Source: Alphaproteobacteria bacterium
Lineage (GTDB): Bacteria > Pseudomonadota > Alphaproteobacteria > Rhodobacterales > Rhodobacteraceae
NCBI GenBank assembly: GCA_030426685.1
Contig: JAUHYC010000006.1
Span: 1 to 64,000 of the forward strand
Length of the DNA stretch: 64,000 nt
Reading direction: 5' to 3'
The position numbers and the translations under genes were made by a program. The notes beneath the pieces were generated by a model. That model was not told the origin of the DNA. It saw only the letters and a program-made list of their open reading frames with translations, and did no database searches. Positions 1 to 64,000 of this stretch are shown in pieces. How positions within the stretch are numbered: the stretch's first letter is position 1; the number at the start of each line of letters is the position of its first letter.

Positions 1-152
1 TTGTTCACCAAACGACAAATCGCACCACCCGTCGGATAATAAACCCCCGTAACTCCACCCGTCCCAATCGTGATAAACTCCTCCGCATACGCAGATGGCG
101 CAATAATCACCGCCGCAATCACGGCAAGGCTGAATCTACTTTTGTTTTTCAT
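1..152 (-). CDS. TAXI family TRAP transporter solute receptor, N-terminal fragment
   Basis: Only the first 50 codons are present; the gene runs off the left edge. The start ATG is preceded by GGGAG at good spacing. A signal peptide (positive start MKNKSR, hydrophobic core, cleavage near SAYA) is followed by [17 protein letters not shown], the typical opening of TAXI-type periplasmic solute-binding proteins of TRAP transporters. Such receptors bind small organic acids in the periplasm and hand them to a membrane DctQM-type permease, which should lie further left. The substrate cannot be predicted from this piece. The family call is fairly secure because the GTGG-TGVYYP motif is distinctive. 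Confidence 0.8.
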
Positions 153-471
153 ATCTGATCTCCCTGTTGTCTTCTTCGGCAGACTTGACGAGAACCATAG
201 GTCGGCAAATGCGCGGACCCGGCAACGTAAAGCGTATCAGTATTTGATTTTTTCCAAAGTCTCCCAACACATATGAGGTTTCATTCAGAGACCGCACTTG
301 TCAAGGGTAGCCCCCACCACAACGGTTGTATGCCTCAGTTTTGCTAGAATTCAAGGGATTTTCCCCGTTGAGCCGAACGATAGGAAACGTGAAACGATAT
401 CAACAACGTGCGTCAGGCTGTCTAGAAACGTTCATAGCCAAGTGCAGCTGCACGGAAAATGAATGTGGATG
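153..471. other. Intergenic region between the TAXI receptor gene and tRNA-Leu
   Basis: About 320 bases without a convincing gene. It must hold the promoter of the TAXI receptor, reading left, and the 3' flank of tRNA-Leu. I see no clear hairpin terminator, operator or conserved RNA. Short reading frames here have no ribosome site or recognisable product. Confidence 0.5.
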
Positions 472-557
472 TGGTGCCCAAGGAGAGACTCGAACTCTCA
501 CGATGTTGCCATCGGGGGATTTTGAATCCCCTGCGTCTACCATTCCGCCACTTGGGC
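472..557 (-). tRNA. tRNA-Leu (anticodon CAA)
   Basis: The minus strand folds as a class II tRNA of 86 nt with an encoded CCA end. The acceptor GCCCAAG pairs with CTTGGGC, the anticodon stem GGGGA/TCCCC closes the loop TTCAAAA (anticodon CAA, reading UUG), there is a long variable arm, and the T loop is TTCGAGT. The variable arm and anticodon agree on leucine. Confidence 0.95.
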
Positions 558-702
558 CACATAGAGTGGATTAGCGTTCAAGCGGCAGAAGGTCCAGAGG
601 CAAAAAACAACCATTGCGTCGTTTGTTTAAGCGACGGAGGTTGACGCTCCGACAGGTGCGTGATTTGGCTAGCAGCAACAATTGCCGGGATATTTGCACC
701 TT

Positions 703-1281
703 ATGCTGCGATCACTTTATGACTGGACCATTCGTCTGGCCGAGCACCCTCATGCGCTTTGGGCGTTGGCCATTGTCGCCTTTGTCGAAAGTTCGTTTTT
801 TCCGATCCCGCCGGATGTGTTGATGATTCCCATGATTCTGGCCCGCCCTTCGCGTGCCTGGCTGATTGCGACCGTGGCTCTGGTCGCCTCCGTGCTGGGA
901 GGCATGTTGGGCTATGCAATCGGTGCGTTTTTCTACGAAAGCGTCGGCCAACCCATTCTGGAGGCGATGGGCAAAGCCCACGCGATGGAGGAGTTCAACA
1001 CCCGCTTCAATGATTTCGGCTTCTGGGCCGTGCTGGCGGCTGGGGTGACTCCATTTCCCTATAAGGTCATCACAATCATGTCTGGCTGGACGGGGATGCC
1101 GCTGGGAACCTTTATCGCAACGTCCATTCTTGCCCGGGCACTGCGGTTTTTTGTAGTCGCCGGTCTGCTTTGGGGTTTTGGTGAGCCAATCCGGGGTTTC
1201 ATCGAGAAACGTTTGGGGATGGTGTTCACCCTGTTCATTGCGCTGTTGATCGGTGGATTCTTTCTGGTGCGCTATCTATGA
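703..1281 (+). CDS. YqaA-type membrane protein (VTT/DedA superfamily)
   Basis: A 192-residue integral membrane protein of the YqaA branch of the SNARE-associated/DedA-like (VTT) superfamily. Members are thought to act in lipid or membrane homeostasis, but the function of YqaA is not settled. Hydrophobic segments lie near residues 18-40, 48-75, 105-130, 138-160 and 172-190. The motif VESSFFPIPPDVLMIP and the later AGVTPFPYKV are characteristic. The ATG at 703 (MLRSLYDW) is chosen over an upstream TTG at 682 because it gives the usual family start. The stop overlaps the dsbB start by 4 bases (ATGA), so the two are translationally coupled. Confidence 0.8.
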   Translation: MLRSLYDWTIRLAEHPHALWALAIVAFVESSFFPIPPDVLMIPMILARPSRAWLIATVALVASVLGGMLGYAIGAFFYESVGQPILEAMGKAHAMEEFNTRFNDFGFWAVLAAGVTPFPYKVITIMSGWTGMPLGTFIATSILARALRFFVVAGLLWGFGEPIRGFIEKRLGMVFTLFIALLIGGFFLVRYL

Positions 1282-1739
1282 CCAAGAAAACTCTGATCCT
1301 GATCGCGGTTTGTGGATCAGCTGCGTTGCTGCTGGGGGCATGGGGGTTTCAGTACATTGGCGGGCTGGCGCCCTGCAAAATGTGCATCTGGCAACGCTAT
1401 CCGCATGGAGCTGCCGTTGTTCTCGGCGTGATGGCCCTTGCGTTTCCGGGGATTCGCCCCTTGCCTTTGTTTGGCGCGCTGGCCGCAGCGACAACTGCAG
1501 CGATCGGTTATTACCACGCAGGTGTCGAACAAGGCTGGTGGGAGGGCCCATCGACCTGCACCTCTGGACCGATAGGCGGGTTGAGCGCCGAAGAATTGCT
1601 GGATCAGATCATGTCTGCCCCGTTGGTGCGGTGCGACGATATCCCATGGGAGCTGTTCGGCATCTCCATGGCGGGTTGGAACGGGCTGCTGTCCAGCGGG
1701 CTCGTCTTGATCTGGATCGCGGCCTGGCGCGCGCGCTAG
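1278..1739 (+). CDS. dsbB: Disulfide bond formation protein B (DsbB family)
   Basis: A 153-residue inner-membrane quinone reductase that should re-oxidise a periplasmic DsbA-type thiol oxidase. Four hydrophobic segments are visible. The first periplasmic loop carries the CKMC redox pair (near residues 36-39) and the second loop carries the other cysteine pair, Cys near 95 (STCTS) and near 114 (VRCDD). The WQRYP motif after CKMC is typical. It is coupled to the upstream YqaA gene by a 4-base overlap. At 153 residues it is slightly shorter than E. coli DsbB (176) but matches alphaproteobacterial members. Confidence 0.9.
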   Translation: MTKKTLILIAVCGSAALLLGAWGFQYIGGLAPCKMCIWQRYPHGAAVVLGVMALAFPGIRPLPLFGALAAATTAAIGYYHAGVEQGWWEGPSTCTSGPIGGLSAEELLDQIMSAPLVRCDDIPWELFGISMAGWNGLLSSGLVLIWIAAWRAR

Positions 1740-1742
1740 CCG

Positions 1743-2330
1743 CTATTGCTGATCCAGTTCGGCGTCCCAATAAAGGAAATCGATCCAGCTGTCGTGGAGG
1801 TGGTTGGGAGGAAACTTGCGCCCGATATTGCGTAGCGCCTCCGCATCGGGCTGACGTGGTGGCTTGTTCAGCGACATCCTGGCCTGTCTCAGGGATTTTG
1901 ACCCTTTACGCAGGTTGCAGGGACTGCAGGCCGCCACCACATTCTGCCAACTTGTGACACCCCCTGCGGCACGCGGCACGACATGATCAAACGTAAGCTC
2001 TCCGCGGCTGCCGCAATACTGACATTTGAATTCGTCCCGCAGAAATAAATTAAAGCGCGTGAAGGCCACGCGCTTTCTGGGTTTCACATAATCTTTCAAG
2101 ACAACGACCGAGGGTATTCGGATCTCGGTACTCGGGCTTCGGACCACTTCGTCGTATTCGGCCACGATGTCGACCCGATCCAGCCAGGCAGCCTTGATGG
2201 CTTCCTGCCAAGGCCACAATGACAGTGGATAGTAGGAAAGAGGGCGATAATCAGCGTTCAGAACCAATGCCGGATGATGCCTGAGCGCACCGGGTTCCCT
2301 GACAAATTCGGTCCTGAAGTCTCCGTCCAT
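1743..2330 (-). CDS. HNH endonuclease domain protein
   Basis: A 195-residue protein with a central HNH nuclease fold. CQYCG (residues about 104-108) and CSPCN (about 135-139) form the likely zinc knuckle, and [13 protein letters not shown] supplies the catalytic Asp-His pair. Such genes are widespread single-copy genes in Alphaproteobacteria; the biological role is unknown and there is no sign of an intron or toxin partner. It converges on dsbB with 3 bases between. It lies divergent from rluE across about 200 bases that include a TTATCCACA 9-mer at 2497-2505. Confidence 0.85.
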
Positions 2331-2531
2331 AACAGAATCGCTCCTCGCTCTGCACTGCCCGTTTGTGACATCAGAGCGGGGAACACCCGCCCCGGCCTTA
2401 TCTCAACTATATCTCGTGTTAAAACTCTGACAAGTCCCGAGTTTACACAACATCTCGAGTATTCATTACGTCGGCTTCGTGACAAGAACGTGACAGTTAT
2501 CCACAGCTTGCACAGTTGTGGCTTGCGGGCT

Positions 2532-3149
2532 ATGGCGGGATTCATGTCCTGGTTCATCCGTTTCAACAAACCCAACGATGTGCTGCCGCAGTTTACCGAC
2601 CGCGCAAACGCGGAATCGCCCCGCCGCACCTTGTCGGATTTCATTGATCTGCCCGGTGTCTACCCTGCCGGTCGGCTGGATCGTGATAGCGAGGGGCTGA
2701 TGCTTCTGACCGACCAGGGGCGGTTGCAGGCGCAGATATCGGACCCCAAGCACAAGATGGCAAAAACCTATTGGGTTCAGGTTGAGGGTATTCCAGATGG
2801 TGCCGCATTGAAGGCGCTGTGCGATGGCGTTGAACTGAAAGATGGCCTGACCCGCCCGGCCAAAGCCCGCATGATTGATGAGCCCGACAGCTTATGGCCG
2901 CGAACACCGCCGATCCGAGTTCGGCAAACCGTGCCAGAATCCTGGATTGAACTCACTCTTCGAGAAGGTCGTAACCGGCAAGTACGCCGGATGACGGCGG
3001 CGGTGGGCCATCCCACCCTACGTCTGATCCGCGCACGGATCGGGAGCTGGACACTCGAAAATCTGGAACCCGGCCAATGGGACAGCCTGCCCCTGCCCGA
3101 TCTGAACCCGGTCCGGCAACGCAAACGGGACCGTCGAACCCGTCGGTGA
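2532..3149 (+). CDS. rluE: 23S rRNA pseudouridine synthase, RluE type
   Basis: A 205-residue RsuA/RluB/E/F-family pseudouridine synthase without an S4 domain, as in RluE, which modifies U2457 of 23S rRNA. The catalytic aspartate is in [10 protein letters not shown] (about residues 52-61). [21 protein letters not shown] and [12 protein letters not shown] are shared with E. coli Rlu[14 protein letters not shown] marks the domain start. The reading frame is open far upstream, but the first plausible ATG before this domain is at 2532, with an alternative at 2544. The basic tail (RKRDRRTRR) may bind RNA. Confidence 0.88.
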
Positions 3150-3180
3150 CAGACGCCAGAATTGCGTTTAAACTGGTCTC

Positions 3181-3606
3181 ATGAAGGTTACGCCTGACAT
3201 TCCAAGCCCTTCTGCCATTCTCGAGGCTGCGCTATATGTCGATGACCTGGATGCGGCAGAGCGATTTTATGGTGAGGTTCTCGACCTCACGCTGATACAG
3301 CGTGTCGAGGATCGGCACGTGTTCTATCGCATCGGGAATTCGGTCCTGCTGCTGTTCAATCCAGATCAGACTGAACAGCCACCGACCAATCCTGACCTTC
3401 CGGTTCCGCCACATGGCGCGCGCGGCGCCGGGCATGTCTGCCTTGTCCTGACCCGTGATGAGATTGCAACCATGCGCAAGCATCTGCTGGATTGGAACGT
3501 CCCGCTGGATGCAGAATTCGACTGGCCGAATGGCGCGAAGTCGCTCTACGTCCGGGACCCCGCTGGCAATTCAGTCGAATTTGCCGAAGGTCATCTTTGG
3601 CAATAG
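3181..3606 (+). CDS. VOC-family (glyoxalase/bleomycin resistance-like) protein
   Basis: A 141-residue single-domain vicinal oxygen chelate protein. The beta-alpha-beta-beta-beta halves are visible: AALYVDDLDAAERFYGEVL at residues 15-33 and GHVCLVLTRDEI later, ending in YVRDPAGNSVEFAEG, the usual metal-ligand glutamate motif. Members may be lyases, dioxygenases or resistance proteins, and the sequence does not choose among them. It lies 31 bases after rluE on the same strand and may be cotranscribed. Confidence 0.8.
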   Translation: MKVTPDIPSPSAILEAALYVDDLDAAERFYGEVLDLTLIQRVEDRHVFYRIGNSVLLLFNPDQTEQPPTNPDLPVPPHGARGAGHVCLVLTRDEIATMRKHLLDWNVPLDAEFDWPNGAKSLYVRDPAGNSVEFAEGHLWQ

Positions 3607-3682
3607 CACCGATTAATCCGTTTTGAGCCATTGGGACCTGACGCGGCGGGCAAGCGACTGAACCGCCGCATCACCGCGCGCG

Positions 3683-4348
3683 TTACAAGCTCAACTTGTC
3701 GCGCATGAAGGCCAGCGCCACGCTCAGGCCATCCGGGGCGATGCCGTGGCCGGTGCCTTTCATGACATGGGCATAGACCTCTTGAAACCCGGCGGTCTGC
3801 AACGCCTCGGCTGCTTCGGGCAACGATTGCGGGGGCACAACATCATCGACATCCCCATGAACCAGAAGAACCGGCATACGGCTGACAACCTCGTCGGCCA
3901 ACAGGTCGGGCTCCAGCAGCCGACCGGAAAACGCGACTATACCGGAAACAGGGTCTTCGCGGCGCGGGGCGACATGAAGGCTCATCATCGTACCCTGCGA
4001 GAAGCCGAACAATACAACCTGCTCAGGCAAAACATCTTCGTCCACCATCAGGGCATCGAGAAAGGCATTGAAATCCTCAACCGCCATTTCCATGCCCCGG
4101 CGCGCCTCTTCCTCGGACGAGCCATCAATCCACGGGATCGGGAACCACTGGTATCCGTTGGGCATACCCGGGATTTGCTCCGGGGCGTCGGGGGATACAA
4201 ACAGCGTGTCGGGCAAATGTTCGCCCAACGGATCAGCCAAACCCAACAGATCGGCACCGTTGGCACCATAACCATGCACGAATACTACGACCGAACGTGT
4301 ATCCCCAGAAACCGGCTCTTTCCGGAGCGCATTTAAAACCCGTGTCAT
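3683..4348 (-). CDS. Alpha/beta hydrolase, carboxylesterase/phospholipase type
   Basis: A 221-residue serine hydrolase of the phospholipase/carboxylesterase (YpfH/EstB-like) family. The nucleophile serine is in GFSQGT (about residues 114-119), the acidic residue in HGDVDDVVP, and the histidine in GTGHGI near the C-terminus. HGYGANGADLLGL supplies the oxyanion-hole region. There is no signal peptide, so it is cytoplasmic. The natural substrate is unknown. Its start overlaps the stop of the upstream DNA glycosylase gene by 4 bases (ATGA). An in-frame extension further upstream is rejected because it would lie inside that gene. Confidence 0.85.
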   Translation of the reverse strand: MTRVLNALRKEPVSGDTRSVVVFVHGYGANGADLLGLADPLGEHLPDTLFVSPDAPEQIPGMPNGYQWFPIPWIDGSSEEEARRGMEMAVEDFNAFLDALMVDEDVLPEQVVLFGFSQGTMMSLHVAPRREDPVSGIVAFSGRLLEPDLLADEVVSRMPVLLVHGDVDDVVPPQSLPEAAEALQTAGFQEVYAHVMKGTGHGIAPDGLSVALAFMRDKLSL

Positions 4349-4977
4349 CTGATCCCTTCTCTGTCTTTTGCGACCCGGTAATAGGCCCACAAAACGCGCG
4401 CCGCAACCGATCGCCAGGGCGACCATGCTTCGGCCATCTGGCGCAACTCTCTATCTGTTGGACGTTTGGGTAAATCGTACAGAATGCGCGCGGCCTCTTG
4501 CAGGGCCAGGTCACCCGGAGCAATCACGTCAGCACGGCCCAGCGAGAACATTGCATAAATCTCCGCCGTCCAGACACCGATGCCGGGCACCTCGGTCAGA
4601 ATGGCGATCACGTCGTCATCCGGGGCGGTGCGCAACGCGTTGTAATCGATGCGCGCCTCAGCAAGCGCGCGGGCATAGCGGATTTTCTGACGGCTGAGGC
4701 CCACCGCGCGCAGATCCTCATCTGAGGCCCACATGATCTTGCGCGGGCCGGTCAGTTTGGCCTGCTGCATCCGCTTCCAGATCGCATTGGCTGACGCCAC
4801 GCTGACCTGCTGGCTGACAATCGCGTTGAGTAACTGGGCGAAGCCGTCAGGCTTGCGCCTCAGCGGCAATGGGCCCGTCTGATCCATCGCATAGGCCATG
4901 CGAGGACAGGCCTGCGCCAACCACTCTGCACCTTCGGTCACGCAGTCCGGGGATTCGATGATGCGTCCGACGGACAT
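4345..4977 (-). CDS. DNA-3-methyladenine glycosylase II (AlkA-like)
   Basis: A 210-residue HhH-GPD base-excision glycosylase that removes alkylated purines. The helix-hairpin-helix EVPGIGVWTAEIYA (about residues 121-134) is followed by the catalytic aspartate in APGDLALQ. LLNAIVSQQVSVASAN matches the substrate-pocket helix. It lacks the N-terminal domain of E. coli AlkA (282 aa) and resembles the short AlkA form. GGAG lies upstream of the ATG at 4977. It is translationally coupled to the downstream esterase and divergent from the MFS gene. Confidence 0.87.
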   Translation of the reverse strand: MSVGRIIESPDCVTEGAEWLAQACPRMAYAMDQTGPLPLRRKPDGFAQLLNAIVSQQVSVASANAIWKRMQQAKLTGPRKIMWASDEDLRAVGLSRQKIRYARALAEARIDYNALRTAPDDDVIAILTEVPGIGVWTAEIYAMFSLGRADVIAPGDLALQEAARILYDLPKRPTDRELRQMAEAWSPWRSVAARVLWAYYRVAKDREGIR

Positions 4978-5075
4978 GCGCTCTCCTGCAATAGATCCTT
5001 GGCCGCACGTTAGGCGGATGTGCCGCATATGCAACCCGCTTGTGTCGAGTCTCAATCGTAGATAACCCTTTGCCC

Positions 5076-6302
5076 ATGACAATGATTGCTGCCTCTCCAG
5101 ACGACAGACAGGCCAAACGCAATGTCGCCGTTCTGGTGGCGGCGCAGGCCATTCTGGGCGCGCAAATGCCGATGATTTTCATCGTTGGCGGTCTGGCCGG
5201 GCAGTCACTGGCCAGCAACGCATGCCTCGCCACGCTGCCGATTTCGCTGATCGTCTTGGGTTCAATGCTGGCCGCCACTCCGATCTCGGCCATCATGCAG
5301 AGTTGGGGCCGCCGGGCCGGGTTCCTTATTGGCGCCACAGCCGGGGCTGCAGGCGGCATCGTCGGCGCATATGGTCTGTTCCTCGGGTCGTTTCCGATTT
5401 TTTTGATCGGGAGCTTTCTGACCGGCATCTACATGAGCGCCCATGGATTCTATCGATTTGCCGCAACTGACACCGCCTCGGACGCATTCCGACCCAAGGC
5501 AATTTCATATGTGATGGCAGGTGGTCTGGCCGCCGCTATCATTGGCCCGCAGATCGTCAAACTGACTTCACAGGCCTATGTGATCCCCTTTCTGGGCACC
5601 TATCTGGCAGTCACTGCCATCAACGTGCTTGGCGCAGCCTTGTTTTTCTTCCTCGACATCCCGACACCGCCCAAACCCGCCGCGGATGCCCCCAAAGGCC
5701 GATCGCGGTTGGAGTTGCTCAGGACCCCGGGCATCGCAGTCGCCATCATCTGCGCGACGGTCTCCTATGCGCTGATGAACCTTGTCATGACTTCGACACC
5801 TCTGGCTGTTGTCGGATGTGGATACACCGAAGGCAATGCGGCGGATATCGTCACCAGCCATGTGCTGGCCATGTATATTCCAAGCTTCTTCACCGGCCAC
5901 CTGATCGCCCGTTTTGGGGTCGAGAAAATAGTTGCGCTTGGGCTGGCCATCCTGGGCGGCGCCGGGATTGTCGCCTTGCAAGGTGTCGAACTGGGTAACT
6001 TCTTTGTCTCCCTGATCCTGCTGGGTGTTGGCTGGAATTTCGGTTTCATCGGTGCGACCAGCATGCTGGCCGCCTCGCATGAGGCGCATGAGCGCGGGCG
6101 GATGCAAGGATTGAACGACCTTCTGGTCTTTGGCGGCGTCACTCTGGCTTCGCTGGCCTCTGGCGGTTTGATGAACTGCTCGGGCGGATCAGCGGTTGAG
6201 GGGTGGACAGCGGTAAATCTCGCCATGATCCCACTGCTGACCCTGGCGGGTGGCGCCTTATTGTGGTTGGTCCTCAAGCCGTCAGACGCGCGAACCGCCT
6301 GA
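5076..6302 (+). CDS. Major facilitator superfamily transporter
   Basis: A 408-residue permease with about 12 hydrophobic segments. The GRRAGFLIGATAGAAGG stretch after helix 2 matches the cytoplasmic loop of MFS proteins. The substrate is not predictable. The start is taken at the ATG at 5076 (MTMIAASPDD); a second ATG two codons on is possible, and the frame is open to a TTG at 5040. It converges on the phytoene-synthase-like gene with only 4 bases between stops. Confidence 0.85.
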   Translation: MTMIAASPDDRQAKRNVAVLVAAQAILGAQMPMIFIVGGLAGQSLASNACLATLPISLIVLGSMLAATPISAIMQSWGRRAGFLIGATAGAAGGIVGAYGLFLGSFPIFLIGSFLTGIYMSAHGFYRFAATDTASDAFRPKAISYVMAGGLAAAIIGPQIVKLTSQAYVIPFLGTYLAVTAINVLGAALFFFLDIPTPPKPAADAPKGRSRLELLRTPGIAVAIICATVSYALMNLVMTSTPLAVVGCGYTEGNAADIVTSHVLAMYIPSFFTGHLIARFGVEKIVALGLAILGGAGIVALQGVELGNFFVSLILLGVGWNFGFIGATSMLAASHEAHERGRMQGLNDLLVFGGVTLASLASGGLMNCSGGSAVEGWTAVNLAMIPLLTLAGGALLWLVLKPSDARTA

Positions 6303-6306
6303 GACA

Positions 6307-7083
6307 TCACCAGCGGCCAGTTGCAGCGATACGCATCAGGGACAAACGACGCCGAACCTCGCCCTGTGCAAGCTGACCCGCAGCTACCCGCTCAGGCTGA
6401 TCGGCGACCTTCCGCAGCACCCATTCGGCTTGCCACCCGGCATAGAGCGCTGGCCGCGCTTGCGCGGATACCTGCGAGCGGGCTGAGCGTGCACGTTGCA
6501 ACCGTTCCAATGCCTTATGCGACAGCATACGCACACCTTCCCTTGTGCCATCCAGCAGCGGTATCCGGCCGCGCGCCTCAAGGTCAGGGATGGCACGGAA
6601 CCAGTTCGCCACCGCCATCGCATAGCCAAAATCCCGCAAAACGGATTCCTCGGCCGCGCCCAGCATCTGCGCCGACACAACCATCAGCGTGCCACCGCTG
6701 TGATCGATATAGGCGTCGAAATGCGCCTCGTCTTCGAAGGGGTCACGGTAGATATCCCATCGCCTGACAGCCACATATTCATCCAGCATTGCCGCCAGAT
6801 GAGGCGACAGGACGCGCGACAGCGGTGTAACAACCTCGTGCCGTCGAACCGTCGGGCCTTCGGCGATCTCCTGCAACGCGTCGCGCCACCACTGCAGACG
6901 CATCTCGGCAATCATCGCCTCCTGCGTCACCCAAGGCGCCCGGGCGACCTCAACATTCAGGGCGTAAAGAGGGAAAAGCATAGCCCGCGTTGCAACAGGT
7001 GCCGCCATAGCCGCCATGAATCGATCCGGGTCTGCGCGATGCACCAGGGCCGCGCAAGCCTTTATGTCGTCATCAAACTCCAC
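6307..7083 (-). CDS. Squalene/phytoene synthase family protein (likely non-canonical)
   Basis: A 258-residue member of the squalene/phytoene synthase superfamily. Family segments include LFPLYALNVEVARAPW, EMRLQWWRDAL and YIDHSGGTLM. The two aspartate-rich DxxxD motifs of true CrtB/squalene synthases are not evident, so it may be closer to the NDUFAF6-like branch, whose role is linked to complex I assembly in mitochondria. The GTG at 7083 gives a start of (M)EFDDDIKACAALV and begins one base after the cimA stop codon. It is the last gene of cysS-cimA-this gene. Confidence 0.7.
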   Translation of the reverse strand: MEFDDDIKACAALVHRADPDRFMAAMAAPVATRAMLFPLYALNVEVARAPWVTQEAMIAEMRLQWWRDALQEIAEGPTVRRHEVVTPLSRVLSPHLAAMLDEYVAVRRWDIYRDPFEDEAHFDAYIDHSGGTLMVVSAQMLGAAEESVLRDFGYAMAVANWFRAIPDLEARGRIPLLDGTREGVRMLSHKALERLQRARSARSQVSAQARPALYAGWQAEWVLRKVADQPERVAAGQLAQGEVRRRLSLMRIAATGRW

Positions 7084-7084
7084 G

Positions 7085-8719
7085 TTATTCAGCGGCCGCC
7101 GATTGAGACGGGCAATCGCGGACCAGCTTCCACTGGATCGCGTCCAGCAACGCCTCGAACGAAGCATCCACTATGTTTGCACTGACCCCAACTGTCGACC
7201 AGCGCCGCCCCTGCCCGTCTTCGCTGTCGATTATCACGCGAGTCACGGCTTCGGTCCCGCCCTGCGTGATGCGCACCTTGAAATCCACCAGATGCATGTC
7301 ATCGAGTATCCGCGAGTACTGACCCAGATCTTTGGCCAAAGCTTTGGCCAGAGCGTTCACCGGCCCCCGGTCGCTGCCTTCGCCATCAAGGGACTCGCTG
7401 ACCGACAGTTTTTTCTCGCCATCGACCTTCACCACCACAACGGCCTCAGAAAGGCTGACCATCTTATTGTATTTGTTTTTGCGACGCTCAACGGTCACCT
7501 TGTAGCGCTTGACCTCAAAGAACTCGGGCAACTGCCCCAGCTCGTCGCGCGCCAACAGCTCAAAGCTGGCCTGCGCGGTGTCATAAGAATACCCTTCGGC
7601 TTCGCGCAGTTTGATCCGCTCCAGAATACGACCCAGAGCCGGGTCACCGGGTTCCACAGTCAACCCAGCATCAGTCAGGCGTTTCCGCAGGTTCGACTGC
7701 CCGGCCTGGTTCGACATCGGGATGATGCGCGCATTGCCAACGCTTGCCGGGTCGATATGTTCATAAGTCGTCGGATCCTTGAGGATCGCGCTGGCATGCA
7801 GCCCGGCCTTATGTGCAAAAGCCGACGCACCGACATATGCGCTCTGTTTGCTGGGCACCCGGTTCAGGATATCATCCAGCATCCGGCTGATCCGCGTCAG
7901 CCTGGCCAGAGCCTCGGGCTTCACGCCGATTTCAAAGCGCGAGGTGTAGGGCTCTTTCAGCATCAACGTTGGTATCAGCGCGGTCAGATTGGCATTGCCG
8001 CAACGTTCGCCCAACCCGTTCAGCGTACCCTGAATTTGCCGCGCGCCCGCATCGACGGCGGCCAGTGAACAGGCCACCGCATTCTCGGTATCGTTATGGG
8101 TATGAATACCCAGCCGATCACCGGGCAGGCCCGCTGCAATTACTTCGTCTACGATCCGACCGACCTCGGATGGCAAGGCGCCTCCATTTGTATCGCACAG
8201 GACAACCCAGCGCGCACCCGCGTCCAGCGCGGCACGACAGACATTGATCGCATAGGCCGGATTGTCCTTGTAGCCATCAAAGAAATGCTCGGCATCGAAT
8301 AATGCCTCACGCCCCTGCGCCACCAAATGCGCCACCGAAGCGCGAACGTTTTCCAGATTCTCATCCAGTGGAATGCCAAGTGCATGAGTGACGTGGTAAT
8401 CATGCGACTTTCCGACTAGGCAAACTGCAGGCGTGCCGGCGTTCATTACACCGGCCAGCACATCGTCGTTTTCAGCAGACCGGCCCGAGCGTTTGGTCAT
8501 CCCAAAGGCTGTCAGACAAGCCGAGGTCTTGGGCGCGACTTCAAAAAAAGCACTGTCCGTCGGGTTCGCACCGGGCCAGCCGCCTTCGATGTAGTCAACA
8601 CCCAACGCGTCTAGCGCCTGCGTGATCTGCACCTTTTCGGTGGTCGAGAATTGCACACCCTGCGTTTGCTGCCCGTCCCGCAGCGTTGTGTCATAGAGGT
8701 AAAGGCGTTCTCTACTCAT
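7085..8719 (-). CDS. cimA: (R)-citramalate synthase
   Basis: A 544-residue enzyme of the isopropylmalate/homocitrate synthase family. It condenses acetyl-CoA and pyruvate to citramalate, the pyruvate route to 2-oxobutyrate and isoleucine. YDTTLRDGQQTQGV at the N-terminus holds the metal-binding aspartate and catalytic arginine, and GIHTHNDTENAVA holds the metal-binding histidines. GTLNGLGERCGNANL and a C-terminal LeuA allosteric domain (from about residue 400) are typical of the CimA subfamily. The ATG at 8719 overlaps the cysS stop (TGATG); a GTG one codon upstream is possible. Confidence 0.9.
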   Translation of the reverse strand: MSRERLYLYDTTLRDGQQTQGVQFSTTEKVQITQALDALGVDYIEGGWPGANPTDSAFFEVAPKTSACLTAFGMTKRSGRSAENDDVLAGVMNAGTPAVCLVGKSHDYHVTHALGIPLDENLENVRASVAHLVAQGREALFDAEHFFDGYKDNPAYAINVCRAALDAGARWVVLCDTNGGALPSEVGRIVDEVIAAGLPGDRLGIHTHNDTENAVACSLAAVDAGARQIQGTLNGLGERCGNANLTALIPTLMLKEPYTSRFEIGVKPEALARLTRISRMLDDILNRVPSKQSAYVGASAFAHKAGLHASAILKDPTTYEHIDPASVGNARIIPMSNQAGQSNLRKRLTDAGLTVEPGDPALGRILERIKLREAEGYSYDTAQASFELLARDELGQLPEFFEVKRYKVTVERRKNKYNKMVSLSEAVVVVKVDGEKKLSVSESLDGEGSDRGPVNALAKALAKDLGQYSRILDDMHLVDFKVRITQGGTEAVTRVIIDSEDGQGRRWSTVGVSANIVDASFEALLDAIQWKLVRDCPSQSAAAE

Positions 8720-10116
8720 CACACGTTTTCCAGCTTGCCTGCGTCAAAGCCAGCACCGGGAACCAACTCGACACCATCTTTGCTCATCCGCACTTCCAAT
8801 CCCGCAGCGACATAGGCCGCCTTCAGGCGATCGACCTCCGAGAAATCCTTGCTCTGCATCGCGTCGGCCCGGGCATCGGCCAGCCTTTCCGCGTGAGAAG
8901 ACAAATCGGTTGTCGTCACCTCGGCCCAGGCGCCCATCTCGTCCGACAGCAACCCAAGCACCTGCGCACCTGCAAGCAATCCCGCTGCGTCACCTTCCGA
9001 CGCAAGCCGGTGGAGTTCTGCGATGGCGCCCGCAGTATTGAGGTCGTCGCCAAGCGCTTCGATCACCGCGGGTGCCGCGCTGGCGGCGGGCTCGATGCCC
9101 GCTGTCAGCGCCCGCCACTTGCGCAACGTCGCCTCGGCTTCGCGCGCCTTCTTCTCGGTCCAGTCCATTGGCTTGCGATAGTGGGTCTGCAGGAAAACAA
9201 ACCGAATGACCTCACCCGGTACGCCCTGCTCCAACAGGTCGTGCACGGTAAAGAAATTGCCCAGCGATTTGGACATCTTCTTACCCTCGACCTGCAACAT
9301 CTCATTGTGCAGCCAGTACCGCGCAAACTCACCATTCGGGTGGGCGCATTTGCTCTGGGCGATTTCGTTTTCATGATGCGGAAACATCAGGTCATTGCCG
9401 CCGCCATGTATATCAAAACTCTCGCCCAGCAGTTCATAACTCATGGCCGAGCATTCGATATGCCAACCCGGCCTCCCCCGGCCCCATGGGCTGTCCCAAC
9501 CGGGCAATTCATCCGTCGAGGGCTTCCAAAGCACAAAATCCATCGGGTTCTTTTTGTAGGGCGCGACCTCAACCCGTGCCCCCGCGATCATGTCGTCCAC
9601 TGAACGGCCTGATAGCTTTCCGTAGCCCTCCCTCCAGGAGTCCACCGCAAACAACACATGGCCTTCGGCAGAATAGGCATGACCCTTGGCGATGAGGTCT
9701 TCGATCATCGCAATCATTTGCGCGATATACTGCGTGGCGCGTGGCATCTCAGTGGGTTCCAATGCCCCGAGCGCACCCATGTCATGCAGATACCAGCCGA
9801 TGGTCTCGTCCGAGCGTTCCTGAACCAGTTGCTCAAGCGATCCTTCAGCCCCGGCCTGTTTCCGGGCCAGCGCGGTGGCGTTGATCTTGTCGTCCACGTC
9901 GGTGAAGTTGCGCACATAGGTGACATGGTCCGCACCATAAACATGCCGCAACAAACGGTAGAGGACGTCAAAAACCACTACCGGCCGCGCATTGCCCAGA
10001 TGAGCCCGGTCATAGACGGTGGGCCCACAGACATACATCCGCACGTTGTCAGGGTCGATCGGAGCGAAATCCTCTTTCGTCCGTGTCCGAGTGTTGTGCA
10101 GTTTGATTGTCGTCAT
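8719..10116 (-). CDS. cysS: Cysteine-tRNA ligase
   Basis: A 465-residue class I aminoacyl-tRNA synthetase. [19 protein letters not shown] carries the zinc cysteine and HIGH-type signature (HLGN). The KMSKS motif is in [10 protein letters not shown] (about residue 265), and HIECSAMS and [15 protein letters not shown] supply the other zinc ligands and the cysteine pocket. The ATG at 10116 has AGGAG at 9 bases; an upstream in-frame ATG would add 11 unneeded residues. It is the first gene of the cysS-cimA operon. Confidence 0.95.
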
Positions 10117-10335
10117 CGGGTCTTGCTCCTGAAACAGCATGTTCGTCACGCGTTAGCGCGGGCTTAGCAACTTGTCTCTGCGATGAAAACGAAAGAAACC
10201 GGCCCGCTTGATTAATCAGCAGGTAATGCAGCAGATAATGATGCAGGTCATCGGGTTCATGGCACACCGGATAGCACGGGATGACATCCGAGCCAAGCCT
10301 TGAGTTTTCAACGGCGACCCGGCACTCTTCAAGGC

Positions 10336-10680
10336 ATGACCCGCGAATTTGTGAACTCAGTCTGCGCCCAGCTACCGGGCGCCGAGGTTTCCGACCCCTG
10401 GGGAGGCGGCCATGACGCTTGGAAGGTGGGTGGCAAGATGTTCGCGTGTATCGGTTCGGTCGGGGATGGGGTGTCGGTCAAAACGCCCGACATTGAAACC
10501 GCCCAAATGCTGATAGATGCCGGGATCGGCACCAAAGCACCCTACTTCCACCGCAGTTGGGTCCGACTGCCCTGGGATACAGATCACGATGAAATACGAC
10601 ACCGACTGAATACATCATACGATATCGTGCGAGCCTCTCTCACCAAAAAGCTTCAGGCCAGCCTGCCATCACGAAACTGA
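10336..10680 (+). CDS. MmcQ/YjbR family protein
   Basis: A 114-residue YjbR-like (CyaY-fold) protein. Visible family segments are PGAEVSDPWGGGHDAWKVGGKMFA, here given in two parts as PGAEVSDPW and GHDAWKVGGKMFA, and SWVRLPW in the C-terminal half. These proteins are often labelled DNA-binding on structural grounds, but their function is unproven. The ATG at 10336 gives the usual start MTREFVNSVC; the frame is open to a TTG at 10300. It stands alone, converging on the outer-membrane barrel gene. Confidence 0.8.
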   Translation: MTREFVNSVCAQLPGAEVSDPWGGGHDAWKVGGKMFACIGSVGDGVSVKTPDIETAQMLIDAGIGTKAPYFHRSWVRLPWDTDHDEIRHRLNTSYDIVRASLTKKLQASLPSRN

Positions 10681-10798
10681 TTGAACCACCAGAGCGCACT
10701 GCCCCACCGAGATTATTCCAGGATGGATTCCTTCTTTGACGCCTCGCCATAGTATTATGGGCGATCAGAAATGCCCCAATCCATTCCGAAATACTCAA

Positions 10799-11317
10799 TC
10801 AGAATCGGAACGTTGTTCGCAAATTGAAGACATTGGTCCCAAGATTGTCACCAGAGTTCGGCACGCCGTCGAAATTTTGCCGCAACGCTTCGCCGCTGAT
10901 GACAAATCGCTCACCCAGCGGATATGCGACTCCGATCCCGTAGACCGCTGCAGTATCGCTGTCGCCCGACGTGCGGGCACGCGCAGTACCCACCACCACA
11001 TATCCGAGCGCTGAGCCAAAATCATACCCGCCGCGCAGCTTCAACCGAGACAAGCTGTCCAAACTTCCCTCGGACTCACCCAGGTCGAGGTTCAGGCGGT
11101 TGTATTCCAGTTCTCCACCAAGAACGAAATTGCCAAAGTCATAGTCGTAACCAATCAGCGGGCCAAAGCTGCCACTGCTGCCACCAGCCCCGCCAGATCC
11201 ATCCGCGTCTGCATATCCAAAGCTGAATCCCGCATAGGCCCCGGTCCAATCCTCGGCAACCACAGGCCCCGCCCCTGTCAGCAGGGCTGCGACGAGTGTG
11301 GCCTTGATCAATTTCAT
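10799..11317 (-). CDS. Small outer-membrane beta-barrel protein (opacity/OmpA-barrel-like)
   Basis: A 172-residue exported protein with a clear signal peptide (MKLIKATLVAALLTGAG, cleavage after VVAE or just before). Alternating hydrophobic/polar strands follow, with glycine- and aromatic-rich repeats (GAYAGFSFGYADADG, GPLIGYDYDFGNFVLGGEL, LKLRGGYDFGSALGYV). The last residue is phenylalanine (TTFRF), the usual beta-signal for BAM-dependent insertion. It is probably an 8-stranded barrel. No ligand can be inferred. Confidence 0.78.
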   Translation of the reverse strand: MKLIKATLVAALLTGAGPVVAEDWTGAYAGFSFGYADADGSGGAGGSSGSFGPLIGYDYDFGNFVLGGELEYNRLNLDLGESEGSLDSLSRLKLRGGYDFGSALGYVVVGTARARTSGDSDTAAVYGIGVAYPLGERFVISGEALRQNFDGVPNSGDNLGTNVFNLRTTFRF

Positions 11318-11730
11318 TCAGACCTCCAAACACTTTGTACCGATCGGGGCAAATAGACGGGGCTGTGAATTAACGAATGGTCGGCTTTGCTTTACCTAAA
11401 ATCTCGGGCTTTGATTAATTAACTGTGTACAGGCTAACAGATTTCTATCGTAACGGGAAAAACAATTTCTGACGACCTTGTTGCGCGGCGCTGGCAGTCT
11501 CGTAATTGAAAATTATTGGTCTCAGGTCGCAAACAGGACAGATCATGTCGCCAAGTATTGGAACACTCGGATAACCAATTTGAGGGCAAAGATGCAAAGC
11601 GATGTCTGGAAAGTCCGACTGATCAGTCGCACGATCGGTGCGGATCGGGGGCGCGCCGCGCGTGGTAGGCCGGTGAGGCGCTGATTGCGCCTTAACTTAC
11701 CCATCCTGCCCTTGAACCGGACTTACTTCC
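11318..11730. other. Intergenic region upstream of the MttB-family gene
   Basis: About 410 bases between two divergent genes, rather AT-rich near 11365-11475 (TTGATTAATTAACTG at 11412 onward). It should carry both promoters. I see no convincing terminator, riboswitch or repeat. A 68-codon reading frame at 11478-11684 lacks a ribosome site and a recognisable product. Confidence 0.4.
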
Positions 11731-13275
11731 ATGAACGAACAAACCCGTACCTCCTCCCGCAGCGGTGGACGCGCCGCGCGTCGTGCCGCACGTGCTTCGG
11801 CCCTGCCAGACCACCTGCGCCCCGTCCGCCCCGGAATGGAAGGCGGCACCTACAAACCGCTGAGTGCCGCAGACGTCGAAAAAATCCATCGTGCCGCCTT
11901 GCAAGCACTTGAAACCATTGGTCTTGCCGACGCACCACAAAGCGGGGTCGACTATTTGGTTCAGGCTGGCTGCGAGTTGGGTAATGACGGGCGCATTCGC
12001 TTTCCCAGCGCTCTGGTCGAAGATACTCTGGCCAAGGCTAACAGATCGGTCACTCTCTACAGCCGCGATGGAGAAACCGACCTGACGCTTTCGGGCAACC
12101 GCGTCCACTATGGCACTGCGGGCGCGGCGGTCCATATGGTTGACGTGACAGGGCGCGAGTACCGCGATTCGACGGTTCAGGACCTGCACGACGCCGCGCG
12201 GATCTGCGATCAACTGGATAACATCCACTTCGTCCAGCGCCCGATGGTTTGCCGCGATATCACCGACAATCTCGAGATGGATCTGAATACCATCTACGCG
12301 TGTTGCTCAGGGACGTTCAAACATATCGGAACCTCCTTCACAGACCCTACATATGTCGCTCAAGCTGTTGAAATGCTTCATATGATTGCGGGCGGTGAAG
12401 ATGCATGGCGCACCAGACCATTTGTTTCGAATTCGAACTGTTTCGTCGTTCCGCCCATGAAATTCGCCACTGAAAGCTGTCAGGTGATGGAGGAATGCAT
12501 CAAGGCTGGCATGCCGGTGTTGCTGCTGTCGGCCGGCATGGCAGGTGCAACTGCGCCGTCCACGATTGCAGGTGCAATCACACAAGCAACTGCTGAATGT
12601 CTGGCTGGATTGGTTTATGTAAATGCCGTAAGTCCCGGTGCTCCTGCAATTTTTGGCACTTGGCCATTTGGCCTCGACCTGCGAACTGGTGCAATGTCAG
12701 TGGGTTCGGGTGAACAGGCATTGCTGAGCGCGGGCTGCGCACAGATGCATAAGTTCTACGACCTCCCGGGAGGAGCGGCCGCAGGGGCCTCGGACTCAAA
12801 AATGCCCGATATGCAGGCCGGGTGGGAACAGATGTGCTCGAACGTGATGGCAGGGCTTTCGGGCGCAAATATGGTCTATGAAGCCGCGGGCATGCACTCT
12901 TCCCTACTTGGATTTTGCCATGAATCCTTGATCTTAGGCGATGATCTTATCGGGCAAGCGCAACGTTGTGTGCGCGGAATCGAAGTGACTGACGAAACGC
13001 TGGCGCTGGATCAGATGGCTGAGGTTTGCCTGGGCGGACCGGGGCATTATCTTGGCACCGACGCGACACTCAGCCGAATGCAGGCGGACTATGTCTATCC
13101 AACGCTTGGGGACCGCACCTCACCCAAGGAATGGGCGGAATTAGGCAAACCGGACTTGATCGAAAAGGCTATCGCGCGAAAAGAGGAAATCCTGGCGACC
13201 CCGTCAAACGCGCGGTTTGAACCTGCATTGGATGCTGAACTGCGCAGCAAGTTCAACATTCACTTGCCTGCATAA
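11731..13275 (+). CDS. MttB-family corrinoid methyltransferase (non-pyrrolysine type)
   Basis: A 514-residue member of the trimethylamine methyltransferase (MttB) superfamily. It has the family segments HYGTAGAAVHMVD, FVQRPMVCRDI, SAGMAGATAPSTIAGA and a C-terminal GGPGHYLGTDATL. Archaeal MttB has an in-frame amber codon for pyrrolysine. Here the frame is open with sense codons only, so this is the non-Pyl (MtgB-like) type, whose known members demethylate quaternary amines such as glycine betaine or carnitine onto a corrinoid protein. The substrate cannot be read from sequence. The basic N-terminus (SRSGGRAARRAARAS) is common in roseobacter homologues. No corrinoid protein is adjacent; the only one seen is at 41132-41830. 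Confidence 0.85.
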   Translation: MNEQTRTSSRSGGRAARRAARASALPDHLRPVRPGMEGGTYKPLSAADVEKIHRAALQALETIGLADAPQSGVDYLVQAGCELGNDGRIRFPSALVEDTLAKANRSVTLYSRDGETDLTLSGNRVHYGTAGAAVHMVDVTGREYRDSTVQDLHDAARICDQLDNIHFVQRPMVCRDITDNLEMDLNTIYACCSGTFKHIGTSFTDPTYVAQAVEMLHMIAGGEDAWRTRPFVSNSNCFVVPPMKFATESCQVMEECIKAGMPVLLLSAGMAGATAPSTIAGAITQATAECLAGLVYVNAVSPGAPAIFGTWPFGLDLRTGAMSVGSGEQALLSAGCAQMHKFYDLPGGAAAGASDSKMPDMQAGWEQMCSNVMAGLSGANMVYEAAGMHSSLLGFCHESLILGDDLIGQAQRCVRGIEVTDETLALDQMAEVCLGGPGHYLGTDATLSRMQADYVYPTLGDRTSPKEWAELGKPDLIEKAIARKEEILATPSNARFEPALDAELRSKFNIHLPA

Positions 13276-13288
13276 CTATTTGAAAATA

Positions 13289-13313
13289 GGCGGCCCGAAC
13301 AAGTCGGGCCGCC
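13289..13313 (-). terminator. Hairpin between convergent MttB-family and EF-hand genes
   Basis: A perfect inverted repeat, GGCGGCCCGA-(5 nt)-TCGGGCCGCC. Read leftward, a short TTTT follows a few bases after the stem, so it most likely ends the EF-hand gene. It may also slow transcription from the MttB-family gene. Confidence 0.65.
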
Positions 13314-13328
13314 AAAATTATCTTCTGA

Positions 13329-13574
13329 TCAACCGTTGGACGGCGGCAGCAAACCCGCTTCCTGAGCGATTGTGATCTCATCCTGATCCAGAGCGCCGTC
13401 TCCGTTTGCATCCATCTGCGCAAACCCTTCGGCGTCAACATCAGGCACCACCGCCTGAACCTCATCAATGGTCAGCACGCCATCGCCGTTGGTGTCAGCC
13501 GCATTCTGTGCGAACGCCAAAGTCGGCAGACCGAGTGCCAGAGCCGAGATAACGGCCAATTTTTGCGGTTTCAT
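13329..13574 (-). CDS. Exported EF-hand calcium-binding protein
   Basis: An 81-residue protein with a signal peptide (MKPQKLAVISALALGLPTLAFA) and two EF-hand loops, DTNGDGVLTIDE (about residues 28-39) and DANGDGALDQDE (about 57-68). Both have acidic residues at positions 1, 3, 5 and 12 of the loop, so both should bind calcium. It is predicted to be periplasmic or secreted. GGAGG lies upstream of the ATG. The role is unknown. It lies downstream, on the same strand, of the structured RNA candidate at 13.8-14.1 kb. Confidence 0.85.
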   Translation of the reverse strand: MKPQKLAVISALALGLPTLAFAQNAADTNGDGVLTIDEVQAVVPDVDAEGFAQMDANGDGALDQDEITIAQEAGLLPPSNG

Positions 13575-13820
13575 TTTATGCCTCCTGAGTGAGTTTTCTT
13601 TAATGTCAGTGTCCGGACGAACGTCAACAAAACGCTATATGCCGGGAACGTCACCCGCTCTGCTTGAAACCGTAGCGTACGCGCCAATCTCCGCGTGTTT
13701 TACAGAGTCTCGTCTGCGGACCATTGCCGGGTGAAATGGGCAAAATGGATTTCGGCAATTCTTGCCCGATGCGGATGGATTGATCCGGCAAAGCTCTGCT
13801 CAAAACCCGACTCGCACTTG

Positions 13821-13846
13821 AAAAAAGAAAGGGGGCCGAAGCCCCC
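13821..13846 (-). terminator. Rho-independent terminator of the structured RNA candidate
   Basis: On the minus strand a 6-bp G/C stem GGGGGC with a TTCG tetraloop and GCCCCC is followed directly by CTTTCTTTTTT. This is a strong intrinsic terminator reading leftward. No coding sequence ends just before it, which is the main reason for proposing an RNA gene here. Confidence 0.85.
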
Positions 13847-14117
13847 TGTCAGTTTCGCCTTCCAGGCTCATTTCGTTGACCGCCCGGTGTTTTTTTGCCT
13901 GCGGCCTGGACTGCGCATGGGACGAGCGCACCCGCCCCGTGAGAGAGTGGGAGGGAGCAAATATTCCGCCCCACCCTGTTCCCGGCCAACACGGGCATGT
14001 CGGCCGAGTGGACCAAGGCATCGATGGTAAGTCTCAGCGCCTTGCTCCGTATTCGTCGGGGTCGGTACCTGTGGCAGCTATCCGACCCCTGCACCCCGGG
14101 TTGCCGGGGCGCTAAAC
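13847..14117 (-). ncRNA. Candidate structured non-coding RNA (identity unknown; 6S-like shape possible)
   Basis: A gene-free 270-base stretch on the minus strand between the stop of the DUF2188 gene and a strong terminator. In transcript order it contains a hairpin around CCCCGG/CCGGGG, the perfect 8-bp stem GGGGTCGG/CCGACCCC closing a 16-nt loop (plus strand 14057-14089), a long imperfect hairpin (GCCT-TGG ... CCCGTG ... CACGGG ... CCA ... AGGC) with internal bubbles and the inner stem GGGTGGG/CCCACTC, and a 7-bp stem TCCAGGC/GCCTGGA. The bubble-in-a-rod shape recalls 6S RNA, but I cannot match conserved 6S bases. It could instead be a structured 3' UTR of DUF2188. The boundaries are approximate. 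Confidence 0.5.
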
Positions 14118-14121
14118 TCAG

Positions 14122-14352
14122 CTACCCCTTTGGAGGGTAAGGGTCCTTCCCATAAGTGTTACGCTCGCGAATACGGCCATTCTCACCCTTGAGATATGCT
14201 TCTCCTCCGCGTTCACGCGCGAAGTCTTTCGACTTCTCCCACGCCTCTGCTTGAGTAGACGAAACGCTGGAAGCTCGTGTTGCTCCTTCGCGCTTAGATT
14301 CCCATTGGCCGTCTGGCCTTTTCTGAGTCCAATAGTTCTTCTCATTCGCCAT
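14122..14352 (-). CDS. DUF2188 domain protein
   Basis: A 76-residue basic, hydrophilic protein with the DUF2188 pattern: an N-terminal strand NYWTQKRPDGQWESKREGA, a helix STQAEAWEKSKDFARERGGE and a strand ENGRIRERNTYG before a PYPPKG tail. The function of this small family is unknown; it occurs widely as single-domain proteins. AAGGAG precedes the ATG at 14352 by 9 bases; the in-frame GTG upstream would put this ribosome site inside the gene. Its 3' end abuts the structured RNA candidate. Confidence 0.8.
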   Translation of the reverse strand: MANEKNYWTQKRPDGQWESKREGATRASSVSSTQAEAWEKSKDFARERGGEAYLKGENGRIRERNTYGKDPYPPKG

Positions 14353-14574
14353 CTTATTTGGCTCCTTATTCACAGGCGGTCGCGATTTCTTGTTGGTAAG
14401 TCTCGGGACAACTCTGTATTTCCAAGCACACTATTGATCCCCAAAATCCGATCTGTCTTCCTTTCAACTGTCGACCCTTCTTGGGCCGGATTTGGTTTAT
14501 CTCGCAGCGTGCTAACCGATTGCGAGATCAGCCGGGGATCGGTGCGCCAACACCGGTCCCCAACCTTCAATTTC

Positions 14575-17500
14575 TTAGCTACACCCGCTTGTCGCGCCGC
14601 AGGTGTTGCACTTCATGCAGGTGCCGTTGCGCACCAGCGTGTAGTTTCCGCATTCGCCGCAGGGGTCGCCCTCGTACCCTTGCATTTTGGCTTTGGTGCG
14701 GGCGTCCATTCCGGTTGCGACCGACGCCTCAGCAGATGCTTCGAATGTGGCTGCGGTTTCGGCCATGCCGGTTACGTCAGCCTGACCACCGTTAAAGACC
14801 ATCAGATCTTGCGGCAGACGCTTACGCAGATAACCTGTCGAACTGATTTGTTTCAGCACTTCCAATGACTTGGTGGCCGCACTGTCACTGATTTCCGAGA
14901 CATTCGACAGTCCGTCCTCTTCCCCCCGGCCCAGATCGTCGAAGGTTGCGCCTTCGGGTTTCACATGCGCCAGATCGGTACGGTCCAGATAAGACACGGC
15001 CAGTTCGCGGAAGATGTAGTCTAGGATCGACGTTGCGTTCTTGATCGAGTCGTTGCCCTGCACCATCCCTGCCGGTTCGAACTTGGTGAAAGTAAAGGCG
15101 TCAACGAACTCTTCCAGCGGCACGCCGTATTGCAGGCCAACCGACACGGCGATGGCGAAATTATTCATCATCGCCCGGAAGCCAGCGCCTTCCTTATGCA
15201 TGTCGATGAAAATCTCGCCCAGCTTGCCGTCTTCGAACTCACCGGTGCGCAGATAGACCTTGTGGCCACCGACGATTGCCTTCTGGGTATAGCCCTTGCG
15301 GCGATGAGGCAGTTTCTCGCGATGGCTGCGGATCATTTCCTTGACCACAACCTTCTCGATCACCTTCTCCGCCAGAACGACGGCTTTTTCTTGCGTCGAA
15401 CCGCTCTCCAGCACTTCCGCGGCCTCGTCATCATCCTCGACCAGCGCCGCGGCCAAAGGCTGCGACAGTTTTGAGCCATCACGATAGAGCGCGTTAGCCT
15501 TCACACCCAGCGACCAGCTGAGTTCATACGCCTTCTGGCAATCCTCGATGGTCGCGTCATTCGGCATGTTGATCGTCTTCGAGATCGCGCCCGAGATGAA
15601 GCTCTGCGCCGCCGCCATCATGGTGATGTGGCTATCAACCCCAAGGAAACGCTTGCCTTTCTTGCCGCACGGGTTGGCGCAGTCGAAGATCGAATAATGC
15701 TCTTCCTTCAGGTGCGGCGCGCCTTCCAGCGTCATCGTCCCGCAGACGTGGTCGTTCGCCGCGTCGATATCTGCCTTGGTAAAGCCCAGATGGCGCAGCA
15801 AGTCGAAGGTCGGGTCATTCAGCTTGGTCGCCGGGATGCCCAGAACGCCGGTGCAGAAATCTTCGCCCAGTGTCCACTGGTTGAAGACAAAGCGAATATC
15901 AAAGGCGCTTTCCAGCGCGGCATCCACCTTGGCCAGTTCGTTCGGGCCAAAGCCGTGACCGGTCAGCGAGGTATGGTTAATCCCCGGCGCGTTGCCGATG
16001 GTGCCGTGGCCAACCGCGTAGCCCACGATCTCTTCGATCTGAGCCGAGGAATAGCCCAGTTTCTCAAGCGCCGACGGCACCGAGCGGTTGATGATCTTGA
16101 AGTAACCGCCACCGGCCAGCTTCTTGAACTTGACCAGCGCAAAGTCAGGCTCGATCCCGGTGGTGTCGCAATCCATCACCAGACCGATGGTGCCGGTGGG
16201 CGCGATCACAGTGGCCTGCGCGTTGCGATAGCCGTTCTGCTCACCCAGGCTCAGCGCTTCATCCCAAGCCGACATGGCCAGATCGACCAGACGCTTGTCC
16301 GGGCAATTGCCGTGGTCGAGAGGCACCGGCTTCACGGCCAGTTTCTCATATCCATTGGTCACGCCCTGCGCCGCCCGGCGGTGGTTGCGGATGACGCGCA
16401 GCATGTGGTCGGCATTGCGCTCATACCCTTTGAACGGGCCAAGCTCGCCTGCAATCTCGGCCGAAGTCGCATAGGCCACGCCGGTCATGATCGCGGTCAG
16501 CGCGCCACAGATCGCCCGGCCCTCATCCGAGTCATAGCTGTAGCCCATATTCATCAGCAGACCGCCGATGTTCGCGTATCCCAGACCCAACGTGCGGAAG
16601 TCATAGGACAGCTGCGCGATTTCCTTCGACGGGAACTGCGCCATGGTCACCGAGATTTCCAGCGTCAGGGTCCACAGGCGCGAGGCGTGCATGTAGTCCG
16701 CCGCCTGGAACTCACCATCCTTAAGGAAGGTCAGCAGGTTCATCGACGCCAGGTTACAAGCCGTATCATCGAGGAACATGTATTCCGAACACGGGTTCGA
16801 TCCGCGAATCTCGCCATCTTCGGGGCATGTGTGCCACTCATTGACGGTGTCGTGGAACTGGATGCCCGGATCGGCGCAGGCCCAAGCGGCGTGGCCGACT
16901 TTCTCCCACAGATCACGCGCCTTGACGGTGCGGGCAACATTTCCATCGGTGCGGTTGATCAGCTCCCAATCCGCATCTTTTTCGACGGCAGTCAGGAATG
17001 CGTTGGTCACACGAATCGAGTTGTTCGAGTTCTGACCCGAAACCGAGCTATAGGCTTCCGAATCCCAATCCGTGTCGTAGGTCGGGAATTCGATGCTGTC
17101 GTGCCCCTGCTTGGCGTAATCCAGTACGCGTTTGATATAAGTCTCAGGGATCGCAACCTTTTTGGCCTCGCGAACCGCCTTTTTCAGGCTGTCATTCTTG
17201 TTGGGGTCATACGCATCGTCTTGAGCGCCGTCCCAGTTACGGATGGCCTCGAAAATGCCGTTCAGCATCTTCTCGTGCATCTTCGATCCGGCTACGATCG
17301 AGGCCACCTTCTGCTCTTCGATCACCTTCCATTCGATGAATTGCTCGATGTCGGGGTGATCTGCATCGACGATTACCATCTTTGCTGCCCGACGGGTTGT
17401 CCCGCCTGATTTGATCGCGCCAGCGGCGCGGTCGCCGATCTTGAGAAAGCCCATGAGGCCCGAGGACTTGCCGCCACCCGACAGCGATTCGCCTTCTGCA

Positions 17501-18192
17501 CGCAGATGGCTGAAGTTGGTCCCTGTACCCGAGCCGTATTTAAACAGGCGCGCCTCGCGCACCCACAGATCCATGATGCCGCCTTCGTTCACCAGATCAT
17601 CATCGACGGACTGGATGAAACACGCGTGCGGCTGCGGATGTTCGTAGGCAGATTTCGATTTGGTCAGCTTGCCGGTTTTGTAATCGACATAGTGGTGCCC
17701 CTGCGCCGGACCGTCGATGCCATAAGCCCAGTGCAGACCGGTGTTGAACCACTGCGGCGAGTTCGGAGCTGCGCGCTGCGTCGCCAACATATAACGCATC
17801 TCGTCGAAATAGGCGCGCGCGTCTTCCTCGGTCGAGAAATATCCGCCTTTCCAGCCCCAATACGCCCACGCACCTGCCAAACGGTCAAACACCTGTTTGG
17901 ATGAGGTTTCCCCGTTGAACTCAGCACCATCCGCAGGAACCGAACGCCACAGGAATTCAGGTACGTCTTTCTCTTTGACCTTCTTCAGCTTGGAAGGAAC
18001 ACCGGCCTTGCGAAAATACTTCTGTGCGATCACATCGCTGGCCACCTGGCTCCACTTTGCGGGCACCTCGATTTCGTCCAGTCGAAAGACGATGGTGCCA
18101 TCCGGGTTGCGGATTTCCGAAGTTGCAGACACGAAATCCAGCTCTGCATATGCATCCTGACCCGGTTTGGTGAATTTTCTTTCAATCTTCAT
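14575..18192 (-). CDS. nrdJ: Adenosylcobalamin-dependent ribonucleotide reductase (class II)
   Basis: A 1205-residue class II RNR, which reduces ribonucleotides with or without oxygen using coenzyme B12. Seen are [20 protein letters not shown], the active-site [23 protein letters not shown] and [19 protein letters not shown]. The C-terminus has a cysteine-rich CGECGNY-(7)-CMKCNTCG segment that serves as zinc site or redox shuttle. The ATG at 18192 ([12 protein letters not shown]) is the usual start; upstream in-frame codons have no ribosome site. No class I nrdAB appears in the window. Confidence 0.95.
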
Positions 18193-18736
18193 GTCCGCTG
18201 CCCCAGCTTCAATCTGTCCAAAATTTTCGTACCCGACACCAAATCTTGTGTTGCGGGGTGCCGCCCGCAATGCCGTAGAATCTCAGGCGCGAAGGACCGG
18301 ACGCTGCCTGTAACAGCGCAGAACCGCGAATACGGTCGCACGTCAAACTGGTTTGCTTTCCGTCCCCTGTCCAAGCCCTTTTCCGGTCATTACCTACCAG
18401 ATTTAGTGGCTCTTCTCCTGGCCCATACAATCTGACGTATATTCCCATAGTTGGTCAACGGCCTTTTTCCCTCATTTTTGAAATCTTTTGGCTTGACCCG
18501 ATTCAGCAAACCGGCTGGAAACCGCCGGTCCGTGATTCCTCCACAGGGGAGTTGTGGACATCAACTGGCCGGAAAGTCTGAGTTCAAGATTGATTTCCCG
18601 TTAGGAACGCCACAGTTACGACCGAAAGATCAGGCGGTTAACTATTAAGGACAATTCCAGAGAATCATCGTCACCATCGCGCATTGCGTGCCATAGTCGG
18701 GAACGAGTGATTTTCAGTTCGAGACAAGTTTCAGCC
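18193..18736. other. Long intergenic region between divergent nrdJ and a lipoprotein gene
   Basis: About 540 bases without a gene. Reading toward nrdJ it has a possible -35 TTGACC near 18452 with no good -10 match, and a 7-bp hairpin TTGCGGG/CCCGCAA at 18251-18270, about 60 bases before the nrdJ start. A separate inverted repeat TCCACA/TGTGGA lies near 18540-18558. I looked for a B12-box and an NrdR box and saw neither, so regulation of nrdJ by these routes is not supported here. Confidence 0.4.
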
Positions 18737-19171
18737 ATGCGTCTGCATTTTCTGTTGCCCTTTCTGGCCTTCATCGTGGCCTGCACATCACAAGAGCCAC
18801 CACCGGAATCCCGCAGCGCGCAGTTCGCTGAATACCCTGAAAACCTGTTCAAAACCTTCAAAACAGATTGCGCAGGCCCCGGTGACAACTACGTAAAGAC
18901 TGGCTCAAACAGTTTCGAGTGCAGGGAAACGCTGTCACCTGACGCCACCGCCTATCTGATTCTGAGTTATGATGGCTATCCACAGAACTTGCCCCAGATC
19001 GTGACACGGCTGAGTTCTATGAAGAACCAGAAAGGTTATCGTGTGGATGCCGAACTGTTTTTCCTTGTTCCACAGAAAAACGGTAAAACGCTGAGGATAC
19101 CGGTCGAAAGCAAGGAATTGGATCGGGATTTCTCAAGGCTCTACACGGATTTCGGCGGAACCCCAGTGTAG
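18737..19171 (+). CDS. Putative lipoprotein of unknown function
   Basis: A 144-residue protein with a lipoprotein signal: MRLHFLLPFLAF followed by the lipobox IVAC (cysteine at residue 16). The rest has no motif I recognise. Two cysteines (TDCAGPGD and SFECRETL) could form a disulfide. The residue after the lipidated cysteine is threonine, not aspartate, so outer-membrane sorting is the default expectation. It stands alone between nrdJ and tRNA-Pro. Confidence 0.65.
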   Translation: MRLHFLLPFLAFIVACTSQEPPPESRSAQFAEYPENLFKTFKTDCAGPGDNYVKTGSNSFECRETLSPDATAYLILSYDGYPQNLPQIVTRLSSMKNQKGYRVDAELFFLVPQKNGKTLRIPVESKELDRDFSRLYTDFGGTPV

Positions 19172-19177
19172 AGGAAG

Positions 19178-19254
19178 TGGTCGGGGCGGCAGGATTCGAA
19201 CCTACGACCCCCTGTACCCAAAACAGGTGCGCTACCAGACTGCGCCACGCCCCG
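19178..19254 (-). tRNA. tRNA-Pro (anticodon TGG)
   Basis: The minus strand folds as a 77-nt tRNA with encoded CCA. The acceptor CGGGGCG pairs with CGCCCCG, the anticodon stem CCTGT/ACAGG closes the loop TTTGGGT (anticodon TGG), and the T loop is TTCGAAT. The 5' end lies 43 bases before the end of the DUF192 gene on the same strand. Confidence 0.95.
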
Positions 19255-19297
19255 GACCGTGCGCCTTCCTAAACGCGCCGATTTGATTTGAAAAGCC

Positions 19298-19765
19298 CTA
19301 ACAAGGCCAAATTGCAGGCCCCTGCAAAAAAACTTCGTGGCGCATCTGGGTTCCGGGCCGAATTGCATAGCGCTCAGCCAAGCCAGCGTTGATTTCCAGC
19401 ACCGCATAGACCGAATCGCCGCCCTCGATTGGAGTCAGGTCTCCGGGAATGGCACCTTCATGCACATGCGTAACCAAACCGGTGCGATCAAGGAAAATCA
19501 TGTCGAGTGGGATCAGCGTGTTCTTCATCCAGAACGCAACCGGTTGGGGCGGGTCAAAGATAAACAACATGCCGGATCGGCTTGGCATGGTTTCACGAAA
19601 CATTAGGCCGCGCGATCTTTCTTGCGGAGTCACTGCAAGTTCGACGTCAAATCGGATTTGCGATAGATCGTTCCGCAGTTCGACCCGATCAGGGCGACAT
19701 TCCGCCCGGGCGGTCCCGGTGAACAAACAAGTCAGGATCACCAAGGCTGTTGCGAAGTTCTTCAT
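19298..19765 (-). CDS. DUF192 family exported protein
   Basis: A 155-residue protein with a signal peptide (MKNFATALVILTCLFTGTARA) and a DUF192 domain. Family segments are TPQERSRGLMFRETMP, GMLFIFDPPQPVAFWMKNT, IPLDMIFLD and YAVLEINAG. The small beta-barrel family has no established activity. It lies 7 bases downstream of the double cold-shock gene on the same strand, so the two are probably cotranscribed. Confidence 0.85.
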   Translation of the reverse strand: MKNFATALVILTCLFTGTARAECRPDRVELRNDLSQIRFDVELAVTPQERSRGLMFRETMPSRSGMLFIFDPPQPVAFWMKNTLIPLDMIFLDRTGLVTHVHEGAIPGDLTPIEGGDSVYAVLEINAGLAERYAIRPGTQMRHEVFLQGPAIWPC

Positions 19766-19772
19766 CTGAGAC

Positions 19773-20300
19773 TTAGGTGTTCAGGGCCGCTTCCCAGGCC
19801 AGCACCTGCGCGGCCATCCGTCCGCGCTTGCCATCGATCACCCGCATGGCCAGCGCCTCACCCGGCTGCAAATCGGCCAGGCCCGAGCGACGCAATACCT
19901 CGATATGCAGGAACACGTCTTCGCTGCTGCCAAACACGTTGGCGAATCCGAATCCTTTACCTTTGTCGAACCATTTGACCCGCGCGGCCTCCAACGGAGC
20001 GCTTCCGATCACGCTCGGATCAAGCTCCGCGAAATCGGCCAACATCATGGATTCCGCGCGTACGGGCGGATCAACGCTAATGACCTCAACCGCCTGAACA
20101 CCGCGGTCGGTTTTGTGCGTCATGATCTCGATTCCAGCACCATCCGCGACCGAGCTTTGCCCGAAATTACGCAGGACGTTAACATGCAGCAGAATGTCCG
20201 GACCTCCTTCGTCGGACACAACAAATCCGTACCCCTTGGCGGGGTCGAACCATTTTACGTGTCCACGAACGCGGTACATGCTGTTCATATCTTCTGGCAC
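19773..20300 (-). CDS. Double cold-shock-domain protein
   Basis: A 175-residue protein with two cold-shock (S1-like, nucleic-acid-binding) domains. The first has VKWFDPAKGYGFV (about residues 15-27) with DILLHVNVL; the second has VKWFDKGKGFGFA (about 107-119) with DVFLHIEVL. These correspond to the RNP1 and RNP2 motifs. The domains are joined by an acidic linker. Tandem-domain CspA-like proteins are common in Alphaproteobacteria. The start is taken at the GTG at 20300 behind GGGA; ATGs at 20288 and 20279 are alternatives. Confidence 0.88.
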   Translation of the reverse strand: MPEDMNSMYRVRGHVKWFDPAKGYGFVVSDEGGPDILLHVNVLRNFGQSSVADGAGIEIMTHKTDRGVQAVEVISVDPPVRAESMMLADFAELDPSVIGSAPLEAARVKWFDKGKGFGFANVFGSSEDVFLHIEVLRRSGLADLQPGEALAMRVIDGKRGRMAAQVLAWEAALNT

Positions 20301-20421
20301 TGTTTTCCCATCACGATGATAAGCAGGTCGTTAAGGGTTTGTTGTTTATGGTATTGGCCCGCAAATTCAAGTTGAAAAAATCCCTTGATTACTGGCACTT
20401 GCATTTCACGGTACGCGAGCG

Positions 20422-21027
20422 TCATGGATTCAACCTCTGCACTTGCCAGTCCGAGGCGCCCCCATCACGCCGCCACTGAAACCTGTCATGTAACCGAAAG
20501 GCTCCATCGGCCCAGAATTCGATCTCGACAGGTGACAAACGGTACCCGCCCCAAAATTCAGGGCGTGGCGGATTGGTTCCAAGCTTCGCAGTCACTTTGG
20601 CCACCTCAGCCATCAACGACGCACGACTCTCGAGCGGTTGCGACTGGTGCGACGCCCATGCTCCCAATCTGCTCTTGAGTGAGCGAGAAGCATAGTATTC
20701 ATCCGCCTGCGGTCCATTTTCACGGGTGATTGTACCACGAACGCGAATTTGACGCCGCAAAGATTTCCAATGCATCACAAAGGCGGCTTTACCCGCACCA
20801 TCCAACTCCGCAGCTTTGGAACTGTGGTAGTTGGTGTAAAAGACAAATGCGTCCGGTTCGATTTCCTTCAGCAGGACCATCCGAACGTTCGGCATACCCT
20901 CTTGGTCAACGGTTGCCAGCGCAATCGCGTTCGGGTCGTTCGATTCCGACTTTTCTGCCTCGGCCAACCACCGTCCCGCAATTATAAACGGATCGGCCCC
21001 GGCAAAGATGCCACTGCGCTCGTTCAT
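20422..21027 (-). CDS. pdxH: Pyridoxamine 5'-phosphate oxidase
   Basis: A 201-residue FMN enzyme that oxidises pyridoxine or pyridoxamine phosphate to pyridoxal phosphate. Seen are [23 protein letters not shown] (FMN and phosphate binding), [36 protein letters not shown] and the C-terminal [11 protein letters not shown] with terminal QRLNP, all canonical. AGGGG sits 6 bases before the ATG at 21027, which decides between it and an ATG two codons earlier. Divergent from fabI. Confidence 0.95.
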
Positions 21028-21162
21028 TTCCATCCCCTGGAAACAGTTGATCACGACCCTAAGGCGAGAAGCCGCTGCGGGCAAGAGCACATGGCCTTGA
21101 TGCAGACCAATCAATGGCATAAACCAACCGAACGTAACGCGACGACATGCGGAGAACCGAAG

Positions 21163-21969
21163 ATGTCAAATCAGTTGATGGCCGGAAAACGCGGCCTCAT
21201 CATGGGACTGGCCAATGACAAATCAATCGCATGGGGAATCGCCCGCGCCTTGTCCGATGCCGGGGCCGAGCTTGCCTTTTCCTATCAGGGGGATGCCCTG
21301 AAGAAACGCGTCGATCCTTTGGCGGCGCAATTGGGGAGCGAGATCGTTCTGCCCTGCGATGTCAGCGACGAAGAGTCGATCGACGGCCTCTTCGCGACGC
21401 TGGAAGAAACATGGGGCAAGCTTGACTTCGTGGTTCATGCCATCGGTTTTTCCGACAAGAACGAGCTGCGCGGGCGCTATGTCGACACCAGCCGTGCCAA
21501 TTTCGGGCTGACCATGGATGTTTCGGTCTATTCCTTCACAGCTGTCATGCAGCGGGCGGAAAAAATGATGTCCGAGGGCGGCAGCGCGATCACACTCACT
21601 TACTATGGTGCCGAACAGGTAATGCCGCACTATAACGTGATGGGCGTGGCCAAGGCGGCGCTGGAGGCGTCGGTAAAATATCTGGCCGAGGACCTTGGCA
21701 AAGACGGCATTCGGGTGAATTCGATTTCAGCAGGCCCGATAAAAACGCTGGCAGCCAGTGGCATCGGTGATTTCCGCTATATCATGAAGTGGAACGAGTA
21801 TAACTCGCCCCTGCGCCGCAACGTGACCATTGATGACGTCGGCAAATCGGCGCTTTATCTGTTGTCTGACCTGTCTAGCGGCGTGACCGGGGAAAACCTT
21901 CACGTGGATTCGGGCTATCATATAGTCGGCATGAAAGCCGTCGACGCACCAGACGTTGAAAAGGGTTAA
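21163..21969 (+). CDS. fabI: Enoyl-[acyl-carrier-protein] reductase (NADH)
   Basis: A 268-residue short-chain dehydrogenase family enzyme for the last step of fatty acid elongation. [13 protein letters not shown] is the FabI cofactor-binding variant of the glycine motif. The catalytic pair is in [14 protein letters not shown] (Tyr-x6-Lys), with TYYGAEQ before it. [14 protein letters not shown] is the substrate loop. GGAGA precedes the ATG at 21163. The gpt gene follows after 3 bases on the same strand. Confidence 0.95.
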
Positions 21970-21972
21970 CCA

Positions 21973-22482
21973 ATGAGCGCCAAGGATCGTCTGCCCCATG
22001 AAAAAGGGTTCCACATCAGTTGGGACCAGATTCACCGCGATTCCCGTGCTCTGGCATGGCGACTGGACGGGCAAGGCCCTGATGATGGCGCGTGGCGCGC
22101 AGTAGTCGCAATTACCCGTGGTGGCATGGCCCCGGCAATGATCGTCAGCCGTGAGCTTGATATCCGCACCGTCGATACCATCAGCGTAAAGTCCTATCAC
22201 CACCAGGCGCAGGGCGAGGCCGAGGTGCTCAAATCCCCGGATGCCGATCTGATGGGAAAAGGCGAAGGCATACTGATCATCGATGATCTGGTCGACAGTG
22301 GCAAAACGCTGGAACTGGTACGTGAGATGTATCCCAAAGCCCATTTCGCGACGGTTTATGCCAAACCCAAGGGCCGCCCGGTTGTTGATACATTCATCAC
22401 TGAGGTCAGCCAGGATACGTGGATCTTCTTCCCGTGGGATATGGCATTGCAATATGTCGAGCCCTACCGGGGCACTGACTGA
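21973..22482 (+). CDS. gpt: Xanthine(-guanine) phosphoribosyltransferase
   Basis: A 169-residue type I phosphoribosyltransferase for purine salvage at the membrane or in the cytoplasm. The PRPP motif is [13 protein letters not shown] (about residues 98-110). [21 protein letters not shown] and the C-terminal [11 protein letters not shown] resemble E. coli Gpt. It begins 3 bases after fabI and is likely cotranscribed with it. Confidence 0.9.
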
Positions 22483-22550
22483 TCCCTGGCCCGTCAGGTC
22501 AAAAGTTTCACAGAGCGCGAGGCAGTGCCTTGCAAACAGACGGTCCCCAC

Positions 22551-23726
22551 ATGACCCAGACACGCACCAGCGCCACATTCCCACCTCCAGTCATGGAGGC
22601 GCGGCGCTGGCTTGAAGGCGTCAGTTTCCCTGCCGACCGGCCTTTGATCAATGTCAGCCAAGCAGCGCCGGTTGACCCGCCCCCTCTCGCATTGCGCCAG
22701 GCCATGGCCGAGTTTGCGCTGAATCAGAGCAGCGCCCACCTCTACGGTCCGGTTCTGGGCAATGGCGATCTGCGGGCCGAGCTTGCGGAGCAGATCGGCG
22801 CGCATTATTCGGCACCGGTCTCGACCGAACAGGTCGCGATCACCTCAGGCTGCAATCAGGCGTTTTCCGCTGTAATCTCTGCCATCACGGATCAGGGGGA
22901 CGAGGTGATCCTGCCGACCCCGTGGTACTTTAACCACAAGATGTGGCTGGACATGGCAGGCGTCAAAGCGGTGGATCTGCCCTGCGGTGATGACCTGCTG
23001 CCCGACCCAGACAGCGCACGGACCCTGATCACCGAGAAAACCCGCGCGATCACGCTGGTTACCCCGAACAATCCCGGTGGCGTGGAATACCCCAGCGAAC
23101 TGGTGCGAGCATTTTATAACCTCGCGCAAGAGACAGGCCTGCGCCTAATCGTCGATGAGACCTATCGCGATTTCGACAGCCGAAGCGGACCGCCACATGA
23201 CCTGTTCCAGCAGCCCAGCTGGGATGACACGTTCGTCCATCTATACTCCTTTTCGAAGGCTTACCGCCTCACCGGGCATCGCGTTGGTGCCATCGCAACT
23301 GGCCAGGCACTTCTGGCCGAGATCGAGAAGTTTCTCGACACAGTTGCCATTTGCCCCGGCCAGATCGGTCAGTTTGCGGCGCTCTGGGGCATGCAGAATC
23401 TATCGCAATGGGTGGAAGGCGAACGGGACGAGATTCTCGACCGGCGCGCAGCAATCACGGAAAACATGCCGCGGCTGACGGACAAGGGTTGGCGCCTGCT
23501 TGGGCTGGGGGCCTATTTCGCCTATTTGGGGCACCCGTTTAACATCCCATCGGATGAACTGGCCAAACGGCTGGTCGCCGAGGCAGGTATCCTGCTGCTG
23601 CCGGGCACCATGTTCATGCCTGAGCATGACGCTGCTGGAAAGCGGCAGATCCGCATCGCATTTGCCAATCTCGACCGGGCTGGACTCTCGCAATTGTTCG
23701 ACCGACTCGAGGTGCTGTCCTTCTGA
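22551..23726 (+). CDS. PLP-dependent aminotransferase, class I/II
   Basis: A 391-residue fold-type I aminotransferase. The PLP lysine is in YSFSKAYRLTGHRVGA (about residue 231), AITSGCNQAFSAVISA forms the phosphate-binding region, and TPNNPGGVEYPSEL and IVDETYRDF carry the conserved asparagine and aspartate. The specific amino donor is unknown. The ATG at 22551 is chosen over an in-frame TTG at 22530. It follows gpt at 68 bases. Confidence 0.87.
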   Translation: MTQTRTSATFPPPVMEARRWLEGVSFPADRPLINVSQAAPVDPPPLALRQAMAEFALNQSSAHLYGPVLGNGDLRAELAEQIGAHYSAPVSTEQVAITSGCNQAFSAVISAITDQGDEVILPTPWYFNHKMWLDMAGVKAVDLPCGDDLLPDPDSARTLITEKTRAITLVTPNNPGGVEYPSELVRAFYNLAQETGLRLIVDETYRDFDSRSGPPHDLFQQPSWDDTFVHLYSFSKAYRLTGHRVGAIATGQALLAEIEKFLDTVAICPGQIGQFAALWGMQNLSQWVEGERDEILDRRAAITENMPRLTDKGWRLLGLGAYFAYLGHPFNIPSDELAKRLVAEAGILLLPGTMFMPEHDAAGKRQIRIAFANLDRAGLSQLFDRLEVLSF

Positions 23727-23806
23727 GCTTGCCCCCCGGCTGTGCGCATCGTATTCAGGGCCGCAACCGACAGGGCAGAAACAGCCGACAAATCCAAGAG
23801 GGCACC

Positions 23807-25648
23807 ATGGCCGCAGGCGTAAAAAAGCTATCCAAAACCTTTGTGTGGATTCTCATGGGTCTGTTGATGCTGGGCCTCGCCGGGTTTGGCGCCACCAGTC
23901 TGACCGGCACGGTGCGAACCGTCGCACAGGTCGGAGATGAGAGCGTTTCGGTCGATGAGTACTTCCGCGAGCTTCAGCGCGAAATTCGTGCGGTCGAGGC
24001 ACAAACCGGCCAACCGATGCAAATTTCGCAGGCTCATGATCTTGGACTGGATCAACTTGCCCTGTCCCGACTGATCGCGTTGGCCGCGCTGGACAATGAG
24101 GTCGGGCAGCTTGGTATTTCGATCGGCGACGAGAATCTGCAGCGCGAGATTGTGCAAATCCCCGCGTTTCAGGGGGTAGATGGCAAATTCGACCGCGAGG
24201 CTTATCAGTTTCAACTTGATCAGGTGGGCATGTCAGATTCCGAATTCGAATCGGACCTGCGCAAAGAATCCGCCCGCACCATCGTTCAGGGCGCTGTCAT
24301 GAGTGGGGTTGAGATGCCCCGCACGCTGACCGAAGCCCTGTCAAACTATGTGCTTTCCCGCCGCAGCTTTACAGTCGCCACACTGTCCTCAGACGCTTTG
24401 GAGACCCCGGTGGCTGAACCAACGGACGAGCAGGTACAGGCGTATTACGAAGAACACACTGACCGTTTCACCCTGCCCCGAACCAAGAAACTGACCTATG
24501 CAATCCTGTCGCCCGAGATGCTGCTGGATACGGTCGAAGTTGACGAGGACTCGCTACGCCGTCTCTATGATCAGCGTGCGGATCAGTATCACCAGCCGGA
24601 ACGCCGTCTGGTCGAGCGTCTGACCTACCCCAGTGAAGCGGCCGCAACCGAAGCACTGGCGCAGTTGGAAGTTGGTGGTGCCGATTTTGAGCAACTGGTT
24701 CGGGACCGCGAACTGGAACTCAGTGATGTTGATCTGGGCGATGTGACCCGCGAGGATCTCGGTGATGCCGCTGACCGTGTGTTCGCCGCTAAGATTGACG
24801 AAGTGGTAGGTCCCTTGCCGTCGACCTTCGGCCCCGCGCTATTCCGGATCAACGGCATGCTGGCAGAAAACAACGTGACATTCGAAGAGGCCGAGCCTGA
24901 GCTGCGCGAGGAACTGGCCGCCGACCGCGCCCGCCGTCTGATTGAGGCGCAGGCCGAAGACATCAACGACATGCTGGCAGGTGGCGCGACGCTGGAAGAG
25001 CTGGCCAATGAGACCGAAATGGAACTCGGTCAGATCGACTGGACCCGGCAAAGCGACGAGGGTGTCGCCGCCTATGACGGCTTCCGCGAAGTCGCCCTTG
25101 CCGTCGAGGAAGAGGATTTCCCTGAGATTGCGTTCCTCGAAGACGGTTCGATCTTTGCCCTGCGTTTGAACGAGGTTCTGCCGGAACGCCCCGAACCACT
25201 GGAGAGCGCAAGGGCGCGGGTTGCCGGTGCCTGGGTGCAGGAAGAAATTGCGAAGGCGCTGCAGAACCAGGCCAATACTGTACTGACTCAGCTTGCAACC
25301 GATGGCGATTTCAGTGCCACCGGCCTGCCCTTCCGCGTCGAAAATGCCCTGACCAGAACCGCGTTTCTGGACGATGTTCCTGCAGATTTCATGACTCAGG
25401 TATTCGAAATGAAACCGGGTGAGTTGCAGGTCATTCCGGGTGCTGACAGCGCGATGATCGTGCGTCTTGATGATGAACTGCCCCCGGCAGAAACCGATGA
25501 GCAGCGCCAGATGCAGGATGCGCTTGCCCAGCAGATGAATCAGGCGCTGGCGCAGAACATCTTTGACATCTATGTGCGCAACGCCCGGACACGTGCGCGC
25601 CCCGTTCTGGATCAGCAAGCGCTGAACGCCGTGCGGGCGAGCTATTAA
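23807..25648 (+). CDS. ppiD: Peptidyl-prolyl cis-trans isomerase, PpiD/SurA-like
   Basis: A 613-residue membrane-anchored folding factor of the periplasm. A single N-terminal transmembrane segment (about residues 12-35, WILMGLLMLGLAGFGA) is followed by a SurA_N-type chaperone domain with EYFRELQREIRAVEAQTG and ISIGDENLQREI. A parvulin-type PPIase region lies around residues 240-350 and an acidic C-terminal chaperone part follows. AGAGGG precedes the ATG at 23807. trpE begins 12 bases after its stop, a pairing common in Rhodobacterales. Confidence 0.85.
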   Translation: MAAGVKKLSKTFVWILMGLLMLGLAGFGATSLTGTVRTVAQVGDESVSVDEYFRELQREIRAVEAQTGQPMQISQAHDLGLDQLALSRLIALAALDNEVGQLGISIGDENLQREIVQIPAFQGVDGKFDREAYQFQLDQVGMSDSEFESDLRKESARTIVQGAVMSGVEMPRTLTEALSNYVLSRRSFTVATLSSDALETPVAEPTDEQVQAYYEEHTDRFTLPRTKKLTYAILSPEMLLDTVEVDEDSLRRLYDQRADQYHQPERRLVERLTYPSEAAATEALAQLEVGGADFEQLVRDRELELSDVDLGDVTREDLGDAADRVFAAKIDEVVGPLPSTFGPALFRINGMLAENNVTFEEAEPELREELAADRARRLIEAQAEDINDMLAGGATLEELANETEMELGQIDWTRQSDEGVAAYDGFREVALAVEEEDFPEIAFLEDGSIFALRLNEVLPERPEPLESARARVAGAWVQEEIAKALQNQANTVLTQLATDGDFSATGLPFRVENALTRTAFLDDVPADFMTQVFEMKPGELQVIPGADSAMIVRLDDELPPAETDEQRQMQDALAQQMNQALAQNIFDIYVRNARTRARPVLDQQALNAVRASY

Positions 25649-25660
25649 AAGAGACGACTG

Positions 25661-27172
25661 ATGGCCCTTACCCCGGATTTTGACAGTTTCGCGCGCGCCT
25701 ATGACGCCTGCGAAAATCAGGTCGTCTACACCCGTCTTGCGGCTGATCTGGATACGCCCGTGTCCCTTATGCTCAAGCTGACCGGCGCGCAGAAAGATGC
25801 GTTCATGCTCGAGTCGGTGACAGGTGGCGAGGTGCGCGGGCGGTATTCAATCATCGGGATGAAGCCTGATCTGATCTGGCGCTGTCACGGCGAGAGTTCG
25901 GCCCTGAACCGGTCAGCCCGGTTCGACGCGGATGCCTTCCAGCCGCAGGACGGCAATCCGATGGACAATCTGCGCGCCCTGCTGGCCGAGAGTCGCATCG
26001 CACTGCCCGACGATCTGCCTCAGGCGGCTGCCGGGCTGTTTGGGTATCTGGGCTATGACATGGTGCGGCTGGTGGAATACCTGCCGGGTGTGAACCCCGA
26101 TCCGCTTGGCCTGCCGGACGCGATCATGCTGCGCCCATCGGTCATTGCGGTACTGGACGGTGTAAAAGGCGAAGTGACCGTCGTGTCACCCGCATGGGTT
26201 AGCGACGGCCAATCGGCCAAGGCAGCCTATGCGCAAGCGGCGGAGCGCGTGATGGATGCAGTGCGCGATCTGGAACGCGCCATGCCTGCCGAGACCCGCG
26301 ATCTGGGCGAAGCGGTCGAAGTTGCCCCCCCGGTGTCGAACTTTACCAAATCCGGCTATATGGAGGCGGTCGAGAAAGCGAGGGAATATATCCGGGCCGG
26401 AGACATCTTTCAGGTCGTCCCAGCACAGCGCTGGACGCAGGACTTCCCACAGCCACCGTTTGCGCTCTACCGCTCGCTGCGGCGCACCAATCCGTCGCCC
26501 TTCATGTTCTATTTCAACTTCGGCGGCTTTCAGGTTGTGGGTGCAAGCCCGGAGATTCTGGTGCGTGTCTTCGGCAACGAGGTCACCATTCGCCCCATCG
26601 CAGGCACACGTCCGCGTGGTGAAACCCCCGAAGAGGACAAAGCGAACGAGGTTGATTTGCTGGCCGACAAAAAGGAACTGGCAGAGCATCTGATGCTGCT
26701 GGACCTTGGCCGCAATGATACGGGCCGCGTGTCGCAAATCGGCACAGTGCGCCCCACCGAAGAATTCATCATCGAACGCTACAGCCACGTGATGCACATT
26801 GTCTCGAACGTGGTGGGTGAACTGGCCGAGGACAAGGACGCGCTGGATGCTTTCTTTGCCGGAATGCCCGCAGGCACCGTTTCTGGCGCACCCAAAGTGC
26901 GTGCGATGGAGATCATCGATGAGTTGGAGCCCGAAAAGCGCGGCATCTATGGCGGCGGTGTGGGATATTTCAGCGCGGGTGGCGACATGGATATGTGTAT
27001 CGCGCTGCGCACGGCCATCGTGAAGGATCACAAGCTCTATATTCAGGCGGGCGGTGGCGTTGTTTATGATAGCGATCCCGAAGCGGAATACATGGAAACC
27101 GTGCATAAATCGAACGCAATCCGCCGTGCTGCGGCCGATGCGGCGCGCTTTACCGGAACCGGAAACGGATAG
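25661..27172 (+). CDS. trpE: Anthranilate synthase component I
   Basis: A 503-residue chorismate-using enzyme that makes anthranilate with TrpG-supplied ammonia. The N-terminal regulatory part carries LLESVTGG-type sequence as MLESVTGGEVRGRYS, the tryptophan-inhibition site region. The catalytic domain has PIAGTRPRGETPEEDK, HLMLLDLGRNDTGRVS, PAGTVSGAPKVRAMEII and GAGGGVVYDSDP-type sequence (QAGGGVVYDSDP). It is separate from trpG, not fused. It lies 12 bases after ppiD; no leader peptide or attenuator is visible in that gap. Confidence 0.95.
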   Translation: MALTPDFDSFARAYDACENQVVYTRLAADLDTPVSLMLKLTGAQKDAFMLESVTGGEVRGRYSIIGMKPDLIWRCHGESSALNRSARFDADAFQPQDGNPMDNLRALLAESRIALPDDLPQAAAGLFGYLGYDMVRLVEYLPGVNPDPLGLPDAIMLRPSVIAVLDGVKGEVTVVSPAWVSDGQSAKAAYAQAAERVMDAVRDLERAMPAETRDLGEAVEVAPPVSNFTKSGYMEAVEKAREYIRAGDIFQVVPAQRWTQDFPQPPFALYRSLRRTNPSPFMFYFNFGGFQVVGASPEILVRVFGNEVTIRPIAGTRPRGETPEEDKANEVDLLADKKELAEHLMLLDLGRNDTGRVSQIGTVRPTEEFIIERYSHVMHIVSNVVGELAEDKDALDAFFAGMPAGTVSGAPKVRAMEIIDELEPEKRGIYGGGVGYFSAGGDMDMCIALRTAIVKDHKLYIQAGGGVVYDSDPEAEYMETVHKSNAIRRAAADAARFTGTGNG

Positions 27173-27207
27173 GAGCACGGCGACAGACCGCTGCCGCCGC
27201 TCATTGA

Positions 27208-28680
27208 TTACGATCCGGAATCGTCTTTCTGAACCTCGTTCATCATCACGGCCGAGATCGGCGCCATCGCCACGCGGCTTCCGCGATCTTCAAGACCCCA
27301 CAGCAACAGGGCCGAGATTGTCTCGGGGCGTAGGCGGCCCAGCATCACCACGGCCCCCTCCTGCCCGGCGCGGAAGGCTGCCTGATCCAGAAAACGCCGC
27401 ATGACCTTGGGGTCCTGCCGGGCGCCGTCAAAATCCCGGAATACAACGCTGGAAGGGACACCATTGCGTGCCGCCAGCTTTTGGACCGTGTTCAGACCAT
27501 TGTCCTGTATCACCAGCCCGCGCCCCGTATCGCCAGCAATCGCTGCGACCTGATCGGCCAGTTTGCGGTTTCCCTGAATGCCGCTGCCAACACCTTCCAG
27601 AATACCAACCGTGTGCGGCAACTGATCCAACCAGACCGACAACGAAACCTCGGCATCCTGAGCGCTGGCCGCTTCGTGCATGTCGATCAGGGCCAGCACC
27701 TCAAACCCAGCCTCACGATGGCGCGCCATTTTTTCGGCCGCATCCGGGTCCGAAGGGCTGACGGCGAAGCTTAGCGGATAAGGAAAGTCCTTCAGCGCCT
27801 CGGCCCCGAACGCGCCTTCATCGTCGATCAGAACAATCGACATCAGCGGCTTTGCATCGGGGTTCTCGAACGCCGCGGCATGTTCCTCGATCGGCTTCAC
27901 TTCAGCGGCAACCACTTCTTCGACTGGCTCGGCGGGTGGATCGTCGCGTTCCGTCAGCGGTACAACACGTTTGCCGATCTGGATTCCGGAATTTGTAGGT
28001 CCATCGCCACTGATCTGCGGTAAAGTCAGGACGCGGGGCTGAACGACCGGACGAGTGTCCTCCTCGCCCTCAACCGCGATAGGGTTGTCCTGGGTCGAAG
28101 TTTCTGGCTCAGAAGCTTCTGGTAGGACCTCGGGGGTTTCTTCGGTTTCCGGCTGCAGGGCGGCGATTTGTGGGGCCTCTTCTTCGGGAATCTCCTCAAC
28201 CACTTCCGGCTGCTGCGCCTCTTCGGACGCCGGGGGCGGCGGTGCCTCGGCGATCACTTCGGGCTCCACCTCTTGCAAGGGCGAGTCAGGCTCGGGCACA
28301 GGTGCCAGAGGTGCGGCGGGCGCGTCGGTTTGCACGGTTACTTCAGCTGACGAAGCCGTTGCCGGGGCATCGGAATCTGCGGGTGTATCGACTGCGTCAG
28401 GGCGTTGTCCGGGCTCAAGTTCGATCCCTGCGAGGGCATCAAGTGAATACGATGCTGCATCCGGGCTTTCCGGACCCGAGGGCGGCAATTCAACCAGATC
28501 GGCATCTGCGCCGGTATCATCAACTTCGATTGCCTGTACGGGGGCCGGAGCCTCCGCCACCTCAGGTGCATCAGCCGACAGGTCAGGTTTGCGGGTCAGC
28601 GGTGTTGTCAGAGACAGAACCGCGCCCAATGCCAATACAGCGACCGCCCCGGCGATCAGTCCACCGAAAAATCCGCCCAT
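27208..28680 (-). CDS. Divergent polysaccharide deacetylase (YibQ-type) with long acidic linker
   Basis: A 490-residue protein with an N-terminal transmembrane anchor (FFGGLIAGAVAVLALGAVLS). About 190 residues of Pro/Glu/Ala-rich low-complexity sequence follow (roughly 35-225), then a C-terminal divergent polysaccharide deacetylase domain from about residue 270 (SIVLIDDEGAFG, PLSFAVSPSDPDA, EVLALIDMHE). The linker probably spans the periplasm or cell wall. The catalytic activity of this branch is unproven. The ATG at 28680 (MGGFFGG) is the usual start. It sits on the opposite strand between trpE and trpGDC. Confidence 0.82.
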   Translation of the reverse strand: MGGFFGGLIAGAVAVLALGAVLSLTTPLTRKPDLSADAPEVAEAPAPVQAIEVDDTGADADLVELPPSGPESPDAASYSLDALAGIELEPGQRPDAVDTPADSDAPATASSAEVTVQTDAPAAPLAPVPEPDSPLQEVEPEVIAEAPPPPASEEAQQPEVVEEIPEEEAPQIAALQPETEETPEVLPEASEPETSTQDNPIAVEGEEDTRPVVQPRVLTLPQISGDGPTNSGIQIGKRVVPLTERDDPPAEPVEEVVAAEVKPIEEHAAAFENPDAKPLMSIVLIDDEGAFGAEALKDFPYPLSFAVSPSDPDAAEKMARHREAGFEVLALIDMHEAASAQDAEVSLSVWLDQLPHTVGILEGVGSGIQGNRKLADQVAAIAGDTGRGLVIQDNGLNTVQKLAARNGVPSSVVFRDFDGARQDPKVMRRFLDQAAFRAGQEGAVVMLGRLRPETISALLLWGLEDRGSRVAMAPISAVMMNEVQKDDSGS

Positions 28681-28879
28681 CGAAATCTCGCCTCTCGCGT
28701 TGTTTCTTGCCTCAACAGCCCGGTGCACCATCTTTTTGTAGTGCTCACCTGCACGGCACCAAGATCGGTATGTCCTCTTGACGCTGCCGCACAAGCCTGA
28801 GCATGTATGTCCCGACATCATACCGTGGCTATGGGCTGTATCGCCAGCCTGAAATGCCCATAGGAAGATAAGTGCTCAA

Positions 28880-29461
28880 ATGCTGCTGCTGATCGACAAC
28901 TATGACTCGTTTACCTACAACCTCGTTCACTATCTGGGTGAGCTCGGGGCCGAGATGGTCGTGCGTCGGAACGACGCGCTGGATGTGCAGGAAGCGATGG
29001 CGATGAACCCGGCCGGTATCCTGTTGAGCCCCGGCCCCTGCGACCCGGATCAGGCTGGCATCTGCCTGGCCCTGACCGAAGCCGCCGCAGAAACACAGAC
29101 GCCGCTTATGGGCGTTTGCCTGGGCCATCAGACGATCGGACAGGCGTTTGGCGGCAACGTCGTGCGCTGCCATGAAATCGTGCACGGAAAAATGGGCACG
29201 ATGAACCACACCGGCAAAGGCGTGTTCGCTGGTCTGCCTTCACCTTTTGAGGCCACGCGCTATCACTCGCTGATTGTTGATCGCGAAACTCTGCCCGAAT
29301 GTCTTGAGATCACTGCAGAGCTTGACGACGGCACGATCATGGGCCTGCAACACAAAGAGCTGCCCATTCATGGTGTTCAATTCCACCCTGAATCCATCGC
29401 GTCCGAACACGGGCACGCCCTGCTCAAGAATTTCCTGAACGAAATGAAAGTCCCCGCATGA
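28880..29461 (+). CDS. trpG: Anthranilate synthase component II (glutamine amidotransferase)
   Basis: A 193-residue class I amidotransferase that feeds ammonia to TrpE. The nucleophile cysteine is in [15 protein letters not shown] (about residue 79), and the His-Glu pair is in [10 protein letters not shown] near the C-terminus. [21 protein letters not shown] at the start is standard. The stop overlaps the trpD start by 4 bases. No PabA-specific features are evident, and the trpDC context favours TrpG, though dual use is possible. Confidence 0.95.
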
Positions 29462-30477
29462 GCGAAGCTCTGAAACCACTGATCGGTGCTGCGGCCGATC
29501 GACCTCTGACCCGTGCCGAAGCCGAACAGGCTTTCAGCATCCTGTTTGAAGGTGCCGCGACGCCAAGTCAGATCGGCGGGTTGCTCATGGCAATGCGCAC
29601 CCGGGGCGAGACGGTGGACGAATATGCCGCCGCCGCCGCCGTGATGCGTGCGAAATGCAACGCAGTAAAAGCCCCCGCCGGTGCTATCGACATTGTTGGC
29701 ACGGGTGGTGACGGCAAGGGCACTCTGAACATTTCAACTGCGACTGCCTTTGTGACGGCGGGCGCCGGGGTTACGGTTGCCAAACACGGCAACCGGAACC
29801 TGAGTTCGAAATCCGGTGCAGCAGATGCGCTTGGCCAATTGGGCATCAATGTGATGGTCGGGCCGGACGTTGTTGAAAAGGCGCTGCAAGACGTCGGTAT
29901 CGGCTTCATGATGGCCCCGATGCACCATCCCGCAATTGCCCATGTCATGCCCTCCCGGCAAGAGCTGGGGACGCGCACGATCTTCAATATTCTTGGCCCG
30001 CTGACCAATCCCGCTGGGGTCAAACGACAACTGACCGGCGCGTTCAGCCGCGATCTGATCCGTCCGATGGCTGAAACACTTGGCCTGCTAGGCTCTGAAC
30101 ATGCCTGGCTGGTACACGGCTCGGATGGCATCGATGAATTGACGATCACCGGCGTAAGCTGGGTCGCGTCAGTCGAGGACGGCACGGTGAGAGAGGTCGA
30201 GCTTCACCCCGAGGATGCAGGCCTGCCAGTGCACCCGTTCGAGGATATCATCGGCGGTACGCCCGAAGAAAACGCCGTCGCGTTCCGGGCTCTGCTCGAC
30301 GGGCAGCGCTCCGCCTATCGCGATGCGGTTCTTCTGAACACTGCCGCAGCCCTTGTGGTGGCTGACACCGCTGCCGACCTGCGCGAAGGCGTTGCGATGG
30401 CCCGCGAAAGCATCGACAGCGGCAGCGCACGGGAAAAGATCAACGCTCTGGCACGCATAACACAGGAAGCCGCATGA
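29458..30477 (+). CDS. trpD: Anthranilate phosphoribosyltransferase
   Basis: A 339-residue class III phosphoribosyltransferase making phosphoribosyl-anthranilate. The PRPP loop [19 protein letters not shown] is at about residues 81-99, followed by [20 protein letters not shown] and FAPMHH-type sequence (MMAPMHHPA). [15 protein letters not shown] is also canonical. It overlaps trpG and trpC by 4 bases each, so translation is coupled. Confidence 0.95.
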
Positions 30478-31286
30478 CCGAGACCGCTCTGGAAAGGATC
30501 AAAGCCTACAAGCTGGAAGAAATCGCTTCGGACAAAGCCAGTAAATCGTTGGAATCTTTGGAGGCCGAAGCACGAAACGCGCCCGAAGTCCGCGGTTTTG
30601 CCAAAGCCCTGCAAGACGCCGCGCGTAATGGCTATGGGCTGATTGCCGAAATCAAAAGAGCCAGCCCTTCCAAAGGATTGATCCGCGCGGATTTCGACCC
30701 GCCGGCGCTTGCCAAAGCCTACGAGGAAGGCGGTGCAGCCTGCTTGTCTGTCCTGACCGACACGCCCAGCTTTCAGGGTGCTAAGGAGTATCTTCCGGCA
30801 GCCCGTGCAGCCTGTTCTCTGCCCGTCCTGCGCAAGGATTTCATGTACGACCCCTATCAGGTGGTTGAGGCCCGCGCGCTGGGTGCGGATTGCATCCTGA
30901 TCATCATGGCCTCGGTTGAGGATGCACAGGCGGCAGAACTTGAGCAGACCGCGTTCGACTGGGATATGGATGTCCTGATCGAGGTGCACGATGCCGAAGA
31001 GCTGGAGCGTGCAACGCAGCTGAATAGCCCGCTGATCGGAATAAACAATCGCAATCTCAAGACCTTCGAAACCACTCTTGATACCACACGACACCTGTCA
31101 AAGCTGGTTCCGGCGGACCGGACAATCGTGTGCGAGAGCGGTCTTAGCACTCCGGCTGATCTGGCTGATATCGCCCGTTATGGCGCGCGGAGTTTCCTGA
31201 TTGGCGAAAGCCTGATGCGGCAGGACGACGTGGCCTCTGCCACCCGAACCCTGCTGGCCAACCCGCTCATACCCGGAGTGATGTGA
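30474..31286 (+). CDS. trpC: Indole-3-glycerol phosphate synthase
   Basis: A 270-residue TIM-barrel enzyme that closes the indole ring. [17 protein letters not shown] holds the catalytic lysine and phosphate site, [14 protein letters not shown] the second lysine, [13 protein letters not shown] the asparagine, and [12 protein letters not shown] the serine of the phosphate loop. It is monofunctional, without a fused TrpF. The moaC start overlaps its stop (TGATG). Confidence 0.95.
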
Positions 31287-31759
31287 TGCCGCTCACGCAT
31301 TTTGATGCTCAGGGACAGGCGCATATGGTCGATGTTTCGGACAAAGCGGTGACCGATCGTGTCGCGGTTGCGGCGGGTCACATCAAGATGGCGCAAGAAA
31401 CCTTTGATATCATTTCAGAAGGTCGTGCAAAGAAGGGTGATGTGTTGGGCGTTGCTCGGCTTGCGGGGATCATGGGTGCGAAAAAGACACCCGAATTGAT
31501 ACCGCTCTGCCATCCACTGCCCGTCACCAAAGTGGCGGTGGAAATGACGCTGGACCCTGACCTGCCCGGCGTGCAGATTGAGGCGACCGTCAAGACTTCG
31601 GGCCAGACCGGGGTGGAGATGGAGGCGCTGACCGCCGTGTCGACAGCGGCCCTGACCGTTTATGACATGACCAAGGCCGTCGATAAGGCGATGGAAATCG
31701 GCGGTATTCGCGTCCTCCTGAAAGATGGCGGTAAATCAGGTCGTTACGAGGCGTCATGA
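31286..31759 (+). CDS. moaC: Cyclic pyranopterin monophosphate synthase
   Basis: A 157-residue enzyme of molybdenum cofactor synthesis. It converts the MoaA product to cyclic pyranopterin monophosphate. [18 protein letters not shown] and [18 protein letters not shown] are the family signatures, with the catalytic lysine near KDGGKSGRY at the end. The ATG at 31286 overlaps the trpC stop; a GTG one codon earlier is also in frame. It overlaps moeA by 4 bases. Confidence 0.95.
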
Positions 31760-32928
31760 TCACGGTTGAAGACGCCCGCGCCCTGCTATTTGATCTGGTC
31801 GCACCTCTACCTGCCGAAATGGTCCCGTTGATCGATGCAGCCGGACGCGTGCTGGCGCGGGATGTCACGGCTACACGCGATCAACCACCTTTTGCGGCCT
31901 CGTCGATGGATGGCTACGCCGTCAAATCAACCGAAGTCGAACTGCACGCCATGTTCAAGGTGGTGGGCGAATCCGCGGCGGGCAAACGCTTTGAAGGAAC
32001 GGTAGGCGCGGGTCAGGCCGTTCGCATATTCACAGGCGCGCCTGTGCCCGAAGGGGCCGACTTTGTTGTCATTCAAGAAGATGTCGACCGTCGTGGTGAC
32101 CTGATCACGATAACCGACGCTCCCGGAGCAAAATCCAATATACGTCCGGCAGGCGTGGATTTCACCATCAGTTCACGCATCGCTGCACCACGACGGCTCC
32201 GGCCAGAAGATGTTGCGTTGATGGCGGCCATGAATATCGCTTCGGTGCCGGTCACCCGCAAACCTGTGATCGCGCTGATTTCAACCGGCAACGAATTGGT
32301 CATGCCAGGTGACACCCCCGGTCCTGATCAAATCATCGCCTCGAATACTTTTGGCCTGAAAGCGTTGCTGGAAGAATCCGGCGCGCATGTACGCGTGCTG
32401 CCAATCGCGCAGGATATCGTGTCCTCACTGGAGACAGCTTTTGGTCTGGCGCAAGGTGCCGATCTTGTGGTCACCATCGGAGGTGCTTCGGTAGGTGATC
32501 ACGATCTGGTCGCTGAAGTCTCCCAAGCGCTGGGGATGGAACGGTCATTCTACAAAATCCGAATGCGCCCCGGGAAACCTCTCATGGCTGGGCGATTGGG
32601 GGACGCGGCGATGGTGGGACTGCCCGGCAATCCCGTTAGTGCCATGGTGTGCGGCTATCTCTTTCTAATCCCGATGGTGCGTCGCATGTTGGGGATCGAG
32701 CAGATCGTAGCTCCATTTCGACGCGCACGACTGGCGGCGCCGATTGCGGCAAACGGTCCACGCGAGCATTATATGCGTGCGATACTGGACGACGATGGCA
32801 TCCGCGCCTGTGACGATCAGGACAGCTCGCTTCTCAGTGTATTGGCACGGGCAAACGCTTTGCTGGTGCGTGAGCCACACGATCCTGCACGCCCCATCGG
32901 CAATGAGGTTGCTTACCTGCCAATCTAG
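31756..32928 (+). CDS. moeA: Molybdopterin molybdenumtransferase
   Basis: A 390-residue enzyme that inserts molybdate into adenylylated molybdopterin. [17 protein letters not shown] and [16 protein letters not shown] form the N-terminal domains, [14 protein letters not shown] the start of the MoaB-like domain, [13 protein letters not shown] its active loop, and [17 protein letters not shown] the end. It is the last gene of trpGDC-moaC-moeA. lexA follows after 70 bases with its own promoter. Confidence 0.95.
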
Positions 32929-32936
32929 CAAATCCG

Positions 32937-32965
32937 TTGACACAAAACGTGAACATGCGTAGAAC
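32937..32965 (+). promoter_or_regulatory. lexA promoter with embedded LexA operator
   Basis: A -35 box TTGACA (32937-32942), a 17-base spacer and the -10-like TAGAAC (32960-32965) form a good sigma-70 promoter. Within it, GAAC (32951-32954), seven bases, and GAAC (32962-32965) form the direct repeat GAAC-N7-GAAC, the known alphaproteobacterial LexA operator. The second half overlaps the -10 box, so bound LexA would block its own transcription. Confidence 0.85.
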
Positions 32966-32998
32966 AAAAGAAAACGCATGAGCGACGAGGTGCGAGCG

Positions 32999-33697
32999 AT
33001 GCTGACCAAGAAGCAATTGGATTTGTTGGAATTCATCCACAAACGCGTTCAGGCGGACGGAGTTCCGCCCAGTTTCGACGAAATGAAGGCAGCGCTGGAT
33101 CTTCGGTCGAAATCCGGCATTCATCGCCTGATCACAGCGTTGGAAGAGCGCGGCTTTATCCGTCGCCTCGCCCATCGGGCGCGCGCGATTGAAATCGTGA
33201 AGCTGCCCGAAAGCCTTGGGGGTGAACCGACCGCTGCCTTTAAACCACGTGTGATTGAAGGCGACCGCCCCGAAGGTCCGCGCCCGGCCAATTTCGAACC
33301 AGTAACCGTGGATGCGATGGAATTGCCGGTCATGGGCCGAATCGCCGCCGGTGTGCCGATCGAGGCGATCAGCCATGTTTCCCACCGCGTTGCCGTGCCG
33401 GGAACGATGGTCTCGGGCAAGGGTGAACACTATGCGCTTGAGGTACGCGGTGACTCGATGATCGACGCTGGCATCAATGACGGCGACGTTGTGGTGATCC
33501 GCGAAACTTCGGCGGCGGACAACGGGGATATCGTCGTTGCGCTGGTTGAAGATCAGGAAGCAACGCTTAAACGGTTCTTCCGCCGCGGTCAGGCCATTGC
33601 GCTTGAGGCCGCAAACCCCGCCTATGAGACGCGGGTGCTGCCCGAGGATAAAGTGAAGGTGCAAGGCCGCCTTGTTGGGCTGATCCGCAGCTACTGA
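32999..33697 (+). CDS. lexA: LexA repressor (SOS response)
   Basis: A 232-residue repressor and self-cleaving protease. The N-terminal winged helix starts [18 protein letters not shown], with the recognition helix near [20 protein letters not shown]. The Ala-Gly cleavage site is in [12 protein letters not shown] (about residues 113-124), the catalytic serine in [13 protein letters not shown] and the lysine in ATLKRFFRR. The ATG at 32999 has GAGG at 8 bases and gives the canonical start; an ATG at 32978 has a poor ribosome site. The longer middle linker is typical of Alphaproteobacteria. The end overlaps comEC by 7 bases, convergently. Confidence 0.95.
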
Positions 33698-35718
33698 CGT
33701 GGTTTGGGCGACCAGAGCCGGTTGCCCGACATCTCGGCGCTTGTGAGCAGCCTCCCCTTGGAAAACGCCAGACTGCCGGTCGTCTGCAATCGACCGGGGT
33801 CGTAGACACCGCAATCTCCGCTCAAATTCAAAGCAACAGGGGAAATGACAATCTGGCCTTGTTTGCACTCGGCAAAAGCTGTGGCGGCCCGTTTTCCAGT
33901 TAGATGTACCAATTCCTTATCGCCAAGCAGGTAGCGCTGGATCCCAGGCGACGCATCGGGCCAGCGGCGCGCCGCCATAGTTTGATCAGCAGAATCGCCA
34001 TCGTTCTCCAACCACACCGAAGCAACAAAGCCACTGCCCTTTTCCTTGCTTAATGCTCGCCCCCACTCAGTCATCACACCGACAAGGCCACCCGATTCTG
34101 CGATCAGCGCCTCAGGCCGGTGCCCCTGCCCCCACATCGCCATCGCAAAACAGGCCGGAATAACGCCCAGCCATCGCGCGCGCCCTTGCCAGAGGATGAG
34201 CCACAGCAATGCTGCGGCCAGAACCGGCAGTGTAAAATCCGGAGGACTGACGACATAACCCTGCGCCCCGTCAAGGCCCGATATCCACCGCGCAACAGTC
34301 AGTATCCATTGAAGCCCCAGGCCCATAATCTGAAGCGGTAGGCCATCGAACCCAAAGGGAGCCAGCAAAGCCGCCACAACCGCAGCCGGTACAACGATGA
34401 TGCCCATGACCGGCACGGAGAGCAGGTTTGCCAACAGACCATAATGCGACATCGTATTGAAATGCGCCGCTCCGATCGGGGCGGTGGCCAACCCTGCAAC
34501 GCCGGACGAGATCAACAAAGCCCAGAGCGGTCCCAGCCATCTTGGACCCGGTAGAGAACCATAGTCGCGCAATGCCCCGAACACCGCCACCAGCGCTGTT
34601 GTTGCCGCGAACGACATCTGAAACCCGGGGCTCAACAGCGTTTCCGGACGTAGAATCAGGACAATCAATGCAGCAACCGCCACCGCGCGTAGTGAAATCG
34701 CTCGGCGGTCCAAAAGGACTGCGCCAAACATCACGCAGACCATGACGAAGGCACGTTCTGTTGCGACATTCCCGCCGGACAGGAAGAGGTAGATTGTTGC
34801 GGCGAACAACGCACAAACCGCTGCCAGCTTGCGAACTGGCAGCCGTAAGGCCAATGCTGGCAGGGCCGTGAAACCGATCCGGCAAGTGACAAAGACGAAG
34901 CCGGTCAGCAATCCCATATGCAGGCCGGAAATCGCCAGCAAATGTGCCAGATTCGAGGCCCTGAGCTGGTCAAGCGCTGCCTGTGCCATGCCGCTGCGAT
35001 CCCCGGTGGTAACGGCGGCGGCAAACCCACCCACTTCTCCGGGCAGAACAGCGCGCACGTGGTCTGAGATCGTCATGCGCCAAGCCGCTACCTGCACGCC
35101 CTCAACCCCCATCTCTGCGGGAGCAACAGCCAGAACCGGGACGCGTGTATACCCGACGGCACCGAGTTTCTGGAACCACGCATGGCGGCGGAAATCAAAG
35201 CCAGCAGGCTCAACTGGTCCCTGGGGTGGTGAAAGGTGGGCCGTCGTCATCACCCTCTGTCCCGGTTCGAGATGCGCCGGGTCGCCATGCAAAGATAGCC
35301 GGATGCGCTGAGGCCTGCGATCCACAGGCACATCCCCGATGCGTACCTGATCCAGAGTGATCCTCAGCGCATCCGACGCAGAGCGGTCAAGCGCCACGAC
35401 CCTCCCCTCGACCGGGCCGTAATAGCGCCATTGCAGAACCGGCCCTGCAACCACATGCGCCCGCGCGCCGGCAAGCAGAAAACCAACCGCGACAAGCGCG
35501 GTGCCAGCTGCCAGCGGTGCCCAGGCCGCGTTCAGACGCCAACCGACGAACACGCAAGCCAACGCCAGCGCAATCATCCCGCCATAAAACACAGCCCCGG
35601 GTTCGAACCGAAGCCCGAAATAACCTCCGATTCCAACGGCCAGACAAACCGGAGCCCATGGAAACAAGTACCCGCGCTGGGTCAGTAATGCGGCCTCGGC
35701 CTGTGCCAGTACACGCAT
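33691..35718 (-). CDS. comEC: ComEC/Rec2 family competence protein
   Basis: A 675-residue polytopic membrane protein related to the DNA-uptake channel ComEC. An N-terminal DUF4131-type region with several membrane segments (about 1-200) precedes the Competence domain with [18 protein letters not shown] (about 260-277) and many further helices. The C-terminal part (from about 540) is shorter than a full metallo-beta-lactamase domain, and I see no HxHxDH motif, so nuclease activity is doubtful. The ATG at 35718 is chosen ([12 protein letters not shown]). Divergent from gltX with 78 bases between. Confidence 0.85.
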
Positions 35719-35796
35719 GGTTGCCCCCGTGCTTCGGGCTGGGTAGATAGTCGCCAATCTATGCCCGCCACGGTTACCAAAAGGTTAATCCATACA

Positions 35797-37197
35797 ATGT
35801 CCGATCAGGTCGTCACCCGTTTTGCCCCTTCTCCCACCGGATTTCTGCATATCGGTGGCGCGCGCACCGCGTTGTTCAACTGGCTGTATGCGAGAGGCCG
35901 TGGCGGTAAATTCCTGCTGCGGATCGAAGATACCGACCGTGAGCGCTCGACCCCAGAAGCGACGGCAGCGATTCTCCAGGGGATGGAGTGGCTGGGCCTG
36001 GATTACGATGGCGATGTCATCAGCCAGTTCGAAGGCGCCACGCGCCATGCCGAGGTGGCGCATCAGTTGCTGGCAAAAGGCAAAGCATACAAGTGCTTCT
36101 CGACCCAGGAAGAAATCGCCGCTTTTCGCGAACAAGCCCGGGCTGAGGGGAAATCGACCCTGTTCCGCAGCCCGTGGCGCGATACAAATCCGGCCTCACA
36201 CCCGGATGCCCCCTTTGTGATCCGGATCAAGGCCCCACAGGGCGGTGCCACGGTGATCCGTGATCAGGTGCAGGGCGATGTGACCATCCGCAATGATCAG
36301 CTGGATGACATGATCCTGCTGCGTTCGGACGGGAGCCCAGTTTATATGCTGGCAGTGGTTGTTGACGATCACGATATGGGCGTAACCCATGTGATCCGGG
36401 GCGACGATCACCTCAACAATGCCGCGCGTCAAATGATGATCTACGAGGCAATGGGTTGGGACGTTCCTGTCTGGGCACATATCCCCTTGATCCACGGACC
36501 CGACGGCAAGAAGCTGTCCAAGCGTCACGGGGCACTGGGCGCGCAGGAATATCAGGCGATGGGCTATCCCGCCGCTGGAATGCGCAACTATCTGACCCGC
36601 CTGGGCTGGAGCCATGGGGACGATGAGTTCTTTACCGACGCGCAGGCAAAGGACTGGTTCGATCTGGATGGCATTGGTAAAAGTCCTGCGCGGTTCGATC
36701 TGAAGAAGCTTGAAAGCCTCTGCGGGCAGCACATCGCTGCGTCAGAGGATGCTGCATTGCGGCAAGAAATAGTCGCATATCTTGCCGCAGCCAATCTGCC
36801 CGCTCTCACCGAGACACAATCCAGTGATCTTGAACGTGCGATGTATTGCCTCAAGGATCGAGCACGGACGTTCCCGGAACTGCTTGAAAAGGCTCATTTT
36901 GCACTAACTTCACGACCGATCTCACTTGATGAAAAGGCGGCGAAGGCGCTGTCATCGGTATCCGATGGTATACTGGATGAATTGACGCCGCAGCTGCAAA
37001 ATGCTAGCTGGTCTCGGAACGAACTGGAGGAGGCCCTGAATTCCTTCGCAGAAGCGAAAGGGACAAAGTTCGGCAAACTCGCTGGCCCACTTCGGGCAGT
37101 ATTGGCGGGTCGTGCGGTCACACCTTCGGTTTTTGACATGATGCTTGTGCTGGGGCGGGAGGAAACCCTGGCGCGGCTTTCTGATGCAGCGACTTAA
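35797..37197 (+). CDS. gltX: Glutamate-tRNA ligase
   Basis: A 466-residue class I synthetase charging tRNA-Glu (and possibly tRNA-Gln). The HIGH signature is [19 protein letters not shown] at the N-terminus and the KMSKS variant is [12 protein letters not shown] (about residue 240). [15 protein letters not shown] is also typical. Many alphaproteobacteria have two GltX paralogues; whether this is the discriminating one cannot be told. The ribosome site is weak. Divergent from comEC. Confidence 0.95.
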
Positions 37198-37242
37198 ACC
37201 CAACCTTCATATTAGGGTAACGCTGCTCCGCTAACACCCGGA

Positions 37243-37260
37243 CTGCGCGCTCACGCGCAG
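37243..37260 (+). other. Hairpin in the gltX-gltA gap
   Basis: An inverted repeat CTGCGCG-CTCA-CGCGCAG of seven base pairs lies 45 bases after gltX and 60 before gltA. There is no T-run after it, so it is not a classical terminator. It may be a leader structure of gltA or a Rho-assisted stop for gltX. Confidence 0.45.
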
Positions 37261-37319
37261 CCGTTGCCCGCAAGGTCGGACAGCGATCTGACATGCGCAT
37301 GAATGAGGAAGGGACAAAA

Positions 37320-38615
37320 ATGACCGATAGCCAAAAAACAGCGACCCTGACTGTCCACGGCAACACATACGAGCTGCCGATCCACTCACCCACCGCTGGC
37401 CCTGACGTCATCGACATCCGCAAGCTCTATAGCGAAGCCGATGTGTTCACCTATGACCCCGGCTTTACGTCGACGGCGAGTTGCGACAGCACCATCACCT
37501 ATATTGATGGCGAAAAAGGCGAACTGCTCCACCGCGGTTATCCGATTGATCAGCTGGCGGAAAAATCCCATTTCCTCGAAGTCTGCTATCTGCTGCTGTA
37601 CGGAGAGCTTCCACAAGCCAAAGATTTGGAGCATTTCGAAACCACGATCACCCGCCACACTATGCTGCACGAGCAGATGCAGTATTTCTATCGCGGCTTC
37701 CGCCGCGATGCGCACCCGATGGCAATCATGGTCGGTGTCGTGGGCGCGATGTCCGCGTTCTATCACGACTCGACGGATATTTCCGACCCGCGCCAGCGCG
37801 AGATCGCCTCGCATCGGCTGATTGCCAAGATGCCTACGATTGCGGCCTGGGCGTACAAGTATCATACTGGCCAGCCTTTCGTATATCCGCGCAATGATCT
37901 GGACTATGCCTCAAACTTCCTGCGCATGTGTTTCAGCGTTCCTGCCGAAGATTACGAAGTCAATCCGATCCTCAGCCGTGCGATGGACCGCATCTTTACC
38001 CTGCACGCGGATCACGAGCAGAACGCATCAACCTCGACAGTACGTCTGGCCTCGTCCTCGGGCGCAAATCCGTTCGCCTGTATCGCTGCCGGTATTGCCT
38101 GTCTGTGGGGTCCGGCCCATGGTGGCGCGAACCAGGCGTGCCTGGAAATGCTCGAAGAAATCGGTTCCGTGGATCGCATTCCCGAATACATCGCACGCGC
38201 CAAGGACAAGAGCGATCCGTTCCGCCTGATGGGCTTTGGTCACCGCGTTTACAAAAACTTCGACCCGCGCGCCAAAGTGATGAAACAATCGGCGGATGAA
38301 GTGCTTGATCTTCTAGGGATCGAGAACAATCCCAAGCTGCAGGTTGCCAAGGCGCTGGAAAAGCAGGCCCTGGAGGATCCGTATTTCTCCGAGAAAAAGC
38401 TGTTCCCGAATGTGGACTTCTATTCCGGTATCATCCTCGAGGCGATGGGCTTCCCGACCTCGATGTTTACCCCGATCTTTGCACTGTCGCGCACCGTTGG
38501 CTGGGTCAGCCAGTGGAAAGAGATGATCGCAGATCCTCAGAACAAGATCGGTCGCCCGCGCCAGTTGTATCTGGGCGAGACGACTCGGGACTACGTGGAT
38601 ATCGAAAACCGCTAA
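37320..38615 (+). CDS. gltA: Citrate synthase
   Basis: A 431-residue type II (hexameric, NADH-sensitive-type) citrate synthase for entry to the TCA cycle. The catalytic histidines are in [14 protein letters not shown] and [15 protein letters not shown], and the aspartate in [10 protein letters not shown]. The N-terminal domain with [22 protein letters not shown] is typical of the Gram-negative long form. GAGGAAGGGA precedes the ATG at 37320. A strong terminator follows the gene. Confidence 0.96.
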
Positions 38616-38649
38616 ATCAGCATCACCGGCACGAAACAAGAAACATACA

Positions 38650-38680
38650 GGGGCTCCGGCAATCCGGGGCCCCTCTTTTG
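38650..38680 (+). terminator. Rho-independent terminator of gltA
   Basis: The stem GGGGC-TCCGG pairs with CCGGG-GCCCC around a CAAT loop, followed by CTCTTTTG. It lies 35 bases after the gltA stop. Confidence 0.88.
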
Positions 38681-38804
38681 TATATGTGAGTGTTACCCAA
38701 ATGCTCCCATGTGCGTAAATCCAGAGCTCACAATCCGGCTGATCTTTGCGTCGATTGCGGTACCGCCTAGTGTTCCCGACAAATTTTACCATAGCACCGG
38801 AACC

Positions 38805-39746
38805 ATGCGCGCCAGTTTTGTTTGTCTCGCCCTCCTATTCAGCAACCCAGCCACCGCGCAAACGCCGTTGGAGAACGCCTTCAAAGAAGCTCAGCGTAAG
38901 TATGCAGCGGGTTCGCTCGCCGTTCTGGGGCTGACAGGCATCCCTGATGACTCGGCAAGTGCGATTTCGTTGCAATCCGACACCGGAAACCGGGACTATG
39001 ACTTCAAATCGGCGCAATTGGGAGGTGGGTTCCGCCTGAGCGAAGATGTCCCCCTCTATCTCGAAGGGTATATCGGCTACGCAAGATATGACCCGGCCTT
39101 TACATTCAGCGGTTCGGATCAGACAACAAAATTGCCGTTGAAATGGACCAGTGTCGCCGTGACCGGAGGCATTGGCTATCAGTTCGATCTGGGCGAGCGT
39201 TGGAAAGTCACGCCGATGGCGCATATTTCTGTCGGGCGCACGCAGTCCGATGCCTCAGTCGCCACGCAGGTGGTCGCCAACAGGCTGGGCATAGATCGCG
39301 ATTTCGTCGAAAGCGGCGGGCTCTGGGCCGGTGGTGCGGGGGGCTCGCTAACGTTGGACTATGATGTGCCGCTCGAAAACGAGCGCGAATTCGAGGCCAG
39401 CTTGCGCTACACGCATCTCGAGTATTGGCCGATTGGAGATGATGAGGACCTGTTGGTTCAATCCACCGCAGCCAACGCGGTTCTGTGGACGCGGTATCGG
39501 TTTCCAACCGGCAGGCGGATGTTCGGGCGGCCTGTCCGCTGGGTTGGTGATCTGTCAGTATCTTATCTGATCGGAGATCAATCGGTCGTGCTGGGCACGG
39601 ATTGGCTGGCACGCGTAGGCGGTGGGATTGAGGTGGATCTGTCTGACACCTGGGTCCCCTGGGTCACCACCACTCGATTTATGGTCAGATATTATGGCAG
39701 CGATACGGTGAATGGATACACCATCGGGCTGGGGATCAGTTTCTAA
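38805..39746 (+). CDS. Outer-membrane beta-barrel protein of unknown function
   Basis: A 313-residue exported protein. A signal peptide (MRASFVCLALLFSNPATAQ) precedes a short helical stretch. Repeated amphipathic strands follow (GGGFRLSEDVPLYLEGYIGYARY, SVAVTGGIGYQFDLGERWKV, GGSLTLDYDVPLENEREFEASLRYTHLEY in shorter pieces). It ends in GLGISF with a terminal phenylalanine, the outer-membrane insertion signal. It is likely a 10-12 strand barrel. No substrate or partner can be inferred. The ATG at 38805 is chosen because the signal peptide starts there. Confidence 0.75.
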   Translation: MRASFVCLALLFSNPATAQTPLENAFKEAQRKYAAGSLAVLGLTGIPDDSASAISLQSDTGNRDYDFKSAQLGGGFRLSEDVPLYLEGYIGYARYDPAFTFSGSDQTTKLPLKWTSVAVTGGIGYQFDLGERWKVTPMAHISVGRTQSDASVATQVVANRLGIDRDFVESGGLWAGGAGGSLTLDYDVPLENEREFEASLRYTHLEYWPIGDDEDLLVQSTAANAVLWTRYRFPTGRRMFGRPVRWVGDLSVSYLIGDQSVVLGTDWLARVGGGIEVDLSDTWVPWVTTTRFMVRYYGSDTVNGYTIGLGISF

Positions 39747-39755
39747 ACGTTCGCT

Positions 39756-40823
39756 TTAAAACAGCGAAAGCTGATCACCCGGTTGCGGAGGCGGTGCGAA
39801 ATGCGCACAGCTGAGAGGTTGCGTCTTGATCGCCAGCCCCAACCGTTTGCAAGCCGCCTTGAAACGCTGCGCAACCATCTGCGCATAGGTCCCCTCGCCC
39901 CGCATACGGTGCCCCCAACGCGGATCGTAATCCCTGCCGCCATGCATTTCCCGCAGTCGCGCCATGACCTTCGCCGCACGGCCCGCTTCATGGTCTTGAA
40001 GCCACTCTTGCCACAAGGCCGACACTTCACGTGGCAGGCGCAGCATGATCCAGCTGGCTGCATCCGCCCCGGCTGTTTGACCCGCCTCCAACAGATGCTC
40101 AAGCTCATGATCCGTCAGACCTGGAATAATGGGTGAAGTCATAACCCGCACTGGCACTCCGGCATCTGTCAGCTTTTGAATCATGCGCAACCGGCGCAGC
40201 GGAGATGGCGCGCGCGGTTCCATCCTGCGTGACATATCAGGGTCCAGCGTGGTTAGGGAAATGCCGACCCGAACCAGATTCTTGCGCGCCATGGGGGCAA
40301 GAATATCCAGATCACGCTCGATCAACGCACCCTTCGTGACGATACCGACCGGGTGTTGGAAATCACTCAGGACCTGAAGACAAGATCTTGTTATTCTGCG
40401 GCTTTTCTCAACCGGCTGATACGGGTCGGTATTGGTTCCCAATGCAAGCGTCGCGACCTTATATGCACGCGCTGACAGCTCGCGCCTGAGAATGTCAGCC
40501 GCATTGGACCGTGCAACCAGGCGCGTTTCGAAATCCAGCCCCGGCGAGAGACCCAGATAGGCATGGGTCGGGCGCGCAAAGCAATAAACACAACCGTGTT
40601 CGCACCCGCGATATGGATTGATGGAACGATCAAATGGCAGGTCCGGTGATTTGTTATAAGTGATCAGCGTTCGCGCAATTTCATCCCTGACTTCGGTCCG
40701 CAATGGCGGCAGATCATCTTCTTGCTCCCAACCGTCGTCCACCGTCTCTGTCGTGAACCGCTCAAACCGGCCGACAGAGTTCGAGGCTGCACCACGCCCT
40801 GGATGTTTCAGAAGATCCTTCAT
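39756..40823 (-). CDS. PA0069-family radical SAM protein (SplB-like)
   Basis: A 355-residue radical SAM protein. The cluster motif is RGCEHGCVYCFARP (about residues 69-82; CxxxCxYC). TLALGTNTDPYQPVE and GIVTKGALIERDLD are family marks shared with spore photoproduct lyase-like proteins, and it ends in GDQLSLF. The substrate is unknown; DNA photoproduct repair is only a guess from distant similarity. It converges on the barrel gene at 38805 with 9 bases between. Confidence 0.85.
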   Translation of the reverse strand: MKDLLKHPGRGAASNSVGRFERFTTETVDDGWEQEDDLPPLRTEVRDEIARTLITYNKSPDLPFDRSINPYRGCEHGCVYCFARPTHAYLGLSPGLDFETRLVARSNAADILRRELSARAYKVATLALGTNTDPYQPVEKSRRITRSCLQVLSDFQHPVGIVTKGALIERDLDILAPMARKNLVRVGISLTTLDPDMSRRMEPRAPSPLRRLRMIQKLTDAGVPVRVMTSPIIPGLTDHELEHLLEAGQTAGADAASWIMLRLPREVSALWQEWLQDHEAGRAAKVMARLREMHGGRDYDPRWGHRMRGEGTYAQMVAQRFKAACKRLGLAIKTQPLSCAHFAPPPQPGDQLSLF

Positions 40824-41131
40824 TTGTTCCCTTTATGTTCTTATTTTGATGTAGTCGAATCCGAGCTTACTGGCAAGGTTAACCTTCAGTGTCCGCATGA
40901 CGTGCAGGTGGGGATTACAAGCCGACAGAAAACGAATTTTAGTCAGAATAATGAATTGTCCGCAGGATGATCTTGTAAAAAAATCCATCGCAGATTGTCA
41001 TATTTTATCATTAAAGTCGGTCTCGAACCGGTCGACGTCGCAATCGTCACAGTACACCTGCGACGAAATGGCCAAAACGATGAAAATTGCCACCACGGGC
41101 CGCAAGCCCGCCAAGCTCAGGGAAGCGCCCC
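40824..41131. other. Intergenic region upstream of the corrinoid protein gene
   Basis: About 310 bases between divergent genes, AT-rich at 40930-41030 (TTGTCATATTTTATCATTAAAG near 40996, shown in part). It must hold the promoter of the corrinoid gene. An inverted repeat GTCGCA/TGCGAC spans about 41036-41064. A 23-codon frame (41068-41139) overlaps the start of the corrinoid gene. No cobalamin riboswitch could be recognised. Confidence 0.4.
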
Positions 41132-41830
41132 ATGTCTGAAGAAGAAGACATCGTCCTGTCCGAACTCAACGACGACGAACTCGTCGAACAGATGTTCGAT
41201 GACCTTTACGACGGCCTGAAAGAAGAGATCGAAGAAGGTGTTAACATCCTTCTCGAGCGTGGATGGCAGCCGTATGACATCCTGACCAAAGCGCTGGTCG
41301 GCGGCATGACCATCGTTGGCCACGACTTCCGTGACGGCATCCTGTTCGTGCCCGAAGTTCTACTGGCCGCCAACGCCATGAAGGGCGGCATGGCCATTCT
41401 GAAGCCTCTGCTGGCCGAAACCGGTGCGCCACGCGTTGGCAAGATGGTCATCGGTACCGTCAAAGGTGACATCCACGACATCGGCAAGAACCTCGTGGCG
41501 ATGATGATGGAAGGCGCTGGGTTCGAGGTTGTCGATATCGGGATCAACAATCCGGTCGAAAACTACCTGGAAGCGCTGGAAAACGAAAAGCCCGACATTC
41601 TTGGCATGTCTGCCCTGCTGACCACCACCATGCCCTACATGAAAGTCGTAATCGACACGATGGTCGAACAAGGCCTGCGCGATGATTATACTGTGCTGGT
41701 TGGCGGTGCGCCGCTGAACGAAGAGTTCGGCAAGGCGATCGGTGCCGACGGCTACTGCCGCGACGCTGCTGTGGCCGTTGAAATGGCCAAAGATTTCATG
41801 TCGCGTCGACACAACCAACTGGCCGGCTAA
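41132..41830 (+). CDS. Corrinoid (B12-binding) methyl-carrier protein, MtbC/MtgC-like
   Basis: A 232-residue methyl-carrier protein. An N-terminal helical cap domain (about 1-95, with ALVGGMTIVGHDFRDGILFVPEVLLA) precedes a cobalamin-binding Rossmann domain. The lower-ligand histidine motif is GDIHDIGKNLV (DxHxxG, about residue 118), with SALLTTTM and VGGAPLNEEF as the other B12-contact loops. In known systems such proteins accept a methyl group from an MttB-family enzyme and pass it to a second methyltransferase acting on tetrahydrofolate or coenzyme M. Its immediate partner here is a DUF1638 gene; an MttB-family gene is 28 kb away. Confidence 0.92.
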   Translation: MSEEEDIVLSELNDDELVEQMFDDLYDGLKEEIEEGVNILLERGWQPYDILTKALVGGMTIVGHDFRDGILFVPEVLLAANAMKGGMAILKPLLAETGAPRVGKMVIGTVKGDIHDIGKNLVAMMMEGAGFEVVDIGINNPVENYLEALENEKPDILGMSALLTTTMPYMKVVIDTMVEQGLRDDYTVLVGGAPLNEEFGKAIGADGYCRDAAVAVEMAKDFMSRRHNQLAG

Positions 41831-41854
41831 GGCACAGACACAATACTGTGAAGC

Positions 41855-41883
41855 AGGCCGTCCTTTTTTGGGCGGCCTTTTTT
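41855..41883 (+). terminator. Terminator after the corrinoid protein gene
   Basis: The stem AGGCCGTCC pairs with GGGCGGCCT around a T-rich loop and is followed by TTTTTTG. It lies 25 bases after the corrinoid gene and before the DUF1638 gene, so the two may be partly uncoupled in expression. Confidence 0.82.
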
Positions 41884-41936
41884 GTTCAAGCAGTGCGATC
41901 CTATATGAATCACGACAAGCCCGGTGGAGAGATCAG

Positions 41937-42614
41937 ATGACGGATACCCCCCTGCCAGATGATGACAGCCTGACCCGTCAGGGCTATGCCACTCCGCAGG
42001 CGGCTGAATCCATCCTGCTGATCGCCTGCGGCGCACTTGCGCGTGAGATTCTGGACCTGAAAAAACGCAATGGCTGGGATCACATCGCCCTGACCTGCCT
42101 GCCCGCCATTCTGCACGTTTACCCCGAGAAGATTACTCAGGCCGTCGAAGAAGCCGTTGCCAAACACCGAGGCAACTATGATCAGATTTACATCGTCTAC
42201 GCCGATTGCGGCACCGGAGGTTTGTTACAGTCCGCCTGTGAACGGTTGGGTGTGAAGATGATCAAGGGGCCGCACTGCTACTCCTTTTTCGAAGGCAATC
42301 AGGCATTTGCCGCCCATGGCGATGATGAAACGACCGCCTTTTACCTGACCGATTTCCTCGCACGGCAATTCGATGCGTTTGTCTGGAAACCGCTCGGTCT
42401 GGACCGGCACCCCGAACTGCGTGAGATGTATTTCGGGAATTACACCAAACTTGTCTATCAGGCGCAGACCGACAATCCCGAGCTCACGCGCAAGGCTCAG
42501 GAATGTGCTGAGCGAATGGGGCTTGCGTTTGAGCGCCGCCAGACCGGTTATGGCGATCTTGAAACCACGTTGTCAGACTGGGCCGCACGCGGCGGATCGG
42601 ACCAAACCGGCTGA
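41937..42614 (+). CDS. DUF1638 domain protein
   Basis: A 225-residue protein of the DUF1638 family. Visible conserved parts are LLIACGALAREIL, LTCLPAILHVYPEKI, YIVYADCGTGGLLQSACERLG in pieces, and the GPHCYSFFEGNQAF segment. Several cysteines and histidines (CGALA, TCLP, DCGTGG, PHCY) could bind a metal or corrinoid. The function is unknown, but members are recurrently next to corrinoid methyl-carrier proteins, which supports a role in the same methyl-transfer pathway. GGAGAG precedes the ATG at 41937. Confidence 0.82.
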   Translation: MTDTPLPDDDSLTRQGYATPQAAESILLIACGALAREILDLKKRNGWDHIALTCLPAILHVYPEKITQAVEEAVAKHRGNYDQIYIVYADCGTGGLLQSACERLGVKMIKGPHCYSFFEGNQAFAAHGDDETTAFYLTDFLARQFDAFVWKPLGLDRHPELREMYFGNYTKLVYQAQTDNPELTRKAQECAERMGLAFERRQTGYGDLETTLSDWAARGGSDQTG

Positions 42615-42617
42615 GCG

Positions 42618-43028
42618 TCAGGCACTTGCCAGCGCCACCTCGCGGATCCGCTCGATCATCGCCCGCAAACCATTTGACCGCTGTGCCGAGAGATGTTCGT
42701 GCAATCCCAGGCGGGCCAGTTCCCCACCGGCATCCACCTTGGGCACTTCGGACACAGGCAACCCGTTGTAAAGCGTTCGCAAAACAGCGATCAGGCCGCG
42801 TACGATCAGGGCGTCACTGTCGCCGTCAAAACGGAACTTCCCCTCTTCGATCACCGGATGCAGCCAAACCTGACTGGCGCACCCATTCACCTTGGTCGCG
42901 GGAACCTTGAAGACCTCGTCCAGGGGCTCCATTGCTTTGCCCTGCTCGATGACATGGCGATAACGATCTTCCCAGTCCTCCAGGAACTCGAAATCCTCGA
43001 CAATTTCTTCGAAGGCGGGCGTTGCCAT
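42618..43028 (-). CDS. sufE: SufE family sulfur acceptor protein
   Basis: A 136-residue SufE-like protein that takes sulfur from a cysteine desulfurase for Fe-S cluster assembly. The sulfur-accepting cysteine is in KVNGCASQVWL (about residue 51). EDFEFLEDWEDRYRHVIEQG in the N-terminal half and DALIVRGLIAVLRTLYNG are typical. It stands apart from any suf operon in this window and converges on the DUF1638 gene with 3 bases between. Confidence 0.9.
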   Translation of the reverse strand: MATPAFEEIVEDFEFLEDWEDRYRHVIEQGKAMEPLDEVFKVPATKVNGCASQVWLHPVIEEGKFRFDGDSDALIVRGLIAVLRTLYNGLPVSEVPKVDAGGELARLGLHEHLSAQRSNGLRAMIERIREVALASA

Positions 43029-43168
43029 GTTGGGCTGTCCTTGCGTTGCGCGATCACAATCTTGACCTATGCTCAGCTTAACCGTCTGTCCAGCCCCTCG
43101 CGCGGCTTTTCAAACCGCTGAAATTGCGCTAACCCGTTGCGGGTAAAGTTGCGCAAAGTGTTGGGTCC

Positions 43169-43693
43169 ATGCACAAAACTCTGTCTGTTCTTCTGTTCGC
43201 TGCGATGTCTGTCTCTGCATGTGGTGGTTGGCGCGATTCCCGAGCGAACCCGTCAAACTGGTTTGGCAGCAGCACACCTTCGCCGACTGAGGTTTCGGCC
43301 GATGACGCAGATGCGCTTGTTCCCCGGCAAAGTTCAGGCAAAGGCCTATTTGCGCGTCCCGATGCCGAGGACAACAGCGTACCAATTGCCGTAATCAATG
43401 AGTTGCGGATTGACCCGACCCCGACCGGGGCGATCATCTATGCCTCAGGGACTGCGATACGCCAGGGGGCCTTCAACGCGCAACTGGCGCGGGTCAGATC
43501 CGAAGAGTTAAGCAAAAACGGCATCATGGAATTCACCTTCCGGGTCGATTACCCCGAATACGCCACCGTTCAAGGCAACGAACGGTCCCGTATGGTGTCT
43601 GACGCGACCACCGTCAGCAACCAGGATCTGGAAGGTATTCGTATGGTTCGCGTCGTGGGTCAGCAGAACGCGCTGGAATCGCGTCGCCGCTAA
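43169..43693 (+). CDS. Putative lipoprotein of unknown function
   Basis: A 174-residue protein with a lipoprotein signal: MHKTLSVLLFAAMSV and lipobox VSAC (cysteine at residue 18), then a GGWRDSRANPSNWFG stretch and a flexible S/P-rich region. The C-terminal half (IAVINELRIDPTPTGAIIYASG onward, to RRR) looks like a small beta domain. It is conserved-looking in style among roseobacters but has no family I can name. The stop overlaps that of rnd by 4 bases, convergently (CTAA). Confidence 0.65.
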   Translation: MHKTLSVLLFAAMSVSACGGWRDSRANPSNWFGSSTPSPTEVSADDADALVPRQSSGKGLFARPDAEDNSVPIAVINELRIDPTPTGAIIYASGTAIRQGAFNAQLARVRSEELSKNGIMEFTFRVDYPEYATVQGNERSRMVSDATTVSNQDLEGIRMVRVVGQQNALESRRR

Positions 43694-44847
43694 AGCGACA
43701 CGACCCTTACCGCCTGCCCTTTGGCAGCCAGCGCAATCTTACCTTCACACAGTTTCAGCGCGTCTTCACCGAAGACCTCGAACCGCCAGCCGGACAAGGC
43801 GGCAACCTCGCGTTCACCGGCGGCAATCTGATCCAGATCGGCGCTTGATGCGATCAGCTTCGCCGCGACCCCGGCACTTTCGGTTTTGGATTTGAGCAGC
43901 ACCCGCAGCAAATCAGCCAGTGCCGGGTTCACCTTCAGCTTGTCGCGGCTGGTATCCACCTTCGGCAACTGGTCCTGCGGGCAGTTTACACCCCGCTTGA
44001 CCGCTGCCAGAATTCCGTCGGCAATCGGGCCTTTGCGCGCCTCGCGCAGCAACATACGCGAGCCGCCCAGATCCGAGGGCGTTTTTGGCTTGGTCGAGGC
44101 CAACTCGATCAGCGCGTCATCCTTGAACACCCGGCTACGGGGGACGTTGTTATCCTGCGCATAAGCCTCGCGGAATTGAGCCAGTTCCCGCACAACGGCC
44201 AGGAACTTCGCCGAATTTGTCCGTGTCTTGACCCGCCGCCATGCTTCTTCAGGCCGGATATCGTATGTCTCGGGGCGCGTGAGAATGCGCAGCTCTTCCG
44301 CCACCCAGTGATCACGCCGGGTCTTCTCCAGCTCAGCCGCCAGATATTCATAGATGCGACGCAGATGAGTCACATCCGCCAGAGCGTAAGATTTTTGCGC
44401 ATCGGTCAGCGGGCGTCGCGACCAGTCGGTAAAACGAGAGGTTTTATCGACCCCTTCCTTGCAGATCTTGCGGACCAGCGTCTCATAGCCGACCTGCTCG
44501 CCAAATCCGCAGACCATGGCCGCCACCTGCGTATCAAACAGCGGCGTCGGGAAAACACCCGCATCCACCCAGAAAATCTCAAGATCTTGCCGCGCGGCGT
44601 GGAAGACCTTGACCACATTTTCGTTTCGAAACAGCTCGTAAAGCGGCTCCAGCGACATGCCATCAGATAGCGGATCGACCAGCACCGCGCTATCGGGGTC
44701 ATCAGAGGGAACCGCAAGCTGAACCAGGCACAGCTTTGAGTAATAGGTCCGTTCACGCAGAAATTCGGTATCTACGGTTACATAAGGATAGTCCGCAGCA
44801 GCCGTACAGAATGCGGCAAGCTCTTGCGTCGTTGTCAGGGTTTTCAT
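43690..44847 (-). CDS. rnd: Ribonuclease D
   Basis: A 385-residue 3'-5' exonuclease for tRNA and small RNA maturation. DEDD-superfamily motifs are VDTEFLRERTYY (Exo I, about residues 23-34), FHAARQDLEIFW (Exo II) and YALADVTHLRRIYEYL (Exo III). One or two HRDC-type helical domains follow from about residue 205. The ATG at 44847 gives MKTLTTTQELAAF; its ribosome site is weak. Confidence 0.93.
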   Translation of the reverse strand: MKTLTTTQELAAFCTAAADYPYVTVDTEFLRERTYYSKLCLVQLAVPSDDPDSAVLVDPLSDGMSLEPLYELFRNENVVKVFHAARQDLEIFWVDAGVFPTPLFDTQVAAMVCGFGEQVGYETLVRKICKEGVDKTSRFTDWSRRPLTDAQKSYALADVTHLRRIYEYLAAELEKTRRDHWVAEELRILTRPETYDIRPEEAWRRVKTRTNSAKFLAVVRELAQFREAYAQDNNVPRSRVFKDDALIELASTKPKTPSDLGGSRMLLREARKGPIADGILAAVKRGVNCPQDQLPKVDTSRDKLKVNPALADLLRVLLKSKTESAGVAAKLIASSADLDQIAAGEREVAALSGWRFEVFGEDALKLCEGKIALAAKGQAVRVVSL

Positions 44848-44958
44848 TCGCCGTGCTGTTCTTGCTTTTTTGGTTTTTGTAACTGCCCGTTTGTCCTCGT
44901 CCCGAGCGATATGCGACCATAAGACGATAACGCCGGGTGTGTAAATCACCCGGACAGA

Positions 44959-45555
44959 TCAGGGCAAAAGAACCGGCTCAGTGTTGCCCATTGAGAACCG
45001 CCGCAAAACGGCAGGGTAAAGCTTGTGTTCCCAGGTCAGCACGCGCGCGGCCAGATCTTCGGGCGTATCACCCGGTCTGACGTCAACCCGTGCCTGCCCC
45101 AGAATCGGACCGTCATCCAGCGCAGCGGTTACCTCGTGAACGGTGCAGCCATGTTCAGTGTCCCCCGCCTCGATAGCGCGGGCATGTGTGTGAAGACCCT
45201 TGTATTTAGGCAAGAGCGATGGGTGAATGTTCAACATCCGCCCCTGAAAATGCGAGACAAATTCCCCGGTCAGAACCCGCATGAACCCCGCCAGACAAAC
45301 GATATCCGGCTGTGCCTGTTGCAGAGGCTTCAACAGTTCGGCCTCAAACGCGGCCCGGTCTTCGCCAAAGGGGCGATGATCAACCGCGGCGGTTGGAATG
45401 CCGCGCGCGCGCGCCTTCTTCAAACCACCTGCATCCGCATCATTCGACAACACAAGACACGGGCGCGCCGGGTGACCCCCAATCATGCTGTCGACCAGCG
45501 ACAGCATGTTCGAACCTCCTCCGGATATCAGGATGGCGACGCGCTTGTGGCTCAC
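44959..45555 (-). CDS. purN: Phosphoribosylglycinamide formyltransferase
   Basis: A 198-residue folate-dependent GAR transformylase of purine synthesis. The start [12 protein letters not shown] is the phosphate loop, LAGFMRVL and [20 protein letters not shown] carry the catalytic asparagine and histidine, and [17 protein letters not shown] follows. It overlaps the purM stop by 4 bases, giving a purM-purN operon. Confidence 0.95.
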
Positions 45556-46598
45556 AGCAGCTTGCCCGAATAGGCAACACCAGACGCCTCGGTGACAGTG
45601 CCGATCCGCGAGACGGTCTCACCGCTCTCTGCCAGCAGAGCCGCCTGTTCGTCGGCGCTATCGGCGGCACAGACTACGATCATCCCGACACCGCAATTGA
45701 AGGTCTTGAGCATTTCTGCCTCGGCAATCCCGCCGGTTTCCGCCATCCAGCGGAAGACAGGTGGCAGTTCCCAGGTAGTCAGATCGATTTCGGCCCCCAG
45801 CCCTTCGGGCAGCACGCGTGGCAGGTTTTCGGTCAACCCACCACCGGTGATATGGGCCAGCGCATGAACACCCCCTGCCCGGATCGACTGCAATGCCGGT
45901 TGCACATAGAGCCGCGTCGGCGTCAGCAGCGCCTCTCCCAGAGTTCCGTCGCCGAACGGAGAATCCGCGTCCCAGCCCAACCCAGACATCTCGACCAGTT
46001 TCCGCACCAGAGAATAACCGTTGGAATGTACGCCGTTCGAAGCGAGGCCCAACAGGACGTCGCCTTGCTCTACGCCCTCAGGCAGCGCCGTGCCACGCTC
46101 CATCGCGCCAACCGAGAACCCGGCCAGATCAAAATCTCCATCGGGATACATGCCCGGCATCTCGGCGGTTTCGCCGCCAATCAACGCGCATCCCGATTGT
46201 ACGCAACCCTCGGCAATACCTTCGATGATCCGCGCAGCGGTATCTGTATCCAGTTTACCCGTGGCGAAATAATCCAGAAAAAACAGCGGCTCGGCACCCT
46301 GACAAATCAGGTCGTTGACGCACATAGCCACCAGATCGATACCAACGCCGTCAACGACGCCGGTATCGATGGCAATCCGCAGCTTGGTACCAACCCCATC
46401 GGTTGCACCAACCAGAATCGGGTCCTCGTACCCGGCGCCCTTGAGATCGAACAAAGCGCCAAATCCACCCAACCCGCTCATTACACCAGAGCGGTTGGTA
46501 CGCTTGGCCACAGGTTTGATCCGATCGACCAGAGCGTTCCCCGCATCAATGTCGACACCTGCATCCGCATAGGTGATCCCGTTCTTGCCCGCTGTCAT
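45552..46598 (-). CDS. purM: Phosphoribosylformylglycinamidine cyclo-ligase
   Basis: A 348-residue AIR synthetase. [25 protein letters not shown] is cited in part ([14 protein letters not shown]) as the N-terminal signature; [10 protein letters not shown] binds metal and nucleotide. [21 protein letters not shown] and [13 protein letters not shown] are also canonical. GAGGGAC precedes the ATG at 46598. It leads the purM-purN operon. Confidence 0.95.
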
Positions 46599-46705
46599 GG
46601 CCAGTCCCTCATGAGTGCTTTGCGCGCGGGTTATTCGATTGTGGCCCATGTTGCAACGGTCAGGCTTGACGCGGCCAGTGATCGTGATACGCAAGGCGCC
46701 ATGGC

Positions 46706-46782
46706 GGGCCTGTAGCTCAATTGGTTAGAGCAGAGCGCTCATAACGCTTTGGTTGGGGGTTCGAGTCCCTCCGGGCCTACCA
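46706..46782 (+). tRNA. tRNA with CAT anticodon (probably tRNA-Ile2, otherwise elongator Met)
   Basis: A 77-nt tRNA with encoded CCA. The acceptor is GGGCCTG/CGGGCCT, with a G1-U72 wobble, the anticodon stem AGAGCG/CGCTTT closes the loop CTCATAA, and the T loop is TTCGAGT. A CAT anticodon fits Met or the lysidine-modified Ile2. The pairs C4-G69 and C5-G68 match known TilS determinants of tRNA-Ile2, which tips the balance to Ile2. It is not an initiator, which would lack a 1-72 pair. Confidence 0.9.
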
Positions 46783-46784
46783 AA

Positions 46785-48104
46785 TCACCGCCCGATCACG
46801 ATATCCGCGCATAAACCGCCCAGCCGCTCACTGCTGCCCAATCGCAGTGTTCCCCCGTGTACGCGAGTAATGTCAGCGACGATGGCGAGCCCCAGCCCTA
46901 CGCCGCTCCCCTGATTCTGGTTGCGCGCTGGATCGAGTCGGGTAAAGGGCCTAACCGCTTCGGTGCGTTGCTCAGCCGGGATACCGGGGCCATCATCCTC
47001 GACCCGAATTCGCATGGATTTTGGTGTCAACGACATGCTGACCTCTGCCCGGGTGCCATAGCGGATCGCATTGCCAATCAGGTTTTCAACGGCCCGCCTC
47101 ATCGCGCTGGGGCGCAGCATCGCAGTGCCCTGCCCCTCGATAGACACAAGTTCAACCGGCTGCCCGGCGCGCTGGGCATCATCGATGATCTGGCTTAGCC
47201 AGATATTGGGATCAATCGACTCGGGGGCGCTTTCGGCCGTACCACGGGAAAACTCAAGAAACGCATCCAGCAGGGATTGCATCTCGTTTACGTCTTGCAG
47301 CAACGGTGCCGCTTCGTCTTCGGGCAACAGTGCCAGGCCCAGCTTAAGCCGGGTCAGTGGGGTTCTCAGGTCGTGACTGACCCCGGACAGCATCAGGGTC
47401 CGCTGCTCGATCTGCCGTTCGATCCGGGCGCGCATGTCGACAAAGGCGCTCCCTGCCGCGCGCACTTCGATCGCACCACCGGGTGTATATGGAACAACCC
47501 GGCCGCGCCCGAATGCCTGTGCAGCATCGGCCAGCCGGGTTATCGGACGCAGCTGATTCCGCATATAGAGGAACGAGATCGAGGTCATCAGGCCTGCGAA
47601 GAACACCATCGTTACGATCAACTGATGCGGTGCAGTGGGCGACAAACGACGACGATCAAAGCTTAGTTCGAGCGTCCCAAGATCGGTCGCCAGATACAGC
47701 CGCACCTCTTGCCCGTTAGGCAGCGCAACCTCCTGTGTGTTGGGCAGAAGCGCACGTATTTCAGCCTCGACCTGCGGCGCGATGAAATCATACCAACGGC
47801 GCGTCCCGTTCTGCGGCGCCACGTTTAGGGGCAGGAACCGGGCTGACATCTCCAAAACCGACAGGTCTTGCCGGGCTGCGGCCAGCGCCTGTTGCTGCGT
47901 TTCAGCGTCTTCCATGACATCCACCACCAACCTGATCTCGCGCACGGCGGTGCGGGTCATTTGCGACGTAACCTCTTCCAGATGTTTTTGCAGAAAGGCA
48001 ATCGAAACAACCAGCAGTACGACGATCACTGGCAACACCAGAATCAATGCAGCCCGCGCATAAAGGCTGCGCGGCATATAGGGTTTGAGCCATTGGGTCG
48101 ACAT
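46785..48104 (-). CDS. Sensor histidine kinase (EnvZ-like), without adjacent response regulator
   Basis: A 439-residue membrane sensor kinase. Transmembrane segments lie near residues 17-38 and 163-185, enclosing a periplasmic domain of about 125 residues. A HAMP domain follows (LRPITRLADAAQAFGRG), then the phosphorylated histidine in SGVSHDLRTPLTRLKL (about residue 245). The ATPase has ENLIGNAIRYGT (N box), DDGPGIP (G1) and GSGVGLGLAIV (G2). All catalytic motifs are intact. No response regulator lies next to it, so its partner is elsewhere or cross-talk is used. It ends 3 bases from the tRNA. Confidence 0.9.
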   Translation of the reverse strand: MSTQWLKPYMPRSLYARAALILVLPVIVVLLVVSIAFLQKHLEEVTSQMTRTAVREIRLVVDVMEDAETQQQALAAARQDLSVLEMSARFLPLNVAPQNGTRRWYDFIAPQVEAEIRALLPNTQEVALPNGQEVRLYLATDLGTLELSFDRRRLSPTAPHQLIVTMVFFAGLMTSISFLYMRNQLRPITRLADAAQAFGRGRVVPYTPGGAIEVRAAGSAFVDMRARIERQIEQRTLMLSGVSHDLRTPLTRLKLGLALLPEDEAAPLLQDVNEMQSLLDAFLEFSRGTAESAPESIDPNIWLSQIIDDAQRAGQPVELVSIEGQGTAMLRPSAMRRAVENLIGNAIRYGTRAEVSMSLTPKSMRIRVEDDGPGIPAEQRTEAVRPFTRLDPARNQNQGSGVGLGLAIVADITRVHGGTLRLGSSERLGGLCADIVIGR

Positions 48105-48148
48105 GCGCTAAACCTAGCGGGCTGCCCGGGTAAGAGGAAGAGGTCAGA

Positions 48149-49063
48149 ATGCAGGCTCCCGACGAATTCAACCCGACACCCGGGCGGGTTTACAGGCTCG
48201 CCCCCGGCCTCAGACGCATACTGGCACCCAATCCTTCGCCCATGACTTATCGCGGCACAAACACCTATCTATTGGGCGAGACAGATATCGCCGTGATCGA
48301 TCCGGGCCCGCTGAGCGACGCTCATCTGCACGCCATTCTTGACGCACTGGAACCCGGCCAGCGCATCAGCCACATCTTCGTCACCCACACCCATCTGGAC
48401 CATTCGCCACTGGCAGCACCGCTTTCCACCCGCACCGGCGCAACCATACTTGCTTTTGGAGGCCCGCAAGCCGGACGCAGCGCTGTCATGACGAAACTGG
48501 CCCGGCACGGCCTCGCTGGCGGCGGCGAGGGGATCGATTCCGATTTCCGCCCCGATATTGAGCTCGAAGATGGTGAATCGGTCGCCGCCGAAGACTGGCA
48601 GCTTGAGGTCATCCACACGCCCGGCCATCTTGGAAACCATGTCGCCTTAGCCTGGAACGATATCTGTTTCACAGCTGACCATGTTATGGGGTGGGCCAGT
48701 TCGCTGGTATCTCCGCCGGACGGAGACCTGACCGATTTCATGGCCGCCTGTCGGCGCCTGCGCGCACGCGACTGGTCGGTTTTTCATCCCGGCCACGGCG
48801 CGCCCATCAACGCCCCCCGAGCACGGTTGGACTGGCTGATCCAGCATCGATTGGACCGCGAAGCACAGATTCTCGAGGTCTTGGCGCAGGCACCGGCGAC
48901 AGCACAACAGCTTGCGCAACGAATCTATACGGAAACACCCAAAGCGCTGCTGCCTGCTGCCGAGCGCAATGTGTTTGCCCATCTGGTCGATCTAACAGGC
49001 CGGTCCCGCGTCTCACCCGATGGGGAATTGTCCGCTACCGCCTGTTTTCGGCGCATCGACTGA
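48149..49063 (+). CDS. Metallo-beta-lactamase-fold hydrolase (LACTB2/glyoxalase II-like)
   Basis: A 304-residue MBL-fold enzyme. The metal motif is THTHLDHSPL (HxHxDH, about residues 75-84), with further ligands in HTPGHLGNH and the aspartate in CFTADHVMGW. A C-terminal winged-helix-like region (about 225-295) is typical of the LACTB2-like family. The reaction could be thioesterase or nuclease; sequence does not decide. Divergent from the histidine kinase gene across 44 bases. Confidence 0.85.
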   Translation: MQAPDEFNPTPGRVYRLAPGLRRILAPNPSPMTYRGTNTYLLGETDIAVIDPGPLSDAHLHAILDALEPGQRISHIFVTHTHLDHSPLAAPLSTRTGATILAFGGPQAGRSAVMTKLARHGLAGGGEGIDSDFRPDIELEDGESVAAEDWQLEVIHTPGHLGNHVALAWNDICFTADHVMGWASSLVSPPDGDLTDFMAACRRLRARDWSVFHPGHGAPINAPRARLDWLIQHRLDREAQILEVLAQAPATAQQLAQRIYTETPKALLPAAERNVFAHLVDLTGRSRVSPDGELSATACFRRID

Positions 49064-49138
49064 ACCGGGAAAATTTTTGCCCGACCATGCGCTTCACCTC
49101 TGGACGGCGAAAAACCGGATTGTTATACGCGCCTCAGT

Positions 49139-49213
49139 TCCGGCGTAGCTCAGCGGTAGAGCAGTTGACTGTTAATCAATTGGTCGTAGGTTCGATCCCT
49201 ACCGCCGGAGCCA
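49139..49213 (+). tRNA. tRNA-Asn (anticodon GTT), copy 1
   Basis: A 75-nt tRNA with encoded CCA. The acceptor is TCCGGCG/CGCCGGA, the anticodon loop CTGTTAA (GTT) is closed by GTTGA/TCAAT, and the T loop is TTCGATC. It is identical to the copy 194 bases downstream. Confidence 0.95.
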
Positions 49214-49238
49214 AGATCCCCAAAAAACCAGCCCGTTT

Positions 49239-49267
49239 CTCACCCGTTCAACAAGGGCGAGTTTTTT
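49239..49267 (+). terminator. Terminator after tRNA-Asn copy 1
   Basis: The imperfect stem CTCACCC/GGGCGAG (one A-C mismatch) is followed at once by TTTTTT. It lies 26 bases after the first tRNA-Asn, so each tRNA copy probably forms its own transcription unit. Confidence 0.75.
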
Positions 49268-49332
49268 CGTCGAAAAAACTCCACCACCCCTCTGGACGTC
49301 GCAGAGTCAGGTTGCTATACGGCGCGAACCGT

Positions 49333-49407
49333 TCCGGCGTAGCTCAGCGGTAGAGCAGTTGACTGTTAATCAATTGGTCGTAGGTTCGATCCCTACCGCC
49401 GGAGCCA
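49333..49407 (+). tRNA. tRNA-Asn (anticodon GTT), copy 2
   Basis: A 75-nt tRNA identical in sequence to copy 1, with encoded CCA and anticodon GTT. It converges on the acyl-CoA ligase gene with 19 bases between. Confidence 0.95.
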
Positions 49408-49426
49408 AAATCCTCTGAATTGGCAC

Positions 49427-51046
49427 TCAATCCAACAGGATGTTGCTGAAATCTGCACGCAGGTTGCGCTTCAGCACCTTACCTGTCGCATTCAGCGGTA
49501 ACGCATCTACAAAAACCACTCTGTCGGGTACCTGCCACTTCGCGATCTTCCCCTCGAAGAACGCCAGCAAGTCCTGCTCGCTCGGGTCTTCTCCGTCCGC
49601 TTTCACAGCCACCAGCAATGGGCGTTCGTCCCATTTGGGGTGTGGCACACCTACCACGGCGGCGGTTGTCAGCTGCGGATGAGCAACCGCGATATTCTCC
49701 AGCTCGACCGAACTGATCCACTCACCACCTGATTTGATGATGTCCTTCGAGCGATCCCGGATCGTCATGTATCCGTCCGGGTCCAGCGTGGCCACATCAC
49801 CGGTCGCAAACCAGCCATCCCGCAACAGATTCCGATCCTGCATGTGGAAATAGCTGTCCAGCACCCAATGGCCGCGCACCATCAGATCCCCTTGTGTCTC
49901 GCCGTCATGAGGCAGATCGTTGCCATCATCGTCCACGATCTTCAGTTCGACCCCAAAGGGCGGGCGCCCCTGATTCTCACGCAATTTGTGCTGGGCGTCG
50001 ATCGGCAGATCCCTGTGCTTGGCCATGGGGTTATTCGCGGTGCCCAGCGGGCTCATCTCGCTCATTCCCCAGGCGTGGATGGTGTCGACGCCATATGTTT
50101 CGCGGAAAGTTTCGATCATCGACGGCGGGCAAGCCGCGCCTCCGATGACCGTTCGTTTGAGACTTTCCAGTTTGGTTCCACAATCGGCGGCATGGGTCAG
50201 AAGCCCCTGCCAGATTGTCGGGACGCCCATGGCAAGTGTTACCCCGTAGGTGTCGATCAGTTTGACAAGTGCTTCACCATGCAGATCAGGCCCCGGCATA
50301 ACCATCCGCGACCCCGACATGGCGCAGGCGTATGGTGAGCCCCAGGCGTTGACATGGAACATCGGCACGACCGGCATCACCACGTCCATGGCGGAATAGC
50401 CGATGACATCGCAGGTATTTGACGCAAAGCTATGCAGAACCGTAGAGCGATGTGAATACAGGACGCCTTTTGGATGACCCGTCGTGCCCGAGGTATAGCA
50501 GAGGCTGGATGCCGTATTCTCGTCAAAGCTGGGCCAGACGAAATTCTCATCACCGGTTTCGATCAACTCATCATAAAACATCAAGCCCGGCACCTGAGAC
50601 ATCGCGGCTTCATCCCGTGCGCCCATCAGTACGAAGTGCCGAACTTCGGGCAGATTCTCGTGCAGTGCTGCCACCAACGGCAGGAAAGTGGCGTCAAAGA
50701 ACAGAACCCGGTCTTCTGCATGGTTGATAATATAGGTCAGTTGTTCCGGGAACAGACGCGGGTTGATCGTATGGCAAACATACCCGGCCCCCGACACGGC
50801 ATAGTAGATCTCAAGATGGCGGCGGTTGTTCCAGGCCAGCGTGCCCACACGATCCTGCGGTTCAAGCCCGAGTTTGCCAAGTGCCGAGGCCATCCGCCGG
50901 GCGTTCCGGGCGATGCCGGCCCAATTGGTCTCGGTCACGGTTCCGTCGGTTTCGACCGAGATGATCTCGGTCCCGCCGTGATAGCGTTCGGCATGGTCGA
51001 TCAGCGACGAAATCAGCAGAGGCTGCGTCATCATCTGTCCCAGCAT
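49427..51046 (-). CDS. dmdB: Probable 3-methylmercaptopropionyl-CoA ligase (DmdB-like AMP-forming ligase)
   Basis: A 539-residue acyl-adenylate-forming enzyme. The P-loop-like motif is [18 protein letters not shown] (about residues 184-201). [13 protein letters not shown] is the A5 motif, [18 protein letters not shown] the A7 motif, and [15 protein letters not shown] carries the catalytic lysine. The overall sequence and length match roseobacter DmdB, which activates methylmercaptopropionate from DMSP demethylation. That recognition is from memory, and a generic medium-chain fatty acyl-CoA ligase is the alternative. GGGAGG lies 7 bases before the ATG at 51046, which selects it over the ATG at 51052. 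No dmdA, dmdC or dmdD is in the window. Confidence 0.68.
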
Positions 51047-51160
51047 GGACATTCCTCCCTTTGTCGGCGCTTTGTCACCCTGGCCGCGCCCTTGTAGCTT
51101 GGCTACGACCCTGCCAATGTTTCAATTGTCTGACAATAAAAGAATGCAGCAGGACTCGCG

Positions 51161-52771
51161 TCAGTCGCGATGCCGAATGGCGTACTCGACCAACGCTGCG
51201 GTCGAGCCGTCTTTACCTTCGGTACCGACATCGCCGTCCACAACCGGACCCAGAGAGGTCGCCAGTTCCTTGCCCAGTTCAACCCCCCACTGATCGAAGG
51301 AGTTGATGCCCAGCAGCACACCTTCGACAAACACGCGATGTTCATATAGCGCGATGATCTGGCCCAGCAAAAAGGGCGTCAGTTGCGGATAGATCAGCGT
51401 TGTCGAGGGACGGTTGCCAGAAAAGACCCGGTGTCGGGCCTGCCGCTCCAGTTCCTCTCTGGTCAAGCCTTTATCGGCCATCAGCGCGCGTGCTTCGTCC
51501 AGTGAACGGCCTCGCATCAAGGCCTCTGACTGAGCCAGACAATTTGCCAACAGCAGTCGGTGATGATGCGCCAGTTCGGGCTCATGCCCTTCGGCAGCCA
51601 CCATAAACTCGCAGGGGATCACATCGGTGCCCTGATGAATCAGTTGGTAAAATGCGTGCTGGCCGTTGGTACCGGGTTCGCCCCAAACCACCGGGCCCGA
51701 TGGCATGGTCAGGGCACTACCATCCATCGCAACGGATTTGCCGTTCGATTCCATCTCAAGCTGCTGGAAATAGGCCGGAAGGCGCAGTAGGCGCTGATCA
51801 TAGGGCAGCACGGCTCGGCTAGCGTGCCCCAAAACCTGACGATGCCAGATACCAACAAGGGCCAGCATGACCGGCATGTTCTCGGCCCAGTCGGCAGATC
51901 GGAAATGCAGGTCCATTGCCTGCCCGCCTCTCAGAAATGCATCGAACGCATTTGACCCGACTGCGATCATCACCGGCAGCCCGACCGGCCCCCAGACCGA
52001 ATAGCGTCCGCCCACCCAATCGGCGAAACCGAAAACCCGCGCCTCGGGGATACCAAACGCAGCGGTCTTGTCGACGGCGCTTGAGACGGCTGCAAATTGC
52101 CGGGCTGGGTCACCGCCACCATCCTGCATCCACGCCCTTGCGGTGCGCGCGTTGGTCATGGTCTCGACGGTAGTAAAGGTCTTCGACGCCACGATGACAA
52201 GCGTGCGCGTCGGATCCAGCTGACGCAGAGTATCCGCGATATGCGCGCCGTCTACGTTCGAGACATAGTGCAGCCGGGGGCCATCGTGATAAGGCGAAAG
52301 CGCAAGCGTTGCCATGACCGGCCCCAGATCCGAGCCGCCTATGCCGATATTGACCACATCAGTGAAGCTGCCCCCTGCCCCCTTGATCGCACCGCCACGC
52401 ACTTCCTCGGCAAACACGCGCATACGCTGCAAGGTTGCAAGCACGTCGGGCATCACATCCTGCCCGTCGACCTCGACCGGTCCGCCGTCGAGATTTCGCA
52501 GGGCTGTATGCAGCACCGCGCGATCTTCAGTCTCGTTGATCCGTTCCCCGGCAAACATCGCGGCGCGACGCTCTGCCAGCCCGGCCTGATCGCAAAGGTC
52601 GATCAAGCCAGCCTGAATTTCCGCATCAATCTGCGTTTTTGAATAATCAAACAGCAGATCTCCTGTCGAGGCCGAAAAGGTCTGCGCCCGGTCTTGATCC
52701 GAATTGAAAAGCTCCGCGATACGGCGATCCGATGCCGCTGCGGCCAATGATTTGAGGTTGTCCAGTTGCAC
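51161..52771 (-). CDS. pgi: Glucose-6-phosphate isomerase
   Basis: A 536-residue isomerase of glucose-6-phosphate and fructose-6-phosphate. [31 protein letters not shown], the signature [15 protein letters not shown] and the C-terminal [12 protein letters not shown] are canonical; [18 protein letters not shown] holds the base. The GTG at 52771 has GGAG at a good distance and starts just after the pgl stop; a TTG at 52789 is possible. Last gene of zwf-pgl-pgi. Confidence 0.94.
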
Positions 52772-52776
52772 CGCGT

Positions 52777-53448
52777 CTACTCCGCCCAATGGATTGTCAT
52801 GCCGCTCAACACGGCCCCTATCGGGGCCTCTTCGGGGGGCAAAGTCATCGCCCGTTCCAAAGCATCGCGTTTGGCCGCGCCAAAGATAATGAGATGTTTT
52901 GACAGCGCCCCATCCAGCACCGGTGCTGTCAGTGTGATCCGCGCCTCCGGCTGAACCTGCGTGCGAGCCACGGCAAGCGGGGGCGCGTGGCTGTCCAGCG
53001 CCGCCTCCAGGTTCTCCATCCCCGGGAACAGGGACGCGGTATGCATATCTTCGCCCATCCCCAGCACCAGCACCGAGAGCGGAAGAACCGGGGTAATCAG
53101 GCTTTCGATTTCGGGCAGCACATCTTCGGGCTCATGGCCTTCGACGAAGAGAGGCACATATTGCGCAGCCGAGGCACGGCTTGTCAGCAGGCGTTCGCGG
53201 ATCAAGCGTTCGTTCGAACGTTCATGATCGCCTGGTACACAGCGTTCATCCGTAGGCAGCACACGCACCCGATCCCATTCCAGATCGGCGGCGCAAAGCC
53301 CGTCAAAGACCGGCCCCGGCGTTGTACCACCCGGCACGGCAAGCGAGACCAGATCATGATGGAGCAAGGCAGCCTCAAGATCCCCCGCCAGATTGTTTGC
53401 GACATCGATGGCCAGCATGTCACGGTCGGCGTACTCTTTGATATTCAT
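52777..53448 (-). CDS. pgl: 6-phosphogluconolactonase
   Basis: A 223-residue DevB-type lactonase that hydrolyses 6-phosphogluconolactone, the zwf product. [17 protein letters not shown] and [19 protein letters not shown] are the sugar-phosphate binding regions, given here in part, and [16 protein letters not shown] holds the catalytic histidine. The ATG at 53448 overlaps the zwf stop by 4 bases, with AAGGA inside zwf. Confidence 0.94.
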
Positions 53449-54899
53449 GGGTTGATTCCTTGCCATTGGCGACCATCGCGTTTCATCAGCAGTTCGGCGT
53501 CGCCCGGGCCTGTGCTGCCACTTTCATAAGGTTTGGGCACATCGCCCCGGGCCTGCCAACCGGCGATGATCGGGTCGGTCCAGGCCCAGGCGGCCTCGAC
53601 CTCATCCCCACGCATAAACAGGGTCTGATTGCCGCGGATGACATCCATAACCAGCCGCTCATAAGCATCGGGCGGGTCGTGGCTTTCCGGCCCCAAAGCC
53701 TCGGCAAAACTCATGTCGAGCGGTACGTCGACCAGACGCATTCCGCCCTGACCCGGCTCTTTGATCGTAACCTTCAAGGTGATGCCCTCATTCGGTTGCA
53801 ACCGGATCGACAAGGCATTGGCATGACGCCCGGCCTCTTCGCCGAATATCGAATGCGGTGCATCCTTGAACATCACGTTGATGACCGACGACCGCGCCAC
53901 CAGCTCCTTGCCCGTGCGCAGATAGAACGGAGTACCCGCCCACCGCCAGTTGCTGACATGCGCGCGCAGCGCCACGTAGCTTTCTGTCGTGGACTTGGGA
54001 TTGCCAACCGCGTCACGATAGCCTCTGCCATCCGCCCCACCCGTGAACTGACCACGGACGATGTGATGTGGCTCAACCGGGTCCAGCGCGCGGATCACCT
54101 TGAGTTTTTCATCCCGCACCGCGTCGGGGTCGAATTTCGCCGGTGGCTCCATCGCGATGAGGCACAATAGCTGCATCAGGTGGTTTTGCATCATGTCGCG
54201 CATGGCGCCCGCGCGCTCATAATATTCTTCGCGTCCATCGATGCCTACGGTTTCGGCAACCGTGATCTGGATGTGATCGACATACTGGCTGTTCCACAAT
54301 GGCTCAAACAGCATATTGCCAAAGCGCACAGCCATGAGGTTCTGAACCGTCTCTTTGCCCAGATAGTGATCAATTCGATAAATCTGGCTTTCATCGAAAT
54401 GTGCAGCCAGCGTCGCATTCAGCGCGCGGGCACTGTCCAGATCGTGACCAAATGGCTTTTCGACCACGATCCGTGTCTTATCCGTCGCCAGATCATGCGC
54501 CTTGATCTGCTCGGCCAACGGGCCGAACAACCTCGGCCCCACCGAGAAGTAAAACGCACGGACCCGGTCCTCGTGCAACTGACCCGCTAGCTCCGCCCAG
54601 CCCTCATCCGACAAAGCATCCAATGACACGTATCCGACGCGTTTCATGAAACCATGCAAGGCCTCCGTATCGCTGGCCTGGTTGGGTACGTGACGGTGAA
54701 GCGATTCCTGAACCATCGCCTGAAACGCGTCTGCGCTCATCTCAGTGCGTGCAGCACCGATGATACGGGTGTCCTGTGGCCACTGACCGGCACAGTAGCG
54801 TCGAAACAGCGCCGGAACGATCTTGCGCTGTGCCAGATCGCCGGTTCCGCCAAATATGACCAGATCAAATGGGTCAACAGGTATGACACGAGAAACCAT
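53445..54899 (-). CDS. zwf: Glucose-6-phosphate 1-dehydrogenase
   Basis: A 484-residue NADP-dependent dehydrogenase. IFGGTGDLAQRK is the coenzyme loop at the N-terminus, and the active site is RIDHYLGKETVQN (about residues 174-186). EKPFGHDLDSA is also conserved. It heads the zwf-pgl-pgi operon, which feeds the oxidative pentose phosphate or Entner-Doudoroff route; edd and eda are not in the window. AAGGA precedes the ATG. Confidence 0.96.
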   Translation of the reverse strand: MVSRVIPVDPFDLVIFGGTGDLAQRKIVPALFRRYCAGQWPQDTRIIGAARTEMSADAFQAMVQESLHRHVPNQASDTEALHGFMKRVGYVSLDALSDEGWAELAGQLHEDRVRAFYFSVGPRLFGPLAEQIKAHDLATDKTRIVVEKPFGHDLDSARALNATLAAHFDESQIYRIDHYLGKETVQNLMAVRFGNMLFEPLWNSQYVDHIQITVAETVGIDGREEYYERAGAMRDMMQNHLMQLLCLIAMEPPAKFDPDAVRDEKLKVIRALDPVEPHHIVRGQFTGGADGRGYRDAVGNPKSTTESYVALRAHVSNWRWAGTPFYLRTGKELVARSSVINVMFKDAPHSIFGEEAGRHANALSIRLQPNEGITLKVTIKEPGQGGMRLVDVPLDMSFAEALGPESHDPPDAYERLVMDVIRGNQTLFMRGDEVEAAWAWTDPIIAGWQARGDVPKPYESGSTGPGDAELLMKRDGRQWQGINP

Positions 54900-55062
54900 G
54901 GATTTTCCTTACCTTGCCTCTTGGGCCATGTCCAATGTTAGCGCAATCATTCGGCAAGAAATTTCTGACATCAATTCTCTGTCAGCGAAAGGCCAGCCCA
55001 CTTAACTAAACCGGCTCAAACGGTTAAGTCTGATCGGCACGCGCACAGAACCGGATACCGGA

Positions 55063-56016
55063 ATGAAAGACAACGCCCCTCAGGCCGCCAACAACGGAAA
55101 GTTTCAGAACAGTTTGGTGACAGCGGACGGGCAGACCCGCGCATCCGTTGCACTGACGAATCCCCAGACCTTGTGGTTCAACACCGGCACGCTCTGCAAT
55201 ATTGAATGTGTTAACTGCTACATCGCAAGCAGCCCCACCAACGATGCTCTGGTTTACATCACTGCAGACGAAGTGCGCGATTATCTGGATCAGATCGAAA
55301 CCCGCCAGTGGCCGGTTCGCGAGATCGCCTTCACCGGGGGTGAGCCGTTCATGAACCCTCAGATGATCGACATGACCCGAGCGGCACTCGAACGCGGGTA
55401 TGAGGTGCTGATCCTGACCAACGCGATGGCCCCGATGATGCGCCGAAAGACGCGCGAAGGGCTGCTGGAATTACTGCGAGAACATGGTGACAAGCTGACC
55501 CTGCGGATCTCGGTCGATCACTATCGACCCGAACTTCATGACGAAGAGCGCGGCAAGGGCAGTTTCGCCAAGACACTGATCGGCATGGAATGGCTTCGCG
55601 ACAACGGGTTCAGGATGACGGTTGCCGGCCGCACCGTCTGGGGGAACATCGACGACCAAAGCCGCACGGGCTATGCGGCGTTCTTTGCCGAACATGGCTT
55701 TGACATAGATGCGCATGATCCGGGTCAGACCATTTTGTTCCCCGAAATGGACGAATCCGTCGAAGTGCCCGAAATCACAACCGCTTGCTGGGGTATTCTG
55801 AACAAATCCCCCGACGCGGTCATGTGCGCGAGTTCCCGTATGGTCGTCAAGCGGAAGGGCGCTGTTCGCCCTGCAGTTCTGGCCTGCACGCTGCTGCCCT
55901 ACTCGCCCGAGTTTGAATTGGGCGAGACTCTGGCCGAGGCCGAGGCTGATGTGTACCTGAACCACCCCCATTGCGCCAAGTTTTGCGTTCTGGGCGGGGC
56001 AAGCTGCTCTGCCTAA
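55063..56016 (+). CDS. Radical SAM protein of unknown function with cysteine-rich C-terminus
   Basis: A 317-residue radical SAM protein. The cluster motif is TLCNIECVNCYIASSP (CxxxCxxC, about residues 43-58), with FTGGEPFMNP as the SAM-binding glycine motif. Beyond the barrel several cysteines occur: TACWGIL, VMCASS, LACTLLPYSPEFELG and the terminal HPHCAKFCVLGGASCS. The last set could bind an auxiliary iron-sulfur cluster, as in SPASM/Twitch proteins, but the pattern is not a canonical SPASM. No precursor peptide gene is visible beside it. The substrate is unknown. It lies divergent from zwf and 103 bases before the GH19-like gene. Confidence 0.82.
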   Translation: MKDNAPQAANNGKFQNSLVTADGQTRASVALTNPQTLWFNTGTLCNIECVNCYIASSPTNDALVYITADEVRDYLDQIETRQWPVREIAFTGGEPFMNPQMIDMTRAALERGYEVLILTNAMAPMMRRKTREGLLELLREHGDKLTLRISVDHYRPELHDEERGKGSFAKTLIGMEWLRDNGFRMTVAGRTVWGNIDDQSRTGYAAFFAEHGFDIDAHDPGQTILFPEMDESVEVPEITTACWGILNKSPDAVMCASSRMVVKRKGAVRPAVLACTLLPYSPEFELGETLAEAEADVYLNHPHCAKFCVLGGASCSA

Positions 56017-56119
56017 CCTGCGTAAGCGCAATGTGAATTTCCTGCATTCTGTGCTAGGCTAATTCTTTGCGCTGAACCAATCGGAACGGCGCAGCCAGTG
56101 CCTTTTGGGGGGTATTTTC

Positions 56120-56836
56120 TTGGACCATTCCGTATTCTATAGCCGCATTCGTCATTCTCTGTTCGGAGGAAGCCTGAACCAGAGCGCCGTCGATAACATC
56201 AACATTGTACTGCAGTATTGGGACGACACGCATTCGGGAGAACCCGACAATCAACTGGCCTATATACTGGCCACAGTGCTCGCAGAGGTCGGGCGCAACA
56301 TGCGACCCGTGCGTGAAACCTTTGCAACATCCGATGGGCAGGCCCGCGCGCGACTTAGTCACAAAACCTATGCTCAATCCGTGCCACCGCATGGTCACGC
56401 CTATTATGGGCGCGGTTATGTTCAACTGACCTGGCTCAGGAACTACCAAAGGCAGGAAAACGTACTCAGCGAACCGCTTGTTCAGGAGCCCGATCTGGCA
56501 TTGCGCACCGACATTGCCATTCAAGTTCTTGTCGGAGGCATGATGGCGGGTGATTTCAATGCGCATGGACACGGATTGCCCCACTACGTCAACACGCAAG
56601 GTCAGGATTTTGTTGAAGCGCGGCGCACGGTCAATATTTTAGACCGCGCCCATGAAATTGCTGACTACGCGACCCGTTTCCTCAATGCCATCGAAGCCGC
56701 TCAGTTAGCCGAACGCATGATGCTCATCGCCGCGGCCGAGGATGATACCACCGAAGATGGTTCCGGCCAGTTGATGCTGCCGTCGTCCGAGCATCTGCAA
56801 GCTCAGCAGGCGCTTTGGGATGACCTTCGGGGCTAG
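56120..56836 (+). CDS. GH19-like (chitinase/endolysin-fold) hydrolase without signal peptide
   Basis: A 238-residue protein whose central part resembles family 19 chitinases and endolysins. LATVLAEVGRNMRPVRETF holds the likely catalytic glutamate (about residue 62), and AYYGRGYVQLTWLRNYQ is the hallmark second motif. There is no signal peptide or membrane segment. The C-terminal 60 residues are acidic and unrecognised. The start is taken at the TTG at 56120 because GGGGGG lies 7 bases before it; a TTG at 56105 would bury this site. The stop shares CTAG with the convergent usg gene. It could cleave peptidoglycan or be a phage remnant, but no other phage gene is near. Confidence 0.7.
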   Translation: MDHSVFYSRIRHSLFGGSLNQSAVDNINIVLQYWDDTHSGEPDNQLAYILATVLAEVGRNMRPVRETFATSDGQARARLSHKTYAQSVPPHGHAYYGRGYVQLTWLRNYQRQENVLSEPLVQEPDLALRTDIAIQVLVGGMMAGDFNAHGHGLPHYVNTQGQDFVEARRTVNILDRAHEIADYATRFLNAIEAAQLAERMMLIAAAEDDTTEDGSGQLMLPSSEHLQAQQALWDDLRG

Positions 56837-57102
56837 TTTACCCGAAACTCTCCCACCATGTTGCGCCATTCGCCTGGCGCGATCATTTTGCGGTGGGTGA
56901 ATTTCACCGAATGCAGCGGACCGTCGATCTCGCGCTGCCAGAACTCAATGAATTTGAACAGTCTCGGATGATCCGGCGCGAGATCGTATTCCTGCCAGAT
57001 GAATGTATTCAATACGTGAATATAATCGGGCATGTGATAGAAGAATTCCGCCGTCGTCAGCCCGTACCCCTTAAGCATTAACTCTGTTTCGTTTCGCTCC
57101 AT
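56833..57102 (-). CDS. usg: Usg family protein
   Basis: An 89-residue protein matching the Usg family, a small conserved alphaproteobacterial protein once named for its place upstream of trp genes. TELMLKGYGLTTAEFFYHMPD and LNTFIWQEYDLAPDHPRLFKF in part, and PLHSVKFTH with GEWRN, are the family pattern. Its biochemical function is unknown. GGAGG sits just before the ATG at 57102. Here it is not next to trp genes but between the GH19-like gene and gyrA. Confidence 0.85.
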   Translation of the reverse strand: MERNETELMLKGYGLTTAEFFYHMPDYIHVLNTFIWQEYDLAPDHPRLFKFIEFWQREIDGPLHSVKFTHRKMIAPGEWRNMVGEFRVN

Positions 57103-57295
57103 GCAGACCTCCAATCCAATTCAAGGTCTCTTCAGCATAACACGCGATCTGCCTAACACTTAGATAACAATATGTTACCACGGTGTTACCGGTGTTTTTC
57201 CCTTCCAAACAGGTTGCTTGCTTGCACCTTATATGCCGGGTCTGGTAAGGTGCATCCACAAGATATAGACCCAAAACAAGACACGGGCAGTTTAC

Positions 57296-60022
<2,727 letters not shown>

Positions 60023-60045
60023 ACCCAAGACGGTTTTGCACATCC

Positions 60046-60074
60046 CCCCCGCAGCATGAATCTGCGGGGGTTTT
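60046..60074 (+). terminator. Rho-independent terminator of gyrA
   Basis: The stem CCCCCGCAG pairs with CTGCGGGGG around a 7-base loop and is followed by TTTTG. It lies 24 bases after the gyrA stop. Confidence 0.9.
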
Positions 60075-60152
60075 GAATCCGCCCAATTCACGCATAATCG
60101 CGCTTCCCGTAAGTCATGCTATCCTTGAGGTATTTCAGATAGGAGTTGAGCG

Positions 60153-60995
60153 ATGCTTGATGGCGCCATGCTGGTCTGGTTCCTGCTCACAGGCGTCAGC
60201 GTTTTGTTCGTTCTATGGGATTCGATCTCCAACGGCGTCACAAGCTGGGTTCAACGCGCTGCGTGGTGTCTTGTCACGCTGTACACAGGCCCCATCGGGT
60301 TGTTCTTTTACCTTCTGGCCTGCCGGCGCCCGTTTCCGGGCGGGCATGATGAGTTCACAAAAGCCACGTGGAAGCAGGGCATTAACAGCGAAATGCACTG
60401 CGTTGCCGGTGATGCAACTGGTATTATCGTGGCCGCCATTCTTCTTTACTTCGTTTCCATCCCAAATGGCTGGGACATTGTTATCGAGTACGGTTTTGGC
60501 TTTATCTCCGGCCTGTTCATCTTTCAGGCCCTGATGATGTTGCCAATGTTCGGAAGCTACGCGCAGGCGGTTCGCAAGACGATCTTTGCCGAGACAGTTT
60601 CGATGAATTTCGTCATGACCGGCATGATCCCCACCATGGTGATCCTCTCGGCCCAATGGCCCGGTTCCGACGATCCTCTGATGCCAGCGTTCTGGTTCAG
60701 GATGAGCCTGGCGACGGTTATCGGCGCGGTCATCGCCTTTCCCATAAACTGGTGGCTGGTTGTGAACCATCTCAAGCACGGCTGTATGACGCTGCCCGGA
60801 GCCGATGGCGCCGCGCCCGCGCTGGGTCATTCCTCACCCGAAGGTGCCGAGCAAGTGAATGATGAGATGCCAGATCACAAAATGGAGATGCAAACACTTA
60901 CGACAACACAGATGTACATCTGGGTCATCGCCACTTACGTAGTGCTGTTTGCATCGCTCTGGTTGACCTCGCGCTATGTGCCGATCACGTTTTGA
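60153..60995 (+). CDS. DUF4396 membrane protein
   Basis: A 280-residue integral membrane protein of the DUF4396 family. Hydrophobic segments are near residues 5-22, 35-57, 88-104, 112-135, 150-168, 180-203 and 255-275. The conserved HCVAGDATGIIVA (about 82-94) and MNFVMTGMIP lie in or near helices and could form a metal or ligand site. A His/Met/Asp-rich loop (EMPDHKMEMQ) precedes the last helix, a feature suggestive of copper binding but unproven. No partner gene is evident. The function of the family is unknown. Confidence 0.78.
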   Translation: MLDGAMLVWFLLTGVSVLFVLWDSISNGVTSWVQRAAWCLVTLYTGPIGLFFYLLACRRPFPGGHDEFTKATWKQGINSEMHCVAGDATGIIVAAILLYFVSIPNGWDIVIEYGFGFISGLFIFQALMMLPMFGSYAQAVRKTIFAETVSMNFVMTGMIPTMVILSAQWPGSDDPLMPAFWFRMSLATVIGAVIAFPINWWLVVNHLKHGCMTLPGADGAAPALGHSSPEGAEQVNDEMPDHKMEMQTLTTTQMYIWVIATYVVLFASLWLTSRYVPITF

Positions 60996-61036
60996 GCGTG
61001 GTGTTCACCGGGCCACTTTCGCAAGCCTGTCGGCGC

Positions 61037-61933
61037 TCAGGTCAGGTAGGTGTTGAAAAACGCGATCGTCCGTTTCCATGCCAGATTTGCCGCTGCTTCG
61101 TCATATCTCGGCGTCGTATCGTTGTGAAAACCGTGGTTCACATCCGGATAGAAATGCACGCTGAACTTCTTTTGATTGGTCTTCAGAGCCTCCGAATATG
61201 CGGGCCATCCTGCGTTAATCCGGTCATCCAGCCCGGCATAGTGAATCATCAACGGCGCCTGAATGGCGGGAACGTCCTCAGCCGGTGGCTGCCGGCCATA
61301 GAACGGGACCGAGGCCGCGAGGTCCGGGTAAGCCACGGCCAGCGCATTGCACACTCCACCACCATAGCAGAAACCGACCGCCCCGACTTTGCCGGTTGAT
61401 CCTTCCAGATCGCGCAGAAACTCATAGGCGGCAAAGAAGTCTGCCATCAGTTTTGCCCTGTCCATCGATCCCTGCATCTCGCGGCCCTCATCATCCGTGC
61501 CCGGATAACCACCAAGCGGCGACAGGCCATCCGGCCCGAAGGCCAAAAAACCGGCCTTTGCTGTGCGCCGTACCACGTCTTCGATATATGGGTTGAGTCC
61601 GCGGTTCTCGTGCACAACGAGAACGGCTGGCAGTTTCCCCTGAGCATTTGCAGGCTTGGCCATCAGCCCGCTCACGTTGTCATGGCCATCCGGGCTTTGA
61701 AACTCGACGACCATCGTCTCTATATCCGGATCATCCGGCGCGACCTGCTGCGCCCATGCATAGTTGGGCTGCAATTCTTCAAGGATCATCGCTCCGGTCA
61801 CACCGGCGGCGGTGAATTTACCGGCTTTCGAAATGAACTCGCGCTTGGTCATCTTGCCATGCACGTAGCCGTCGAAAATTTCGAGTATCCGGGGATCGAA
61901 GTCACTTGCTTTCTTACGGGCGGTTCCAGCCAT
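61037..61933 (-). CDS. Dienelactone hydrolase family protein with Tat-like leader region
   Basis: A 298-residue alpha/beta hydrolase of the dienelactone hydrolase family. The cysteine nucleophile is in GFCYGGGV (about residues 168-175), the aspartate in GLDDRINAG and the histidine in [28 protein letters not shown] carries the oxyanion region. Unlike short cytoplasmic forms it has about 60 extra N-terminal residues, with [22 protein letters not shown] resembling a Tat-type (R-E-F-hydrophobic) leader placed internally near residue 29-50. The real substrate is unknown. Confidence 0.85.
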
Positions 61934-61996
61934 CGTTGCCTCCCAAGCGATGCTACAGGTGCGCCTATCCTACCGCATTTCGGCTTTGGAACGTAC

Positions 61997-63466
61997 TCAC
62001 AATCCGTAAAGCCCGCCAAACTTGGACTCGAGATACTGCAAAAGCGGCTCTGGCCCCGGCTCCATCCCGCTGGCGCGTTGGATCACCTCTCGTGGCGTAT
62101 ATAGCCCGCCATATTGCTGCACGTTTTCACGCAGCCAGCCTGTTGCGCCCGAGGTGTCACCCTCTGCCAGTTGCGCATCAAGATCAGGCACCGCCGCCCG
62201 CAACGCCTGATTGAGGCACCCGGCATAGACATTGCCCAGCGAATAGGTCGGGAAGTAACCAAACAGCCCCACAGACCAATGCACATCCTGCAGGCACCCG
62301 TTCGAGGGCTTGTCGACCGCATACCCAAAATCGGCCTTGAACCGGTCATTCCACGCCGCCTCAAGGTCGCCAACTTGCAGGTCACCTGCCATCAGGGCGC
62401 GTTCCAGATCAAAGCGCAGCATGATGTGCAGATTGTACTGCACCTCATCGGCCTCGGTGCGGATGTAACCGTTGTGGACACGGTTGACGGTGGCAAAAAA
62501 TGCGTCAGCGTCCGCAATACCGAAATCGCCAAATGCCTCTTTCATTTGCTCAAACAGCCAGCCGGTAAAGGCGCGGGAACGGCCCAATTGGTTTTCATAG
62601 ATCCGGCTCTGGCTTTCATGCACACCCATCGACACACCGCGCCCCAGCGGCGTCAGCAGATAATCCTTGTCGATGCCCTGCTCGTATGCCGCGTGGCCGA
62701 CCTCGTGAATGGTGGAATAAAAACAGTTGAACGGGTCGGTTTCGCTGGTCCGTGTGGTGATGCGCACGTCCAGACCACTGCCCGAGCTGAACGGGTGCAC
62801 GGCCTTGTCCACCCGGCCATTGTTCAGGTCATAGCCAAACGCAACCGCCAGTTTCTGCGACAGGCGCATCTGGGTCAGCTCGTCAAAACTGCCCGAAAGT
62901 GCCGCTGGCTCCGGGCGGTCCAGAACGGCAGCCCGCAATGCCACCAGACGCGGACGCATCTCATCAAAAATCGCGGCGATCTGGGCGCCGGTCGTATAAG
63001 GTTCATAATCCTCGACCATGGCGTCATAAACATCGCCGCCTTGAGCCAAAGCCTCACCTTCCTGCCGTTTCAACGAAACAACTTCGCTCAGCACCGGCAA
63101 AAAGGCTGAGACGTCTTCGTCCGCGCGCGCTTGCGCCCATTTCCCCTGAGCGGCTGAGGTGACACGTGCAATCGCCGTTGCAAGGTCGGCAGGCACCTTC
63201 ACAGCGCGCTCATAAGCGCGGTGGATTTCGCGCAGCTGCGCCTTGCCAACTTCGTCCTGGGGGGCCGCCTGCTCCAGCCACTCGGCAACACGAGGGTCAG
63301 ACCGGCGAGCGTGGAGCACCGCCTCGATCGCGGCCATTTCCTCGGCCCGCTGCGGCGCGGCCCCGCGCGGCATTACGGTTTCCTGGTCCCATCCCAGCCG
63401 CCCTGCGATCTGGCCAAGGGCCGAGGTTTCACGCTGAAAGGCCATCAGGTGGTTGAATGCGGTCAT
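61997..63466 (-). CDS. Carboxypeptidase M32 (thermostable carboxypeptidase 1 family)
   Basis: A 489-residue zinc metallocarboxypeptidase. The zinc motif HEVGH is in TIHEVGHAAYEQG (about residues 247-259), followed by the family block GVSMGVHESQSRIYENQLGRS, given here as separate segments GVSMGVHESQSR and YENQLGRS. The N-terminal DQETVMPRGAAPQRAEE and late VGLFGYFPTYSLGN are canonical M32 features. GGAG precedes the ATG at 63466. It starts 4 bases after the ctaA stop and is probably cotranscribed with it. Confidence 0.93.
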   Translation of the reverse strand: MTAFNHLMAFQRETSALGQIAGRLGWDQETVMPRGAAPQRAEEMAAIEAVLHARRSDPRVAEWLEQAAPQDEVGKAQLREIHRAYERAVKVPADLATAIARVTSAAQGKWAQARADEDVSAFLPVLSEVVSLKRQEGEALAQGGDVYDAMVEDYEPYTTGAQIAAIFDEMRPRLVALRAAVLDRPEPAALSGSFDELTQMRLSQKLAVAFGYDLNNGRVDKAVHPFSSGSGLDVRITTRTSETDPFNCFYSTIHEVGHAAYEQGIDKDYLLTPLGRGVSMGVHESQSRIYENQLGRSRAFTGWLFEQMKEAFGDFGIADADAFFATVNRVHNGYIRTEADEVQYNLHIMLRFDLERALMAGDLQVGDLEAAWNDRFKADFGYAVDKPSNGCLQDVHWSVGLFGYFPTYSLGNVYAGCLNQALRAAVPDLDAQLAEGDTSGATGWLRENVQQYGGLYTPREVIQRASGMEPGPEPLLQYLESKFGGLYGL

Positions 63467-63470
63467 GAGA

Positions 63471-64000
63471 TCAAACTCCGCGCAGAGAGGTTGCAATGGG
63501 ATAGGCTGTCAGGAATCGCGCGCGCAGGATCAGGGTCCAGACAACGATAGCCATGAACTGGTGAAAAATGGCGATCTGCCATGGAGCGCCGTAAACCACG
63601 GTCACGATCCCGACAACGACCTGCAGCGAGAGCGCAGCAAAAGCGGCGTTGAAGGCAAACCTGGTTTGCGGATGCGCGCTGGCTCCACCCCGCCGCCAGA
63701 CGATAATGCCAAAGATGAATAGCAGATACCCAGCACAACGATGGATGAACTGCACCAGACCGGGGCTTTCAAAGAAATTGCGCCACATCGGCTCTAGCAT
63801 CGTGGCATCGGGTGGCAGCACCTGCCCGCCGATCAGCGGCCAATCCGTATAAGACCGCCCGGCATCGATACCCGCAACCAGCGCGCCAATGAGTATTTGT
63901 AAAAAGGCGAAGTGCATGAGGCCGGTGGAAAGCGAGAACAGCTTTGCCTCTTTGGCGCGGCGCGCCTGCATCAGGTCACGCTCTTCCCTTCCCAGCATCA
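63471..64000 (-). CDS. ctaA: Heme A synthase (COX15/CtaA), C-terminal part
   Basis: The gene enters from the right edge and only about 176 C-terminal codons are here. The membrane protein oxidises heme O to heme A for cytochrome oxidase. Hydrophobic segments with the heme-ligand histidines are seen: TGLMHFAFLQILIGALVAG, QFIHRCAGYLLFIFG and IAIFHQFMAIVVWTLIL. SYTDWPLIGGQVLPP between helices is the family loop. The fragment is consistent with the second half of alphaproteobacterial CtaA. Confidence 0.9.
   Translation of the reverse strand, partial: MLGREERDLMQARRAKEAKLFSLSTGLMHFAFLQILIGALVAGIDAGRSYTDWPLIGGQVLPPDATMLEPMWRNFFESPGLVQFIHRCAGYLLFIFGIIVWRRGGASAHPQTRFAFNAAFAALSLQVVVGIVTVVYGAPWQIAIFHQFMAIVVWTLILRARFLTAYPIATSLRGV

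Follow-up and report, generated by a model that had tools for sequence, protein, structure and literature searches.

A DUF1638 protein as a candidate reactivation partner of an MtgC-type corrinoid carrier in the Rhodobacteraceae

The 64,000-nucleotide stretch of rhodobacteral DNA analysed here (the window) contains two neighbouring genes, one encoding a corrinoid (B12) methyl carrier and the other a DUF1638 protein, and it is fairly probable that the two are MtgC and its reactivation partner in the split B12-dependent methionine synthase/glycine betaine demethylase of the Rhodobacteraceae. The first-pass annotation of the window singled out this pair as its best candidate for an incompletely described system; that hunch pointed in the right direction, but the locus is an ordinary one that belongs to a known machine, most of which is already in print. 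Whilst the system at this locus was known, the set of candidate ligands in DUF1638 and a branch of the family that is fused to kinases are the new leads.

The carrier and DUF1638 genes

The first gene of the pair (41132..41830, forward strand; ATG at 41132, stop codon at 41828–41830, 232 amino acids) encodes an MtgC-type carrier in which PF02607 and PF02310 are recognised above the Pfam cut-offs (63.5 and 91.7 bits, respectively), and the cobalt-ligand motif D113-x-H115-x-x-G118 can be read from the sequence at 41468–41485. These two domains together with DxHxxG are what is looked for in the Roseobacter MtgC, or split methionine synthase, carrier, and the initial description of a full MtbC/MtgC-type carrier is borne out. 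Judged by score, the protein falls outside the narrower NCBIfam family of glycine betaine-specific corrinoid protein MtgC, reaching 199.6 bits against a cut-off of 370 for NF047996 and 172.9 against 310 for NF047995. Its relatives of solved structure are 1y80 and 7xcn, and it is 90% identical to the carrier of Ruegeria pomeroyi strain SZCCDBG043 (locus L048). Rfam at gathering scores reported just five tRNAs in the whole window, and no riboswitch or other RNA 5′ of the carrier.

The second gene (41937..42614, forward strand, from the ATG to the end of the stop codon) encodes the DUF1638 protein of 225 amino acids, which matches PF07796 with 123.9 bits (cut-off 27) and no other Pfam family. A longer reading frame from a GTG at 41742 would overlap the carrier and is unnecessary. 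The Cys/His motifs earlier reported in this protein are present, with C31, H60, C91 and C114 as candidate metal ligands. Here the two genes are directly adjacent, unlike in R. pomeroyi SZCCDBG043, where an additional open reading frame of about 366 codons lies between them (L048:8812–9909); the same is seen elsewhere among the Ruegeria relatives (L037:8823–9920).

An intrinsic terminator is predicted between the carrier and DUF1638 (41855..41885, forward strand), consisting of a 9-bp stem at 41855–41878 followed by a run of T. By pattern alone it is not above chance, with one element found against 2.7 expected; its fold has a z of −4.2, and none of 200 shuffles was equally good. A pattern count over the 63 relatives in which the carrier gene ends at most 700 bp away gave a terminator-like element between the two genes in 25, whereas 40 shuffled sets averaged 1.0 and never exceeded 3 and the reverse strand gave two, so that the terminator proposed in the first-pass annotation holds up. 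Given its frequency in the relatives, the carrier transcript may mostly end ahead of DUF1638 in part of the family, and such termination would fit a bulk need for the carrier and a small need for DUF1638 as a helper. Against a strict cut of the transcript stand the 38 of 63 relatives with no terminator-like element in the gap, as well as P. inhibens, for which Price et al. describe, in the part of the paper drawn on here, a single operon with DUF1638 as its last gene (PMC5764234).

On the other side of the carrier lies a gene for a PA0069-family radical SAM protein (39756..40823, reverse strand; NF033668, 506.8 bits), and in 59 of 73 relatives a gene of this family likewise lies upstream of the carrier, at a distance of 1.5 kb or less. 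It probably stands outside the machine; a role for it as the reactivator was rejected on the P. inhibens fitness data, as far as these are drawn on here and assuming orthology. Downstream, a SufE-family gene (42618–43028, reverse strand; PF02657) is convergent with DUF1638, an arrangement that recurs in 46 of 76 relatives; as support for an Fe–S cluster in DUF1638 it is too weak to count. The window contains a second B12 user, a vitamin B12-dependent ribonucleotide reductase (14575–18270, reverse strand; NF005736, 2225.5 bits).

The published system and its parts in this genome

In P. inhibens, a carrier, a pterin-binding protein and a homocysteine-binding protein together form a three-part methionine synthase, according to the sections of the study used here (Price et al. 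2018, PMC5764234). The same sections report that the fitness of the DUF4445/RamA-like protein and of the carrier-adjacent DUF1638 correlates with that of the other parts and that methionine rescues the mutants; the DUF1638 gene was needed for methionine synthesis, and a polar effect was considered unlikely (PMC5764234). The view that the role of DUF1638 is undescribed is therefore partly outdated, although Price et al. themselves had ‘no specific proposal’ for the protein in those sections (PMC5764234). In R. pomeroyi, methionine synthesis and glycine betaine demethylation both require MtgC (SPO2160) and MtgD, and levels of DUF1638 (SPO2162) and RamA are higher on N-osmolytes, again as given in part of the source (Mausz et al. 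2025, PMC12478193). A THF-dependent demethylation pathway, as first assigned to the window pair, thus covers glycine betaine demethylation but leaves out methionine synthesis. In the portions consulted of two further papers, S. meliloti SMc04333 is named in a table for DUF1638 and nothing more is said of it (PMC12542648), whilst the homocysteine subunit of the P. inhibens synthase can also function without cobalamin, DUF1638 not being mentioned by name (PMC12366255, FEBS J. 2025).

The genome analysed here holds the same kinds of parts as the MtgBCDE system of R. pomeroyi DSS-3, in which RamA is SPO2041. Matches to MtgD (59783–60553, 68% identity to the query) and RamA (57496–58311) were found on contig C73 and a match to MtgE (49%) on contig C102, all on contigs other than that of the pair, and a profile search of the genome found no PF02965, the MetH activation domain. 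As in P. inhibens (carrier PGA1_c13350, DUF1638 c13340, RamA-like protein c15200), the carrier adjoins DUF1638 and has a radical SAM neighbour, the RamA-like protein is encoded elsewhere in the genome and PF02965 is lacking; unlike in P. inhibens, the match to the homocysteine subunit lies away from the pair. The carrier query matched just the window's own gene in this genome, which leaves no sign of the B12-binding part of a MetH either. By the logic of the published split synthase, the organism should depend on the window pair for methionine, unless MetE or another route is present. The MttB-family gene that had been noted 28 kb away does exist at 27.9 kb from the pair (11731..13275, forward strand; PF06253, 382.9 bits), but it is the weakest of six MTTB matches in the genome, so that the distance means little and no special tie to the pair follows from it.

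Gene neighbourhood and co-occurrence of DUF1638

The claim that DUF1638 genes recur next to corrinoid carriers proved well founded. Amongst 80 close relatives, a carrier lies upstream of DUF1638 on the same strand and within 2.3 kb in 76; the available stretch, long for L099 alone, shows none in the other four (L082, L099, L101 and L106). In 27 alphaproteobacterial genomes, with loci of about 3.4 kb, a carrier is seen in 24; L010 lies near a contig end, and in L014 and L022 the carrier is on another contig. Thirteen of 18 further DUF1638 genes of the phylum were looked at (those in G228, G155, G178, G185 and G189 fall outside this set), and in 12 of the 13 a carrier lies at most about 2.4 kb away, the remaining locus, L119, starting at a contig end. 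Three settings recur: MtgC with MtgD, MTTB and RamA (L123, L126, L127); RamA, carrier, URO-D and DUF1638 in this order (L121, L122, L124 and L125, with L135 and L136 partly seen); and carrier, URO-D and a DUF1638–kinase fusion. At L121 the order continues beyond DUF1638 with a GAF/PAS protein, an NMT1-like binding protein and a hybrid kinase, these three having been identified by scan at L121 only, and the layout of L125 is similar; the two clusters may form a circuit for signalling or uptake built on a corrinoid methyltransferase.

Co-occurrence was followed in two draws of genomes. In the first, 143 Alphaproteobacteria taken mostly as one or two per family, DUF1638 was found in 27 genomes, RamA (PF14574) in 31, MTTB in 28, PF02965 in 85 and an MtgC-type carrier (at a threshold of at least 73% identity) in 27. 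All 27 genomes with DUF1638 also have RamA, 26 have MTTB and 26 have MtgC; the proposed check, by which a distribution independent of carriers would have spoken against a link, has therefore come out in its favour. One genome, G093, has DUF1638 one gene away from a carrier of another type (44%), with URO-D genes. In the second draw, made from the phylum as a whole (100 genomes), the 18 genomes with stand-alone DUF1638 are also the 18 with RamA, without exception on either side, and in the union of both draws, which have four DUF1638 genomes in common, every one of the 41 genomes that hold stand-alone DUF1638 has RamA as well; the Fisher values for co-occurrence, 3e-20 and below, ignore relatedness. 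RamA, like the other PF14574 activators RACo and AE, is nevertheless a protein separate from DUF1638. A tie to the MetH activation domain was rejected, PF02965 being present in 14 of 27 DUF1638 genomes and 71 of 116 others (p 0.39), where PF02965 is a proxy for MetH that misses any MetH without that domain.

Four genomes count against the reading of DUF1638 as a reactivation partner. G081 has MtgC, MtgD, an MTHFR-like protein, RamA and MTTB and no DUF1638; in G059 and G139, RamA stands beside carriers of 43–47% identity, again with no DUF1638; and in G055, which likewise lacks DUF1638, RamA is a fragment and MTTB is present in broken pieces. That DUF1638 is a universal partner of RamA was rejected on account of G059, G139 and G081. 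The MtgC cluster of G081 (L129:5955–11082) comprises MtgD, the MTHFR-like protein and RamA, and a small putative relative of the PF13769 neighbour of L126 adjoins its carrier.

A proposed role in carrier reactivation

Since stand-alone DUF1638 was not seen without RamA in the genomes covered here, and its loss alone leads to a need for methionine in P. inhibens, an activation step on the carrier side is the likeliest role. In the published model, the parts of which were matched here, the corrinoid of the carrier alternates between methyl-Co(III) and Co(I), receiving a methyl group from methyl-THF through MtgD or from an MTTB protein, and this group passes to MtgE, where homocysteine is the acceptor, or back to MtgD. 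Co(I) is readily oxidised to inactive Co(II), and DUF1638 together with an ATP-driven activator of the RamA/RACo type may then restore the carrier. We envisage that the candidate metal site of DUF1638 docks at the carrier, where it could relay an electron or keep the corrinoid reducible. Of the three tasks originally suggested for DUF1638, namely corrinoid loading, reactivation and methyl hand-off, an accessory role as such is supported and reactivation fits it best, with the other two rated lower.

Two published systems bear on this proposal, each taken from part of its source. The activator of A. dehalogenans uses ATP to raise the potential of the Co(II)/Co(I) couple in its carrier, to which it donates an electron from a cluster that the activator itself carries (PMC6739815). 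In vitro, activator and ATP alone shift the potential, and no DUF1638 protein is mentioned in the part used here (PMC6739815), which counts against a need for DUF1638 as partner. MecGH of the dichloromethane mec cassette is described as likely to act in reactivation of the corrinoid cofactor, with Price 2018 among the sources cited, and is likened to DUF1638 by this described role alone (PMC9768040).

A candidate metal site

C31, H60, D90, C91, H113 and C114 are invariant in alphaproteobacterial DUF1638 (27 of 27 sequences, and 77 of 77 among close relatives), whilst the distant stand-alone forms L121, L124 and L125 have lost D90 and H113 and retain the other four. C31, H60, C91 and C114 are kept in 108 of 108 distinct stand-alone rows (27/27, 77/77 and 10/10 in the separate alignments), most of which are close relatives with 64–80% identity and more than 50 invariant positions in the close-relative alignment, so that invariance alone says little. 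That alignment comprises 76 of the 80 relatives, L039, L041, L042 and L044 being outside it. The kinase-fused forms have exactly four columns that are Cys in all nine sequences; three match C31, C91 and C114, and the fourth stands in a C-x-x-P in 9/9, comparable to H60, which stands as H-x-x-P before P63. The automatic alignment puts this fourth Cys one column off, at residue L59; in our reading it would occupy the position of H60. An exchange of His and Cys at one site is expected of a metal ligand, and, taken with the conservation of the ligands, this swap suggests a metal site in DUF1638, either Fe–S or Zn, between which sequence cannot tell. D90, C54 and H113 were dropped as ligands because they are lost in the kinase-fused and distant forms.

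In the predicted structure of DUF1638 (pLDDT 90.6, pTM 0.86), C31 ends strand 26–31, H60 follows strand 50–55, C91 follows strand 83–87 and C114 follows a short strand at 107–108. Each of the four candidate ligands is thus modelled where one of the strands b1–b4 finishes on its C-terminal side, or shortly after, which would put the site along the C-terminal edge of a Rossmann-like sheet. Sequence search gave no solved relative of DUF1638 (best E 0.45), and fold searches gave no clear match in the PDB, the best in Foldseek having an E of 8.4e-4 with a TM of 0.25 and the best in VIA a diffuse Z of 8.4. Glutamate racemases, periplasmic binding proteins and other α/β proteins all score alike, and hence no function was drawn from these scores. 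AlphaFold modelling of a single chain from L114, in which carrier, read-through and DUF1638 are joined, gave good parts and no confident relative placement; the run used close relatives in mostly unpaired rows, and its pTM of 0.50 neither supports nor refutes a contact between carrier and DUF1638.

The same residues could be read in two other ways. DUF1638 might load corrinoid into the apo-carrier, with a Cys thiolate holding the cobalt in transit, for which the thiolate-held cobalt of the human CblC/CblD pair during corrinoid loading offers an analogy. The conserved Cys and the regular pairing with carriers would suit such a loader, but it leaves the link to RamA unexplained, and four conserved Cys/His resemble a closed metal site more; Price et al. 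also argued, in the part of the paper available here, that DUF1638 takes no part in making B12, which is a step related to loading though not the same, and loading is rated unlikely. It is very unlikely that DUF1638 is instead a methyl-transfer subunit that passes the methyl group on at a Zn-thiolate site: the Cys/His site and the position in the gene cluster are compatible with this, but MtgD, MtgE, MTTB and URO-D already match the donor and acceptor subunits in the genome or the clusters examined, and the fold searches, which cannot exclude a methyltransferase fold, matched none.

Kinase-fused forms of DUF1638

In four PF07796 matches that lie in long reading frames, Pfam places HATPase_c (4/4) and HisKA (3/4) after DUF1638. 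A profile built from the fused domains found nine DUF1638–kinase proteins in 249 genomes of the phylum (L117–L120 and L156–L160), with DUF1638 N-terminal in each, HATPase_c in all nine and HisKA in seven; PF07796 itself reports six of the nine, L120 and L157 scoring just below its cut-off (26.1 against 27). A B12 carrier and a URO-D gene lie directly upstream in six of the nine; the locus of L119 starts at the end of its contig. For L158 and L159 the available stretch shows no carrier and no URO-D, and these two of nine count against the reading preferred here. RamA is absent from the five genomes covered that have the kinase form only (G153, G166, G172, G175 and G205; G233 is outside this set) and present in G149, G178 and G179, which have the kinase form as well as stand-alone DUF1638. 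With kinase-only genomes lacking RamA and the fusions standing mostly behind carriers, the most constant partner across both forms of DUF1638 is the carrier, not RamA.

The kinase-fused form is a possible sensor of carrier state, and its DUF1638 domain probably uses the same docking to the carrier to read that state. No published account of DUF1638–kinase fusions was found in a literature search; the nearest case, from the part of the source used, is MecA, the PocR-type kinase of the mec cassette (PMC9768040). The fusions invite the thought that DUF1638 is in general a sensor or gate that distinguishes a methylated from an inactive carrier and controls flux or, in the fused form, a kinase, with no part in reduction. 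Six of nine fusions behind carrier and URO-D, and five kinase-only genomes without RamA, are in keeping with this; the occurrence of RamA in all 41 genomes with the stand-alone form is not, and a pure sensor need not cause the methionine-dependent growth that follows loss of DUF1638 alone, as reported in the sections of Price 2018 cited above. A sensing role with no part in reduction is accordingly rated unlikely. The reactivation reading can be widened, tentatively, to take in both forms: DUF1638 may be a carrier-docking Fe–S module that repairs carriers together with the RamA ATPase and, when fused to a kinase and with its His ligand changed to Cys, reports the state of a dedicated pair of carrier and URO-D. 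If this is true, bacteria would have a sensor based on methyl-corrinoid, of which the literature search found no example.

Significance

The candidate site of four residues, the list of partners (RamA and MtgC) and the kinase-fused form make the role of DUF1638 directly testable. The machine to which the pair is assigned serves both the synthesis of methionine and the breakdown of glycine betaine, and DUF1638 is needed for methionine in a marine model bacterium.
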